Source: Kineosporia succinea (GTDB lineage Bacteria; Actinomycetota; Actinomycetes; Actinomycetales; Kineosporiaceae). From it: a DNA stretch of 64,000 nucleotides. How positions within the stretch are numbered: the stretch's first letter is position 1; each line of letters opens with the position of its first letter. Location of the stretch: assembly GCF_030811555.1 (NCBI RefSeq), contig NZ_JAUSQZ010000001.1:3903241-3967240 (forward strand). Direction: 5' to 3'. The translations under genes and the position numbers were made by a program. This document shows positions 1 through 64,000 of this stretch, piece after piece. Under the pieces are notes generated by a model that saw only the letters and a list, made by a program, of their open reading frames with translations, had not been told where the DNA came from and did not search any database.

Positions 1-570
1 GCGCTGCACGGGGCCGGCGGCCCGACGGTGCTCGCGCTGCGGGTGCTGGCGCTGGCCGAGCCCGCCGAGGTGGACGCGACGGTGCCGCTGGCCTCGATGG
101 CCGACCGGTTCGCGCGCATCGACCGGCTGATGGCCGGCAGCCGCCCGACCCCGCGCAGTGTGGGCAAGCCGATCGAGATGCCGGTGCCGCCGACCACGGC
201 GACCAACGCGTCGTGGGCGGGCGTGGCACCGCCGCGGTCGGGCTGGGACGTGCACGGAGTGGTGCCGTTCGCCCTGCTGCGGCAGGCCGCGCGGGCCGGC
301 ATCGACGAGGTCGCGGCCGGGGTGCCCGCCGGGTCGGGGGCGTCGGCGGTGGCCCGGTTGCGGGGGCTGGTGTGGGGACGCACGTTGCTGGAAGACGCGT
401 CGACGGGCGCCTCGGTCGGGGTGCCCGCCGGGGCGGCGTTCGCGGCCGAGGCCTTCGGGTTCCTGGGGAAGACCGAAGACGACTCGGCCAGCCTGCACTC
501 GGCCGGGCCCTGGTGGCGGCTGAGCACGGCCCGAGGGCACGTGCTGGCCCGGGGGTCCAGTCTGTTCTGA
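1..570 (+). CDS. Unrecognised protein, 5' end outside the window
   Basis: The reading frame is open from the first base, so the start lies to the left; an internal GTG at 28 is probably not the true start. About 189 residues are visible, soluble, rich in Ala, Gly and Pro, with no membrane segment or signal peptide. A Pro-Pro-Thr-Thr-Ala-Thr-Asn-Ala-Ser-Trp-Ala-Gly stretch near residues 65-75 and a later Val-Trp-Gly-Arg look like conserved family motifs, but I cannot name the family. The TGA is 3 bp from the stop of the convergent haemoglobin gene, so the two transcripts must overlap or share a terminator within coding sequence. Coding is supported by strong GC bias at third positions. No function is proposed. 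Confidence 0.7.
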   Translation, partial: ALHGAGGPTVLALRVLALAEPAEVDATVPLASMADRFARIDRLMAGSRPTPRSVGKPIEMPVPPTTATNASWAGVAPPRSGWDVHGVVPFALLRQAARAGIDEVAAGVPAGSGASAVARLRGLVWGRTLLEDASTGASVGVPAGAAFAAEAFGFLGKTEDDSASLHSAGPWWRLSTARGHVLARGSSLF

Positions 571-573
571 GTC

Positions 574-1029
574 TCAGCCGGGTGTGTTCTGCAGGCTGAA
601 GGCGGCGCGCTCCAGGTAGTCCCAGAGCATGCGCTCGAGCTCGGGATGCAGGTCGAGGCTGTCGACGCCTGCCCGCATGTGCTTGAGCCAGCGGTCGCGG
701 GCGTCACTGTCGACCTTGAACGGCATGTGACGCATACGCAGACGCGGGTGCCCGCGCTGCTGGCTGTAGGTGGTGGGGCCGCCCCAGTACTGCTCGAGGA
801 ACATCAGCAGACGCTCCTGCGCCGGGCCCAGGTCTTCTTCGGGGTACATCGGGCGCAGAACCTCGTCGTCCGCGATGCCCTGATAGAAGACGTGCACCAG
901 CTTCGCGAACGTCTCCCGCCCGCCGACCGCCTCGTAGAAGGTGATCTTCTCGCCGTCGGCCTGACCGGCCGCCGCGGCCGGTCTGGCCCCGGTCGGCACC
1001 ACGCCCAGGGTCGTCTTCTCGTCCGCCAT
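574..1029 (-). CDS. glbO: Group II truncated haemoglobin (trHbO)
   Basis: Small haem protein that binds oxygen and is thought to act in oxygen handling or detoxification in the cytosol. After a variable 25-residue N-tail the globin fold starts at FYEAVGG, followed by [23 protein letters not shown] and the trHbO-typical [20 protein letters not shown] and WLKHM segments. The proximal histidine is expected in the RMRHMPF region. I chose ATG at 1029 because a GGGAA lies just before it; an in-frame GTG at 1044 would add five residues without a ribosome binding site. Its start codon overlaps the start of the divergent small ORF. The actinobacterial trHbO assignment is confident; the exact physiological role is not shown by the sequence. 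Confidence 0.93.
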
Positions 1030-1177
1030 GCTTCCCAGTCTCACCTATCGCCCGGCGATCAACGAAGCCAGCCCGGCCTTCGCCGCCGCCCTGCCCCACG
1101 CGATCGTCACCCAGGTGCTGCTGGTGGCCGTGTTCGCGGCGCACGGGGTGCGGGCGTACCGGCGGCTGGGGCGGTGA
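1028..1177 (+). CDS. Putative 49-residue single-pass membrane peptide
   Basis: A short ORF begins with ATG at 1028 and ends at TGA 1175-1177. Third positions are almost entirely G/C, as in neighbouring genes. The product would have an N-terminal polar stretch, one hydrophobic segment (about residues 22-38, [14 protein letters not shown] core) and a basic C-tail ending RAYRRLGR, as in small inner-membrane proteins with a cytoplasmic C-terminus. The ATG overlaps the haemoglobin ATG head to head in a CATG tetramer, leaving no room for a ribosome binding site on this side. Translation would therefore need a leaderless transcript or a start elsewhere. I do not recognise a family. It could also be chance open frame. 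Confidence 0.4.
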
Positions 1178-1226
1178 GCGCTCGGCCCTTGTCCGCAGGA
1201 TCCAAGACCGGGGGAGGTGCGGGTCC

Positions 1227-1232
1227 TAGCGT
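1227..1232 (+). promoter_or_regulatory. -10 box of a probably leaderless promoter for the VOC gene
   Basis: TAGCGT fits the actinobacterial TANNNT -10 pattern and ends 7 nt before the ATG at 1240, the spacing expected when transcription starts at or next to the start codon. No convincing -35 is seen. Similar boxes precede 16050 and 36841. Confidence 0.45.
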
Positions 1233-1239
1233 GACGGAC

Positions 1240-1638
1240 ATGAAGCTCCGACTCGCCGTCATCGAATTCGTCGTCTCCGACATGGCCGCCACGCTGGCCT
1301 TCTACCGCCTGCTCGGGCTGGACCTGCCCGATCCGGCGGTGGCCGGGGGCGAGCCCCACGTGCAGGCCGATCTCGGGGGGATCCAGCTCGCGTTCGACAC
1401 CGAGGAGACCATCCGGTCGTTCCACCCGGAGTGGACCCGGCCCCCGGCCGGTGCCGGCCAGTCGGCCGTGGCGCTGCTCGCCGGGTCCCCGGGAGAGGTG
1501 GACGAGGCCTACGCGGCCGTCGTGGCGGCCGGGTACGAGGGCGAACTGGCGCCCTGGGACGCGGTGTGGGGGCAGCGGTACGCCGTGGTGCGTGACCCGG
1601 ACGGGAACCAGGTCGACCTCTTCGCGCCGCTGGGCTGA
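1240..1638 (+). CDS. VOC (glyoxalase/bleomycin-resistance fold) family protein
   Basis: A 132-residue single VOC unit: it opens with the first beta strand and helix (AVIEFVVSDMAATLAFYRLLGL) and closes with the family signature DPDGNQVDLF, the last strand carrying a usual metal-ligand position. VOC proteins bind a divalent metal and act as lyases, dioxygenases or drug-sequestering proteins; the substrate cannot be told from sequence. ATG 1240 was chosen because a TAGCGT box lies 7 nt upstream; an in-frame GTG at 1231 would add three residues and has a GGAGG 13 nt before it. The gene stands alone, between the small ORF and the RiPP locus, and there is no sign that it belongs to the latter. Confidence 0.85.
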   Translation: MKLRLAVIEFVVSDMAATLAFYRLLGLDLPDPAVAGGEPHVQADLGGIQLAFDTEETIRSFHPEWTRPPAGAGQSAVALLAGSPGEVDEAYAAVVAAGYEGELAPWDAVWGQRYAVVRDPDGNQVDLFAPLG

Positions 1639-1827
1639 GCGGCGTGCGGGGACGTGCCGCCGCGGCTGCTCGATCGGGCAGCTACTCGTTCGGCTGAAAA
1701 TGCTTGCCGCACAGGGGAAGAAATGGATCTGAGGCAACCCGGGATGCTTGCCTGGGGTAACTGAATCGGACATATGGGGCGTACAACTGGGTGATCGTTG
1801 TCAGCTGATCAGAAGGGACGGCCGCGC
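1639..1827 (+). promoter_or_regulatory. Upstream region of the RiPP precursor with repeated ATGCTTGCC sites
   Basis: This 189-bp gap is clearly less GC-rich than its surroundings. ATGCTTGCC occurs twice in the same orientation (1700-1708 and 1744-1752, 44 bp apart, about four helical turns). A GGCAA at 1733-1737 forms an inverted partner to each TTGCC. The second copy supplies a possible -35 (TTGCCT, 1748-1753) with CATATG 17 nt further on as a weak -10. AGAAGGGA at 1811-1818 is a good ribosome binding site for ATG 1828. The repeats could bind a regulator, perhaps the AraC-type protein encoded at 3002-3742, but that link is a guess. Confidence 0.45.
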
Positions 1828-1908
1828 ATGACCATCATTCGCTCGCTCCAGAAGAAGATCGCTCACCGTCGCAGTCTGAAGAGCAAGGCCTGGTACGGCT
1901 GGATCTGA
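1828..1908 (+). CDS. Atropopeptide-like RiPP precursor peptide, 26 residues, core AWYGWI
   Basis: A 26-codon ORF with a strong ribosome binding site (AGAAGGGA, 1811-1818, 9 nt before ATG). The first 20 residues form a basic leader: seven Lys/Arg, one His, no acidic residue, beginning MTIIRSLQKK. The C-terminus reads KSKAWYGWI. Established knowledge: tryptorubin A is a ribosomal hexapeptide AWYIWY whose Trp and Tyr side chains are cross-linked by a cytochrome P450 encoded next to its small precursor (atropopeptide family). The last six residues here match four of those six positions (A, W, Y, W), and a P450 gene follows 61 bp downstream in the same direction. The C-terminal Ile means that only W22, Y23 and W25 are aromatic, so the bridging pattern must differ from tryptorubin. 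Family call is inference from the core and partner; cleavage after Lys20 is assumed by analogy. No protease or exporter is nearby. Confidence 0.82.
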   Translation: MTIIRSLQKKIAHRRSLKSKAWYGWI

Positions 1909-1915
1909 TGCGTCA

Positions 1916-1950
1916 CCGGCCCGGCGGGCAGTCACCTCCCGCCGGGCCGG
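1916..1950 (+). terminator. Perfect 13-bp hairpin between precursor and P450
   Basis: CCGGCCCGGCGGG (1916-1928) pairs perfectly with 1938-1950 around a 9-nt loop, starting 7 nt after the precursor stop. There is no U-tract. Such a hairpin in a RiPP operon probably works as a partial terminator or 3' stabiliser, giving many precursor transcripts and few reading through into the P450. Confidence 0.65.
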
Positions 1951-1969
1951 CCGCCGAAAGGGGTTGCCG

Positions 1970-2998
1970 ATGACCGCTGATCGGGCCACCGTACTGGCGC
2001 CGCGCCTGGAGGGGCTGCTCCACGACCACCTGGGGCAGGACCTGTTCCGCCTCGAGAAGGACACCGTCGGCGTGGCCGGCCCGGCGATGACCGACACGCT
2101 GATGCGCAGCCGGCCCGCGGGCCCGGCCGAACGTCCCACCTTCAAGCCGATCTTCGGACGCGCGGTCACCCAGCCGGAGTCGGCGGCGGGGATGCGGGCA
2201 CTGGGACAGGACGTGCGGGCGGCGCTCTCCTCCGCCCAGTCGGCTGCTCCCGACCTCACCGGGCGGTGGCCGCGCACCGGGCACCGCTACCTGCGCGACC
2301 TGGTGCTCGGCCGGGATCCCTACCGGCTGCGCCTGCTCAGTGGCCGCGGCATGCAGCTGCTGCCCCACGTGACCTGGACGTCGTTCGCGGCCGGGGTGGC
2401 CGCCCTGCCGCAAGGACCGGCCCGGAGCGGGATCTCGCACCTGGCCGCGCTGACCACGGGACGGTCCGGGTACCGCGACCGCCGGCACGCGATGGTGCTC
2501 TACCGCCGGCTCTCGGTGCCGGTGGCCCTGCTGGTGTCCACCATGGTCACGAGCGCGCTGTGGCTCGGTGCCCCCTTCGACGACGACACCCCGGACGAGC
2601 ACATCCTGCTCGAGACCCTGCGTCTGCTGCCCCCGTCGTGGAACCTGCTGCGGCTGGCCTCGCCCGAGTACCCGGCGCTCGACGCCCGGATCCGGCCCGG
2701 CGACGACCTGCTCTTCCTGAACTTCCTCAGCCAGCGTGACCCGGCGCTGTGGGACGAGCCCGGGCGGTTCCGCCCGGACCGCTGGCAGGAGCTCGACCCC
2801 GACACCCATCCCGGCTACCTGCCCTTCGGCCATGTGCAGGAACGGTGCTGGGGGCGGCATCTGGCGATGCCCCTGGCGTCGATGCTGCTGAGGCAGTTGC
2901 GCGAGAGTGGCTACACCGTCGACCCGGGGCAGCGCCGGGCGCGGGTTCCGCTCGACGGGCTGCTGGGGGTGTCCGCGGTCTCGGTGGTGCGGCGGTGA
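1970..2998 (+). CDS. Cytochrome P450, probable cross-linking enzyme of the RiPP
   Basis: A 342-residue P450, shorter than the usual roughly 400. The K-helix ExxR is ETLR at residues 215-218. A PERF-like GRFRPDRW precedes the haem loop FGHVQERCWG, with Cys293 as the axial thiolate; the usual second Gly of the loop is Val. The I-helix (A/G)GxxT motif is absent: the aligned region reads VSTMVTSAL. That suggests unusual oxygen activation, as in P450s that couple aromatic rings rather than hydroxylate. AAAGGGG at 1957-1963 and ATG at 1970 fix the start; a TTG at 1964 lies inside that site. By position it should oxidise the Trp/Tyr side chains of the peptide encoded at 1828 into biaryl or C-N bridges. 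It ends 3 bp from the convergent AraC gene. No ferredoxin is encoded nearby. P450 identity is certain; the substrate is inference. Confidence 0.88.
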   Translation: MTADRATVLAPRLEGLLHDHLGQDLFRLEKDTVGVAGPAMTDTLMRSRPAGPAERPTFKPIFGRAVTQPESAAGMRALGQDVRAALSSAQSAAPDLTGRWPRTGHRYLRDLVLGRDPYRLRLLSGRGMQLLPHVTWTSFAAGVAALPQGPARSGISHLAALTTGRSGYRDRRHAMVLYRRLSVPVALLVSTMVTSALWLGAPFDDDTPDEHILLETLRLLPPSWNLLRLASPEYPALDARIRPGDDLLFLNFLSQRDPALWDEPGRFRPDRWQELDPDTHPGYLPFGHVQERCWGRHLAMPLASMLLRQLRESGYTVDPGQRRARVPLDGLLGVSAVSVVRR

Positions 2999-3001
2999 GC
3001 G

Positions 3002-3742
3002 TCAGCTGAGCAGGGTGCGGGGAGTGGTGCCGGTCAGGGACTTCGTCTCGCGGGAGAGGTGGGCCTGGTCGCAGTAGCCCGCGTCGGCGGCCGCCCGGGC
3101 CAGGGGAACGCCGGCACGCGCCCGGGCCAGAGCCCGCTGCAGCCGGAGCACCCGCAGCAGATGACCGGCGCCGTAACCGAAGAGCTCCTGGCTGCGGCGC
3201 TGCAGCTGCCGGGCGCTGAAGCCGGCCCGGTCGGCCATCTCGGCGACCGGCACACCGGCCCGGGCCATGCCGAACACCCGGCGCCCGAGCGGATCGGCCG
3301 GTTCGGGCGCGGAGCGCAGCCAGCTCTCCAGCGCGTGGGCGGCTCCGCCCCGGGTGCGTGTCTCGGCGGCCGCCACCCGTTCGGCGAGCTCGCGGGTGCG
3401 GCGGGTGCCCCACAGATCTTCCAGGGGGACGAGCCGGTCGACGACGTCGGACGCGGCCACTCCCAGCGCGGCGGGTCCGGTGGCGGCGCCGAACCGCAGG
3501 GCCGTGAACCGGGTGGCACCCAGGGGGACAGGAGCGCTCGGCGCGACCGGCGCGTCTTCAGGCAGGGCGCCGGGAACGTGCGTGCGCGCCACCGTGTCGG
3601 GACCGGCGACGATCAGCCGCGAGCCGTCCCACAGCAGGTCGAGGCAGCCGTCGGGCAGGATCAGCGACGGCTGCGCCGCCTCGGACACGCTGCGCCAGAG
3701 CACGACGCCGTCGCGGGCGGCGGGCCGCTCCGCGTAGGTCAT
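3002..3742 (-). CDS. AraC-family transcriptional regulator
   Basis: A 246-residue DNA-binding protein. The N-terminal half has the ILPDGCLDLLWDG motif of the sensor domain often paired with HTH_18 (DUF6597-like). The C-terminal third carries two helix-turn-helix units: PVAEMADRAGFSARQLQRR and PLARAAADAGYCDQAHLSR, ending with the AraC-typical GTTPRTLL. Ligand unknown. ATG at 3742 has no other good start nearby. The gene is convergent with the P450 (3-bp gap) and follows the mscS gene in the same direction but behind a long hairpin, so it is probably transcribed alone. It might control the RiPP operon, but only proximity suggests this. Confidence 0.88.
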   Translation of the reverse strand: MTYAERPAARDGVVLWRSVSEAAQPSLILPDGCLDLLWDGSRLIVAGPDTVARTHVPGALPEDAPVAPSAPVPLGATRFTALRFGAATGPAALGVAASDVVDRLVPLEDLWGTRRTRELAERVAAAETRTRGGAAHALESWLRSAPEPADPLGRRVFGMARAGVPVAEMADRAGFSARQLQRRSQELFGYGAGHLLRVLRLQRALARARAGVPLARAAADAGYCDQAHLSRETKSLTGTTPRTLLS

Positions 3743-3756
3743 GCGGCCAGGCTAGC

Positions 3757-3812
3757 CCGGAACGGGCCCGGCCACGGCCTGGCGATCCAGGCGGTGGCCG
3801 GGCCCGTTCCGG
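3757..3812 (-). terminator. Long hairpin after mscS
   Basis: A perfect 19-bp inverted repeat (3757-3775 with 3794-3812, arms starting CCGGAACGGGCCC) surrounds an inner 5-bp stem CCTGG/CCAGG with a CGAT loop. There is no T-tract. It lies between the mscS stop and the AraC start and can terminate in either direction. Confidence 0.7.
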
Positions 3813-3883
3813 CGCCGACCCTGAGTGATGCGGGGTCGTGGCCCGGCACCGGCGCCGACCCTGAGTGATGCGGGGTCGTGGCC
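3811..3883. repeat. Two-copy 40-bp tandem repeat with internal hairpins
   Basis: A 33-bp sequence starting GGCGCCGACCCTGAGTGATG occurs at 3811-3843 and again, base for base, at 3851-3883 (period 40). Each copy contains CGACCC...GGGTCG, which can form a small stem. It sits at the 3' side of mscS and adjoins the long hairpin; probably a recent duplication of a terminator-like element. Confidence 0.85.
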
Positions 3884-3927
3884 GGGCCCGGCACGCGCCG
3901 CCGCCCCCGGCCGTGACCGGACGCGTC

Positions 3928-5220
3928 CTAGCGGCCCAGCTCCTTCTCCTCCGGGTGACGCTTGGAGCTGGAGTCAGCGGTGGGACTACCGGTGTCCGAG
4001 GAGGACGGGGAGGCAGAGGAGGACGGGGAGGCCGGGGAGCCGAAGGCCGGGTTCATCGGCGGCGTCGGTTCGCCCGAGTTCACGATCACCGTGCGCGGGG
4101 TGGAGTGCATGACGATGCCGTCGCGGCGGAAGTTCAGCCGGATGCGCCGCCGGATCTCACGGGCGATCGGGGCCGACTGGTCGGGCAGCGTCTTGACCAC
4201 CATGCGCACCACGACGCTGTCGGTGGTCACCGACTCGACCCCCCAGATCTCCGGGTCTTCCATGATCAGGGCCGTGTACTTGGGGTCGGCGTGCACCCGG
4301 CGGCCGATCTCCTCGAGCATGTCCTCGACGTGCTCGATGTCTTCCTCGAAGCCGACATTGACGTCGACCACGGCCCGCGACCAGCCCTGCGACGAGTTGC
4401 CGACCGACAGGATCTCGCCGTTGCGCACGTACCAGACCGTGCCGTTGAGGTCGCGCAGCTGCGTCACCCGCAGCCCGACCGCCTCGACCACACCGCTGGC
4501 CTCGCCGACGTTGACCGAGTCGCCCACGCCGTACTGGTCTTCGAGGATCATGAACATGCCGGCCAGCACGTCGCGCACCACGCTCTGCGCACCCAGGCCG
4601 AGGGCCACGCCGATGACGCTGAAACTGGCCAGCAGCGGGGTGATCGGCAGGCCGATCTCGTCCATCACCATCAGGGCGACGACGATGAAGATGATCACCG
4701 AGGTGATGCTGCGCAGCACCTGGGCCAGGGTTTTCGAGCGGGCCCGGCGGCGCGTGACCATCGGGGGAGTGACCGGGGCGGGCGTGGCGTCGGCGTCCTG
4801 GGTGGACTCACCGGTTCTGCCGCCGCCGGGGGCCGTGGTGCCGTCGGCGATGCGGCGCGCGAGTCTCCCGATCAGCCGGTGCACGATCTTGCGCACGAGC
4901 CAGCCGACGAAGATGAGGAACGCGACGCGCAGCGGGGTGCCGAGGATGAAGTCGAGCCACTGGCCGGTGCGCTGACTGCCGGTCACCCGCAGGGTGAGGC
5001 CGCAGATCGAGAAGTCGTCCTTGGTGCAGACCTGGTTCTGGACGTTCTTCTGCGCGTCGACGATGACGTTGGCCAGGCCGTCGGAGATCGAGGTGGCGCT
5101 GGGGGCCGGGGTCGGGCTGACCGTGGGAGATGGAGTGCCGGTGCCGCTCGGGTCGGGGGTCGACGAGCCGAGCAGCGCACTCACCTTGATGTGGGCGGCG
5201 ACGAGTGGAGCGGCGAACAT
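3928..5220 (-). CDS. MscS-family mechanosensitive ion channel
   Basis: A 430-residue membrane protein. A short hydrophobic N-terminus and a Ser/Pro/Thr-rich extracytoplasmic stretch (about residues 20-45) precede one membrane helix near residues 95-115 (LRVAFLIFVGWLV), an Arg-rich cytosolic loop, and two further helices at about 160-215. The MscS pore helix and beta domain follow: GVALGLGAQSVVRDVLAGMF, then YGVGDSVNVGEASGVVE and the RDLNGTVWYVRNGEI segment. A Ser-rich acidic tail ends the protein. Such channels release solutes on osmotic downshock or modulate turgor. The two Cys in the first loop (VCTKDD and SICGL) could form an external disulfide. The gene is monocistronic, bounded by hairpins on its 3' side. 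Confidence 0.92.
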   Translation of the reverse strand: MFAAPLVAAHIKVSALLGSSTPDPSGTGTPSPTVSPTPAPSATSISDGLANVIVDAQKNVQNQVCTKDDFSICGLTLRVTGSQRTGQWLDFILGTPLRVAFLIFVGWLVRKIVHRLIGRLARRIADGTTAPGGGRTGESTQDADATPAPVTPPMVTRRRARSKTLAQVLRSITSVIIFIVVALMVMDEIGLPITPLLASFSVIGVALGLGAQSVVRDVLAGMFMILEDQYGVGDSVNVGEASGVVEAVGLRVTQLRDLNGTVWYVRNGEILSVGNSSQGWSRAVVDVNVGFEEDIEHVEDMLEEIGRRVHADPKYTALIMEDPEIWGVESVTTDSVVVRMVVKTLPDQSAPIAREIRRRIRLNFRRDGIVMHSTPRTVIVNSGEPTPPMNPAFGSPASPSSSASPSSSDTGSPTADSSSKRHPEEKELGR

Positions 5221-5305
5221 TCGGCCGAGGCTATCGGCGTCAGGTGACGACGGTGAAACCCGGATGTGGAGGTTTGTGGACGAACCGGCCCGGGTGAACC
5301 GGCTG

Positions 5306-5372
5306 GATGGGCCGAACTACGTGCGGACGCACGACACGGCCCATCGGCACCCCCACAGTTCGCGGGGGTGCC
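5306..5372 (-). terminator. Two adjacent hairpins after the S9 peptidase gene
   Basis: GATGGGCCG (5306-5314) pairs with 5337-5345, with an inner CGTGCG/CGCACG stem. Directly next to it GGCACCCCC (5346-5354) pairs with GGGGGTGCC (5364-5372). The latter lies 16 bp downstream of the S9 peptidase stop on the minus strand and is the likely terminator. Confidence 0.65.
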
Positions 5373-5387
5373 CGACCGGGGTGGCCG

Positions 5388-7568
5388 CTACAGCTTCAGG
5401 CCCGTCTGGTGGGCCAGGAACGTGATGGTGTCGGTGGACAACGCGATCGTGCGCGACAGCGAGCGGGCACCGTGGCCCACGTCTTTCTCGCGCCGCAGCA
5501 GCACCGGTCGCTCGGACTCCTCGCCCGTGGTGGCGTGCTGCAGGGCCGCGCACAGCTTGCGGGCGTGCAGCGGATCGACCCGGGTGTCGCCGTCGAACAC
5601 CGTGAACAGCGTCGCCGGGTACTCGACGCCCTCCTCGACCCGGTGATACGGCGAGTACGCGAGCAGCCAGCCGAACTGCTCGGGGTCGTCGGCCGAGCCG
5701 TACTCCACGTTCCAGGTCGCGCCCAGGCCGAACTTCTCGTAGCGGATCATGTCGAGCAGGGGCGCCGAGCAGACCACGGCCCGGTACAGCTCCGGCCGCT
5801 GGGTGAGCGCGGCCCCGACCAGCAGCCCGCCGTTCGAGCCGCCGCTGATCGCCAGCTGCGACGAGGTGGTCCAGCCGGTGGCGACCAGGTGCTCGGCCGC
5901 GGCGTGGAAGTCGTCGAAGACGTTCTGCTTGTGGCCGAGCATGCCGGCCCGGTGCCACTCCTCGCCCTCCTCGCTGCCGCCGCGCAGGTTCGCCACCGCG
6001 TAGACGCCGCCGGCCTCGGCCCAGGCCAGGATGGTGGACGAGTAGCCCGGCGTCATCGGGACGCCGAAACCGCCGTAGCCGTAGAGGATCGTGGGCCGCG
6101 GCTCGAGCGGCCCGCCCTCGGCGTCGAGCAGATCGGCGCGGGAGGTCACGAACATCCGCACGATCGTGCCGTCCGCCGAGGTGTACTCCAGCTGACGGGT
6201 GACGACCTCGGGGACCTCGACCGTGCCCGGCGGCTTCGAGTACAGCTCGACCCGGCCGGTCTGCCCGTCGAGCCGGTAGACGTGCGGCGGGGTGACGTGG
6301 TCGGTGTAGGTGAACCAGCACTCGTGCCCGCCCTCGGGCCGCGCCACCAGACCCCCGACGGTGCCGACGCCGGGCAGGTCGACCGAGCCCGAGGGCCCGG
6401 GGTAGCGGGAGCCGGAATCCAGGTCGTGCACGCTGATCTCGGAGACCGCGTGCCGCGTCCACTTCGCCAGCAGGAGCGGGCTGTCGATCAGGGCCTCGCC
6501 GTCGAGCACCGTCCAGTCCTGCAGGACCGCCTCGTCGTGCTGCGGGATCAGGTCGCGCCAGTGCTCGGGGCCGGGGGTGCTCGGGTCGGTCACCGCCAGC
6601 CGGCCGCGCGGGGCGTCGAGGTCGGTGAAGACGTAGAGCCGCCCGTCGCGCCCCACGTGCGCGCCGAACTGGGCGTCGAGACCGGTCGCGATCGGCGTGA
6701 ACCCGGGGGCCTCGTGCGCGCCGGGAGCACTCAGGTCGGCGATCCAGACGTCGTTGCGGGGCGCCGTGCCGATCGCGGCCGAGACCACCAGCCAGCGCCC
6801 GTCGCGCGACAGGCCCACGCCGAAGTAGGTGCGCGGGTCGTGCCCGTCGCCGAACACCTTCACGTCGGTGGACGGGTCGGAACCCACGCGGTGCAGCCAG
6901 ATTCGCCGATGGTACTGCTCCTCACCGGCGGGGACCTGATCGGCGGGCAGGCGGCGCACGTAGAAGAACGCGGGGACCCGGCCCTCGTCGGAGGAGGCGG
7001 CCGGCAGCCCGCCCGGGATCCAGGACACGGGGGAGTAGCGCGCCCGGTCGATCGGCCCGTCGACCAGCTCGCCGGTGGTCACGTCGACGATGCGCAGCAC
7101 GCTCTCCTCGGTGCCGCCCTCGGAGAGCTGGTAGGCCAGCAGCTTGCCCTCGCGGTCGGGCTGCCAGGCGTCGAGCGTGGTGGTGCCCGAGGAGTCAATC
7201 GCGATCGGGTCGACCAGGGGGCGGCGCTCGGCGTCGGGCGCGTCCTGCACGTGGAGCACGCTGTGCTCCTGACCCGGCTCACGGCGCATCGAGAACACCC
7301 GCCCCCCACGCCAGATCGGCACCCCGGTGGCGCCCGAGCCCATCAGCTCACCCAGCCGGCCGCGCATCCGGTCGCGCCCGGCCCAGCCCGCCGACTCCTG
7401 CGCGAACAGCTCGTCCTGAGCCTGTGACCAGGCCCGGGTGGGCTCGGCGGAGGCGTCTTCCAGCCCGCGGTAGGGGTCGGCGACGCCCTGGCCGTGCAGC
7501 TCCTCGACCAGGTCGAGGCGATCGGCAGAGGGCTTGGACACGCCCGATCGTCGGGGGGAGGTGCTCAT
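5388..7568 (-). CDS. Prolyl oligopeptidase family serine peptidase (S9A-like)
   Basis: A 726-residue two-domain peptidase, the usual length for this family. The N-terminal half is the beta-propeller, opening with [12 protein letters not shown]. The C-terminal alpha/beta-hydrolase domain has [17 protein letters not shown] (oxyanion region), the nucleophile in [12 protein letters not shown], Asp in [12 protein letters not shown] and His in DVGHGARS. It cleaves short peptides on the carboxyl side of proline in the cytosol; no signal peptide is visible. ATG at 7568 (MSTSPRRSG) is preferred over the GTG at 7574. It is divergent from the amylomaltase gene with 183 bp between the starts, so the two probably have separate promoters in that gap. 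Confidence 0.93.
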
Positions 7569-7751
7569 GAGCACACAGTAAAGGTGGGGTCCGACAGTCC
7601 CGGCGCGCAGGGGAGTGCTCCATGGAGGTCGTCCCTGGCCGTAAGGGTGGCCCGGGCGTCACAACGGGTATAACTCTGGCAGGATTCGACGGAGACAATC
7701 AGCGACGAAGTGAACACCTGACCTGATCCCGAACCCGACGGAAGCACAACG
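7569..7751. promoter_or_regulatory. Divergent promoter region, S9 peptidase and malQ
   Basis: The gap holds no ORF of its own. TATAAC at 7669-7674 on the plus strand is the best -10 candidate for malQ, 78 nt before its GTG, without an obvious -35. The minus-strand promoter could not be located. Confidence 0.3.
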
Positions 7752-10229
7752 GTGACCGAGCAGCGACCCGACCGCCAGGAGAGCCGAGAGCCCGGCCGGA
7801 CGAGCCACCAGGCGAACGTCGGCCCGGACGACGAGGGCTCGTTCTACGACATCAGCGCGCCCACGCCCCCGGCCGGGATCCCGCTGTCCGAGACCTGGAA
7901 GACGCCGATCCTTCCCGGATCCGGCGAACCCGGCCCCGACGACACCCTCGACCACGACGGTGACCCGGGCACCCCCGGTGAGATCCGGCGTCCCCCGTTG
8001 ACCGACGGGAACCTCGACCTCGACGCCCCCGCGCCCGAGGAACTCGTCGAGCTGGCCGCCGGGCTGGGCGTGGCGACCGAGTTCAAGGACTGGAAGGGCA
8101 AGCTCGTCCCGGTGAGCACCCACACCCTGTGCGGTGTGCTCGCGGCGCTGGACATGCCGGTGCGCACCGGCGTGCACGTGCGGGCCGCGCTCGCCGAGCT
8201 GAACCGCCGGCCCTGGGAGAAGCTGCTGCCCGACGTCACCGTGGTGCGCCAGGGTGACTCGGCGGTGATCGGCGTGCACATCGAGGCCGACATGCCGCTG
8301 CACCGGCTCGACGTGCGCCTGGAGACCGAGGGCGGCGCGAGCCTGAAACTGCCCCTGGCCGGCGACCAGCCGAGCCTGGAGGAGGGACGGGCGACCGTCG
8401 GTGGACGGGCCGTGCGCCGGGTCAACTACATGGTGCTGGGCGACATCCCGGTCGGCGACCACCAGCTCAGGGCCCGCTACCAGCCGGCCGCCCGGCACCC
8501 CGGCAGCGAGAACCAGTCGGGCGAGATCACGCGTCCGTTCGTGGTCACCCCCCGGCGCATCGACCTGGCGCCCTCGGTGTCGGAGAGCCGCGCCTGGGGC
8601 TTCATGACGCAGCTGTACCAGGTGCGCTCGTCGCGCAGCTGGGGCCTGGGCGACCTGGGTGACCTGGCCGAGCTCACCGGCTGGAGCGCTCGGGCCGGTG
8701 GCGCCGACTACGTGCTGGTGAACCCGCTGCACGCGGCCGAGCCGGTGTCCCCGATGACCCCTTCGCCCTACCTGCCCACCACCCGCCGCTTCTTCAACCC
8801 GGTCTACCTGCGGGTCGAGGACATTCCGGAGGTCGCCTACCTGGCGTCCACCGAGCGCGCGATCATCGAGTGGCAGGCCGAGGCCATGCGGGCGCTCAAC
8901 ACCGACCCCAAGGAGCTCGACCGCGACGCGGTCTGGGCGGCCAAGTCCGCCTCGCTGCAGACCGTTTTCGAGCACCCGCGCAGTCGCGAGCGGCAGGCCC
9001 AGTTCGAGGCCTACTGCCTGCGCGAGGGCCAGGGCCTGGAGGACTTCGCCACCTGGAGCGCGCTGGCCGAGCGGTACGGCCTGCCCACCTCGAAGTGGCC
9101 CGAGCACTTCCGTGACCCCCGGGGCGAGGCGGTGGCGCAGGTCCGCGAGGAGCTGGCCGACCGCGTCGAGTACTTCCGCTGGCTGCAGTGGTGTCTCGAC
9201 CAGCAGCTCGCCAACGTGGCCGCGGTCGCGCACGACGCCGGGATGTCGGTCGGCGTGGTGCACGACCTGGCCGTGGGGGTGCACCCCGACGGTGCCGACG
9301 CCTGGGCCCTGGCCGACGTGCTGGCCATCGGCGTCACCGCGGGGGCCCCGCCCGACGCGTTCAACCAGCAGGGCCAGGACTGGTCGCAGCCGCCGTGGCG
9401 GCCCGACCGGCTGGCCGAGCTGGGCTACGAGCCCTACCGGGCGATGCTGCGGACCCTGCTGCGTCACGCCGGGGCCCTGCGGATCGACCACATCCTCGGG
9501 CTGTTCCGGTTCTGGTGGGTGCCCGAGGGGAACTCACCGGCCGACGGCACCTACGTGAAGTACGACCACGAGGCGATGATCGGCCTGCTGGCGCTGGAGG
9601 CGCAGCGGGCGGGCTGTTTCGTGATCGGCGAGGATCTCGGCAACGTCGAGCCGTCCACCCGTGAGTACCTGAAGGAGCGCGGGGTGCTGGGCACGTCGAT
9701 CCTGTGGTTCGAGCGGGACTACGAGGGTGACGGGCAGCCGCTGGCGCCGCAGGAGTGGCGCGACCTGTGCCTGGCCACCGTCACCACGCACGACCTGCCG
9801 CCCACCGCGGGCTATCTCGCCGGTGAGCACATCGAGCTGCGTGACCGGCTGGGCCTTCTCACCCGTTCCTACGACGAGGAGGCCGCGGTCGACGCGGCCG
9901 AGCAGCGCGACGTGATCGACCAGCTCGTGCGCCTCGGTCTGCTGGCACCCGAGGCCGGTGAGCGCGAGAAGGTGGAGGCGCTGCACGCGTTCCTCGCTCT
10001 CACCCCGGCCAAGCTGATCGGGGTGCAGCTGGCCGACGCGGTGGGCGACCGGCGCACGATCAACCAGCCCGGCACCAACGACGAGTACCCCAACTGGCGG
10101 CTGCCTCTCGCCGACGGCGTGGGCCAGCCGATCCTGCTCGACGACCTGATGGACTCGGCCCGGGTGAACAGCCTGGTGCGCATCGTCGACTCCCGGCTGC
10201 ACCCGAACGACTGGGTGGAACCGGAGTGA
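7752..10229 (+). CDS. malQ: 4-alpha-glucanotransferase (amylomaltase), GH77
   Basis: An 825-residue cytosolic enzyme that disproportionates maltodextrins, moving glucan chains between acceptors. An acidic, probably disordered N-tail (about 95 residues) and a beta-sandwich MalQ_N domain (about residues 165-270) precede the GH77 barrel. The barrel starts at WGFMTQLYQVRSSRSWGLGDL; the nucleophile Asp lies in LRIDHILGLFRFWW, the acid/base Glu in VIGEDLGNVEP and the third carboxylate in TTHDLPPTAGYL. The 250s-type loop is replaced by the long actinobacterial insert. Translation starts at GTG 7752. The last codon's TGA overlaps the GTG of the next gene (GTGA), so the pentapeptide gene is translationally coupled. 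Length and N-tail match actinobacterial MalQ. Confidence 0.96.
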   Translation: MTEQRPDRQESREPGRTSHQANVGPDDEGSFYDISAPTPPAGIPLSETWKTPILPGSGEPGPDDTLDHDGDPGTPGEIRRPPLTDGNLDLDAPAPEELVELAAGLGVATEFKDWKGKLVPVSTHTLCGVLAALDMPVRTGVHVRAALAELNRRPWEKLLPDVTVVRQGDSAVIGVHIEADMPLHRLDVRLETEGGASLKLPLAGDQPSLEEGRATVGGRAVRRVNYMVLGDIPVGDHQLRARYQPAARHPGSENQSGEITRPFVVTPRRIDLAPSVSESRAWGFMTQLYQVRSSRSWGLGDLGDLAELTGWSARAGGADYVLVNPLHAAEPVSPMTPSPYLPTTRRFFNPVYLRVEDIPEVAYLASTERAIIEWQAEAMRALNTDPKELDRDAVWAAKSASLQTVFEHPRSRERQAQFEAYCLREGQGLEDFATWSALAERYGLPTSKWPEHFRDPRGEAVAQVREELADRVEYFRWLQWCLDQQLANVAAVAHDAGMSVGVVHDLAVGVHPDGADAWALADVLAIGVTAGAPPDAFNQQGQDWSQPPWRPDRLAELGYEPYRAMLRTLLRHAGALRIDHILGLFRFWWVPEGNSPADGTYVKYDHEAMIGLLALEAQRAGCFVIGEDLGNVEPSTREYLKERGVLGTSILWFERDYEGDGQPLAPQEWRDLCLATVTTHDLPPTAGYLAGEHIELRDRLGLLTRSYDEEAAVDAAEQRDVIDQLVRLGLLAPEAGEREKVEALHAFLALTPAKLIGVQLADAVGDRRTINQPGTNDEYPNWRLPLADGVGQPILLDDLMDSARVNSLVRIVDSRLHPNDWVEPE

Positions 10230-10918
10230 CCCCACGCGCGAAGAAGAGCGGCCCGCAGGCGCCGCGCATCGACGAGATCCGGCTCGGCGGGCTGGAACCC
10301 GGCGATCCGGCGGAGCTGCTGCGCGGGGCCCGGCTCGACGGCCTGGCCTTCGCCGGGGTGGATCTCGGCGAGCTCGACCTGAACGGCGCCTCGGTGATGG
10401 AGTGCACGCTGACCGACGTCGGCGCCGACGAGGCCGACCTGCGGTCGCTGCGGCTGCGGGACTGCTCGATCACCCAGGCCCGGTTCCCGTCGGTGCGGGG
10501 CGGGCGGGGTGACTGGCGGGACGTGCGGGTCGAGGGGGCTCGCATCGGGTCGGCCGAGCTGTACGAGAACCACTGGGGCAGCGTTCATTTCGTCGACTGC
10601 AAGATCACCTACCTGAACCTGCGGGGGGCCACGCTGCGCGACGTGGCGTTCACCCGGTGCTCGATCGAGGAGCTGGACCTGGGCGAGGCCACGGCCCAGA
10701 GCCTGGCCTTCCACGGCAGCACGCTGCAGATCCTCGACCTGCAGCGGGCCGAACTGAAAGACGTCGACCTGCGCGGCGCCGAGCTGCACAAGATCGTCGG
10801 GCTGGACCGGCTGCGTGGCGTCACCGTGAGCTCGGCGCAGCTCGGTCAGCTGGCGCCGCTGCTGGCCGCCGAGTTCGGCATCGGCATCGACGACACCACG
10901 CCCGCGGAGATTCCCTGA
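10226..10918 (+). CDS. Pentapeptide-repeat protein
   Basis: A 230-residue protein made of degenerate A(D/N)LxX-type repeats: LDGLAFAGVDLGELDLNGASVMECTLTDV and later LNLRGATLRDVAF, LDLGEATAQSLAF, LDLQRAELKDVDLRGAEL can each be read as successive five-residue faces of a right-handed square beta-helix. No membrane segment. Pentapeptide-repeat proteins may mimic DNA and protect gyrase, or act as scaffolds; nothing here selects between them. GTG 10226 overlaps the malQ stop. Its own TGA overlaps a CTG that appears to start the next gene, so the three form one coupled operon. Confidence 0.85.
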   Translation: MTPRAKKSGPQAPRIDEIRLGGLEPGDPAELLRGARLDGLAFAGVDLGELDLNGASVMECTLTDVGADEADLRSLRLRDCSITQARFPSVRGGRGDWRDVRVEGARIGSAELYENHWGSVHFVDCKITYLNLRGATLRDVAFTRCSIEELDLGEATAQSLAFHGSTLQILDLQRAELKDVDLRGAELHKIVGLDRLRGVTVSSAQLGQLAPLLAAEFGIGIDDTTPAEIP

Positions 10919-11976
10919 ACGCCAAGGTCAAGATCCTCGCCGCCCTGCTGGTCGTGGTGGCCGTGGGGCTCACCTACGCGCTCATCCACCGCGGAAGTGA
11001 CGCGCCCGCGCCGGCGGCGACCCCCACGTCCACCATCACCCCGAGAACTCCCAACGCCGCCGACAAGGAGGCCGCGTTCGGGGTGTTCTGCTGCTGGTCC
11101 CCCGACGGGGTGCGGGATTTCGGCGACTGGGCCGGGCGGGACGTGCAGTACGTGGTCGACTTCTCGCTGCGGCGCACCTGGAACGACATCGCGAACCCGT
11201 TCGATCAGCTGAAGTCCTGGCAGGACGAGGACTACCGGATCGTGTTCGGGCTGGCGATGCTGCCGGAGGACGACTCGCTCGACGTCAGCCTGGCCGCCGG
11301 GGCGCGGGGTGACTACGACGAGTACTACCGCACGCTCGCGCAGAACCTGGTGGCCTACGGGCAGGGCGACGCGGTGCTGCGGCTGGGCTGGGAGTTCAAT
11401 CTGGGCTCCTGGCGCTGGCATCCGGGGGAGGCGGACGACTTCATCGCGTACTGGCGGCGGGTCGTCACGACGATGCGGGCGGTGCCGGGGGCCGAAGGGC
11501 TGGCGTTCGACTGGAACGTGAACAACGGTGGTAACACCTACGATTCGACGCGCTTCTATCCCGGGCGCGACTACGTCGACTACGTCGGCGTCGACGTGTA
11601 CGACATCTCCTGGGCCAAGGGCACCTACCCCTACCCGGACACGTGCTCCACGACCTGCCGGCGTCAGCGTCAGGCCAAGGCCTGGAACGACACCTACGAC
11701 TCGCGCTACGGCCTGCGGTTCTGGTCGAGATTCGCGGCGCGGCAGGGGAAGCCGATGTCGCTGCCGGAGTGGGGGCTGTGGGAGCGGCCGGACGGGCACG
11801 GCGGCGGTGACAACCCGTATTTCATCGAGCGGATGCACGAGTTCATCGCCGACCCGGCGAACAACGTTGCCTACCAGGCATATTTCGAGTACGACGTGAA
11901 GCCCGACGGCAATCATCGGCTGCGGGACCTTAAGAACTCGGGGCGGGTGTTCCGAGAGCTCTTCGCCCCGTCCTGA
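10915..11976 (+). CDS. Membrane-anchored or secreted GH26-like glycoside hydrolase
   Basis: A 353-residue protein with an N-terminal hydrophobic segment (about residues 4-22, ILAALLVVVAVGLTYAL) followed by a Pro/Thr-rich linker and a catalytic domain of GH26 type. Candidate acid/base Glu is in LRLGWEFNLGSW and candidate nucleophile Glu in MSLPEWGLWERP; WNVNNGG and YVGVDVYDISW are barrel strands. GH26 enzymes cut beta-mannans and related glycans; the true substrate is unknown. The start is odd: there is no in-frame ATG, GTG or TTG before the hydrophobic segment. CTG at 10915, overlapping the previous stop (CTGA) and 5 nt after GGAGA, is the only start giving a complete signal segment. A GTG inside the segment would truncate it. 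A Cys-Cys at FGVFCCWS and CSTTC suggest disulfides outside the cell. Confidence 0.8.
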   Translation: MNAKVKILAALLVVVAVGLTYALIHRGSDAPAPAATPTSTITPRTPNAADKEAAFGVFCCWSPDGVRDFGDWAGRDVQYVVDFSLRRTWNDIANPFDQLKSWQDEDYRIVFGLAMLPEDDSLDVSLAAGARGDYDEYYRTLAQNLVAYGQGDAVLRLGWEFNLGSWRWHPGEADDFIAYWRRVVTTMRAVPGAEGLAFDWNVNNGGNTYDSTRFYPGRDYVDYVGVDVYDISWAKGTYPYPDTCSTTCRRQRQAKAWNDTYDSRYGLRFWSRFAARQGKPMSLPEWGLWERPDGHGGGDNPYFIERMHEFIADPANNVAYQAYFEYDVKPDGNHRLRDLKNSGRVFRELFAPS

Positions 11977-11979
11977 ACG

Positions 11980-12027
11980 CCGATGGGGGACGTCGTGCGC
12001 ACCGGTGCGCACAACGTCCCCCATCGG
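11980..12027. terminator. Strong bidirectional terminator
   Basis: A 14-bp stem (CCGATGGGGGACGT, 11980-11993, with 12014-12027) continues after one mismatch into a 7-bp stem (11995-12001 with 12006-12012) with a CCGG tetraloop. It lies 4 bp after the GH26-like gene and 14 bp before the end of the convergent pepN gene. Confidence 0.85.
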
Positions 12028-12040
12028 GTCAACCGGCTTT

Positions 12041-14593
12041 TCAGGCCTGGCGGTCACGCTCCTGCGCCCGGGCGGCACGGGCGACCGCGTCGCGACCCTC
12101 GATCACCATGCGGCGCAGGGCCGGCTCGGCCTCGGTCGTGGACAGCCACTCCTCGGTCGCCGCCAGCACCTCGCCGACCGGCTGCGACGACGGGTAGAGC
12201 CCGGTCGCGATCTGACCGGCCATCTCGCTGGTGCGCTCGGCCCAGACCTTGGTCAGCGCCGCGAAGTACGGCTGCGTGTAGGGCGCGAGCAGCGACCGGT
12301 CGTGCACCCGGTTGAAACCGCCGATCACGGCCTGTTGCACGGTGTTCGGCAGGTCGCCGTCGTCGACCACGCTCGTGAACGCGGCCGCCTTGGCCTCGGC
12401 GGTCGGCGTCGCGGCGCGCGCGGCGGCGGCGTGGACCCGGCCGGTCGCGGTGTCGTCACGGGTCAGCTCGGCCTCGATCTCGTGCTCACCGGCGGTGCCC
12501 CCGGCCACCAGGGAGGTGAGCAGGCCCCAGCGCATCTCGGTGTCGACGGCCAGGCCCTCGATCGTGAGCTTGCCCGAGAGCAGGTCGGCGATCGAGGCCA
12601 GCTGCGACGGGGTGCTCGCGTGCGCGGCGAACGAACGGGCCAGCAGCAGCTGGGTGTCGCTGCCCGGTTCGGCCGTCTTCAGCAGCGCGAAGAGCCGGTC
12701 GGCGGCGGTGGCCGAGGTCTCGTCGCGGAACTCGGGGGCCACGTACGAATCCAGGGTGGCGGAGAGCTGGCGCAGCAGGGTCTGGGCCACGCTCGGGTCG
12801 TCGACGGAGGCGATGTTCGACAGCACCAGGTCGACGAAGCTGCGGGCGGGCAGCTCCGCGTCGCGGGTCATGTCCCAGGCGGCGCCCCAGATCAGGGTGC
12901 GGGCCAGGGAGTCCTCGAAGTGCGCGAGGTGACCGATGGCGGTGTCGAGCGACCCGGCGTCGAGGCGGATCTTGGTGTAGGCGAGGTCTTCGTCGTTGAT
13001 GAGAATCAGGTCGGGACGCGCGCTTCCGGTCAGCTGCGGCACCTCGGTGAGGGCGCCGGTGACGTCGAGCTCGATCCGGGTGGTGCGGCGCAGCTTGCCC
13101 TCCACCACGTCGTAACCGCCGACCACGAGCCGGTGCGGACGCAGGTGCGGGTACTCCTCGCTAGCCTCCTGGGCGATGGCGAACCGGGTGATGACCCGGT
13201 CTTCGCCGGTCTCGATCACCGGGCGCAGGGTGTTGACGCCGGCGGTCTGCAGCCAGGCCGCGCTCCAGCTGTCGAGGTCACGGCCGCTGGTCTTCTCCAG
13301 GTGCCCGAGAAGGTCTTTCAGCGTGGTGTTGCCCCAGGCGTGGGTCTTGAAGTACTGCCGCAGGCCGGCGTCGAAGGCGTCCTGGCCGACCCAGTACACC
13401 AGCTGCTTCAGCACGGAAGCGCCCTTGGCGTAGGTGATCCCGTCGAAGTTGACCTCCACGTCCTCGAGGTCGCGCATGTCGGCGACGATCGGGTGGGTGG
13501 AGCTGAGCTGGTCCTGACGGTAGGCCCAGGACTTCTCGGCACTGCTGAAAGTGGTCCAGGAGGTGGCCCACTCGGTGGCCTCGGCCTGGCAGCGGGTGCT
13601 CGCGTACTCGGCGAACGACTCGTTCAGCCACAGGTCGTCCCACCAGCGCATGGTGACCAGGTCGCCGAACCACATGTGGGCGAGCTCGTGCAGGATGGTG
13701 AGGGCGCGGCGCTCGATCAGGGCCTTGGGCACCCGCGAGCGGAACACGTAGACCTCGGTGATGGTGACCGCGCCCGCGTTCTCCATCGCACCGGCGTTGA
13801 ACTCCGGCACGAAGAGCTGGTCGTACTTGGGGAACGGGTAGTCGCAGTCGAAGGTCTCCTCGAACCAGGTGAAACCGGCCTTGGTGATCGCGATGACGTT
13901 GTCGGCGTCGAGGTGCTCGGCGAGCGACTTGCGGCAGAAGACACCGAGGGGGATGGTGCGGCCGTCGCGCACGGTCAGCTCGTCGGTGACCCGGTGATAG
14001 GGACCGGCGACCAGCGCGGTGACGTAGGGGCTCATCAGCTCGGTGGGCCGGAAACGCCAGACCGAGGTGCTGTTGCCGGCCGGCTCGGGCTCGACCTCGG
14101 AGGCGACCGTGACCACGTGCCAGTGGCTCGGGGCCTTGACCGTCCAGGTGTAGACCGACTTCAGGTCGGGCTGGTCGAAGCAGGCGAACACCCGCCGGGC
14201 GTCGGCCACCTCGAACTGGGAGTAGAGGTAGGTCTCGCCGTCGACCGGGTCGACGAAGCGGTGCAGGCCCTCGCCGGTCTGCATGTAGGCGGCGTCGGCG
14301 ACCACGCGTAGCTCGTTCTCGCCGTCGGCCAGGCCCGGCAGCGCGATGCGCGCGGTGCTGACGACCTCGGAGACGTCGAGGGCCGTGCCGTTGAGCACGA
14401 CCTCGTGCACGGTCGGGGCGATCAGGTCGATGAACAGGCCCGGGTCGCTGCTCGAGGCGGTGAACTTCACCGTGGTGACGGAGCGGAAGGTGTCAGGGCC
14501 CGTCGTGAGGTCCAGGTCGATGTCATACGACTGCACCGTGAACGCGGCGGCGCGGGCGGCCGCCTCGTCGCGGGTGAGGTTCGTACCGGGCAC
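12041..14593 (-). CDS. pepN: Aminopeptidase N, M1 zinc metallopeptidase
   Basis: An 850-residue enzyme of the usual actinobacterial length that removes N-terminal residues from peptides in the cytosol. The exopeptidase motif GAMEN is followed by the zinc site HELAH...NESFAE (HExxH with the third Glu ligand 18 residues on). The N-terminal beta-sandwich starts near FTVQSYDIDLDL and the C-terminal ERAP1-like helical domain covers the last 330 residues. GTG at 14593 has an AAGGAGG 6 nt upstream and is well supported. The gene is monocistronic and convergent with the GH26-like gene across a strong hairpin. Confidence 0.96.
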   Translation of the reverse strand: MPGTNLTRDEAAARAAAFTVQSYDIDLDLTTGPDTFRSVTTVKFTASSSDPGLFIDLIAPTVHEVVLNGTALDVSEVVSTARIALPGLADGENELRVVADAAYMQTGEGLHRFVDPVDGETYLYSQFEVADARRVFACFDQPDLKSVYTWTVKAPSHWHVVTVASEVEPEPAGNSTSVWRFRPTELMSPYVTALVAGPYHRVTDELTVRDGRTIPLGVFCRKSLAEHLDADNVIAITKAGFTWFEETFDCDYPFPKYDQLFVPEFNAGAMENAGAVTITEVYVFRSRVPKALIERRALTILHELAHMWFGDLVTMRWWDDLWLNESFAEYASTRCQAEATEWATSWTTFSSAEKSWAYRQDQLSSTHPIVADMRDLEDVEVNFDGITYAKGASVLKQLVYWVGQDAFDAGLRQYFKTHAWGNTTLKDLLGHLEKTSGRDLDSWSAAWLQTAGVNTLRPVIETGEDRVITRFAIAQEASEEYPHLRPHRLVVGGYDVVEGKLRRTTRIELDVTGALTEVPQLTGSARPDLILINDEDLAYTKIRLDAGSLDTAIGHLAHFEDSLARTLIWGAAWDMTRDAELPARSFVDLVLSNIASVDDPSVAQTLLRQLSATLDSYVAPEFRDETSATAADRLFALLKTAEPGSDTQLLLARSFAAHASTPSQLASIADLLSGKLTIEGLAVDTEMRWGLLTSLVAGGTAGEHEIEAELTRDDTATGRVHAAAARAATPTAEAKAAAFTSVVDDGDLPNTVQQAVIGGFNRVHDRSLLAPYTQPYFAALTKVWAERTSEMAGQIATGLYPSSQPVGEVLAATEEWLSTTEAEPALRRMVIEGRDAVARAARAQERDRQA

Positions 14594-14809
14594 GGGGTTC
14601 CTCCTTCAAGGGGCGCCTTCACCTCACCGGCGGGTGGACGGGGCGTGTCGCGGGCCGGCCGGTGAGAGGCGTCAAGGGTGCGGATTGCTCAATCCCGGAT
14701 CCTCTCATCAAGGACGCGTCGGTGCCCGGCCGGTGTGCGGGATGACAGTGGCCGGGCGCTACGTTGCGACTACCGGAGTGATCACCCCTTGACCGAGAGG
14801 CACGTTTCC

Positions 14810-15421
14810 ATGAGTGAGCGCGACACCGCCGATTTCTGGTTCGACCCGCTGTGCCCCTTCGCCTGGGCCACCTCCCGGTGGATCCTCGAGGTGGAGAAGG
14901 TGCGCCCCGTCGACGTGAAGTGGCACGTGATGAGCCTGTCCGTGCTGAACGAGGGCCGGGACCTGCCGCAGGAGTACCGCGACCTGATGGACAAGGGGTG
15001 GGGGCCGGTCCGGGTCGTCATCGCCGCCCGCGAGCTGCACGGCGAGCAGTACGTGAAGGCCCTGTACGACGCCATGGGCGCGGAGATCCACTACAAGAAG
15101 GAGAAGGACTACTCGGTCGTCATCGCCAAGGCTCTGGCCGAGGTGGGGCTGCCGGCCGAGCTGGCCAAGTACGCCGAGTCCGACGAGTACGACCCGCAGC
15201 TGCGCGCGAGCCACGCCGAGGGCATCGGCAAGGTCGGTGAGGACGTCGGCACGCCGGTCGTCGCGTTCAACGACAGCGCCTTCTTCGGGCCGGTCATCAC
15301 CCGGGTGCCCACCGGCGAGGAGGCCGGAAAGCTCTGGGACGGCACGCTCCTCGTCGCCGCCAACCCGTACTTCTTCGAGCTGAAGCGCACGCGGACCGAG
15401 TCGCCGCAGTTCGACGTCTAG
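14810..15421 (+). CDS. DsbA-fold, Rv2466c-like mycothiol-dependent nitroreductase family protein
   Basis: A 203-residue thioredoxin-fold protein with the Rv2466c pattern: FWFDPLCPFAWATSRW, VKWHVMSLSVLNEGRDLP, WGPVRVVIAAREL, VGEDVGTPVV and FFELKRTRTESPQFD. In M. tuberculosis Rv2466c the active site is CPWC and the enzyme uses mycothiol to reduce nitro compounds. Here the second cysteine is Ala (CPFA), so the protein is monothiol and must resolve through mycothiol rather than an internal disulfide. ATG 14810 was chosen because the fold begins nine residues later; no clear ribosome binding site. The gene is divergent from pepN and followed by a hairpin and rpiB. Confidence 0.87.
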   Translation: MSERDTADFWFDPLCPFAWATSRWILEVEKVRPVDVKWHVMSLSVLNEGRDLPQEYRDLMDKGWGPVRVVIAARELHGEQYVKALYDAMGAEIHYKKEKDYSVVIAKALAEVGLPAELAKYAESDEYDPQLRASHAEGIGKVGEDVGTPVVAFNDSAFFGPVITRVPTGEEAGKLWDGTLLVAANPYFFELKRTRTESPQFDV

Positions 15422-15437
15422 ATCCTTTGGTGGACGC

Positions 15438-15465
15438 GGCACTCCCGGCTCGCGCCGGGAGTGCC
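15438..15465 (+). terminator. 12-bp hairpin before rpiB
   Basis: GGCACTCCCGGC (15438-15449) pairs perfectly with 15454-15465 around a TCGC loop, 17 bp after the upstream stop and 12 bp before the rpiB ATG. It probably ends the Rv2466c-like transcript. CAGACT (15465-15470) next to it may be the -10 of a leaderless rpiB transcript. Confidence 0.65.
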
Positions 15466-15477
15466 AGACTGTGCGTC

Positions 15478-15948
15478 ATGCGCGTCCACCTGGGATCAGA
15501 CCACGCGGGTCTGGAACTGAAGCAGCACCTGGCCAAGCACCTCACCGAGGCCGGTCACGAGATCGTCGATCACGGGCCGCACCAGTACGACCCGGAAGAC
15601 GATTACCCGCCGTTCTGCCTGCGGGCGGGCGAGGCGGTGGCCGGCGACCCGGGCAGCCTGTGCGTCGTCATCGGCGGCTCCGGCAACGGTGAGCAGATCG
15701 CGGCGAACAAGGTGAAGGGTGTGCGGGCCGCCCTGGCCTGGAGCCTGGAGACCGCGAAGCTCGGCCGTCAGCACAACAACGCCAACGTCATGGCGGTCGG
15801 CGCCCGGATGCACTCCGTCGACGAGGCCACCAGCTTCGTCGAGGCGTTCCTGGCCGAGCCGTTCAGCGAGAACCCGCGGCACATTCGCCGCATCGAGCAG
15901 CTCGCCGGGTACGAGACCACCGGCGACCTGCCGGCTCTGCCCGAATAA
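15478..15948 (+). CDS. rpiB: Ribose-5-phosphate isomerase B, mycobacterial type
   Basis: A 156-residue enzyme interconverting ribose-5-phosphate and ribulose-5-phosphate in the pentose phosphate pathway. The N-terminus MRVHLGSDHAGLELK carries the substrate-binding Asp-His, and GGSGNGEQIAANKVKGVRAA is the active-site loop. As in M. tuberculosis RpiB, the E. coli-type catalytic Cys is absent and Glu of the GNGEQ motif is the expected base. RQHNNANVMAVGAR is the phosphate and dimer segment. ATG 15478 fits the conserved N-terminus exactly. Monocistronic; the preceding hairpin separates it from the upstream gene. Confidence 0.96.
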   Translation: MRVHLGSDHAGLELKQHLAKHLTEAGHEIVDHGPHQYDPEDDYPPFCLRAGEAVAGDPGSLCVVIGGSGNGEQIAANKVKGVRAALAWSLETAKLGRQHNNANVMAVGARMHSVDEATSFVEAFLAEPFSENPRHIRRIEQLAGYETTGDLPALPE

Positions 15949-16014
15949 GGCGTCCGCCGTTTAAAACCGCCCAACCAGCCCCAACCGGCCCCGACACCCC
16001 ACGGTTACGCATCG

Positions 16015-16043
16015 TGGTTATTTAGTTACAGTGTGGCTAAGAT
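16015..16043 (+). promoter_or_regulatory. Promoter of the SpoIIE-type phosphatase gene
   Basis: An A/T-rich island contains TAAGAT (16038-16043), a good -10, ending 6 nt before ATG 16050, so the transcript is probably leaderless. TGGTTA at 16015-16020 is a weak -35 with a 17-bp spacer. Confidence 0.5.
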
Positions 16044-16049
16044 CGGGGC

Positions 16050-17531
16050 ATGGCCACGTTGAACCACGGCTCGTCGCGGCTGCCCGAGCCCAGGTCCCCG
16101 AAACCGGGTACCCCTGGGCGCGAGGCGCCGGGGCACACGGTGCGTGTGCCCCGGCCGCGGCCTGCCCGGGGTGCGGCGTCCAGCGCGGAGCCGGTCGAAG
16201 GGCCGCGCGACGTGGTCAGTTTCGTCGTCCGCCGGATCTGGCAGAAGCTCACCGGGGAGGCCGGTGGCCGGGCCGCGCACCGGATACGGGCCCGCCTCAC
16301 GCTCTGGCTCGGCCCGAAGCTCCGCACGGCTCGCCGGGCGTTCGGGCTCGTGGCCCGCAGTGCCGTGGGCCGGGCCGTCCGTCGCACGCTGCGTGGTCTC
16401 GCCGGGCGCACCGCACGCCGCACCGTCCGTCGCGCCGCCCGCCGGGCCGCCCGGCGTCTGGCCGGTGACACCCGCCGCTGGGTCGACCAGGGCAGCAGCC
16501 CGGGGCCGGGCCGGGTCTGGCTGAACGTCGTCGCCGCCACCGGGTTCGCCCTGGTCGCGCAGCACGCCCCCGACTACCTGCCCGCCGCCTGCGTGGGCCT
16601 CTTCCTGGTGCTCGGTTCGGCCGTGGTGCGGCCCCGTCACCTGGTGCGTGACGGCGCGCTGATCGGCGTCGTGGTGCTGGTCGTGCTGGTGCTCACCGGG
16701 CAGCAGTTCTGGTCGCTGGTGCCGGTCGTGCTCATCCTGGCCGGAGCCGTGCTGCTGGGCTGGCTGCAGCGCCGCGAGCGCGACGCCCTCGACTCCGGCC
16801 TGCGGGACGCGTCCACCGCCGACGCCGTGCTCATCGACCTGCGCCACGAGATGCTGATCCGCTCGGCCCGGCCCCGGCTGCCGGAGGGCTGGCGGTTCGA
16901 CACCGATCTGCGCCCGGCCCACGGAGACTCGTTCAGCGGCGACTTCCTCGTCACCCAGCAGCCCCGCCCGGATGCGCTGGAGGTGGTGCTGGTCGACGTG
17001 TCCGGCAACGGCTACCAGGCCGGCGCCCGGGCGATGCTCCTGGCCGGGGCGATGCGGGCCCTGCTCGACGCCGTTCCCTCGGCCGGCCTCCTGGCCGCCG
17101 CCAACCATCACGTGGTGCAGCTGGGCGGTCCCGACGGCGGTTTCGCCACAGCCGTCCACGTCAGCCTCGACCTGACCGGCGGCGGGTTCATCGTCACCGG
17201 CGCCGGGCACCCGCCGGTCGCGCACTATCACGCGGGATCCGGCCGCTGGGACGTGCTCGACGCCGAACAGGGCCCCGCCCTGGGCGTTCTGGCCGACGCC
17301 TCGTACCCCTCGATCGCCGGTCGCCTCGACCGCGGCGACGCCCTCATGCTCTACACCGACGGCCTGGTCGAGAGCCGCCGCCTCGACGTCGGCCGCGGCA
17401 TCGACCGCCTCGTCGGACGCGCCGACCCCCTCATCGCCCGCGGCGTCGAGGCCGCTGCCGCCCGCATCGCCGAGGCCATCCGCAGCGAAGAAGGCGACGA
17501 CCGCTCCCTGGTCATCATCCGCCGCTCCTGA
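16050..17531 (+). CDS. Membrane-anchored SpoIIE/PP2C-type serine phosphatase
   Basis: A 493-residue protein in three parts. Residues 1-150 are extremely Arg-rich and hydrophilic. About residues 155-240 hold three or four membrane helices (WLNVVAATGFALVAQ, ACVGLFLVLGSAVV, IGVVVLVVLVLTG, LVPVVLILAGAVLLG). The C-terminal 270 residues are a SpoIIE phosphatase: GDSFSGDFL and VVLVDVSGNGYQAGARAML supply metal-binding Asp residues, ITGAGHPP-like IVTGAGHPPVAHY and YTDGLVESR follow, and DDRSLVIIRR ends the fold. Such enzymes dephosphorylate anti-anti-sigma proteins in partner-switching. No partner genes lie next to it, so the target is unknown. The Arg-rich N-domain is unusual and could contact nucleic acid or lipid headgroups. 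Confidence 0.9.
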   Translation: MATLNHGSSRLPEPRSPKPGTPGREAPGHTVRVPRPRPARGAASSAEPVEGPRDVVSFVVRRIWQKLTGEAGGRAAHRIRARLTLWLGPKLRTARRAFGLVARSAVGRAVRRTLRGLAGRTARRTVRRAARRAARRLAGDTRRWVDQGSSPGPGRVWLNVVAATGFALVAQHAPDYLPAACVGLFLVLGSAVVRPRHLVRDGALIGVVVLVVLVLTGQQFWSLVPVVLILAGAVLLGWLQRRERDALDSGLRDASTADAVLIDLRHEMLIRSARPRLPEGWRFDTDLRPAHGDSFSGDFLVTQQPRPDALEVVLVDVSGNGYQAGARAMLLAGAMRALLDAVPSAGLLAAANHHVVQLGGPDGGFATAVHVSLDLTGGGFIVTGAGHPPVAHYHAGSGRWDVLDAEQGPALGVLADASYPSIAGRLDRGDALMLYTDGLVESRRLDVGRGIDRLVGRADPLIARGVEAAAARIAEAIRSEEGDDRSLVIIRRS

Positions 17532-17562
17532 GCCACCGAGCTCCCCGCTCGTCTGCCGGCTC

Positions 17563-17700
17563 GCGTCTGCTCGCCCGCGTCTGCTCGCCCGCGTCTGCCT
17601 GCTCGCACGCCTGCCCGCTCGCGCCTGCCTGCTCGCACGCCTGCCCGCTCGCGCCTGCCTGCTCGCACGCCTGCCCGCTTGCGCCTGCCTGCTCGCGCGC
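17563..17700. repeat. Tandem repeats: 14-bp x2, then 30-bp x3.7
   Basis: Two copies of GCGTCTGCTCGCCC (17563-17590) run into a 30-bp unit starting GCGCCTGCCTGCTCGCACGC at 17591, 17621 and 17651, with a partial copy to 17700. Copies differ by one or two bases. It starts 32 bp after the phosphatase stop. Because 30 is a multiple of 3 it leaves long open frames on both strands, but nothing suggests translation. Confidence 0.85.
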
Positions 17701-18144
17701 CCGCCGCCCGTCGTCCGCCAAACAGCCGCCGTTCTGACGGCCCCCCCTTCTGCCGGGTGCGGTTGTCGGCCTGCCCGCTCCTTCCTTCTGTCCGGCGGTC
17801 TCGTCACGCGGCTGGGCGTGACACCGCGAGCCGTCCTACCACCTCCGGACGAGCCATCCGGCGCACCCTCCCGGAGAACAGGGGACGTCTCTTGGCGAAT
17901 GCCCGGACGACGCGTAAAGAAAAGGGGCCCAGACATTGTCGATCGTATGACCGTTCTGGTGATGGAGCCCCCTACCCTCCCGGGGCAGGCCGATCACCGG
18001 ACCAGGCCGAGAGACATGCGGCGCCGGGCTCGCCGATCGATGCGGCCGAACGGTGGAGACGATCAAGTAGCTTGATCAAGGGATCCGCAGGTCAGGCCCG
18101 GGTCGAGTCCAAAATCTTGCTCCGATCGGGTCCGACACCACAGA
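17701..18144. other. Non-coding stretch before the beta-helix gene
   Basis: No supported gene. A moderately A/T-rich segment (17915-17960, TAAAGAAAAGGGGCCC and on) may be a promoter. A perfect inverted repeat GATCAAG-TAG-CTTGATC lies at 18061-18077, 68 bp before the first possible start of the beta-helix gene, and is a good operator candidate. An 85-codon open frame at 17818-18075 has no ribosome binding site or recognisable product. Confidence 0.5.
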
Positions 18145-19389
18145 GTGTCACTCAAGCGGGGGGCACCCGGTCCCGAGAAACCGTTTGTGCTGACCCGACG
18201 AAACCATCGCATCGCAGCCCTCGGCATCACCGTCGCCGCAGCATCCGCCGCCGTTCTGGCCGGGCCGTCGCACGCCGACGTGGCTCCGGCCGCCAGCCGC
18301 GCGGTGCAGGCGAGCGGCACTGTGCAGGCGAGCGGAAACACGCAGGCGAGCGGCACCGTGCAGTCGAGCAGCACGGTGAGGGCCGCGTCGGAGTCGGGCC
18401 GCGTCATCTACGTCTCGCCCAAGGGCAGTGACGGTGTCACCCGGATGTCGGCGGCCACCAAGCCGCTGGCCTCGATCACCAAGGCGATCAAGCTGGCGCA
18501 GCCCGGTGACACCATCATCGTGCGGGGCGGGACCTACATCGGGGCAGCCGGTTACGGGGCGTCGCCGGGAACGGCCGATGCGCCGATCCAGATGCAGAAC
18601 GCGCCGGGTGAGCGGGTCGTCATCAAGGGGACGCTGCAGCTCGAGAACGCGGACTACTGGCGCGTCAGCGGCATCAACGTCACCCGTAACCCGGCCGACG
18701 GACGCAAGGAGTTCCTGGTCAAGTTCGACGGCGGCACCGGCTGGTCGTTCGTGAACTCCGAGGTGTGGGGCACGGTCGGCGTCTCCAACGTGATGGTCAG
18801 CTCGTCGTCGAAGAACGGGGTGCCGAAGAACTACCGGATCTCCGACAACTGCATCCACGACAACAACGCCTCCGGCGGCGCGTTCATGAACTTCCACAAC
18901 ATCTACCTGATGCCGGGATACACCTCCGGTCCGGGCACGATCGAGCGGAACGTCATGTTCAACACCGAGAACGGCGCCGCGATCAAGGCGGCCGGGCCGA
19001 GCTCGTCCACCGGCGCCGCGAACGTCACCATCCGCCGCAACACCATCACCCGCTCCGCCGCCGGGGTGATCATCGGGTACGCCAGCCGCAAGGTCGAGGT
19101 GCGCAACAACCTCATCGCCCAGCAGCTGATCAACCCGCCCAAGGGCGCGCAGTACGTGAAGAACTACAACGCCGCCGTCATCGGCAACCACGTCACCGGC
19201 TCGGGCAACAAGGTGGTCAGCACCGCGCTGTCCGGGTTCCCCAAGCTGATCAACAACACCAAGGACAGCAGCAAGCCGGTCAAGGGTGCGCTGACCAAGC
19301 GCATCACCCCGAAGTTCAGCGGCGCGGTGTCGTGCTCGGGCTTCGTGCCGGCCAGCACCACGGCGGCGAAGTACGGCCGCTGGTCCTGA
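18145..19389 (+). CDS. Secreted right-handed beta-helix protein
   Basis: A 414-residue exported protein if GTG 18145 is used; GTG 18187 would give a more typical signal peptide (VLTRRNHRIAALGITVAAAS then an Ala-rich region ending SHADVA). A short repetitive linker (QASGTVQASGNTQASGTVQ) follows. The mature domain begins IYVSPKGSDG, TKPLASITKAIKLAQPGDTIIVRGGTY, the standard opening of parallel beta-helix proteins, and continues with coils such as VTIRRNTITRSAAGVIIGYAS and VEVRNNLIAQ. Relatives include pectate lyase-like and other polysaccharide-acting proteins; no catalytic residues can be assigned. Two Cys (DNC, VSCSGF) could form a disulfide. Monocistronic, with a strong terminator after it and a palindromic operator candidate before it. 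Confidence 0.85.
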   Translation: MSLKRGAPGPEKPFVLTRRNHRIAALGITVAAASAAVLAGPSHADVAPAASRAVQASGTVQASGNTQASGTVQSSSTVRAASESGRVIYVSPKGSDGVTRMSAATKPLASITKAIKLAQPGDTIIVRGGTYIGAAGYGASPGTADAPIQMQNAPGERVVIKGTLQLENADYWRVSGINVTRNPADGRKEFLVKFDGGTGWSFVNSEVWGTVGVSNVMVSSSSKNGVPKNYRISDNCIHDNNASGGAFMNFHNIYLMPGYTSGPGTIERNVMFNTENGAAIKAAGPSSSTGAANVTIRRNTITRSAAGVIIGYASRKVEVRNNLIAQQLINPPKGAQYVKNYNAAVIGNHVTGSGNKVVSTALSGFPKLINNTKDSSKPVKGALTKRITPKFSGAVSCSGFVPASTTAAKYGRWS

Positions 19390-19410
19390 GTTTCGATGAC
19401 GGACGCACAC

Positions 19411-19438
19411 CGAGCCCCGGTCTCGCGACCGGGGCTCG
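19411..19438. terminator. Bidirectional terminator
   Basis: CGAGCCCCGGTC (19411-19422) pairs perfectly with 19427-19438 around a TCGC loop. It separates the convergent beta-helix gene and the end of the tad operon. Confidence 0.8.
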
Positions 19439-19459
19439 GAGTGCGTGGCCGGGTGAGCG

Positions 19460-22400
19460 TCAGAACGTGCTGGTCGGGGTCTGGGCGCTGCCGGTCAGGT
19501 GCTCGATCAGCGTCGCCGTCTCCGGCTCCACGTCCACACCCGACGAGGCCAGCACGTACCGCACGTGATCGGCCACGTCGTTCAGCCGGCCCGGGCCACC
19601 CAGCGCGTACTCGGCCCGGATGACGTACCGCCACAGGTGCTGCGCGTGCGGCACGGCCCGCAGCCCGGCCGTCGCGGCCTCCGCCACGGCCAGGTGGTCA
19701 CCGTCCTCCGAGGCGATCCGGCACAACCGGCTCGCCGCGTCGAAGATCAGGTTCTCGGCCTGCCGTTCCACGCCGGTGCGGGGCAGCCAGGTGTAGGTGC
19801 CGTGGGCGATGCCCCCGATCAGCGGCCCGCGCACCAGATGCAGCGCCCGGACGAGCAGATCGCGCTCGCGGGTGCGCTCGCCGGTGCGGTCGGCCCGGGT
19901 GATCAGGGTGCGCAGCACGTCCCAGTCGCACGGCACGTCGGACGTCAGCCGTAGCCGTCCGTCCGAGCCCTCGCGCAACCGGCCCGCGCCGAGCCACTCC
20001 TGCACCTCGGCGAGCATGTCGTCACGCACGTCGGACGTGACGCCGCGCGGCCAGATCGCCGAGCCGAGCACCGTCGGGTGTGTTCCGGCCGGGTGCAACG
20101 CCAGGTAGGCCAGGATCTCCTCGGCCACCACCCGGCGGTGCGGGTCGATCTGGCCGGGGGCCTGCACGTCGACCTCGCCGAGGATCGCGACCCGCACCGG
20201 GGACTGCGCCCAGGTGATGTCGTCGGTCTCGACCACGCCGTCGGTGTCGGCCACCCGCTCGCCCTGCGGCCCGGTGGCCGTGGGCAGGTCGGGGGTGCCG
20301 GCCGAGACGAACAGCGAGTGCAGCCGCTCGATGCTGCCGTCGCCCAGCCGGTTCGCGGTGACCTGCAGCGAGAGCTCGTCGCAGGTCAGCACCCCGCCGT
20401 CGTCGACCCGCAGCCGCCAGCGGGCCCCGGGCAGGTCGCCGGTCACCACCACGGACAGGTCGGCGCCCCGGCTGACCACGGCCTGCAACCGGGAGGCCGT
20501 CTGCACGTTGAGCGGGGCCCCGAAGATCGCGACGCGCTCCGGGCGGCTGCCGGGCGCCGGGCCACCGGTGAGGATCTGGACCGGACCGGTGCGGGGCATC
20601 CGGGTCGAGCCCTGTTCCAGTTGCTCGGTCAGGGATTTCGCCCCGTTGACGGGCAGCAGCCGGCCCGCCGCGATGGCCGGCAGGGCCGGGGGCAGATCGG
20701 CCGTGAGCACCTCGATGCCTCGCGACCAGGGGTTGCCGGCCAGGCCCAGCGCCAGGGCCCGCACCACGGCGGCCGCCATCGCGGGACTCCCGACCACCGC
20801 GACCGGCCCGGCCGCGGCACCCAGGTTGATCAGCGCGTCCCGGCCCGACTGGTCGCGCCCGACCGACGCCAACAGCGGGTAGGCGCTGTCGCCGTGGGCC
20901 ACCAGGTGCTGGGCGTCGGCGTAGGTCAGGCGCCAGCGCAGGCCGTCGTCGAGGCCGGTCCACGGCGGCGGCGCCGACGGGTGGGCCATGGTCAGCAACA
21001 GGTCGAGACCGTCGTCGTCGACCACCGCGCCGTAGGCCTGGGGGAGCGGAAGCCGGGCTTCCCGGCAGGCTTTCGGCAGCGAGCGCAGCGCCAGGTCGAG
21101 CAGGGCGCCGCGGTCGGCGTCCGCCCCGGTGCGCAGCCAGACCTCGGTCTCCCGCTCGAAGATGCCCGGGTCGTCCTGGCCGCCGCGCCGGCGGCGCCGG
21201 ATCAGCAGCAGGGTGCCGAGCAGGGCGGCCGCCACCAGGCCCGCACCGATCAGCTCGGCGGGCAGGTTGTCGCGCGAGTCCACCTCGGTGCCCCGGCCGG
21301 GGGACGCGTCGGTGCGGCCACCCTCGCCACTGGCCGTCGTGGGCGCGGGCGGAACGGCCTGGGAAGGGGCGGTGGTCTCGTTGGCACCCGGGGCTTTTGA
21401 GCTGCTGGAGGACGACGTGCTCGAGGACGCCCCTCCGGCACCGGCCGTCGCGGTCGCCTCGGGCGACGCGGCCCGCGGGGATCCGGTCGGGCTCGACGAC
21501 GCCGCCGCGCTCGGGGACGCCGCCTGGCTCGACGGGGCCGCCGTGCTCGGGGACGCCGCGGCGGACGAGGCCTGCCCCTGGGAACCGCTGGGGGCCTGAA
21601 CCCCGCCGTCGCCGCCCGGACGAGCCGGGACGGTGCTGCCCCGCGGTGGCGTCGGATCGCTGGGCAGTACCCGCGTGCCCTGCCCGACGACCTCGGGGTG
21701 CTGGCTGGAGACGTACCGCGAGTCGCCCGGGACCGGGGCCCCGCTGCTGTACGTGGGGCTGGGAGAAGCACTTTGGGCAGCGCTCGGCCTGGGCGCGTTC
21801 CCCGAAGCGTTCCCCGGGGTCTTCCCCGGTGCGGAACCACCCCCGGTCTGCGCGCCCCCGGACGAGTTCTCCTGACCCGCCGACGAACCCGCCGACGAAC
21901 CCGCCGACGAACCCGGCGTCTGCGACCCGGCCTCACCGCCGCGTCCCTCATCGGCCCCCGAACCCGACCCCTGACCGGAACCCGGCCCCGTGCCCTGACC
22001 CGACCCGTTGCCCTGCCCCGGGTTCGAGCTCTGCCCCGAGCCCGGCGCCGGGGCGCTCCGGTCGGCCACCCACCGGGAGACGCCCACCGCGTCCTCCGGC
22101 ATGATGAGCCGCCAGCCCGGCTGGATCAGCCGCGCGAGGTGCAGCGTGCGGCCGTCGGGCTGCATGCGTCCCTCGTTGAGCCGGTAGATCTCGTGGTAGC
22201 GCCGCCCGTCGCCGAGATGACGCTCGGCGATCTCCCAGAGCGTGTCGTGGTGCCGCCCGGTGGGCTTGTCGACGATGTAGACCTTGTGCCCGTCCAGAGC
22301 CAGCTCGTCCCGGCTCGCCTGGCCGCTCGCCACCCGCTCGGCCTGGGCCTGGGTGCGCCGCGCGTTCGCCGCCTCGGCCGCCGCCTGGGTCGCCGTGAGG

Positions 22401-22981
22401 TGCCGGTTGGCGCCGCCGTACACGGCCGGTTCCACCTGTGGCGGAGTGGTGTTCGCGTCGAAGACGTAGAGCGTGTCCGGGTCCGAGGACGCCGCCGCGC
22501 TGACCGACGAACCGGCCTTCGCCGACCCCTGGTCGGGGCGGATCGACGCCTGGGCCACGCCCATCTGCCCGGCCATCACACCGACCAGCAGCATCGAGCC
22601 GACCAGCCACCGGGCCAGACGCTGACTCGGCCCCGACAACGGCACCGGCGCCGCCAGCACCCCGCCGCGCATCGCGGCCCCCAGCTCGACCAGCACGCAG
22701 ATCACGAACTGCAGCCAGGCCAGCGCGGCCACGACCACCAGCACGGCCAGCACCTGGTCCATGCCGAGAGTGCCCGTCAGTGTGAAGGTCTCGCGCAGCC
22801 GTTCCTCACGCAGCACCGGTTCGGCGAGCACGTACAACCCGGCCGGGACCCCGGCCAGCAGCGCGAGCAGCGCCAGGCCGGAGAGCAACGCTCCGGTCCT
22901 CGAACGACGAGGCGCCTCCGGCGCCTGCGGGTGGAACCGGCCGGCACCCGTCGCCGGGCCGTTCGCTGAATGCGCCGTCAT
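19460..22981 (-). CDS. Membrane LysM protein with C-terminal BTAD-like regulatory domain, last gene of the tad operon
   Basis: An 1173-residue multidomain protein. Two membrane helices lie near residues 30-55 and 75-100, with a third near 128-148. A LysM-like domain follows at about 232-298 (HHDTLWEIAERHLGDGRRYHEIYRLN ... IQPGWRLIMP). A low-complexity Ser/Gly/Ala/Pro region covers about 300-575, including a repeated SAGSSAGSSAG. A further membrane helix (LIGAGLVAAALLGTLLLIRRRRR) leads to a cytosolic part. The last 230 residues match the bacterial transcriptional activator domain seen in SARP-type regulators (IWPRGVTSDVRDDMLAEVQEWLG, then TPR-like helices such as LLVRALHLVRGPLIGG). There is no N-terminal SARP DNA-binding helix-turn-helix of usual form. 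The ATG overlaps the TadG-like stop (ATGA). It may sense peptidoglycan and signal to the cytosol; that is inference. Confidence 0.85.
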   Translation of the reverse strand: MTAHSANGPATGAGRFHPQAPEAPRRSRTGALLSGLALLALLAGVPAGLYVLAEPVLREERLRETFTLTGTLGMDQVLAVLVVVAALAWLQFVICVLVELGAAMRGGVLAAPVPLSGPSQRLARWLVGSMLLVGVMAGQMGVAQASIRPDQGSAKAGSSVSAAASSDPDTLYVFDANTTPPQVEPAVYGGANRHLTATQAAAEAANARRTQAQAERVASGQASRDELALDGHKVYIVDKPTGRHHDTLWEIAERHLGDGRRYHEIYRLNEGRMQPDGRTLHLARLIQPGWRLIMPEDAVGVSRWVADRSAPAPGSGQSSNPGQGNGSGQGTGPGSGQGSGSGADEGRGGEAGSQTPGSSAGSSAGSSAGQENSSGGAQTGGGSAPGKTPGNASGNAPRPSAAQSASPSPTYSSGAPVPGDSRYVSSQHPEVVGQGTRVLPSDPTPPRGSTVPARPGGDGGVQAPSGSQGQASSAAASPSTAAPSSQAASPSAAASSSPTGSPRAASPEATATAGAGGASSSTSSSSSSKAPGANETTAPSQAVPPAPTTASGEGGRTDASPGRGTEVDSRDNLPAELIGAGLVAAALLGTLLLIRRRRRGGQDDPGIFERETEVWLRTGADADRGALLDLALRSLPKACREARLPLPQAYGAVVDDDGLDLLLTMAHPSAPPPWTGLDDGLRWRLTYADAQHLVAHGDSAYPLLASVGRDQSGRDALINLGAAAGPVAVVGSPAMAAAVVRALALGLAGNPWSRGIEVLTADLPPALPAIAAGRLLPVNGAKSLTEQLEQGSTRMPRTGPVQILTGGPAPGSRPERVAIFGAPLNVQTASRLQAVVSRGADLSVVVTGDLPGARWRLRVDDGGVLTCDELSLQVTANRLGDGSIERLHSLFVSAGTPDLPTATGPQGERVADTDGVVETDDITWAQSPVRVAILGEVDVQAPGQIDPHRRVVAEEILAYLALHPAGTHPTVLGSAIWPRGVTSDVRDDMLAEVQEWLGAGRLREGSDGRLRLTSDVPCDWDVLRTLITRADRTGERTRERDLLVRALHLVRGPLIGGIAHGTYTWLPRTGVERQAENLIFDAASRLCRIASEDGDHLAVAEAATAGLRAVPHAQHLWRYVIRAEYALGGPGRLNDVADHVRYVLASSGVDVEPETATLIEHLTGSAQTPTSTF

Positions 22982-23421
22982 GGCAAGCCCTCCCCGGTGA
23001 TGCCCACCGCCGGCCGGGCCTGGCCCTCGGCGGTCACGGTGAAACTGTTGAAGTAGATCAGTGACAGCAGCGCGGTCTTCTGCTCGATCGTCGCCTGCAC
23101 CGCGACGTGCTGGGTGTCCGCCGTGATGCTCACGCCGGACGCCGGGTAGTCGCGGGTGGAGAGGAATTTCGCCGCCGCCGTCCGGGCCGCCTCCGGATCG
23201 ATGAGCACCGTCCCGTTCGCCCGGAGGATGTCCACCTGGATCTCGCGGGCTCCGGCGCGCGCGGCCTGCTCCACGTCGTCCGTCACCCGCTGCCGGGCGT
23301 TGATCGCGAGGCCGCCGTCCACCACCAGGCCGGCCAGCACGAGCAGCACCACGGCGAAGGCCACCACGAAAACCGTTGCCTGGCCGGAGTCGTCATGCTG
23401 CCGGCAGTTCCGGTGCTTCAT
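22978..23421 (-). CDS. TadG-like pilus assembly protein
   Basis: A 147-residue protein with the TadE/TadG N-terminus: DSGQATVFVVAFAVVLLVLAGLVVDGGLAINARQRVTDDVEQAARAGARE. The single hydrophobic helix with a following Asp-Gly-Gly is typical of TadG-like minor pilins, which sit in the membrane and assist pilus assembly. The rest is an extracytoplasmic beta-rich domain (SITADTQHVAVQATIEQKT). It overlaps both neighbours by ATGA: TadE-like upstream, LysM-BTAD downstream. The family is short and divergent, so TadG versus TadE is a soft distinction. Confidence 0.83.
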   Translation of the reverse strand: MKHRNCRQHDDSGQATVFVVAFAVVLLVLAGLVVDGGLAINARQRVTDDVEQAARAGAREIQVDILRANGTVLIDPEAARTAAAKFLSTRDYPASGVSITADTQHVAVQATIEQKTALLSLIYFNSFTVTAEGQARPAVGITGEGLP

Positions 23422-23858
23422 GGTGCCCCTCCGTTCCCGGTGCGGCGGTAGACGTCCAGTGGGGAAGAACTGGAGGCCCGCACCGTCACCGTCCCCGGGA
23501 GCCCGAGCAGCCCCAGGTCACTCACCGGAACCTGACAGCTCAGTTCCGTCTCGATCACCCCGCCGGCCACGAACTGGCCCTTGAGGCCCACCGCCGAACA
23601 GGTCCACCGGCCGCCCAGCGATGCGTTCGCCGTTCGCGTCGCGGCCCCCTGGGCCGCCGCCGCGTCGCGCTCCAGGGAAGCCGCGCGCACCGCGTCCCGG
23701 CTCGCCGCCTCCACCTCACCGCGCACCGCCACGTACCTCCCGAACGCCACCACGAGCAGCAGGAAGGCCACGAGCAGGGGCGTGACGATCACGACCTCCA
23801 CGCTCATCGAGCCCCGCTCTCGGGCTCGTCGTCCTCGGGAAATCCGCTGCGTCGTCAT
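23418..23858 (-). CDS. TadE-like pilus assembly protein
   Basis: A 146-residue minor pilin-like protein. A basic N-tail is followed by ERGSMSVEVVIVTPLLVAFLLLVVAFGRYVAVRGEVEAASRDAVRAASLERD, the TadE signature with Glu five residues after the Gly of the putative prepilin-peptidase site (G|SMSVE). Two Cys (WTCSAV, LSCQVP) may form a disulfide in the external domain. Start and stop overlap with neighbours as ATGA. The protein belongs to the same apparatus as the next gene, another TadE-like protein. Confidence 0.87.
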   Translation of the reverse strand: MTTQRISRGRRARERGSMSVEVVIVTPLLVAFLLLVVAFGRYVAVRGEVEAASRDAVRAASLERDAAAAQGAATRTANASLGGRWTCSAVGLKGQFVAGGVIETELSCQVPVSDLGLLGLPGTVTVRASSSSPLDVYRRTGNGGAP

Positions 23859-24256
23859 AGGTCCGGCCTGAACTCCTCGATCGGGCCCTGCACCACCTGG
23901 CGGATCCGGACCCCCGGAATGCCCGGGACGACCTGGATCCCCTTACCCGTCACCACCGCACGCACCTCGTCGTTGCCGACCGCGGACACCTGCACCGTCA
24001 CGTCGTCGATCACCCCGGCCCCGACCTGCGCCGCATACGCCCGGCCGCGGGCCTCCGCCATCCCGGCGGCCACCGCCCCGCCGTTGGTCCGGGCCACCCG
24101 GGCCGCCTCGCGGGCCGCCGCGTTCGCCGCCTGGTTGCCCAGGAACAGCAGCGCCGCCTGCACGGTGGCGAAGATGACGAACAGCAGGAGCGGCATGTAG
24201 AGCGCCAGCTCGATCGTGCTGGCCCCCCGGTCACGCCGCCCGTGGGCCCGGATCAG
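23855..24256 (-). CDS. Second TadE-like protein, probable CTG start
   Basis: A 133-residue minor pilin-like protein: RRDRGASTIELALYMPLLLFVIFATVQAALLFLGNQAANAAAREAARVARTNGG. Glu stands five residues after the Gly (G|ASTIE). It is clearly TadE-type. No in-frame ATG, GTG or TTG lies between the upstream stop and the membrane helix. The frame-compatible start is CTG at 24256, which overlaps the TGA of the upstream pilin-like gene as CTGA. The alternatives are initiation at the following ATC codon or a programmed frameshift from the pilin gene. The frame stays open far upstream, but that region codes for other proteins in other frames. The 3' end overlaps the next gene by ATGA. Confidence 0.8.
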   Translation of the reverse strand: MIRAHGRRDRGASTIELALYMPLLLFVIFATVQAALLFLGNQAANAAAREAARVARTNGGAVAAGMAEARGRAYAAQVGAGVIDDVTVQVSAVGNDEVRAVVTGKGIQVVPGIPGVRIRQVVQGPIEEFRPDL

Positions 24257-24513
24257 GGGTTGCCGCCGCCGACCGGGGTGTCGAGGTTGATCGTGTTCGC
24301 CTTGGCCATGATCTTGTTGTAGAGCGCGGTGCCCACGGCCGCCGCGAGTGCCACCAGCACGGCCGAGATGATCACCCACTCCACGACCGACGCGCCGAGA
24401 TCGGCCGGGCCCTGGATCACCCGGGCCCGCGCCCGGTCGATGCGCCCGCGCACCACCATCTCGGTGTGGCCGATCAGGGTTCCCGGGGGGAAGCGGAACG
24501 GTCCGCTGTTCAT
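24253..24513 (-). CDS. Flp-pilin-like small membrane protein
   Basis: An 86-residue protein with one hydrophobic helix at about residues 40-64, GASVVEWVIISAVLVALAAAVG, preceded by a basic, Arg-rich stretch. Glu lies five residues after Gly, as at type IV and Flp prepilin cleavage sites, so this is the best candidate for the major pilin subunit. It is unusual in having about 40 residues before the site, far longer than typical Flp leaders. An AAGGAG 8 nt before the ATG is the strongest ribosome binding site in the operon, fitting a protein needed in excess. No prepilin peptidase gene (TadV/CpaA) is present in the window. Confidence 0.72.
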   Translation of the reverse strand: MNSGPFRFPPGTLIGHTEMVVRGRIDRARARVIQGPADLGASVVEWVIISAVLVALAAAVGTALYNKIMAKANTINLDTPVGGGNP

Positions 24514-24543
24514 CAGGTGTCTCCTTCATCGCTGTTCCGTCAG

Positions 24544-25464
24544 TCAGGTCTCGAAGAGGACCCGGACGATCGCCGGGTAGATCAGGAAGATCAGGAAGCC
24601 CACGGCCAGCAGCAGCTGGGCCACGAGCATGGACTGCGAGCGGGCCTGGGCCCGGCCCTCCACGTCGGCCATCTCTCGACGCCGCATCGACGCCGCCCGC
24701 GCGGCCAGGGACTCGCGCACCTTGGCCCCGTCGTCCGCGACCAGTTCCAGCGCCGCGCCCAGGTCGCTGAGCTCGTTCACCCCGGTCTCCTCGCCCAGCC
24801 GGCTCAGCGCCGACCACGGGGTGACGCCTTGCAGCCGGGCGATGGACAGGGTGTCGCGCAGCCGCACCAGCGCCCAGCCGTCGCTGACCGAGGCGGCCGA
24901 GTTCAGTGCCTCCGGAATACCCCGGCCCCCGGCCAGATTGAGCGCGACCAGGTCGAGGAACGAGCTCACCACGTGCCGGAAGTCGCGGCGCCGCACGGTG
25001 GCCCGCTGACTCGCCTGCAGGGTCGGCGCCAGGGCGCCGACGACCAGGCCGGCCAGACCGAGGAACACCGGCGTGGACACCGGCAGGCCGTCGATCAGCC
25101 CGAGGAGGACCCCACCGAACAGGAACGGCGTCACGGCGCCGATCGCGGCGCCGAGAAGGCTGTACGCCAGGTGGGTCTCGATCGGCCGGTCGATCAGTGC
25201 CAGATCGGAGCGCACGTTCGCGGACAGGTGGATCCCGCTGAGCTCGAGCTGGCGGCGCAGGAACCGGCCGACGCTCCCGGACCAGCGGGAGTCGCCGGCC
25301 GCGGGCGGGGAGGTGCTCCGGGTCGAGAGCTTCTGCCGCTCGGCGTCGAGCGCGGCCAGCGAGGCCGGGGCCCCCGACCCGCGCATGGCCGGGCGGGCGT
25401 AGGCGACGACGAGCAGGAGCACCCCGGCCCCGGCGACGGCCCCGGCGAGCACGACGGCGATCAC
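24544..25464 (-). CDS. tadC: TadC-like type II/IV secretion inner-membrane protein
   Basis: A 306-residue membrane platform protein of the T2SS-F family. An N-terminal helix (VVLAGAVAGAGVLLLVVAYA) is followed by a linker, helices at about 120-165 (SLLGAAIGAVTPFLFGGVL and FLGLAGLVVGALAP), a cytosolic F domain with FLDLVALNLAGGRGIPEALNSAA and ARLQGVTPWSALSRLGEETGVNELSDLG, and a last helix VAQLLLAVGFLIFLIYPAIV. Such proteins couple the ATPase to pilus assembly. GTG 25464 overlaps the upstream TGA (GTGA), showing coupling with tadB. Confidence 0.9.
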   Translation of the reverse strand: MIAVVLAGAVAGAGVLLLVVAYARPAMRGSGAPASLAALDAERQKLSTRSTSPPAAGDSRWSGSVGRFLRRQLELSGIHLSANVRSDLALIDRPIETHLAYSLLGAAIGAVTPFLFGGVLLGLIDGLPVSTPVFLGLAGLVVGALAPTLQASQRATVRRRDFRHVVSSFLDLVALNLAGGRGIPEALNSAASVSDGWALVRLRDTLSIARLQGVTPWSALSRLGEETGVNELSDLGAALELVADDGAKVRESLAARAASMRRREMADVEGRAQARSQSMLVAQLLLAVGFLIFLIYPAIVRVLFET

Positions 25465-26357
25465 CGGGCCACCTCCTCGGACGAGCCCGAGCTGTGCATG
25501 AAGCGCTCCGGGAGGTCGTACGTGGCGAGCTGCTTGAGCCACAGGAAGCCGGCCGCGAAGAAGCCGACCACGATGGCCATCACCGCCTGCCCGGCCGGAT
25601 CGCGGTAGGGCTCCACGTAGGCCGGGTTGAAGGTGCGCAGCCCGAGCACGAACACCAGGGTCACCGCGACCACGATCTGCACGCTGCGGCGGGTCGCGGC
25701 CCGCCCGGCCGTCACCCGGCCGCGCATCTCCACCTCGGCCCGCACCGAGTCGGCCAGGCTGGTCAGCACCTGGCGCAGACCCGGGCCGCGCAGGCGGGCG
25801 TTCAGCAGCAGCGCGGCCACCACCAGGTCGGCGCTGGCGTCGTCGAGGTCGTCGGCCAGCCGGTGCAGGGCCGTCGGCAGCGGGACCCGCACCCGCAGCC
25901 GGTCGGCCAGGGTGACGATCTCCTCGGCGATCGGGGCCGGGGCCGCGCGGGAGGTGGCGATGACAGCCTGCTCCAGGCCGACCGCACCGGCGATGGTGTC
26001 CCTCAGCGACTCGGTCCACAGGGCCAGGGCCTCGAGCCGCTCGGCCTGCTGGCGTTCGGCCCGGGCGCCGCCCATCAGCGCGGGCCAGGCCAGGATCATC
26101 GCGACCGCCGCGAGCGCGGCCACCGGCCAGGCCGTGACCGTCAGGATGAACAGGCCGACGAGCACGGCGATCGGCAGGCGCGTGCCGAAACCCCTCAGGC
26201 GCCTGACCGTCCGGCCGGACAGCGAGCGCGAGTCGGTGCCGGCGCTGCGCCGGTCGCGGCGCACCAGCGAGTCGACCAGCAGCGCGATGCCACCGCCGGC
26301 CAGGGCCCCGGCCAGCAGGATCACCGACTGCGTCCCGCTCGTCAGATCGGCGATCAT
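25461..26357 (-). CDS. tadB: TadB-like type II/IV secretion inner-membrane protein
   Basis: A 298-residue partner of the TadC-like protein. The first helix is VILLAGALAGGGIALLVDSL, then a pair at about 65-100 (LPIAVLVGLFILTVTAWPVAALAAVAMILAW). The F domain reads ALWTESLRDTIAGAVGLEQAVIATSRAAP and LNARLRGPGLRQVLTSLADSVRAE. Two closing helices are IVVAVTLVFVLGLR and AVMAIVVGFFAAGFLWL. ATG 26357 overlaps the CpaF stop as ATGA; a GTG at 26366 would add three residues. It is expected to form the assembly platform with the TadC-like protein. Confidence 0.9.
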   Translation of the reverse strand: MIADLTSGTQSVILLAGALAGGGIALLVDSLVRRDRRSAGTDSRSLSGRTVRRLRGFGTRLPIAVLVGLFILTVTAWPVAALAAVAMILAWPALMGGARAERQQAERLEALALWTESLRDTIAGAVGLEQAVIATSRAAPAPIAEEIVTLADRLRVRVPLPTALHRLADDLDDASADLVVAALLLNARLRGPGLRQVLTSLADSVRAEVEMRGRVTAGRAATRRSVQIVVAVTLVFVLGLRTFNPAYVEPYRDPAGQAVMAIVVGFFAAGFLWLKQLATYDLPERFMHSSGSSEEVAR

Positions 26358-27667
26358 GCCGGCCACCCCGCGGCCACCGCCGGGTCGTAACCGGCCCGGA
26401 TCAGCTCGTCGATGCAGGCGATCGGAGCCGCCGGGGCGGCCCGGCCGTCGGGCCCGGCCCGGAAGACCTCACTGGAGAGAACGCGTCCGTCGACACCGTT
26501 CACCTCGCGCACGCTGGTGATGATGCGCCGCAGCGCACCGCCCTCGGCGTAGTCGTTGCGGCGTTCCACGAACACCACGAAGTCGATGGCGCCCGCGATG
26601 AGCATCATCGTGGCCTCGGTCGGCAGGCGCTCGGCGGACTGGATGGCGTAGGTGCAGATCCGGTTGAACACCTCGATCGCGGAGTTCGCGTGGATCGTCG
26701 AGAGCGAGCCGTCGTTGCCCTGGCTCATCGCGTTGAGCATCGTGACGATCTCGTCGCCGAGTACCTCGCCGACGATCACCCGGCTCGGGTTCATGCGCAG
26801 CGAGCGACGCACCAGGTCGGCCATGCCGATCGTGCCCTGCCCCTCGGAGTTGGGCAGGCGCTCCTCCATCGGCACCACGTTCGGGTGCAGGTCGGGGAAC
26901 TCGCCGAGCCCCAGCTCGAGCGAGCGCTCCACCGTGATCAGCCGCTCGGTGGGCGGGATCTCGTGGGCCAGGGCCCGCAGCAGGGTGGTCTTGCCGGCGT
27001 TCGTGGCCCCCGCGATCATGATGTTCTTGCGGGCCCGGACCGCCGCCGAGAGGAACGAGGCGAGCTCCGGCGTCAGCGACCCGTTGGTCACCAGCTCGTC
27101 GAGCGTGACCTTGCTGAGCCGTGAGCGCCGGATCGACAGCGCCGGCCGCGGCGTGACCCCCATGACCGCCGACAGGCGCGAGCCGTCGGGCAGCCGCAGG
27201 TCGAGCTGCGGATTGGCGACGTCGAACGAGCGGCTGGCCAGACCCGAGTAGGCGCCCAGCAGCTGCACCAGCTCGATCAGCTCGTCGTCGGACTCGGCCA
27301 CCGGCGGCATCGCGAGCTCGCGCCCGTCCGCGTACCCGACGAAAACCTGGTCGTAGCCGTTGATGTCGATGTTCTCGACGAGCGGGTCGTCGAGAAGTGG
27401 CTGCAGCCGGCCGACTCCGAAGAGGGCCGCGTGGATGCCCTCGGCGAGCTCACCCTCCTCGTCCGGGTCGGGAGGGGTGCGGCCCAGCGAGAGTTCCGAC
27501 CGGGCGTGCAGATCCAGCACCCGGCCGATGACGGCGCGGGCGTACTGACGCTCGTCCTCCGCGCTCATCGGGGCGGAGCCGGTCAGGGCGTCCTCGCGGC
27601 GCTGCTGGGCGAGGAGGTCGGCGACCTCCTCGCGCAGCCGGCGCACGACGCGCTGGTCGATGGCCAT
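26354..27667 (-). CDS. cpaF: CpaF/TadA secretion ATPase
   Basis: A 437-residue hexameric ATPase that powers Tad pilus assembly or secretion. The N-terminal domain contains VGRLQPLLDDPLVENIDINGYDQVFV. The core has Walker A GATNAGKTTLLRALA, the Asp box ITVERSLELGLGEFPDLHPNVVPMEER, Walker B-type RVIVGEVLGDEIVTML and the His box TIHANSA. No membrane segment. Its ATG overlaps the stop of the CpaE-like gene (TGATG) and its stop overlaps the TadB start. This is the clearest family assignment in the operon. Confidence 0.96.
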   Translation of the reverse strand: MAIDQRVVRRLREEVADLLAQQRREDALTGSAPMSAEDERQYARAVIGRVLDLHARSELSLGRTPPDPDEEGELAEGIHAALFGVGRLQPLLDDPLVENIDINGYDQVFVGYADGRELAMPPVAESDDELIELVQLLGAYSGLASRSFDVANPQLDLRLPDGSRLSAVMGVTPRPALSIRRSRLSKVTLDELVTNGSLTPELASFLSAAVRARKNIMIAGATNAGKTTLLRALAHEIPPTERLITVERSLELGLGEFPDLHPNVVPMEERLPNSEGQGTIGMADLVRRSLRMNPSRVIVGEVLGDEIVTMLNAMSQGNDGSLSTIHANSAIEVFNRICTYAIQSAERLPTEATMMLIAGAIDFVVFVERRNDYAEGGALRRIITSVREVNGVDGRVLSSEVFRAGPDGRAAPAAPIACIDELIRAGYDPAVAAGWPA

Positions 27668-30627
27668 CAGCGACCCCCGGCCGGTTCGTCGCCCTGATCC
27701 TGCGGCGAGTCTGACGGGTTCGGGGCTCCGGCGGAAGGCTTCTCGCCGGCCGGTGACTCCAGCGGTGCGTCGGCCGGTTCGTAGGGGTCGCGCAGGGCCC
27801 GGACGATCGCGCCGGGGCCGGTGCGTTCCGTTCGCGGACCGGGGTTCCCGACCTGTCGCAGCGACCCGGTGTTGCCACTGTGCCCGGCCCAGGTCCCGGT
27901 GCCGTCGGCGCCCTGGCGGGCCCGGTCGCGAATGTCCCGCAGGATCGCGGTGCGGTCGTAGAAGGGCTTGGGGGCCGGGGTCTCGGCGGGCTGGTTCTCA
28001 GTGGTGGGGGTGCCGGTGGACGTGGTGGTCGGGGTGGCCGGGTCGCTCTCGCGGGTCGGGTGGATCGTCCTGGTGGGGTCGTCGGCGGACGCGGTGGTCG
28101 AGTGCGTCTCCCGGTTCGGCTCGGGCGGAGTGCCGGAGCCGCCGGCGGACGTGGTGGTGGCCGGAGTGCCCCAGGTCGGCTCCGGTGGTGGGTTCCCGGG
28201 GGAGCCGGCCGGTGCGACGTGCCGCATCGCACCCGTGGACGGGCCCACCACCGGCACCCTCACCGGCGACGACATCCGGGCGGGAGGCATGTCGGGAGCG
28301 ATCCAGCCGGTGCCCTCGGCCCGCTCGGCCGGAGGGCGGGTGCGGTCGGAGAAGCCGCGGGACTCGTGCGGTTTCGCGGCCTGCTCGTCCTGCGGCCGGG
28401 AGTCGCCGGGCAGCACGATCTCACCGGTCGGCCGGCGGTCCCCGGCCGGGGAAGCGTCTTCACCGGAGGGCGGGGAGGGGACGTCGGACCGGGAGGCGGC
28501 GTCGGGCCGGGAAAGGGCGCTGGGCCGGGAGAGCTCGTCCGGTCGGGAAAGGACGCCGGTGCTCGAGGATTCGTCGGCCGGCGGGGCCGTCTCGTCCGGC
28601 GATCCGTGGTCATGGGGCGGGTTCGTGGAGGTCTCCGTCTCCGTCTCCGGCGACCAGCGGTTGCCGAGCGCGTCGGCCGAGGTTGCCGTCTCCTCCGCCA
28701 CCGGACTGGACGGGGTGCCCTCGGCGTCGCCGGGGATGAGTGGATCGGTCGACGTCACGACGGCGGCCAGGTCTTCCGGGTCCGGGATGGCCTGCGGACG
28801 TCGCTTCGGCAATGGCTCCAGCGTGTCGAAGGGGCCCGGGTGGCCGGTCGTGGCCGGTTCGCCGGGCTGGGCTTCGCTGCGGGGGTAGCCGAGGCCGGGG
28901 GTGTTCCCGAGAGGGCCGGGGGCGTTCCCGGGAGGGGTGGTGGTCTCCGGGGCGGTGCGGGCGGCCGTGTCACCCAGGCCGAGAGGGTCTTTGGGGTCGA
29001 CGACGACGCGCAGGTGATCGCCGGGGGCGCCGCCGGAACGGGCTGCGGGCCGGTCGTCGTCCTGCGTCGCCCAGTCCCGCAGGGCGCTCCAGGCCTGCTT
29101 GTCGGGGGCGACGGTGTCGGGGGCCTCGGAACGCCGGTCCTGCAGCCAGTTGCCGACGGCCGGGTTGCCCTCGTTCTGGCTGTCCGAACTGCCCATGCCG
29201 TAACCGGTCTCGGAGTCCTCGGTGGGCAGCCGGTGACGACGTGCGCGGCGGCGCTCAGAGGCCGGCAGCGGACCCGGGTCGCGGCCGGCAGCGGCTCGCC
29301 GGGAACGGGTGTGACGCAGTTCGTCGATCGGGCGGGTGCCGGAGGTGTCGAGCGGATCCGGGGCGGTGCCCGGCGGGGTGGTCAGGCCGGCGAACCCGCG
29401 CACCTCGCCCGGGACGGGCCGGGAGGTGAGGGGAGAGGCGTCGGTGCGCGCGTCGTCCTCAAGCTGGTTCTGCGGCCCGGCACCTGCCGACGTGGTGAAA
29501 ACGCCGGGCGCGACCTGGATGTGCTGGAGAGAGGGATCCTCGTCGACCGGCAGCGCGTCGCCGAAGAACGAGTTGTGACGGCGCAGCGGGAGGGTCTGCT
29601 CCTCGGGGGCGGCGTCGAACGGACGGTGGGCCGGGGGCTCGGCGGGCACCGGGCGCAGCGGCGTGCGGGCCGGCTCGGGCCAGGCGGGAGCGGGCGCGGC
29701 GACCGGCGGGACGGGTGCGGGCTCCTCGGGGGCGGACGGCTGCGCCCGGGGCGGCGCCGGCGGCGTGGCCTGGGCCCGCGCGGCGGCCGCGTTCACCACG
29801 ACCTGGGGGTGGGACAGCTCCGGGATCGTGCCTGCCAGCAGACTCACCGACGGCAGCAGCGAGCGCACCGAGCGGATCAGCGTCGAGCGGTTCAGGCGGC
29901 TGCGGTTCATGCCCCGCAGCGCCTCGGCCCCCCGCTGGTCGAGCGCCATCGTGCCGAGCACGGGCACCCCGACGCCGGACGAGTGCAGCAGTTGCTCGGT
30001 GCGGCCGGCCACCGCCCGGTCGCGCTCGGGAGCCACCAGCACCACGCCGATCTGGGCGCGGCCGGCGAAACGCCCGGGCACCGAGGTGTTCAGGAAGCGC
30101 AGGCGCTCACGCAGGTGGGCCAGCTCCTCGAGTTCCGGCCGGGCCACGACGATCACGGCGTCGGCCTGGTGCACCACCGGCATGGTGGGGGCGGCCGGGC
30201 CGACCCGGCCGCAGTCGGCGTAGACCGTGCGGCCCGCCTCGGACAGGGCCCGGGCCAGCGGACTCCACAGCGGACCCAGCCCGGCGGCCTGCTCCGGGCC
30301 GGTGACGCCGAGCAGCAGGTCGAGACCGCCCCCGGTGACCTGGAGGTGGTCTTCGAGCCGGGCCGAGGCCGAACCCCGCGGGGCCGGTTCGGGCTGCGGC
30401 TGCCACCGCGGCCCGGGGAGGTCGCGACGCAGGCCGTTGGCCAGCGAGAGCACCCCGAGATCGGTGTCGAGCGGTGCTCCGTCGGGGCGGCGGTAGCGCA
30501 GCCCCAGGTCACCACCGTCCGGATCGAGGTCGGCGGCCACGGCGCCCGGGGTCAGGGCGGCGAGAGCGACGGTGAGCGTGGTGACGCCCGGTGCGCCCTT
30601 GGCGGAGACGAGGACGACGAGCGCCAT
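27667..30627 (-). CDS. CpaE-like MinD/ParA-fold protein with a very long disordered tail
   Basis: A 986-residue protein. The first 260 residues are a P-loop fold of the MinD/CpaE group: VVLVSAKGAPGVTTLTVALAAL is a deviant Walker A, then VAADLDPDGGDLGLRY, VYADCGRVGPA and VIVVARPELEEL. CpaE proteins localise the pilus apparatus at the cell pole. The remaining 700 residues are Pro, Ser, Thr, Asp and Glu-rich with no predicted fold, for example repeated SRPDELSRPSALSRPDAASRS. Such a tail on CpaE is unusual; it could be a polar tether or a condensate-forming segment. The tail keeps the gene's codon bias, so it is translated. Starts with ATG overlapping the SAF-gene stop. Confidence 0.87.
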   Translation of the reverse strand: MALVVLVSAKGAPGVTTLTVALAALTPGAVAADLDPDGGDLGLRYRRPDGAPLDTDLGVLSLANGLRRDLPGPRWQPQPEPAPRGSASARLEDHLQVTGGGLDLLLGVTGPEQAAGLGPLWSPLARALSEAGRTVYADCGRVGPAAPTMPVVHQADAVIVVARPELEELAHLRERLRFLNTSVPGRFAGRAQIGVVLVAPERDRAVAGRTEQLLHSSGVGVPVLGTMALDQRGAEALRGMNRSRLNRSTLIRSVRSLLPSVSLLAGTIPELSHPQVVVNAAAARAQATPPAPPRAQPSAPEEPAPVPPVAAPAPAWPEPARTPLRPVPAEPPAHRPFDAAPEEQTLPLRRHNSFFGDALPVDEDPSLQHIQVAPGVFTTSAGAGPQNQLEDDARTDASPLTSRPVPGEVRGFAGLTTPPGTAPDPLDTSGTRPIDELRHTRSRRAAAGRDPGPLPASERRRARRHRLPTEDSETGYGMGSSDSQNEGNPAVGNWLQDRRSEAPDTVAPDKQAWSALRDWATQDDDRPAARSGGAPGDHLRVVVDPKDPLGLGDTAARTAPETTTPPGNAPGPLGNTPGLGYPRSEAQPGEPATTGHPGPFDTLEPLPKRRPQAIPDPEDLAAVVTSTDPLIPGDAEGTPSSPVAEETATSADALGNRWSPETETETSTNPPHDHGSPDETAPPADESSSTGVLSRPDELSRPSALSRPDAASRSDVPSPPSGEDASPAGDRRPTGEIVLPGDSRPQDEQAAKPHESRGFSDRTRPPAERAEGTGWIAPDMPPARMSSPVRVPVVGPSTGAMRHVAPAGSPGNPPPEPTWGTPATTTSAGGSGTPPEPNRETHSTTASADDPTRTIHPTRESDPATPTTTSTGTPTTENQPAETPAPKPFYDRTAILRDIRDRARQGADGTGTWAGHSGNTGSLRQVGNPGPRTERTGPGAIVRALRDPYEPADAPLESPAGEKPSAGAPNPSDSPQDQGDEPAGGR

Positions 30628-31355
30628 CAGTTGCCCTTCGTGGTGGCCCCGCGTTCCAGGAGCACGAGGCTGATCTGGTCGGCGGCGGCCGCGGCGGCGA
30701 CCTTGACGGCCTCGTTACGGCTGACGATGAGGGTCACCACGGTCTGCCCGCCCCCGGAGGCGAAGACGCCGTCCTCGGGGGTGCGCACCGAGCTCACGGT
30801 GGCCCGCGCGGCAATCTCCTTGCCCTCGCCCTCGAGGGCCTGCACCACCTGGACGAGGTCACCCGTCTCGAGGCCGCTGGCCGGGTAACGGCCCGTCCCC
30901 AGCGGCACCCCGACGGCGGCCTTGTCAGAGCTCAGCAGGCTGCTGCCGCCGAGCATGTCGGGGTCGATCAGCCGGCCGGGCGGGATCAGGGCACTCGCGA
31001 ACCGGCCGATCACCGCGTCGGCCTGGTCGGCGCCGATCACCGTGACGCCGTCGGAGGCGACCTTGGCCACGGCCAGGTCCTCGGCGGTGATCTGCTGCCC
31101 GACCACGATGGTGCCGCGGGCGACCAGCACGTCCTGCCGCTCGTCGAGCCGCAGCGCGAGCAGGCCGGCCACCGCCGCCCCGAGCACGATCAGCAGAACC
31201 GCGAGAACCGCCAGACCGGGACGCCGGGTGCCCGGGGGACGGGGAAGGCGCTCGGAGGGCGTGGAGGAGGCGCCGGAGGCCGTCCGCCCGCGCGAGGTGT
31301 CGGGCCGGACGCCGGACTCCCGGGACCGGACGTCGGTGCGTTCCTGCGTGCTCAA
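30627..31355 (-). CDS. cpaB: SAF-domain CpaB/RcpC-like pilus protein
   Basis: First gene of the tad operon. A 242-residue protein with a polar N-tail, one membrane helix (LAVLAVLLIVLGAAVAGLLAL) and an external SAF domain: VLVARGTIVVGQQITAEDLAVAKV then GRFASALIPPGRLIDPDML. The rest resembles RcpC/CpaB (VPLGTGRYPASGLETGDLVQVVQ). In Gram-negatives this protein helps the secretin; no secretin is needed here and its partner is unknown. I prefer TTG 31355 because GAGGAGAG lies 5-6 nt upstream; ATG 31373 would add six residues without such a site. Confidence 0.85.
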   Translation of the reverse strand: MSTQERTDVRSRESGVRPDTSRGRTASGASSTPSERLPRPPGTRRPGLAVLAVLLIVLGAAVAGLLALRLDERQDVLVARGTIVVGQQITAEDLAVAKVASDGVTVIGADQADAVIGRFASALIPPGRLIDPDMLGGSSLLSSDKAAVGVPLGTGRYPASGLETGDLVQVVQALEGEGKEIAARATVSSVRTPEDGVFASGGGQTVVTLIVSRNEAVKVAAAAAADQISLVLLERGATTKGN

Positions 31356-31373
31356 GAGCTCTCCTCGGACCAT

Positions 31374-31643
31374 CTGCCGTGAGGTTGCTTCGGGATGGTT
31401 TGTTCTTGATCTTCCAGTCTGGTCTGATTGGCGGTCTGATTACTGAGTCGACATGGCCTGCTGCAGCTAGCGATCACCCGTGACACCAGTGATCTAGGCA
31501 CTCCACGAAGGGTGACGATAATGCCACCTTGACGCACCTTATGCACTAATCAGGATGTGATGGTTGAGAAACGTTTGATGTACCGATTCGGGTGAAGTGG
31601 TCAATCAGCCCTACGGGTGGCTGGACAAGGAGCCGGAGCTGGT
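31374..31643. promoter_or_regulatory. Divergent promoter region between the tad operon and a lipoprotein gene
   Basis: This 270-bp gap is markedly A/T-rich for the window. GGTCTGATT occurs twice as direct repeats 12 bp apart (31421-31429, 31433-31441), close to the tad start, and could bind an activator or two-component response regulator. TTGACG (31529-31534) with CAGGAT 16 bp on (31551-31556) is the best plus-strand promoter candidate. AAGGAG at about 31626 serves ATG 31644. Confidence 0.45.
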
Positions 31644-32363
31644 ATGAGGCGCCGAGCAGGCGTGATTCCGGCGGTCGCGATCGTGGCCGCCCTGACCGGG
31701 GCGACCCTTGCCGGGTGCGGCTCCGACAACCCCTATGACCTGCCGGAATACGAGTCCGGCGAGGCCTCCGGGGCAAGTGCACCGAGCGTCTCGGGAGCCG
31801 GAACCGGCGGTGCCACGTCCGCCCCCGCACCCTCCGAGACCGAATCGATACCGACTGTTTCCCGGGCCGCCTCCCCAGCGTCCACCGATGTCACCTATTC
31901 ACCCGCCGACGCCCGCGGAGAAGGCGCCTGGGTGGAACGTGGAAAGGTCCGCGCGGGCACCGCCGACGCCAAGAGCGCGGTGGACGCGGTGGTCGGGTAC
32001 ATGGAGCAGCGCGTCCGGATCTCCAACACCTGGACGGTGGACGAGGCCGCGCTCGCGGCCGTCGCCTCCGGGCCGGCGCTCACCAGCGCGCAGGAGCGCG
32101 CCGCCAGTCAGCAGGCCGCCGGGCGCAGGTCCGTCGGCCGGTTCGTCGTCAACGTCTCGTCGGTCCGGGGGAGTGGTGACACCCTCACCGTGACCGGCTG
32201 CCACTTCGACGCCACGTCCGAGCTCGACGAGAACGGGTACGTGCTCGTGCCGCCTCCCGGAGGAATGCTGATCAGGATGAAAGTGCAGAAGGCGCAAGGG
32301 GTCTGGAAGGTCACCAGCTGGCCCACGAAAGAAGCCCCGACGTGTGAGGGGTGGAAGAAGTGA
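31644..32363 (+). CDS. Putative lipoprotein of unknown function
   Basis: A 239-residue exported protein. After MRRRAGVIPAVAIVAALTGA comes the lipobox LAGCGSD, so the mature protein should be attached to the membrane through Cys about residue 24. A Ser/Ala/Pro/Thr-rich linker (about residues 35-95) is followed by a compact domain beginning ARGEGAWVERGKVRAGTADAKSAVDAVVGYMEQR and ending CHFDATSELDENGYVLVPPPGGMLIRMKVQKAQGVWKV. The layout resembles actinobacterial secretion-associated lipoproteins, but I do not recognise the family. ATG 31644 is preferred over an earlier GTG. The TGA overlaps the GTG of the next gene, so both are made together. Confidence 0.8.
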   Translation: MRRRAGVIPAVAIVAALTGATLAGCGSDNPYDLPEYESGEASGASAPSVSGAGTGGATSAPAPSETESIPTVSRAASPASTDVTYSPADARGEGAWVERGKVRAGTADAKSAVDAVVGYMEQRVRISNTWTVDEAALAAVASGPALTSAQERAASQQAAGRRSVGRFVVNVSSVRGSGDTLTVTGCHFDATSELDENGYVLVPPPGGMLIRMKVQKAQGVWKVTSWPTKEAPTCEGWKK

Positions 32364-33400
32364 GAGCCCGCCTGGGCGCTCTCGCGCTGGCGGCGGCCGC
32401 CGTGCCGTTCGCCGTCCTGGCCCCGGTGACGGGGGCTCACGCCGACCAGGGGCCGGGAACCACCGAGCCGGGCGGCTATTCGGTGTCGGTGCAGGTTCGA
32501 TTCAGTGGGAATGCAGCGCCTGGGGGCGGCGGCGGGAGCACGATCGCGGTCAATCTCCACCCGGTGTGCTGGTGGGAACCGGCCGCCGGGCCCTACAGCG
32601 ACGCCAAGGCCATGCTCGACTGGTACGACGAGGTGACCGGGGGTGCTCAAGGGCCGGGCATGATCAGGCAGTACGGGCCCCGCAGCGTCTGGCTCGCCGC
32701 GGTGGAGCGGGAGGAGGCCGGTCAGGACGTGTCCTGGTACAAGGCGTACTGCAAGGACCCGGCCGACTACCCCGACTACGGGCTGGGCGGCTGGGACGGT
32801 GGGGCCGACTTCCCGATTCTGGGCGACGGCACCACCGGTGAGGTCTTCCTCTATCGCGCCTTCGGCGCCGGCGAGGCCATTCCAGCTCCTCTGGTGACAC
32901 CGGAGGAGCTGGCGCAGGCCGCCCGCGACAACATGGAGATCCCGGACCCCGAGATCGATCGCAACCCACGGGTGCACGACACTGACGACGCCACGCTGGT
33001 GGGGCTGCCCACGTTCTTCTGGGTCACCGACCCGGACTCGGTCGGCGGTACGGCGGGGACCCGCTCGATCCGCGCCGAGGTGGTCGGGGGCGACGTCTGG
33101 GCCGAGGTCACCGCGACGACGGGTGGCCTGGGGCTCAGCTGGCCCGGTGGCAGCAAGCAGTGCGCGCCCGCGATCGCGATCAAGCCCTACACCCAGGGCA
33201 TGAGCGAAGCCGGTGCCTGCACGGTCGAGTTCGCCAAGGCCTCGACCGGATATCCCGGTGGCTACCCGGTCGAGGCGAGCACCGCGTGGGCCGCGGCCTG
33301 GGTGGGGTCCGACGGCACGACCGGTGGGCTGGCCGGGCTGACGAACGCGGTCACGGTGAACATCCCGGTGGCCGAGGTGCAGAACATCGTCGAACCCTGA
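32360..33400 (+). CDS. Exported protein of unknown function, coupled to the lipoprotein
   Basis: A 346-residue protein with a classical signal peptide (basic start, LGALALAAAAVPFAVLAPVTGAHA, cleavage likely after AHA). The mature part is rich in Trp, Gly and Asp, with a Gly-run (GGGGGS) near residue 60, CWWEPAAGPY, WYKAYCKDPADYPDYGLGG and SWPGGSKQCAP segments; four Cys could form two disulfides. It has no recognised catalytic motif. GTG 32360 overlaps the lipoprotein TGA (GTGA). Its position, next to the tad operon and an EccC-like gene, hints at a cell-surface role, but this is weak evidence. Confidence 0.78.
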   Translation: MRARLGALALAAAAVPFAVLAPVTGAHADQGPGTTEPGGYSVSVQVRFSGNAAPGGGGGSTIAVNLHPVCWWEPAAGPYSDAKAMLDWYDEVTGGAQGPGMIRQYGPRSVWLAAVEREEAGQDVSWYKAYCKDPADYPDYGLGGWDGGADFPILGDGTTGEVFLYRAFGAGEAIPAPLVTPEELAQAARDNMEIPDPEIDRNPRVHDTDDATLVGLPTFFWVTDPDSVGGTAGTRSIRAEVVGGDVWAEVTATTGGLGLSWPGGSKQCAPAIAIKPYTQGMSEAGACTVEFAKASTGYPGGYPVEASTAWAAAWVGSDGTTGGLAGLTNAVTVNIPVAEVQNIVEP

Positions 33401-33409
33401 ACCTCACGG

Positions 33410-33440
33410 CCGGGTCGGGGTTCTCGGAGCTCCGGCCCGG
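33410..33440. terminator. Hairpin terminator between convergent genes
   Basis: CCGGGTCGG (33410-33418) pairs with CCGGCCCGG (33432-33440), one G-U pair, 13-nt loop, 10 bp after the stop of the exported-protein gene. It could also terminate the EccC-like gene. Confidence 0.55.
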
Positions 33441-33521
33441 TTGTGGCGATGGCCGCGGACACGGTGCCCGGGAGGGTGCGAGGAAACCGGCGGGCTGACG
33501 GCGCCCCGCGGGCTCGTTCGG

Positions 33522-35309
33522 TCAGGGGCGGCCGGAGGTTCTGATCGGGGCCGGGTAGCCGACGTCGTCCCAGCCGATGGGCCAGGCCAGGGGGTCTTCG
33601 GGCGGGGCCTCGTCGGGGTGGCGGTGGGCCGTGGCCATGCGCACCGCGGCCAGCGACCGCGACAGGCGGTCGGCCCAGGCCGCCTCCACCAGGTCGGGGC
33701 GGATGCCGGCCAGCTCGGCCGACTCTGCGTCGGAGCGGCGGAAGACCAGCTCACCCTCGGGCGTGGCGGTCACCACCGCCCGGCACTCCCGGGGCAGGGC
33801 CTGCTCGTCGTCTTCCAGGCAGATCGCGTGGATGCCCGCATTCGCCCCCTCTTCGAGCAGCGGCAGCACCCCCGGAATGCCGGACAGACGGCGGATGCCG
33901 TCGAAGACCACCACCACCTCGGGCGACGCCGTGACCCGCTGGCCGGGCGGGCGCACCTGGCGCAGCCGCTCGTCGATCAGGCTGCCCAGCTCGAGCAGCC
34001 GCCGCTCGATCGAGTCGTGGTCGTTGCCGATCAGCACCGACACCCCGGACGCCTCGTCGGGACGGGCGTGCGGCAGCCGGGACACCCACTCCCAGCGCCG
34101 CCGGGCCGCGTAGTCGTGCCCCGTCAGCACCGTGATGCGCAGCTCGCGGGGGGCGTGGAAGGTGGCGCACTGGGCCACCAGCCAGCGGGCCGTGGCCTGC
34201 GTGACCGAGGACTTGCCGGCCAGCCCGAGCACCCCGACCGCCTGCAGGTTCAGCGTGACCGGGACGTCGTGCAGCAGCGTGGGCAGGGAGTCGGCGGGCT
34301 GGGTGCGCCAGCGGGTGCGGCCCACCCGCAGCGGGGCGCCGGAGTCGCGGTCGTCGATGACCGTGCGCGGCGGCTGCGCGGCCAGGCCCAGCCGCAGCTG
34401 GAGCCAGTCGTCGTCGAGCGCGAGCCGCTCCCACAGGCGGCGCCCGGGGCCGACGGCCGCCAGCAGCGTCTGCGCCGGGTCGGGTGTGGCCTCGCGGCGC
34501 TCCTGGGTCTCCCGCTCGAGCGTGGTCAGGATCTCGGCGCGCGCCGCCTCCCGGTCGCGCAGCCACTTGGTGAGCAGACGGCGCTGCTCGCGGCCCGGGA
34601 TCGAGCGGGCGTTGGGCGGACGCGGCGGGAGCACGAACCGGGCCCCGCTGCGTGGTCTGGGCGAACGGCTGTGCCGGAACAGCTCTGTGCCGAGCGCCTC
34701 GTCGAGCGGCTGGACGTCGGCGTCGGGCTCGCTGACCTCGGCCAGCTGCAGCACCGTGCCCGCCACCCGCAGGTAGGCGCCGTTCGGCCAGGCCCGGCGC
34801 TCGGTCTGCTCCTCGCCGTCGAGCGCGAAAGTGACCGCCAGGCCCGGGATCACGTCGACCAGGCCACCCGGCCGGGCGCTCAGCGTCAGGGCGTCGGCGG
34901 GCAGCCCCTCGTCGGGCAGGTCGAGACCCGGTGCCTCGTGCCCGATCACGGTCTGCCCCAGGCCGAGACGGTGCACCCGGCCCGCCCCGGGCCCGTTCAC
35001 CACCCGCACCTCGGCGACCCCGGACGGCTGCGGCACGGGCTGCTCCTCGTGCGCGTGCAGCTCGATGATGCTGCCCGGCCGGATCCCGGCCGAGCGCAGC
35101 GTGTCGGCCGGGATGCCCTCGCCCGAGGCCCGGTGCCCGTCCACCCAGACCGGCACCCGGTAGGCCTGTGCGGGATCGGTGTCGTCGTCGAGGGCCTGCA
35201 GCAGGTGGGGCAGCAGCCGGGCGAGTTCGGCGTCGGGGTGCGCGTCAAGGAGCGCCTCGGTCTGGGTGCCGGCTGCCCGGCCGTCTCGCAGCGTGACCGC
35301 GAACCTCAC
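33522..35309 (-). CDS. EccC/EssC-like protein lacking the FtsK ATPase domains
   Basis: A 595-residue protein that corresponds to the N-terminal half of a type VII secretion FtsK/SpoIIIE protein. Residues 1-80 form a ubiquitin-like domain (SIIELHAHEE). An FHA-like part follows (AEVRVVNGPGAGRVHRLGLGQTVIGHEAPGLDLPDEG), then the helical linker REQRRLLTKWLRDREAARAEIL, then the degenerate first domain LLHDVPVTLNLQAVGVLGLAGKSSVTQATARWLVAQ, with an incomplete Walker A. In full EccC proteins two or three FtsK ATPase domains come next; here the protein stops after AWADRLSRSLAAVR and a 30-residue tail, and no ATPase gene is nearby. GTG 35309 was chosen from the family's usual start; an earlier in-frame start at 35531 would overlap the neighbouring gene. 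No WXG100 or EccB/D genes are present. Confidence 0.72.
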   Translation of the reverse strand: MRFAVTLRDGRAAGTQTEALLDAHPDAELARLLPHLLQALDDDTDPAQAYRVPVWVDGHRASGEGIPADTLRSAGIRPGSIIELHAHEEQPVPQPSGVAEVRVVNGPGAGRVHRLGLGQTVIGHEAPGLDLPDEGLPADALTLSARPGGLVDVIPGLAVTFALDGEEQTERRAWPNGAYLRVAGTVLQLAEVSEPDADVQPLDEALGTELFRHSRSPRPRSGARFVLPPRPPNARSIPGREQRRLLTKWLRDREAARAEILTTLERETQERREATPDPAQTLLAAVGPGRRLWERLALDDDWLQLRLGLAAQPPRTVIDDRDSGAPLRVGRTRWRTQPADSLPTLLHDVPVTLNLQAVGVLGLAGKSSVTQATARWLVAQCATFHAPRELRITVLTGHDYAARRRWEWVSRLPHARPDEASGVSVLIGNDHDSIERRLLELGSLIDERLRQVRPPGQRVTASPEVVVVFDGIRRLSGIPGVLPLLEEGANAGIHAICLEDDEQALPRECRAVVTATPEGELVFRRSDAESAELAGIRPDLVEAAWADRLSRSLAAVRMATAHRHPDEAPPEDPLAWPIGWDDVGYPAPIRTSGRP

Positions 35310-35428
35310 CTCACGAACCCCCGGATGATCGTGGACCAGGGCCCGAATATGCCACGAAGGGGAGTTACATACCAGTCTGTGCGTGTCCGTTCCGATACCA
35401 GCTGTGCCCGTCGCGACCCCCGCGCGGC

Positions 35429-35788
35429 CTAGGAGTCCCACAGCGAGCACCTGACCCGGATCACCGTGTCCACCTCGCCGCCGAGCCGGGCCACCAGATC
35501 GTCGTCGGGGGCCTCGGGCCGGTCCAGCCACAGCCGCACCGGCTCACCGTTCAGGAGGTCGTGCACGGGCTCGATCGTGAGGTGCTCGGCCTCGAGCAGC
35601 TCGTGCCCCAGGGCGACCAGGGCGCAGGCCAGGAAGAAGCCCAGCGACCGCAAGGCCCGCGGTGGATCGACCACGAGCTCCGGCAGCCCGGCGAACCACA
35701 GCCCAGCGGTGTGTACCCGGCGCACCCGCCCGCCGGGCTCCGTGACCATCTCGACCCGAAAACCCCTGGTGCGCACGTCGTCCGTCAT
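35429..35788 (-). CDS. Hypothetical protein, DUF4262-like
   Basis: A 119-residue soluble protein with the pattern RVRRVHTAGLWFAGLPELVVDPPRALRSLGFFLACALVALGHELLEAE, resembling the (Y/H)TxGL..xGxPEL motif of DUF4262. The function of that family is unknown. ATG 35788 has GAGGGGG 8 nt upstream, so the start is secure. It shares a 184-bp divergent region with phzF that holds two inverted DnaA-box sequences. It lies 119 bp upstream of the EccC-like gene in the same direction and might be cotranscribed with it. Confidence 0.7.
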   Translation of the reverse strand: MTDDVRTRGFRVEMVTEPGGRVRRVHTAGLWFAGLPELVVDPPRALRSLGFFLACALVALGHELLEAEHLTIEPVHDLLNGEPVRLWLDRPEAPDDDLVARLGGEVDTVIRVRCSLWDS

Positions 35789-35852
35789 CGGAATGCCCCC
35801 TCGCGATCGCCCGGACACCAGGCTGCCCCACCCCCGCACCCACCGGCCGCCG

Positions 35853-35881
35853 TTGTCCACAGCAACCGCACCTGTGGACAA
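35853..35881. promoter_or_regulatory. Inverted pair of DnaA-box sequences
   Basis: TTGTCCACAG (35853-35862) and CTGTGGACAA (35872-35881) form a perfect 10-bp inverted repeat with a 9-bp spacer. TTGTCCACA is the preferred DnaA box of high-GC actinomycetes. The pair sits between the DUF4262-like gene and phzF, far from any origin genes in this window. It could titrate DnaA, regulate one of the two genes, or be a palindromic operator with chance resemblance. Confidence 0.6.
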
Positions 35882-35972
35882 CCCCGGGTTCCCGTACGCC
35901 GGTAGGGGCAACCGGTCCACCGGCGGACGATTGGCCGTGTCCGGCCGGCCCGGACGCTGACACCGTGTCGCC

Positions 35973-36818
35973 ATGCGCTCATTCGCTCAGGTCGACGTCT
36001 TCACCACGCAGCCCGGCCGGGGCAATCCGGTGGCCGTGGTGCTCGATGCCGAGGGCCTGACCGACGCCGAGATGCAGCGCCTGGCCAACTGGACCAACCT
36101 GTCCGAGACCACGTTCGTGCTCCCGCCGACCCGCCCCGAGGCCGACTACCGGGTCCGGATCTTCACCCCCGGGCGCGAGCTCCCGTTCGCGGGGCACCCC
36201 ACGATCGGCACGGTTTCCGGGCTTCTGGACGCGTCGAGGCTCCCCTCGCGCGGGTCGTGGACCCAGGAGTGCGGCGCCGGCCTGGTGGAACTGCGTCGTC
36301 TGGACGACGGGGCGATCGCGTTCGCCGCACCGCCGCCCATCGCGGTGGAGCCCCTGGAACCGGGGGAGACCACCGATCTGCTCACCGCGACCCTGGGCGG
36401 TGTGAAGGCGGAGGCCCCCACCGTCATCGAGATCGGCCCGCGCTGGCTCACCGCCCGGGTGAGCCTCGACGAGCTCGACTCGCTGCGCCTCGACCCCGCG
36501 GCCTTCGCCGGGATCAGCTCCGTCACACCGGACATCACGCTCTACGCGCTGCACGACTCCGAGGTGCACGTGCGCTCGTTCTTCCGCGAGGGTGAGCGCA
36601 TCGACGAAGACCCGGTGTGCGGCAGCGGCAACGCCTGCGTGGCCGCGCACCTTCAGCTCACCGGCCTGGACGCGGCCCTGGAAGGCCCGGGCTACCGCGC
36701 CTTTCAGGGGCGGCACCGCGGGCGCGACGGGCGCATCAGCGTGCAGCTGGGCGAACAGCACCGCAACTGGATCGGTGGCCGGGCCGTGACCGTGATCTCC
36801 GGAACCATCGCCGTCTGA
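35973..36818 (+). CDS. PhzF-family isomerase/epimerase
   Basis: A 281-residue protein of the diaminopimelate epimerase-like fold. Signature segments are FAQVDVFTTQPGRGNPVAVVLD, MQRLANWTNLSETTFVLPP (catalytic Glu position), GRELPFAGHPTIGT and the second-half DPVCGSGNACVAAHL. PhzF itself isomerises a phenazine precursor, but most actinobacterial homologues are outside phenazine clusters and their substrate is unknown; no other phz genes lie here. The ATG is followed directly by the conserved first strand. Probably transcribed from the divergent region holding the DnaA-box pair. Confidence 0.9.
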   Translation: MRSFAQVDVFTTQPGRGNPVAVVLDAEGLTDAEMQRLANWTNLSETTFVLPPTRPEADYRVRIFTPGRELPFAGHPTIGTVSGLLDASRLPSRGSWTQECGAGLVELRRLDDGAIAFAAPPPIAVEPLEPGETTDLLTATLGGVKAEAPTVIEIGPRWLTARVSLDELDSLRLDPAAFAGISSVTPDITLYALHDSEVHVRSFFREGERIDEDPVCGSGNACVAAHLQLTGLDAALEGPGYRAFQGRHRGRDGRISVQLGEQHRNWIGGRAVTVISGTIAV

Positions 36819-36840
36819 CCTCGCCGTCTAGCATCGCCGG

Positions 36841-37587
36841 ATGGACGCAGAACCCGTGACCCCGCTGGCTCCCCGGCCGGTCGGCCGCACCGTGTTCACC
36901 CAGACCTGGGCCGAACTGACCTTCCTGCACTGGGCGGTCGAGCCGGAGCGGGTCGTGCCCTACCTGCCGCCGGGCACCCGGCCGGACACGTTCGGCGGCA
37001 AGACCTACGTCGGGCTGGTGCCCTTCCTCATGCGTGACATCGGGCTCCTCGGGTCACCCGGAGTGCCCTTCCTCGGCTCCTTCCGCGAGACCAACGTGCG
37101 CCTGTACTCGGTCGACGAGAAGGGACGCCGGGGGGTCGTCTTCGTCAGCCTGGACGCCGACCGTCTGGTTCCGGTGCTGGTGGCGCGTCTCGGCCCGGGG
37201 CTGCCCTACATCTGGTCGTCGATGGGGTACGAGCGCGAAGGTGACCGGGTGACGTACCGGTGCGCACGTCGTCCGTACGCGAAGCGCCTCTCGAGGGCAC
37301 CCCGCGTGACCGGACCCGCCCACTCGCTCATCCAGGTCACCGTGGGCGAGCCGGTCGGCGGCACCGGCGAGCTGGAGCAATGGCTGACCGCCCGCTGGGG
37401 ACTGCACCAGGGCAGCTACTACTGGCCGAACGCGCACGAGACCTGGCCCCTGCGAAGGGCCCGGCTGGAGACGTTCGACGACCAGATCCTCGCCGCGGCC
37501 GGTTTCGGTGACCTGGCCGCGAGAACTCCTGACAGCGTCCTGTTCTCGCCGGGCGTCCACGCGACCTTCGGCCCTCGCGTGCGTTGA
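36841..37587 (+). CDS. DUF2071 (YqjF-like) protein
   Basis: A 248-residue protein of a conserved family of unknown function. It opens with QTWAELTFLHWAVEPERVVPYLPPGTRPDTFGGKTYVGLVPFLMRDIGL, the diagnostic DUF2071 region (W..L.FLHW..P...V...LP.G...D.F.G..W.G.VPF), and has FRETNVRLYSVDEKGRRGVVFVSLDADRL next. A TAGCAT box at 36829-36834 ends 6 nt before ATG 36841, suggesting a leaderless transcript although phzF ends only 22 bp upstream. The C-terminus has SYYWPNAHETWPLRRARL, also conserved. No biochemical role is known. Confidence 0.88.
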   Translation: MDAEPVTPLAPRPVGRTVFTQTWAELTFLHWAVEPERVVPYLPPGTRPDTFGGKTYVGLVPFLMRDIGLLGSPGVPFLGSFRETNVRLYSVDEKGRRGVVFVSLDADRLVPVLVARLGPGLPYIWSSMGYEREGDRVTYRCARRPYAKRLSRAPRVTGPAHSLIQVTVGEPVGGTGELEQWLTARWGLHQGSYYWPNAHETWPLRRARLETFDDQILAAAGFGDLAARTPDSVLFSPGVHATFGPRVR

Positions 37588-37658
37588 GGCGCGAGCGCGC
37601 ACCGGGGCGCGGGCGCGCGCAGGGGCTCGGGCCGTGCGCCGGGGCTCGGGCGCCGGTC

Positions 37659-38594
37659 TCAGGTGAGGTAACCGCCCATCGTCGTGAAGTAGTCGGGCGC
37701 CAGGTGGTCGGTGCCGTCTTCGGTGCGCACCCGGGTGATGCACAGCCCGTGCTCGCGACCGCTGCGCGCGGAGGCGCCGGCCACGACGACCACCCCGTCG
37801 TCCTCCCGGTAGAAGATCCGCCCGGGAGTGCCGCCGTAGCGCTCGGTGGACACCCGCGCCCCGGTGATCCGCAGCCGCGCCCCCCGGTGGAAGCAGTACG
37901 CGCTGGGGTAGGGGTCGCTGAGAGCCCGCACCAGCCGGTCGAGTTCGGCCGCCGACCAGGTCCAGTCGATGCGGCTGTCCTCGTCGGACCGTTTGTGGAA
38001 GAAGCTGGCCCGCGACCGGTCCTGCGGGGTGAAGTCGGTGCGGCCGGCGGCGATCGCCTCGAGACTCTCGTGCAGGATCGGCTCGATCAGATCGAGCGTG
38101 GCGTGGAACAGGTCGGTCGTGGTGTCGCGGGGCCCGACCGCGACCGACTTCTGCACCACGACGGGCCCGGCGTCGAGGGTCTCGTTCATCAGGTGGGCCG
38201 TGACCCCGACCTCGGGCTCACCGTTGATGAGGGCCCAGATGAGCGGTGAGAACCCGGCGTAGGTGGGCAGCAGCGAGTCGTGCACGTTGAGGGTGCCCCG
38301 CGGCGGCAGCGACCAGATCTCCTCGGGGAGGTACGTGCGCCAGTTGTTGGCCACGATGAGGTCGGGCGCCACGGCCCGCAACTGCTCGAGAAGTCCTTCG
38401 TCGGGCCGGTTCCGGATCACCACCGGGATGCCGTGCTCGGCGGCCAGGTCGGCCACGTTGTCGTCCCAGATCTTCTCGTACGCGTGCTCGCTGCGTGGGT
38501 GGGTGACCACCAGAACCACTTCGTGACCGGAGCCGAGCAGGGCCTGGAGCGTGCGATGACCCCAGGTCTGATAGCCGAACATGACGACGCGCAC
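37659..38594 (-). CDS. N5-hydroxyornithine formyltransferase of a siderophore cluster (CchA-like)
   Basis: A 311-residue formyltransferase that transfers formyl from N10-formyl-tetrahydrofolate, here most likely to the hydroxylamino side chain of N5-hydroxyornithine. The formyltransferase triad is visible: Asn in IVANNWRTYLP, His in TLNVHDSLLPTYAGFSPLIWA and Asp in NETLDAGPVVVQ. A C-terminal OB-like domain starts after DWTWSAAELDRLVRAL. The fold is like methionyl-tRNA formyltransferase, but its pairing with an ornithine monooxygenase and NRPS genes, divergent around an iron box, points to the siderophore role known from coelichelin CchA. GTG 38594 has GGGAGG 4-5 nt before it; ATG 38582 is the alternative. 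Confidence 0.88.
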   Translation of the reverse strand: MRVVMFGYQTWGHRTLQALLGSGHEVVLVVTHPRSEHAYEKIWDDNVADLAAEHGIPVVIRNRPDEGLLEQLRAVAPDLIVANNWRTYLPEEIWSLPPRGTLNVHDSLLPTYAGFSPLIWALINGEPEVGVTAHLMNETLDAGPVVVQKSVAVGPRDTTTDLFHATLDLIEPILHESLEAIAAGRTDFTPQDRSRASFFHKRSDEDSRIDWTWSAAELDRLVRALSDPYPSAYCFHRGARLRITGARVSTERYGGTPGRIFYREDDGVVVVAGASARSGREHGLCITRVRTEDGTDHLAPDYFTTMGGYLT

Positions 38595-38650
38595 AAGGCC
38601 TCCCGTGAAGCGGTTTTGTTTCGTCCTGGACTATGTCATCCCGGCAATCG

Positions 38651-38669
38651 TTAGGGTAGCCTCACCTAA
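38651..38669. promoter_or_regulatory. Iron box (IdeR/DmdR1-type operator)
   Basis: TTAGGGTAGCCTCACCTAA fits the 19-bp actinobacterial iron box (TTAGGNTAGNCTNACCTAA). It lies between the divergent formyltransferase and monooxygenase genes, 50 bp before the latter's ATG. Iron-loaded IdeR/DmdR should repress both when iron is plentiful. It is the only such box I see in the window, so it probably controls the whole right-hand operon. Confidence 0.9.
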
Positions 38670-38718
38670 GTAAATGCTCGATGCAGCGATTGCGACGATG
38701 TGTCCCGGAGGACATTTC

Positions 38719-40092
38719 ATGAGCTCGTCCACGGGGACGAACGACCACCCGGTCCACGACCTCATCGGCATCGGGTTCGGACCCTCGAACCTTGCCCTGG
38801 CCATCGCGGCGGTGGAACACAACGACCAGGCTAACGACACCGAGCGCGTGGCGGTACGTTTCTTCGAGCGTCAACCGGCATTCGGATGGCACCGGGGCAT
38901 GCTCCTCGACGATGCCACGATGCAGGTCTCGTTCCTGAAAGACCTGGTCACGCTGCGCAATCCGGCAAGCAGCTTCAGCTTCCTGTCGTACCTGCACGAG
39001 TGTGGCCGGCTGGTCGACTTCATCAACCACAAGACCCTCTTCCCGCTGCGCCTGGAGTTCCACGCCTACCTGGAGTGGGCCTCCGCCCGGGTCGCCGACC
39101 TGGTCGACTGGGGGCACGAGGTGACCCGGCTGGAGCCGGTGCTGGAGGGTGACGAGGTGGTGGCCCTCGACGTCACCGCCCGTGAGCTGAACGCCGACGG
39201 CACCGGCCGTGAGGTCACCTATCGCGCGCGCAACGTCGTCATCGCGACCGGCCTGCAACCGCGCTTCCCCGAGGGGATTTCGGGCTCCGAGCACGTCTGG
39301 CACAACCAGCAGCTGCTGCACCGCGTCGAGGAGATCGACGTCGAGGCCGCCCGGCGCTTCGTGGTGGTCGGGGCCGGGCAGAGCGCGGCCGAGGTCACGG
39401 CCTTCCTGCACGGGCGGTTCCCCGAGGCCGAGGTGGTCTCGGTGTTCTCCCGCTACGGCTACAGCCCGGCCGACGACAGTCCTTTCGCCAACCGGATTTT
39501 CGACCCGGACGCGGTGGACGACTTCTTCGAGGCCCCGGTCCACGTCAAGAAGCTGCTCATGGGCTATCACGCCAACACCAACTACTCGGTGGTGGACGGC
39601 GAGCTGATCGAGGAGCTGTACCGCCGCACGTACCAGGAGAAGGTCGTCGGCCGGGAACGCCTGACCATGATGAACGTGGCCCGGGTCGAGGCGGTGCGCG
39701 AGCAGGACAGCAGCGTGGCGGTGACGGTGCGTTCCCTGACCGGCGACCGCACTGTCGACATCGACGCCGATCTGGCTGTTTTCGCGACCGGTTACGACCC
39801 GGTCGACCCGCTGCCGCTGCTCGGTGACCTGGCCGCGTTCTGCCCGCCCGACACCGGGGGCCGGCTCAGGGTGCAGCGCGACTACCGGGTCGAGACCACG
39901 CCGGGCATCCGCTGCGGTATCTACCTGCAGGGTGGCACCGAGCATACGCACGGTCTGTCGTCGTCGCTGCTGTCCACGATCGCCGTGCGGGCGGGGGAGA
40001 TCCTCGCCTCCGTGGTCGCCGGGACCCCCTCGGTGCAACCCGCCGGCGGGGCGAAGGCTCCCGCGGCCGCCCTGCGCCGTCTCATCTCCTAG
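38719..40092 (+). CDS. L-ornithine N5-monooxygenase, siderophore biosynthesis
   Basis: A 457-residue flavin enzyme that hydroxylates the side-chain amine of ornithine using NADPH and oxygen, the first step to hydroxamates. FAD-binding GIGFGPSNLALAIA is near the N-terminus; LKDLVTLRNPASSFSFLSYLHE is the usual second conserved block; NADPH-binding VVVGAGQSAAEVTAFLH and ATGYDPVDPLPLL follow. ATG 38719 has CGGAGGAC 6 nt upstream and 50 bp upstream lies the iron box; in-frame starts before it would begin inside the promoter. The stop is 8 bp from the first NRPS gene, so they share a transcript. Ornithine rather than lysine is inferred from the formyltransferase and NRPS context. Confidence 0.93.
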   Translation: MSSSTGTNDHPVHDLIGIGFGPSNLALAIAAVEHNDQANDTERVAVRFFERQPAFGWHRGMLLDDATMQVSFLKDLVTLRNPASSFSFLSYLHECGRLVDFINHKTLFPLRLEFHAYLEWASARVADLVDWGHEVTRLEPVLEGDEVVALDVTARELNADGTGREVTYRARNVVIATGLQPRFPEGISGSEHVWHNQQLLHRVEEIDVEAARRFVVVGAGQSAAEVTAFLHGRFPEAEVVSVFSRYGYSPADDSPFANRIFDPDAVDDFFEAPVHVKKLLMGYHANTNYSVVDGELIEELYRRTYQEKVVGRERLTMMNVARVEAVREQDSSVAVTVRSLTGDRTVDIDADLAVFATGYDPVDPLPLLGDLAAFCPPDTGGRLRVQRDYRVETTPGIRCGIYLQGGTEHTHGLSSSLLSTIAVRAGEILASVVAGTPSVQPAGGAKAPAAALRRLIS

Positions 40093-40100
40093 GAACCGAT

Positions 40101-43100
40101 GTGGTGAACCCGCATGAGGGCCGTACCTGGCCAGAGGTTTTCGCGGAGCAGGTCGGTCGTGCGCCGGGCCGGACCGCGGTGGTGCACGGGGAGTCGTCGC
40201 TGACGTACGCCGAGCTGGACGCGAGGGCCCGCGGTCTGGCCGCGGCTCTCCGGGATCGCGGTGTCGGACCGGAAAGCGTGGTCGGGCTGGCGGTTCCGCG
40301 GTCGCTGGAGATGATCGTGGCCGAGGTGGGGGTGCTGCTCGCGGGGGCGGCGTACCTGCCGATCGACACCGATCACCCTCCGGCGCGCATTCAGTATCTG
40401 CTCCAGGACGCGTCTCCGCTCGCACTGGTGGCGACGCGGGAGTCGGCCGGTCAGCTGCCTTCTCACGACCTGCCGGTCGTGCTGATGGACGACCTCGCCC
40501 CCGGGGACTTCGAGACCCCGGCCCTGAGTGCGGGACACGCGGCCTACGTCATCTACACCTCCGGTTCCACCGGCAGGCCCAAGGGTGTGGTGCTCTCGCA
40601 CGCCGGGGTCTCCAAGTTGCTGGCCACGCAGGTCGAGCGGTTCGGCATCGGCCCGCACAGCCGGGTGCTGCACTTCGCCTCGCCGAGCTTCGACGTGGCC
40701 TTCTGGGACCTCTGCCTGGGGCTGCTCTCGGGCGGCACCCTGGTCGTGGTGCCGAGCGAGTTGCGCTACCCGGTGAAGGAACTGGCCGACTACGCGCTGC
40801 GCAACGAGATCACCTTCATGATCCTGCCGCCCGCACTTCTGGCCGCGATGCCGTCCGACGCGCACTTCCCGCCCGCGACGCTGCTGGCCGGCACCGAGCG
40901 GGTCTCGCCCGAGCTGGTGCGGCGCTGGGGCGCCGGGCGGTCGATGTTCAACGCCTACGGCCCGACCGAGGCCACGGTCAACTCGACGCTCGGCCTCTCG
41001 TCGCCGGAAACCCTCGACGGTGAGCGGGTTCCGATCGGTATCGCCGACCCGGGCACCTACGTCCACGTGCTCGACGAGAAGCTGAAACCCGCGTCCACCG
41101 GTGAGCTGTACCTGTCCGGGCCCGGTCTGGCCCGCGGCTACCTGGGCCGGTTCGCCCTCACCGCCGAGCGTTTCGTGGCCGACCCGCACCGTGCGGGGGA
41201 GCGGATGTACCGCACCGGCGACCTGGTGCGGCAGCTCGACGACGGGCGCCTCGACTTCCTGGGCCGCGTCGACGACCAGGTCAAGGTGCGCGGCTACCGG
41301 ATCGAGCCGGGTGAGATCGAGGCGGTGCTGCGGCGTCATCCGCGGGTGGCCAACAGTGCCGTCACGGTGCGTTCGGGCCGTCTGGTGGGCTACGTCGCGC
41401 TCTCGTCGGCGGTCGATGCCGAGACCACCGTCGAGACCTGGAAAGACCTGCACGAGATGCTCTACTCGGCCGGCGCGAGCGAGGCGCACGAGGAGAACTT
41501 CACCGGCTGGAACTCCAGCTACGACGGAACGCCGATCCCGCTGGAGCAGATGCGCTCGTGGCGCTCGGAGACCGTCGCGGCGATCCGGGCGCTGGCCCCC
41601 CGTCGCGTGCTCGAGATCGGGGTCGGTAGTGGGCTCCTGCTCTGGAAGCTCGCAACCGATGCCGAGACCTACTGGGGCACGGATCTTTCCGAGGAGGCCG
41701 TGGCCCGGCTGTGGGAGAAGGTGCGGCAGAGTCCGGACCTGGCCGGGCGGGTGCTTCTGGCCGCTCAGCCCGCGGACGACGTGACCGGCCTGCCGGAACG
41801 GCATTTCGACACGATCGTGATCAACTCCGTGGCCCAGTACTTCCCGGGCCCGGACTACCTGGCCACGGTGCTCGACCAGGCGGCCGGGCTGCTGGCGCCG
41901 GGCGGCCGGATCTTCATCGGTGACGTGCGGAACCTGCGGCTGCTGCGCACGTTGCGCAGCGGGATCGGTTCCTCGGCGGCGGATGTCGAGCACGCGGTCT
42001 CGTCCGAGCACGAACTGCTGCTGGATCCCCGCTGGTTCGAGGCCTACGCGGCGGGCAGCCGGCTGTTCGAGAGCGCCGAGATCTCGCTCAAGCGAGCCGA
42101 TTACGCCAACGAGCTGAGCCGCTACCGCTACGACGTGGTGCTCTCGGCGCGTGTGCCGGTGGCGGTCGGGCGGTCGGTCACCTGGGGGCCCGGGGGCCAG
42201 GACGCGTCGGGGCTGGGGTCGTTGCTCGCCTCGGCTCCCGCCTCGGTGCGGGTCGCGGGGATCCCGAACGCCCGCCTGACGCCGGACCGGTCGCGCGAGC
42301 GCGGCTTCTTCGGGGGCCCGCCGGTGCCGGAGGGGGCGGACCCGGAGCAGTTGCTGCGCCTGGCCGAGAAGAACGGGTACCGGGCCCGGGCGGTCTGGTC
42401 GGGCGACGACCCGGCCGCGTTCGACCTGATCCTGGTGCGTCCGGAGATGGCCGCGGACGACGTGGTGCACGTGGTGGCGGCCGGTACGACGACTGACCTC
42501 AGGAGCGACCTCGCCAACGTCCCCGTGCCCGACGACTCCACCGTGGTGGCGGCGCTGCGCACGCACTGCGCCGGTCTGCTGCCGGAGTACATGGTGCCGT
42601 CGGCCTTCGTGGTGCTCGACGAGCTCCCGGTGCTGGTCAGCGGAAAGCTCGACCGCTCGGCGCTTCCCGAGCCGGTGTTCGCGGTGGCCCCGTCGGGCCG
42701 CAAGCCCCGCACCGATCGCGAGGAGCTGCTCTGCGGCATCGTCGCGGGTCTGCTGGGCCTGCCCGCGGTGGGCGCCGACGACGACTTCTTCGCGCTCGGC
42801 GGTGACAGCATCGTCTCGATCCAGGTGGTGATCCGGGCCCGGGAGGCCGGGCTGGTGCTGACCCCACGTCAGGTGTTCGAGCACCGCACCGTGGCCGCGC
42901 TGGCCCGGGAGGCGGTCTCGGCGTCGGCGGCCCGCGACGACACCGACGTGGCCTCCGGCGACGTGCGCTTCACCCCGATCCTGCACTGGCTGGCGCAGAC
43001 CGGGGCCCCGTTCGACCGGTTCAGCCAGTCGATGGTGTTCAGCACCCCGGCCGGTCTGACGCTCGATGTCCTGGAGACGATCTGGGCCGCCGTGGTGCAC

Positions 43101-44905
43101 AAGCACCCGGTGCTCAACGCCGAGCTGCGGCGTGACGAGGGCCTGCTGCGGGTGCCGGCCGAGCCCCGGGGACAGGCCGTTCGGCCGACCGGCCGGGCGT
43201 TCACCGACGAGGCCGTCACCGCCGAGACCGAGCGCGCGATGGACGAACTGCGCCCGGCCGAGGGCGTGATGGCCCAGCTGGTCTGGTTCCCCGGAGAGCC
43301 CGGAGAGCCCGGAGAGCCCGGAGAGCCCGGAGAGCCCGGAGAGCCCGGAGAGCCCGGAGAGCCCGGAGAGCCCGGAGAGCCCGGAGAGCCCGGAGAGCCC
43401 GGAGAGCCCCGAGAAGACCGCCCGGGCTACACCCCACCCACCCGGGAAGACGACGCCGCCCCGGTCAGAAGTGAGGTCGGGGGCAGCGCGGGTTCCGTGG
43501 AGGGCCGGCTGCTCGTCGTCATCCACCACACCGTCATCGACGGTGTCTCCTGGCGCATCCTCGAGTCCGACCTGGCCGCCGCCCACGCCGCCTGCGTGAC
43601 GCAGACCGCCACCACGGCCCAACCCGCCCGACCCACCCAACCCGCTCGGCCCGCTCAAGCTGCCCCGGACGCCCTAGCCACCCGGCCCACCCAGGAGGCG
43701 CCCACCCAGGAGGCGCCCACCCAGGAGGCGCCCACCCAGGAGGCGCCCACCCAGGAGGCGCCCACCCAGGAGGCGCGGCGCCCACCCAGGAGGCGCCCAC
43801 CCAGGAGGCGCCCACCCAGGAGGCGCCCACCCAGGAGGCGCCCACCCAGGAGGCGCCCACCCAGGAGGCGCCCACCCAAGAGGCGCCCACCCAAGAGGCC
43901 CGGCCCAACCAAGCCGCCCGGCCCACCCAGGAAGCCCGGCCCGTCCCCGAGCTGGAGCCCGCCGGCACCTCGTTCCGCCGCTGGTCCGAGATCCTGCACG
44001 CGTCCGACCGCAGCACCGAGACAGCACTCTGGCGCAGCATCCTCGAACCCGGCGACCGCCTGATCACCCCCCGCGCGCTCGACCCGATCGGCGATCTGGA
44101 CACCGTCCGGCGTCTCACCCTGAACCTGCCCGCCGAGCTGACCCGGCCGGTCCTGAGCACCGTCCCGGCCGCCTTCCACGCCGAGATCAACGACGTGCTC
44201 CTCACCGCCCTGGCCCTGGCCGGGCTCGACTGGCGCCGGCGTCACGAGTTCGGTCCCACCCCGGGCGTCCTCATCGCGCTGGAGGGCCACGGCCGTGAGG
44301 AGTTCGCCCCCGGCATCGACCTGTCGCGCACCGTCGGCTGGTTCACGAGCGTCTTCCCGGTGCGTCTCGACCCGGGCCCGATCGACCTCGACGACGCCCT
44401 CGCCGGTGGCCCCGCGGCCGGCCGCGCCCTCAAACGCGTCAAGGAACAACTGCGCGCCCTGCCCGACCACGGGCTCGGCTTCGGGGTGCTGCACTACCTG
44501 AATCGGGAGTTCCAGGAACACCCCCGGCCCCAGATCAGCTTCAACTACCTGGGCCGGTTCGGTACCGGCGAGAGCACCGGTGACTGGCGGGCCGTACCCG
44601 GCCACGGCGTCCTCAAAGGTGGCTTCGACGACGGCATGCCGGTGGCCCCGTACTCCCTCGAGGTCAACGCCTTCACCCAGGACACCCCGGCGGGCCCGCA
44701 GCTCGGCGTCACCTGGGCCTACCCGTCGGCCCTGTTCGACGAAGACGCCGTGCGCGACCTGGCCGGGGGCTGGTTCGCGGCCCTCGCCGCCCTGGTCGCC
44801 CACACGGTGAGCGAGAAATCGGGCGGGCACACCCCGTCCGACCTGACTCTGACCACACTGAGCCAGGACGAGATCGACGAGTTCGAGAGCGAGTGGGACC
44901 AGTGA
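40101..44905 (+). CDS. Siderophore NRPS 1: A(methyltransferase)-T-E, with an apparent frameshift
   Basis: Initiation module without a condensation domain, about 1600 residues if both frames are joined. The adenylation domain opens at residue 10 (core [14 protein letters not shown] near 150, NAYGPTEATVN near 290). A SAM-dependent methyltransferase is inserted between A8 and A9 (residues about 445-740, VLEIGVGSGLLLW), where N-methyltransferases sit, so the first residue is probably N-methylated. A closing A10 GKLDR and a carrier protein ([13 protein letters not shown], near 900) come next, then an epimerization domain with [11 protein letters not shown]. Two tandem repeats interrupt the E domain. 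Reading frame 40101-43775 ends in nonsense after a 5-nt insertion (43776-43780); the correct continuation is the frame from 43781 (PTQEA...GTSFRRW...) to TGA 44905. Pocket residues read DVW-I-LA-A-VN; no confident substrate. GTG 40101 follows the monooxygenase by 8 bp. Confidence 0.88.
43293..43409 (+). repeat. 13 copies of a 9-nt coding repeat (Gly-Glu-Pro) in the NRPS 1 epimerization domain
   Basis: GGAGAGCCC is repeated 13 times without a single base difference. It lies after MAQLVWFP and before the HHxxxDG motif, so it extends a surface loop with a GEP run. Being a multiple of three, copy changes keep the frame. Perfect identity suggests recent expansion. Confidence 0.95.
43686..43900 (+). 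repeat. 14 copies of a 15-nt coding repeat (PTQEA), broken by 5 nt
   Basis: CCCACCCAGGAGGCG is repeated six times (43686-43775). Then CGGCG (43776-43780) is inserted and eight more copies follow (43781-43900), the last two with CCAAG instead of CCAGG. The first six read PTQEA in the frame of the upstream domains; the last eight read PTQEA in the frame of the downstream E domain. One missing C, or two extra bases, explains the shift. Confidence 0.95.
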
Positions 44906-47900
44906 GCTCGCGGATCCAGGACATCCTGCCGCTGACACCTCTGCAGGAAGGCATCCTGTTCCACGTCCACGAGAACCGGGGGCACACCGACGTCCCCGAC
45001 GTGTACACCGGGCAGCTGCACGTCGACCTGCACGGGCCGATCGACAGCGACCGGTGGCGCGCCGCCGCGCAGGAACTCCTCGACCGGCACCCGAATCTGA
45101 GGGTCGCCTTCCGCCAGCGCAAGACCGGCGAGAGCGTGGCCCTGGTCGGCGCCGACGTGACGATGCCCTGGCAGGAGATCGATCTCGGCCACCTCACCGC
45201 TCAGGGCCACGGAGAGGGCACGCTGGAGCAGGAACTCGCCGCCCAGACCCGGACCGACCGGCTGCGCGGCTTCGACCCGGCCGCCGCCCCGCTGATGCGC
45301 GTCACCCTCTACCGCCTCGGCCCCGAACGTCACCGGCTCGTGCTCACCCACCACCACCTGCTGCTCGACGGCTGGTCGATGCCGGTACTGCTCGACGAGC
45401 TGCTCACCCTCGCCGACCCCCAGAGCGCCCCGCTGCCCGCGCCGCCCGACCACCGGCTCTACCTGAACTGGCTGCGCGGCCGCGACACCGACGCCGCGCA
45501 CGCGGCCTGGCGCGAGGTTCTGGGCGGTCTCGAGCAGGGGACGCGTGTGGCACCGGACCGTCGGCCCGGCACCCAGTTGCCCCAGTACCTGGTCGAGGAA
45601 CTCACCCCGGACGACACCCGCCGCCTGGCCGCCTTCGCCCGCGACGAGCGGGTCACGCTGAACACCGCCGTGCAGGGCGCCTGGGGACTCGTGCTCTCCG
45701 CGCTGACCGGCTCGGACGACGTGGTGTTCGGCGCCACCGTGTCCGGCCGCCCGCCCGAGCTGCCCGGCGTCCACACCATGGTCGGGCTCTTCGTCAACAC
45801 CGTGCCGGTCCGGGTGCGGATCGACCCGGCCGCCACCCCCGGCGAACTGCTGCGCCGGCTGCAGGATTCGCAGAGCGCCGTTCTCGACCACCACCACCTC
45901 GGCCTGGCCGCGATCCAGCGCGCCGCCGGGGTGGGCGATCTGTTCGACACGATCACGGTTTTCGAGAACTACCCGCTCGGCGACACGCTGCCCCGCTGTG
46001 TGGACGATGTGGAGATCGCGGGCGTGGCGATCCACGACGCGTCGCACTACCCGCTGAGTCTGACCACTCGTCCAGGCGAACGCCTGCGCCTGGAGCTGGA
46101 ATTCGCCCCCGACCAGATCGACGCCGACACGGCGCGGGCCGTGCTGGCCCGGCTCGCCGGTGTACTGCGGCAACTTTCTCGCGGTACTATTTCCGCGGCC
46201 GGGCGGCTCGACCTGCTCCTGGAGGGGGAGCGGGCCGAGCTGCTCGGCTCTTTCGCGCACCAGGGCACGCCCGTCGACGTCCCCGCCTCGGTGCTCGACG
46301 TCCTGCACGAGCAGGCCCGCCGCACCCCCGACGCGATTGCCCTGGTCACCGAGCAGCAGCGCTGGACCTACGCCGAGCTCGAGACGTGGAGCAGCCGCGT
46401 CGCCGCCGGCCTGCGCGCCACCCACGACCTCGACGGCCAGATCGTCGCGCTGTCCCTGCCCCGTGCCTGGGTCCTGCCGGCTCTCCTGGCGGTGATGAAG
46501 ACCGGGGCCGCCGCGCTCCCGGTCGACCCTTCCGCCCCGTCCGCCCGCACCTACGGGATCCTCTCGGACGCGACGCCGGGTGTCGTCCTGCGTTCCGTCG
46601 AGCAGCTCGAGAACGCCTGGTTCGCAGCCGATTGCGCCCTCCCGCCGATCGCCCCCGAGCAGGCCGCCTACGTCATCTACACGTCGGGTTCCACCGGTCT
46701 GCCCAAGGGCGTCATCACCTCGCACGGCGCGCTGGCCAACCTCTTGGCCAGCCACCGGCGTCATCTGATGTCGCACCACCCCGGACGTCTGCGGCTCGGC
46801 CACGTGCAGTCGTTCAGCTTCGACGCGTCCTGGGACCTGGTGCTCTGGATGCTCGCCGGGCACCAGCTGCACGTGATCGGCGAGAGCGTCTACAAGGACC
46901 CCGAAGCCCTCATCACCTACATCGACCAGCACGGCGTCAACGGGCTCGACGTCACCCCCACCTACCTCGGTGAGCTGATCCCCGCCGGTCTGCTCGAGTG
47001 CCGCCTGAAGATGCTCACGGTCGGCGGCGAGGCCGTGGATCCCGAACTGTGGCGCCGGATCTGCGCCGAGCCGGGCCTGCGGGTGCACGATCTCTACGGG
47101 CCTACCGAGACCACGGTGGACGCGTACGGCTGGGCCGGGGACGCGTCGGGCGGGCGGTCACGGCAGACGGTGGACGGGGTGCGCACCTACGTTCTCGACG
47201 GCGCCCTGCGTCCGGTGCCGGCCGGGGTGACCGGTGAACTCTACGTCGCCGGCACGGGTCTCGCCCTCGGCTACCTGAACCGGGCCGGGCTCACCGCCGT
47301 CAGTTTCGTCGCCGACCCGTTCGCCACCGGCGAGCACGCGGGCGAGCGGATGTACCGCACCGGCGACCTGGCCCGCTGGGGCACCGGCGGGGTGCTCGAG
47401 ATCCTCGGCCGCGGCGACCGGCAGGTCAAGGTCAACGGGATCCGGGTCGAGCTCGGTGAGATCGAGGCCGCGCTGCACGAGCTGCGCATGGTGTCCCAGG
47501 CCGCGGTCGTCGTGCGCGAGCGGGGTCTCGTGGCCTACGTGACCACCCATCGCCAGGCCCGCCCCGACGAGATCCGCGCGGCCCTGACCGGCCGGCTCCC
47601 ACGCCCGCTCATCCCGTCCACCGTGGTGGTCCTCGACCGGCTGCCGCGCACCGTGAACGGCAAGCTCGACGAGAAGGCCCTGCCCGCGGGCGGCGACCAC
47701 CCCCGTCCGTCGGCGAAACCCCGCACCGAACGCCAGAGCGCCCTGGCCGCGGTGTTCGCCGAGGTGCTGGGCCTGCCCGAGGTCGGCATCCACGACGACT
47801 TCTTCGCGCTCGGCGGGCACTCCCTGCTCGTCATGCGCCTGGCCGGCCGGCTGCGCGGGCTCCTCGGCCTGAAGGTCGGCGTGCGCGACGTGTTCGACGC

Positions 47901-50900
47901 GCCCACCGTCGAGCAGCTCGCCCGGCGCCTGCCCGAGGAGCCGGCGGACGAGCGTCCCCGGCTGAGCGCGCACCGGCCCCGGCCCGAGCGGGTCCCGCTC
48001 TCGTCCGCCCAGCGCCGCCTCTGGTTCCAGTACCTGCTCGAGGGCCCGTCGGCGACCTACAACATCCCGATGACCTGGCGTCTGATCGGGGCCCTGGACG
48101 TGCCCGCGCTCGAGGCGGCCGTCGGCGACCTGGTGCGGCGCCACGAGAGCCTGCGCACGCTCGTCGTCGACGAGCAGCAGGTGGTGGTGGACGCGGTGCC
48201 GTCGTTCGAGGTGGTCGAGGCCTCCGGCCCGGACCGGCACCCGAGGCTCGGCGAGCGGCTGAACCAGGCGTCCCGTCACGGTTTCCGGCTGGACGAGGAG
48301 ATCCCGCTGCGGGCCACGCTCTTCCGGGTCGCCCCCGACGAGCACGTGCTGCTCCTGCTGGCCCACCACATCGCGGCCGACGACGCCTCGGACGGGCCGC
48401 TGCTGAAGGACCTGTCCACCGCCTACGCCGCCCGCTCGCTGGGCGAGGCGCCCGCGTTCGCCCCGCTCCCGGTGCAGTACGCCGACTTCACGCTCTGGCA
48501 GCGCGATCTGCTCGGCCCGGAGGGCGCTCCCACCGGCCTGGCCACGAAGCAGGAGCAGTGGTGGCGCGACCGGCTGGACGGGCTGCCCGGCGAGCTGAAC
48601 CTGCCGTTCGACCGCCGCCGCCCGGAGCGGGCCAGCTTCGCCGGCGGCACCGAGTCGTTCCGGGTCCAGGCTCCGCTGGCCGAGAGTCTGCGGGCCGTGG
48701 CCGCCCGGCACGACGTCTCGATGTTCATGCTGCTGCAGTCGGCCGTCGCCGTGCTGCTGTCGAAACTCGGCGCCGGTGATGACATCCCGCTCGGATCACC
48801 GATCGCGGGCCGTACCGACGCGGCACTCGACGACCTGGTCGGGTTCTTCCTCAACACGCTGGTGCTGCGCACCGACACCTCCGGCGACCCGGCGTTCGGC
48901 GACCTGCTGGGCCGGGTGCGGGACGCCGACCTGGCCGCGTTCGACCGTCAGGACCTGCCGTTCGACCGGCTCGTCGAGGTCCTGAACCCGGAACGCTCGC
49001 TGGGCCGTCACCCGCTGTTCCAGGTGATGGTGGTGTACCTGCCCGCCGGTGAGCGACCGCTGGACCTGCCCGGCCTGAGCTGCCTGCCGGTGCGCGTCGA
49101 CTGGGCCACCTCCAAGTTCGACCTCTCGTTCGACGTCACCGACCGGGGCCGCTCCGGTCTGGACGGCTCGATCGAGTACAGCGCCGACCTGTTCGACGCC
49201 GCGACCGCCGCCTCGTTCGGTGCCCGGCTGGTGCACCTGCTGCAGCAGATCGCCGACGAGCCGCAGGCCCACCTGAGCACCTACGACGTCCTGCTGCCCG
49301 GCGAACGCGAACGGGTGACGGGCGAATGGGCCGCCGGCGGCCCGGTCTCGCTCGACACCATGGGCCTGACCGTGGTCGACCTGGTCGAGCGGCAGGCCCG
49401 TCTCACCCCGCACGCGACCGCCCTGGTCACCGCCGAGCGCTCCTGGACCTTCGCCGAGCTGGAGGCCTGGACCAACCGCGCCGCCCGGGTGCTGCTCTGG
49501 GCCGGTCCGCTGCGCGGCCGGCTGGTGGCGCTGAACCTCGACCGGGCCTGGATGCTGCCCGCGATCGTGGCCGTGCTCAAGACCGGTGCCGCGTACCTGC
49601 CCGTGGACACCCGGCAGGCGCCCGAGCGGGTGCAGGCCGTGCTCGACGACGCCCGGCCCGCGCTGACTCTCGACTCGCCGCTGCTGCTCGAGGGCGACGA
49701 GAGCGACGCCCCGCTGAGCGATCCCGACCGGGGCGGGCGCCTGGTCCCGGACATGCCCGCGTACGTCATCCACACCTCGGGCTCCACCGGCCGTCCCAAG
49801 GGGGTGGTGGTGCCGCACGCGGGTCTCGTCAACCTGGCCACCTCGCACCGGGCCCGTCTCATGGGAGACGCGACGCGGCCCCGGCGGGTGGCGCACGTGG
49901 CGTCGTTCGTTTTCGACGGCTCCTGGGAACCCGTGCTCTGGATGCTCTTCGGGCACGAACTGCACGTGGTGCCCGAGGACGTGTACCGCGACTCGTCCGC
50001 CGTCGTCGCTCACCTGACCGACGCGTCCGTCGACGTTCTCGACGTGACCCCCACCTACCTCCGGGAGCTGATACCGGCAGGCCTGCTCGAGGCCGGGCTC
50101 TCGGTGCTGCTCGTCGGCGGCGAGGCGGTGGATCCGGCCGTCTGGCAGACCGTCTGCGCGGTGCCCGGGCTGGTGGTGCACGACCTGTACGGGCCGACCG
50201 AGGCCTCGGTGGACGCGTACGGCTGGCACGGCGACACCTCCGGCGGACGGGCCGCCTACCGGCTCGACGGGGTGCGCACCTACGTGCTCGACGCCGCCCT
50301 GCGCCCGGTGCCGACGGGTGTCACCGGTGAGCTCTACGTGGCCGGCGCCGGTCTGGCCCACGGCTACCTGAACCGGCCGGGTCTCACCGCGGGCCGGTTC
50401 GTGGCCGACCCGTTCCAGACCGGGCAGCGGATGTACCGCACCGGCGACCGGGCCCGGTGGGACGCCGACGGCGTGCTGCAGTTCGCCGGGCGCGTCGACG
50501 GCCAGGTCAAGATCCGCGGCTACCGGGTCGAACTCGGCGAGATCGAGACCGTGCTGCGCGCCCGGCCGGAGATCTCGCAGGCGGCCGTGGTGCTGCGCGG
50601 CCCCACGCTGGCCGCCTACCTGGTGCCGCAGGGCGACCCGGTCGACCCGATCGACCCGGCCACGCTGAAGGCCCACCTCGGCGGTGTCCTCCCGGGCTAC
50701 ATGGTGCCCGCCGCCTTCGTCACCCTCGACGCCCTGCCCCGCACCGTCAACGGCAAGCTCGACGAGCGCGCCCTGCCCGCGATCGACGTCACCGAGCACA
50801 CCGCGGCGCCCCGCAACCCCCGGGAGGAAGTGCTCGCCGGGCTCTTCGCCGACGTGCTCGAGGTCGAGCGGGTCGGCGTGCACGACGACTTCTTCACCCT

Positions 50901-53900
50901 CGGCGGGCACTCGCTGCTCGTCATGCGCCTGGCCAACCGGATCCGCGCGGTGCTCGGCCTGCAGGTCGGCGTGCCCGAGGTGTTCCGGCACCGCACGGTC
51001 GCGGAGCTGGCGCCCGTGGTGTTCGCCTCCGGGGCCACCGTCCGGCCGGCCCTGGTCCCGGCGAGAAGGCCGGCACGGACGCCGCTCTCGCCCGCCCAGC
51101 AACGCCTGTGGTTCCAGTACCGGTTCGAGGGCCCGAACTCGACCTACGACGTGCCCTTCGCCTGGCGTCTGCGCGGTCACCTCGACCTCGACGCCCTGCG
51201 CCAGGCCGTCGCCGACCTGGTGCGGCGGCACGAGAGCCTGCGCACCCGCCTCACCCCGGGCCGCGGCGACGAGGTGGGCGGCGACGAGGTGTACCAGTTC
51301 GTGCTCGACCCGCAGGCCGTGCGGGTGCCGTTCGCGGTGGTGGACGACGCCCTGGCCCAGGCCGGGTACGGGTTCCGGCTCGACGCCGACCTGCCGGTGC
51401 GCGTCTACGTCTCGGGCGGCGCGCACGAGTGGACCCTGCTGATCCTCGTGCACCACGTCGCGGCCGACGAGTGGTCACAGGAACCGCTGGTGCGTGACCT
51501 CGGCACGGCCTACGCGGCCCGGCTGCGGGGCGCCGAACCCGACTTCGCACCCCTGCCCGTGCAGTACGCCGACTACACCCTCTGGCAGCGCGATCTGCTG
51601 GGCCTCGACCACGAGACCCGGAACCTGGCCGACGAGCAGCTGGCCTGGTGGAAGCAGGCCCTCGACGGCGCCCCCGACGAGCTGACGCTGCCGGGCGCCC
51701 GGCCGCGCCCCCAGACCCGCACCGGGTCCGGGGGAGTGGTCGAGCTGGCCGTGCCCGACGAGATCGCCGCCCGGCTGCGGGATCTCGCGCGGTCGCACGG
51801 CGTGAGCATGTTCATGCTGGTGCAGTCGGCGGTCGCCTCGCTGCTCACGCGGCTCGGCGCCGGGCCGGACCTCCCGCTCGGCGCCCCGGTCGCCGGGCGC
51901 ACCGACGACGCGCTCACCGACCTGGTCGGCTTCTTCGTCAACACCCTGGTGCTGCGCACCGACACCTCCGGCGACCCGGCCTTCACCGAGTTGCTGGCCC
52001 GGGTGCGCGACGCCGACCTGGCCGCCTTCGACCGGCAGGACGTGCCGTTCGAGCGGGTGGTGGACGCGGTGGGACCGGAACGCTCGCCGAGTCGCCACCC
52101 GCTGTTCCAGGTCATGGTCTCGTACCTGGCGGCCGGTTCCGAAATGCCCGCGCTGGAGGGTCTCTCGGTCTCCGAGGCGGAGATCCCGGCCGACAGTGCC
52201 AAGTTCGACCTGTCGTTCGACGTCTCCGAGAAGCCTTCCGGACTCGGGATCGCTCTCGAGTACAGCACCGACCTCTACGACCGGGCCGGCGCCCGGCAGC
52301 TGGTCGAGCGGCTGCTCGGTCTGCTGGCCCAGGTGGCCCGCGAACCGTCGACCCGGCTGAGCCGCCTCGACGTGCTGCTGCCCGGTGAGGCAGCGACCCT
52401 GCTGCACGTCTGGGGTGACGCAGGCCCGGGTGGGTCCGGACCCGCGTCCGTCGTCGACGTGTTCGCCGACCAGGCCGCCCGCACTCCGGGGGCCACCGCG
52501 CTGGAGGCCGGCGGCCGCACCTGGACCTTCGCCCAGCTCGACAGCTGGACCGCCGCTCTCGCCGGAGGACTCGCCGCCCGCGGGGTGAGGCCCGGTGACG
52601 TGGTCGCGCTCGGCCTGCCCCGCGACCTGATCGTGCCCGCGCTGCTGGGCGTGCTCCGGGCCGGGGCGGCCTACCTGCCGCTCGACCTCGACCAGGCGCC
52701 CGAGCGCGTCGATCTCGTGCTGCGGGACGCGGCCCCGCGAATCCTGCTGACCACCGGGCCGATCCGGCCGGTCGGCGTGGAGACGCTGCGGCTGGACGAA
52801 CCGCTGCTCGGGGAACCGCTGACCGTCCGCCCGCACGAAGACCAGCCGGCCTACGTCATCTACACCTCCGGGTCGACGGGAAGGCCCAAGGGCGTGGTGG
52901 TTCCGCACCGCGGCCTGGTGAACCTGTTCCGCTCGCACCGCTCCCGGCTGATGGGTGACCCGCCGGAGCCCCACCGGGTCGGGCACGTGGCCTCGTTCGT
53001 GTTCGACGCCTCGCTCGACCCGCTCCTGTGGATGCTGGCCGGGCACACCCTGCACGTGCTCGACGACTACCGCGATCCGGACGAGGTGGTCGCGACCGTG
53101 CGTCGTGAGCGGCTCGACGTGCTCGAGATGACTCCCACTCACCTGCGTCAGCTGATCGGTGCTGGTCTGCTCGAGGCCGGGCTGAAGGTGCTGCTGGTCG
53201 GCGGCGAGGCCGTCGACGGCGAGACCTGGCGGCGGGCCTGCGCGGTTCCCGGTCTGGCCGTGCACGACCTCTACGGTCCGACCGAGGCCTCCGTCGACGC
53301 GTACACCTGGGTGGGCGATCCCGATGGGGGACGCTCCGCGCGCCGGGTCGCGGGGGTGCGGGCGTACGTGCTGGACGGGTTTCTGACGACGGTTCCGGCC
53401 GGGGTGACCGGGGAGCTCTACCTGGCCGGGGCCGGGCTCGCCCACGGGTACCTGAACCGGCCCGGGCTCACCGCCGCGAGTTTCGTGGCCGACCCGTTCC
53501 GGCCGGGGACGCGCATGTACCGCACCGGTGACCTCGCCCGCTGGAGTCCGGACGGGGTGCTCGAGTTCGCCGGGCGCACCGACGGCCAGGTGAAGCTGCG
53601 CGGTTTCCGGATCGAGCTCGGCGAGATCGAGGCCGCGCTGCTGAGCGTGCCCGGGGTGGCCGAGGCCGCGGTGGTGGTGCGGGAGGACGCGCCGGGGGTG
53701 CGCCGCCTGGCCGCCTACCTGGCGGGCGACCCGTCGTCGTCACCGCGTGACCGGCTGGCCGGGTCATTGCCCGCGTACATGGTTCCCGCCGTCTTCACCA
53801 CGCTCGACGCCCTGCCCCGCACGGTCAGCGGCAAGCTCGACGTGGCCGCCCTGCCCGTGCCGGTGCTGGACGACCTGGTCGGCGACCGCGCCCCGGCCGA

Positions 53901-55424
53901 CAGCACCCAGGAGATCCTGGCGGCGCTGTTCGCGGACGTGCTCGGCCTCGACCGGGTGGGGGTGGACGACGACTTCTTCACCCTCGGCGGCGACAGCATC
54001 GTCTCGATCCAGCTGGTGTCCCGGGCCCGGGCGGCGGGGCTGACCATCACCCCGCGCGACGTGTTCCGGCACAAGACCGTCGCCGGTCTCGCGCGGGTGG
54101 CGGTCACCGCGACGGCCGCCGAACCGGAACCGGAGAGCGCCGGGCGCGGCCTGGTGCCCTTCACCCCGATCCAGCGGGCCCTGATCGAGGGCGGAGGGCC
54201 GTTCGGGCAGTACCACCAGTCGATGACGGTGGTGACCCCGGCGCAGGCGACCGCGGAACGTCTCACCGCGGTGCTGCAGGCGCTGCTCGACCGCCACGAC
54301 CTGCTGCGGGCCCGGCTGACCGACGACGGGTTGCTCGTGCCCGAACCCGGCGCGGTGCGGGCGCGGCTCGGTGAGCGCGACCTGGACCCGGCCGCGGGTG
54401 TCATGGTCGTGGCCACGTGGGCCGGCCGCCGTCTGACCCTGAAGGCGCACCATCTCGTCATCGACGGGGTGTCCTGGCGCATCCTGCTCGACGACCTCCG
54501 GGCCGCCTGGAACGGGGTGGTGCTCCCCGCCGTCCCGGTGTCGTTCCGCACCTGGTCGCACCGCCTCGCGGAGCGCGCCGAGCATCCGGAAACGCTGGCG
54601 CAACTGGCGTTCTGGCAGCAGCCGGCCACGCCCGGTCCGGAGACGGACCGGAGAGGTCAGGTCCGGGAGCTCACGCTCGAGCTGCCGCCCGGGCGCACGC
54701 GGGCGCTGCTCACCACCGTGCCCGCGGCCTTCCACGCCGGGGTGGACGACGTGCTGCTCACGGCGCTCACCGTGGCCCTGCGCGCCGTGCTGCCGGACGA
54801 GCCGGCCGTGATCGGGGTAGAGGGGCACGGACGCGGTGACGACGTCGATCTCTCCCGCACGGTGGGCTGGTTCACGAGTGAGTACCCGCTGACGCTCGAC
54901 CCGGGGCCGGTGGACACGCGGGACGTGCTCGCGGGCGGACCGGCCGCCGGCAAGGTGCTGAAGGCCGTCAAGGAACAGCTGCGGTCGGTGCCGGACGGCG
55001 GACTCGGGTTCGGGCTGCTGCGGTACCTGAACCCGGCCACCGGGGGCCTGCTCTCGGGGGTCAGGCCGTTCATCGGGTTCAACTACCTGGGCCGGATGTC
55101 CCTGTCCGAGCAGGCGCACGACGACTGGGCCGTGCTGGAGTGGGGCGGCGGCGCGGACGAGGCCATGCCGGTCGCGTACCCGCTGGAGCTCAACGTGTCC
55201 ACCGAGGACCGTCCCGACGGCCCCTGGCTGCACGCCTCCTGGTCGTGGCCGGCCGGGCGGCTGCCCGAGGAGACCGTGAAAACCCTGGCCCGCACCTGGT
55301 TCGACGCCCTGGCCGGGCTCGAGCAGCACGCGGCCGCACCCGACGCGGGCGGGCACACCCCGTCCGACCTCGACCTGGTGGAGCTCACCCAGGACGACAT
55401 CGACGAGCTCGAGGCGGAATTCGA

Positions 55425-55428
<4 letters not shown>
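44902..55428 (+). CDS. Siderophore NRPS 2: C-A-T-C-A-T-C-A-T-E
   Basis: About 3508 residues, three modules. Condensation 1 (residues about 7-435, [23 protein letters not shown]) fits acceptance of the D-residue from NRPS 1. A2 (465-920), T (GGHSLL near 971). Condensation 2 (1030-1455, [10 protein letters not shown]) and 3 (2060-2490, [10 protein letters not shown]) begin [12 protein letters not shown] or [12 protein letters not shown], the LCL type; both keep HHxxxD but replace the final Gly. A3 (1490-1960), T (2002), A4 (2520-2985), T with GGDSI (3030), and E (3083-3465, [11 protein letters not shown]). The three A domains share nearly the same pocket: Asp235, then Ala/Gly, Asp/Glu, an acidic residue (Asp, Asp, Glu) at 278, Leu, Val, Leu, Val, Asp. 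Acid at 278 occurs in ornithine and arginine domains, so ornithine-type substrates are likely. GTG 44902 overlaps the NRPS 1 stop. Confidence 0.94.

Positions 55429-64000
<8,572 letters not shown>

Follow-up and report, generated by a model that had tools for sequence, protein, structure and literature searches.

The segment 1828–2998 of the 64,000-nt stretch of Kineosporia DNA analysed here (the window) very probably represents a minimal atropopeptide (tryptorubin-family) RiPP locus, as judged from its sequence. This assignment is made because the precursor matches the NCBIfam model NF038372.1 and the P450 is similar to enzymes located beside AWYIWW and scabrirubin-type cores. The locus is genuine and intact, and it is a new member of the atropopeptide family rather than a new type. 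Its features and surroundings are collected in Table 1.

Table 1. Features of the precursor–P450 pair and its insertion site (positions are those of the window).
Feature	Position	Strand	Basis
Flanking glyoxalase-family gene, outside the pathway	1240–1638	+	Pfam; adjoins the AraC gene without the pair in relatives
Left copy of 19-nt imperfect direct repeat, cassette edge	1634–1652	+	17 of 19 nt identical to 3005–3023
Complete inserted cassette of 1363 nt, comprising upstream region, precursor gene, hairpin, and P450 gene	1639–3001	+	Empty sites in G005, G006, G008 and G009
Ribosome-binding-site-like AGAAGGGACGG of the precursor	1811–1821	+	Direct sequence reading
Precursor peptide gene, 26 aa, MTIIRSLQKKIAHRRSLKSKAWYGWI	1828–1908	+	NCBIfam NF038372.1 match
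RSLK leader motif, variant of KSLK	1870–1881	+	RSLK variant accepted in PMC11450843
Core AWYGWI	1888–1905	+	Sequence reading and translation
Intergenic stem-loop, precursor to P450 (perfect arms of 13 bp, loop of 9 nt)	1916–1950	+	Enriched across 82 loci
Ribosome-binding-site-like GAAAGGGG of the P450	1956–1963	+	Direct sequence reading
Cytochrome P450, 342 aa, presumed atropopeptide cross-linking enzyme	1970–2998	+	Pfam p450 (7.7e-12), ExxR, Cys293, fold
Flanking AraC-type regulator gene, outside the pathway	3002–3742	−	Pfam HTH_18; empty-site comparison
Right copy of 19-nt imperfect direct repeat	3005–3023	+	Repeat search

The precursor ORF extends over 26 codons from an ATG at 1828 to a TGA at 1906–1908 and terminates in AWYGWI. 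A sequence-only reading of this DNA had described such a frame, preceded by a ribosome-binding site and followed by one P450, and this was confirmed from the sequence. The model NF038372.1 (“tryptorubin family RiPP precursor”) matched the ORF with 37.9 bits against a cut-off of 33, for which residues 1–26 were aligned with model positions 1–26; a Pfam search of the peptide gave zero matches. An alternative in-frame TTG at 1798 would generate a 36-aa precursor, and it is the 26-aa form that fits the family model from end to end. The expectation that so short a gene would be missed in annotation was borne out by the table of S. clavuligerus (known to be incomplete), which is empty at the corresponding place, but not by NCBIfam, which holds a model for the precursor. 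The RSLK motif occupies residues 15–18 and belongs to the pre-core motifs accepted in PMC11450843 (KSLK or RSLK, ESLK, KSRK, KPLK, and PSLK), consistent with an atropopeptide leader as defined there. The core carries Trp at position 2, which agrees with the atropopeptide pattern xWxxxx, and a second Trp at position 5, which agrees with the xWxxWx pattern of the bitryptide subfamily (PMC11450843). The mass of linear AWYGWI was recomputed as 794.3751 Da, matching the earlier figure of about 794.375 Da. Membership of the biarylitides was rejected, as these use pentapeptide substrates (PMC12352619) and the present precursor has 26 aa with a leader.

A chance origin of this ORF was ruled out by pattern counts in the genome and in Markov windows, by the pairing with a P450 described below, and by the NF038372.1 match. 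One instance of the full motif ([KREP][SP][LR]K, 1–3 residues, xWxx[WYF]x, and a stop) is present in the window, against 0 in 100 windows simulated with a first-order Markov model. At the DNA level, WYxWx-stop, with only TGA and TAA allowed as stops, was matched at a single position of the 8.07-Mb single-contig genome, which is the precursor site. By itself, the core pattern (W..[WY]x-stop) is expected 0.43 times per 64-kb window and would not be significant. A WYQWL-stop match found in the congener G008 (L131) was taken as a chance match, because it has only 15 codons from stop to stop and G008 contains no such P450 at E ≤ 1e-30.

The P450 ORF begins 61 nt downstream of the precursor ORF (ATG 1970, TGA 2996–2998). 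Its Pfam p450 match (7.7e-12) covers residues 212–307 only, and the ExxR motif (E215, R218) and the heme Cys293 are invariant across 51 aligned P450 rows. An AlphaFold model with a pLDDT of 85.5 gave TM values of 0.49–0.60 (by query length) to solved P450s among the matches listed. In a sequence comparison with solved structures, the top match scored only 47.8 bits, over the C-terminal part. P450s usually use an acid–threonine pair for oxygen activation. Such a pair is absent from the long helix before ExxR (LVSTMVTSALWLG) as read from the alignment, and four aligned relatives are alike there.

The enzyme is 76% and 70% identical to the P450s of two congeners, in which peptides with the cores VWYAWI and AWYAWI lie upstream. 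It shares 54–61% identity with 47 aligned relatives outside the genus, which come from Actinomycetota and Pseudomonadota. Among P450s beside published core types (51–58%), that of S. clavuligerus, with a precursor ending in AWYIWW, is 58% identical, and those of two Embleya strains, with precursors ending in TWFIWYS, are 51–52% identical. The P450 hence groups by identity with enzymes located beside SLK/xWxxWx precursors, and together with the precursor model match this upholds the two-gene atropopeptide-like locus proposed earlier.

Relatives were collected by a scan of genome contigs, for which the best 80 of 157 were kept (79 loci), so that the core counts given here are lower bounds. A total of 114 P450 loci (L001 and L007–L119, with some genomes present twice) were examined, and 84 non-redundant P450 rows were obtained by leaving out 6 partial, broken, or weak loci (L062, L071, L082, L083, L088, and L089) and 24 near-duplicates (score > 0.93). 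A precursor was found by script at 109 of the 114 loci, and 82 of the 84 non-redundant rows had one no more than 300 nt upstream; L046, with an RSFK variant, was added by eye. The remaining row, L119, contains a divergent P450 (37% identical) with no SLK precursor. This locus and G563:C1:1114904-1115893 represent more distant P450s (254 and 242 bits), and in L119 a frame ending in AWVLHVI, without the SLK motif, could be a precursor, perhaps of a neighbouring RiPP family. In Xanthomonas sp. GPE 39 (L084), two precursor frames ending in AWEGYISY and SWPHWY precede one P450, similar to a two-precursor atropopeptide clade mentioned in PMC11450843.

The last six residues of the 82 rows, with the window counted, were AWYIWY (21), AWYLWY (16), AWYFWY (14), AWYGWI (9), AWYHWY (7), SWYIWY (3), and AWYIWF (2), and ten others were seen once each, including AWYGWL and the VWYAWI and AWYAWI of the Kineosporia relatives. 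AWYGWI had been regarded as a new core. It is not new, being already encoded in other actinomycetes: at least 8 other non-redundant P450s have it as their neighbouring core, and at least one has AWYGWL. The carriers are S. diastatochromogenes NRRL B-1698, S. noursei A-2-1, Streptomyces sp. A 4/2, Streptomyces sp. CB02959, Umezawaea endophytica, and three genomes of the Streptomyces genus group (L114–L116). A literature search with the core letters gave no atropopeptide paper among the matches listed, as judged by the listing. The set of WY(G/A)WI cores offers a test of how residue 4 influences bridging.

The P450 was detected at E ≤ 1e-30 in 3 of 6 Kineosporia genomes searched, and in 3 of 394 genomes sampled across the class, its own genome included. 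At E ≤ 1e-60, it was found in 3 of 396 genomes drawn from the order, all of them Kineosporia, and a homologue in 30 of 295 drawn Streptomyces genomes. The locus thereby adds a genus from an order that gave no other matches in this draw, and the name Kineosporia is absent from the main text of the two atropopeptide papers searched by word.

Careful trees were constructed from 62 of the 84 rows, and later from 65 after the addition of three plasmid rows of scabrirubin and clavorubin type. They contain only atropopeptide-type homologues and no hydroxylases, and thus show placement within the group only; the separation from small-molecule hydroxylases comes from the identities and family models. 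The three Kineosporia P450s formed one clade (100/100 support), its branch being long (0.71 and 0.82 changes per site) and its deeper placement poorly supported in the 65-row tree. The P450s beside AWYGW[IL] formed a separate clade (100/100). A position of the window P450 inside that clade without its congeners was rejected (p-AU 0.00016), and with it the direct acquisition of the core from the S. noursei-type clade. A joint clade of the three Kineosporia P450s and the AWYGW[IL] P450s was not rejected (p-AU 0.43, or 0.24 with the scabrirubin- and clavorubin-type rows), so that shared descent and convergence of the AWYGWI core are both possible.

Tryptorubin B and varsorubin B1 contain a Trp–Trp C–C, a Trp–Tyr C–N, and a Trp–backbone C–N bridge, and these three common bridges involve Trp-1, Tyr-1, Trp-2, and the backbone; in laurentirubin, Tyr-2 is bridged only by the second P450 of the lau locus (PMC11450843). 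The loss of Tyr6 in AWYGWI therefore removes no tryptorubin bridge. Varsorubin B1 (WYQWL), which has no second Tyr, shows the full bridge set with Trp, Tyr, and Trp only (PMC11450843), which speaks against the new cross-linked shape once predicted from this loss, and it is by analogy the closest described product. The varsorubin core (sva; SWYQWL) resembles the present one in the xWYxW pattern and in its aliphatic last residue, which leaves only Trp, Tyr, and Trp available for bridging, but has Ser at position 1 and Gln at position 4; this comparison was made by core. The tryptorubin A/B loci (trp, lau; AWYIWY) share the two-gene logic, an SLK-type leader motif, the NCBIfam precursor model, and the AWYxW core, whereas the window core has Gly at position 4 and Ile at position 6. 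The P450s compared for this type were two enzymes beside AWYLWY and AWYIWY cores, which were 58% and 55% identical to that of the window.

The AWYGW[IL] loci (S. noursei, S. diastatochromogenes, Streptomyces sp. A 4/2, CB02959, Umezawaea, and Saccharothrix) have a core that is identical or one residue off, but differ in their separately clustered P450s and in leaders that end in [KR]SLKAY or similar. Amyxirubins are clavorubins (PMC11450843), and the AWYIWW locus of S. clavuligerus is presumably the clavorubin locus, as judged from the species and the core. These two-gene loci (A. xylanica and S. clavuligerus) carry homologous P450s (54% and 58% identical) with a KSLK leader, but differ at core positions 4 and 6. 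TWFIWYS is the scabrirubin core, from Embleya scabrispora (PMC11450843). The scabrirubin type (sca) likewise has a P450 homologous to that of the window, as seen in the two Embleya relatives, and a KSLK leader, but it possesses a WFIW core and a monocyclic product (PMC11450843). The parts of PMC11450843 and PMC12352619 consulted describe no natural product that has Gly as core residue 4; ScaB supplied with a Xanthomonas precursor gave a monocyclic WEGYIS product having Gly at that position (PMC12352619).

In characterised systems, the P450 is recruited by a leader that contains KSLK or one of its variants and bridges the core, and outside peptidases release the product (PMC11450843, PMC12352619). 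By comparison with these relatives, the 26-aa precursor would be translated and bound through its RSLK-anchored leader by the neighbouring P450, which would oxidatively cross-link the aromatic side chains of AWYGWI. At least a Trp2–Trp5 bridge is expected, and probably also Trp2–Tyr3 and Trp5–backbone bridges as in tryptorubin and varsorubin B1. Peptidases encoded elsewhere would then remove the leader, probably Ala1, and possibly Ile6.

A sizeable minority chance is given to an enzyme that makes only the Trp2–Trp5 bridge, similar to scabrirubin, and yields a monocyclic WYGW or WYGWI instead of a tryptorubin-like polycycle. ScaB, a promiscuous relative, forms a single ring even with WYIWY and WYQWL cores and accepts many residues between the Trps, and its products can be trimmed at both ends (PMC12352619), and the native sva pair also yields varsorubin B2a with a single bridge (PMC11450843). 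The Kineosporia P450s moreover lie on a long branch of unsettled position, so that their bridging pattern could differ. Against this, WYxW precursors with their own P450s gave the three-bridge tryptorubin B and varsorubin B1 (PMC11450843). That the P450 is an ordinary small-molecule hydroxylase beside an incidental short ORF is extremely improbable: Pfam assigns a generic P450 only and short W..[WY]x frames arise by chance at the frequency given above, but the curated precursor model matches, the pairing is conserved at 82 of 84 non-redundant homologous P450s, and the next-best P450 of the same genome is only 35% identical over 99 residues. The absence of the locus from 3 of the 6 Kineosporia genomes indicates that it is dispensable, and would suit a silent or decaying relic. 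Such a relic is unlikely in view of the intact frames, the ribosome-binding-site-like sequences, the heme and ExxR motifs, and the leader and core conserved in three species.

The stem-loop between the two genes proved to be a recurrent structure rather than a recurrent sequence, present in the window, in L007 and L008, and in about half of the related loci. The 70 nt following the precursor stop were compared with shuffled sequences at the 82 loci with a script-found precursor (81 for the downstream control); this stretch extends into the P450 gene at loci with a short gap, and p-values of the test treat related loci as independent. The mean z was −2.29, with z < −2 in 42 of 82 loci, against control means of −0.18 (upstream; 6/82 below −2), −0.05 (P450-coding; 7/82), and −0.40 (downstream; 11/81). 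A longest stem of at least 10 bp was found in 44 of 82 loci, compared with 1/82, 1/82, and 10/81 in the respective controls. The hairpin is not universal, since z exceeded −2 in 40 of 82 loci, such as L013 (0.39) and L050 (−0.47). No U-run follows the hairpin of the window, which makes it unlike a classical terminator; it is likely to act as an attenuator or to stabilise a short precursor transcript at its 3′ end, and it probably tunes the precursor-to-P450 ratio. Insertion of a ribosome binding site before svaB increased the yield 100-fold (PMC11450843), indicating that P450 expression can be limiting, and the recurrent hairpin is hence a testable control point. The words “hairpin”, “stem-loop”, and “terminator” are absent from the main text of two atropopeptide papers in a word search, and the titles listed by a literature search for tryptorubin and hairpin concern other matters. 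We offer as a tentative and rather doubtful idea that atropopeptide pairs are compact transferable cassettes with their own post-transcriptional control, in which an intergenic stem-loop of variable sequence, its structure kept in most of the family, restrains P450 expression, and that the Kineosporia branch is a WY(G/A)WI lineage, either early or fast-evolving, in which the small residue 4 allows a different bridge set.

The pair is a compact insertion that separates two unrelated genes at this site. In the window, the stops of these genes are 1363 nt apart, a distance taken up by the pair and its upstream region. In 4 of 5 congeners, the glyoxalase and AraC genes adjoin without the pair between them, their 3′ ends meeting or overlapping in G006 and G008, with about 20 nt between them in G009 and no more than about 65 nt in G005. 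G007 lacks the AraC gene at the site, and a mechanosensitive-channel gene follows the glyoxalase gene after about 130 nt. The empty site of the four other congeners is direct evidence that this minimal RiPP pair inserts with no accessory genes alongside. In G006 and G007 the pair lies elsewhere in the genome, and only the pair itself (window 1853–2995) was alike when 18-kb stretches were compared (blastn E ≤ 1e-10, tblastn E ≤ 1e-15). The 8 kb around the G006 and G007 sites gave many scattered, mostly multi-copy matches to the window genome, none of them continuing from the pair. The AraC regulator, the glyoxalase, and a globin were rejected as pathway genes, being conserved neighbours without the pair in relatives. 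The 17/19 direct repeat at the cassette edges, whose score was equalled by 0.0012–0.0016 of control pairs, is suggestive of a target-site duplication. At the other two copies of the pair, the search gave no direct repeat of at least 14 nt in L123, and none of the repeats found in L124 lies at both edges, so that no transposition mechanism is claimed. Beyond the cassette, the stretch between the AraC and mechanosensitive-channel genes contains, at 3757–3890, an inverted repeat of 26 nt (96% complementary) and a tandem duplication of 40 nt (90%).
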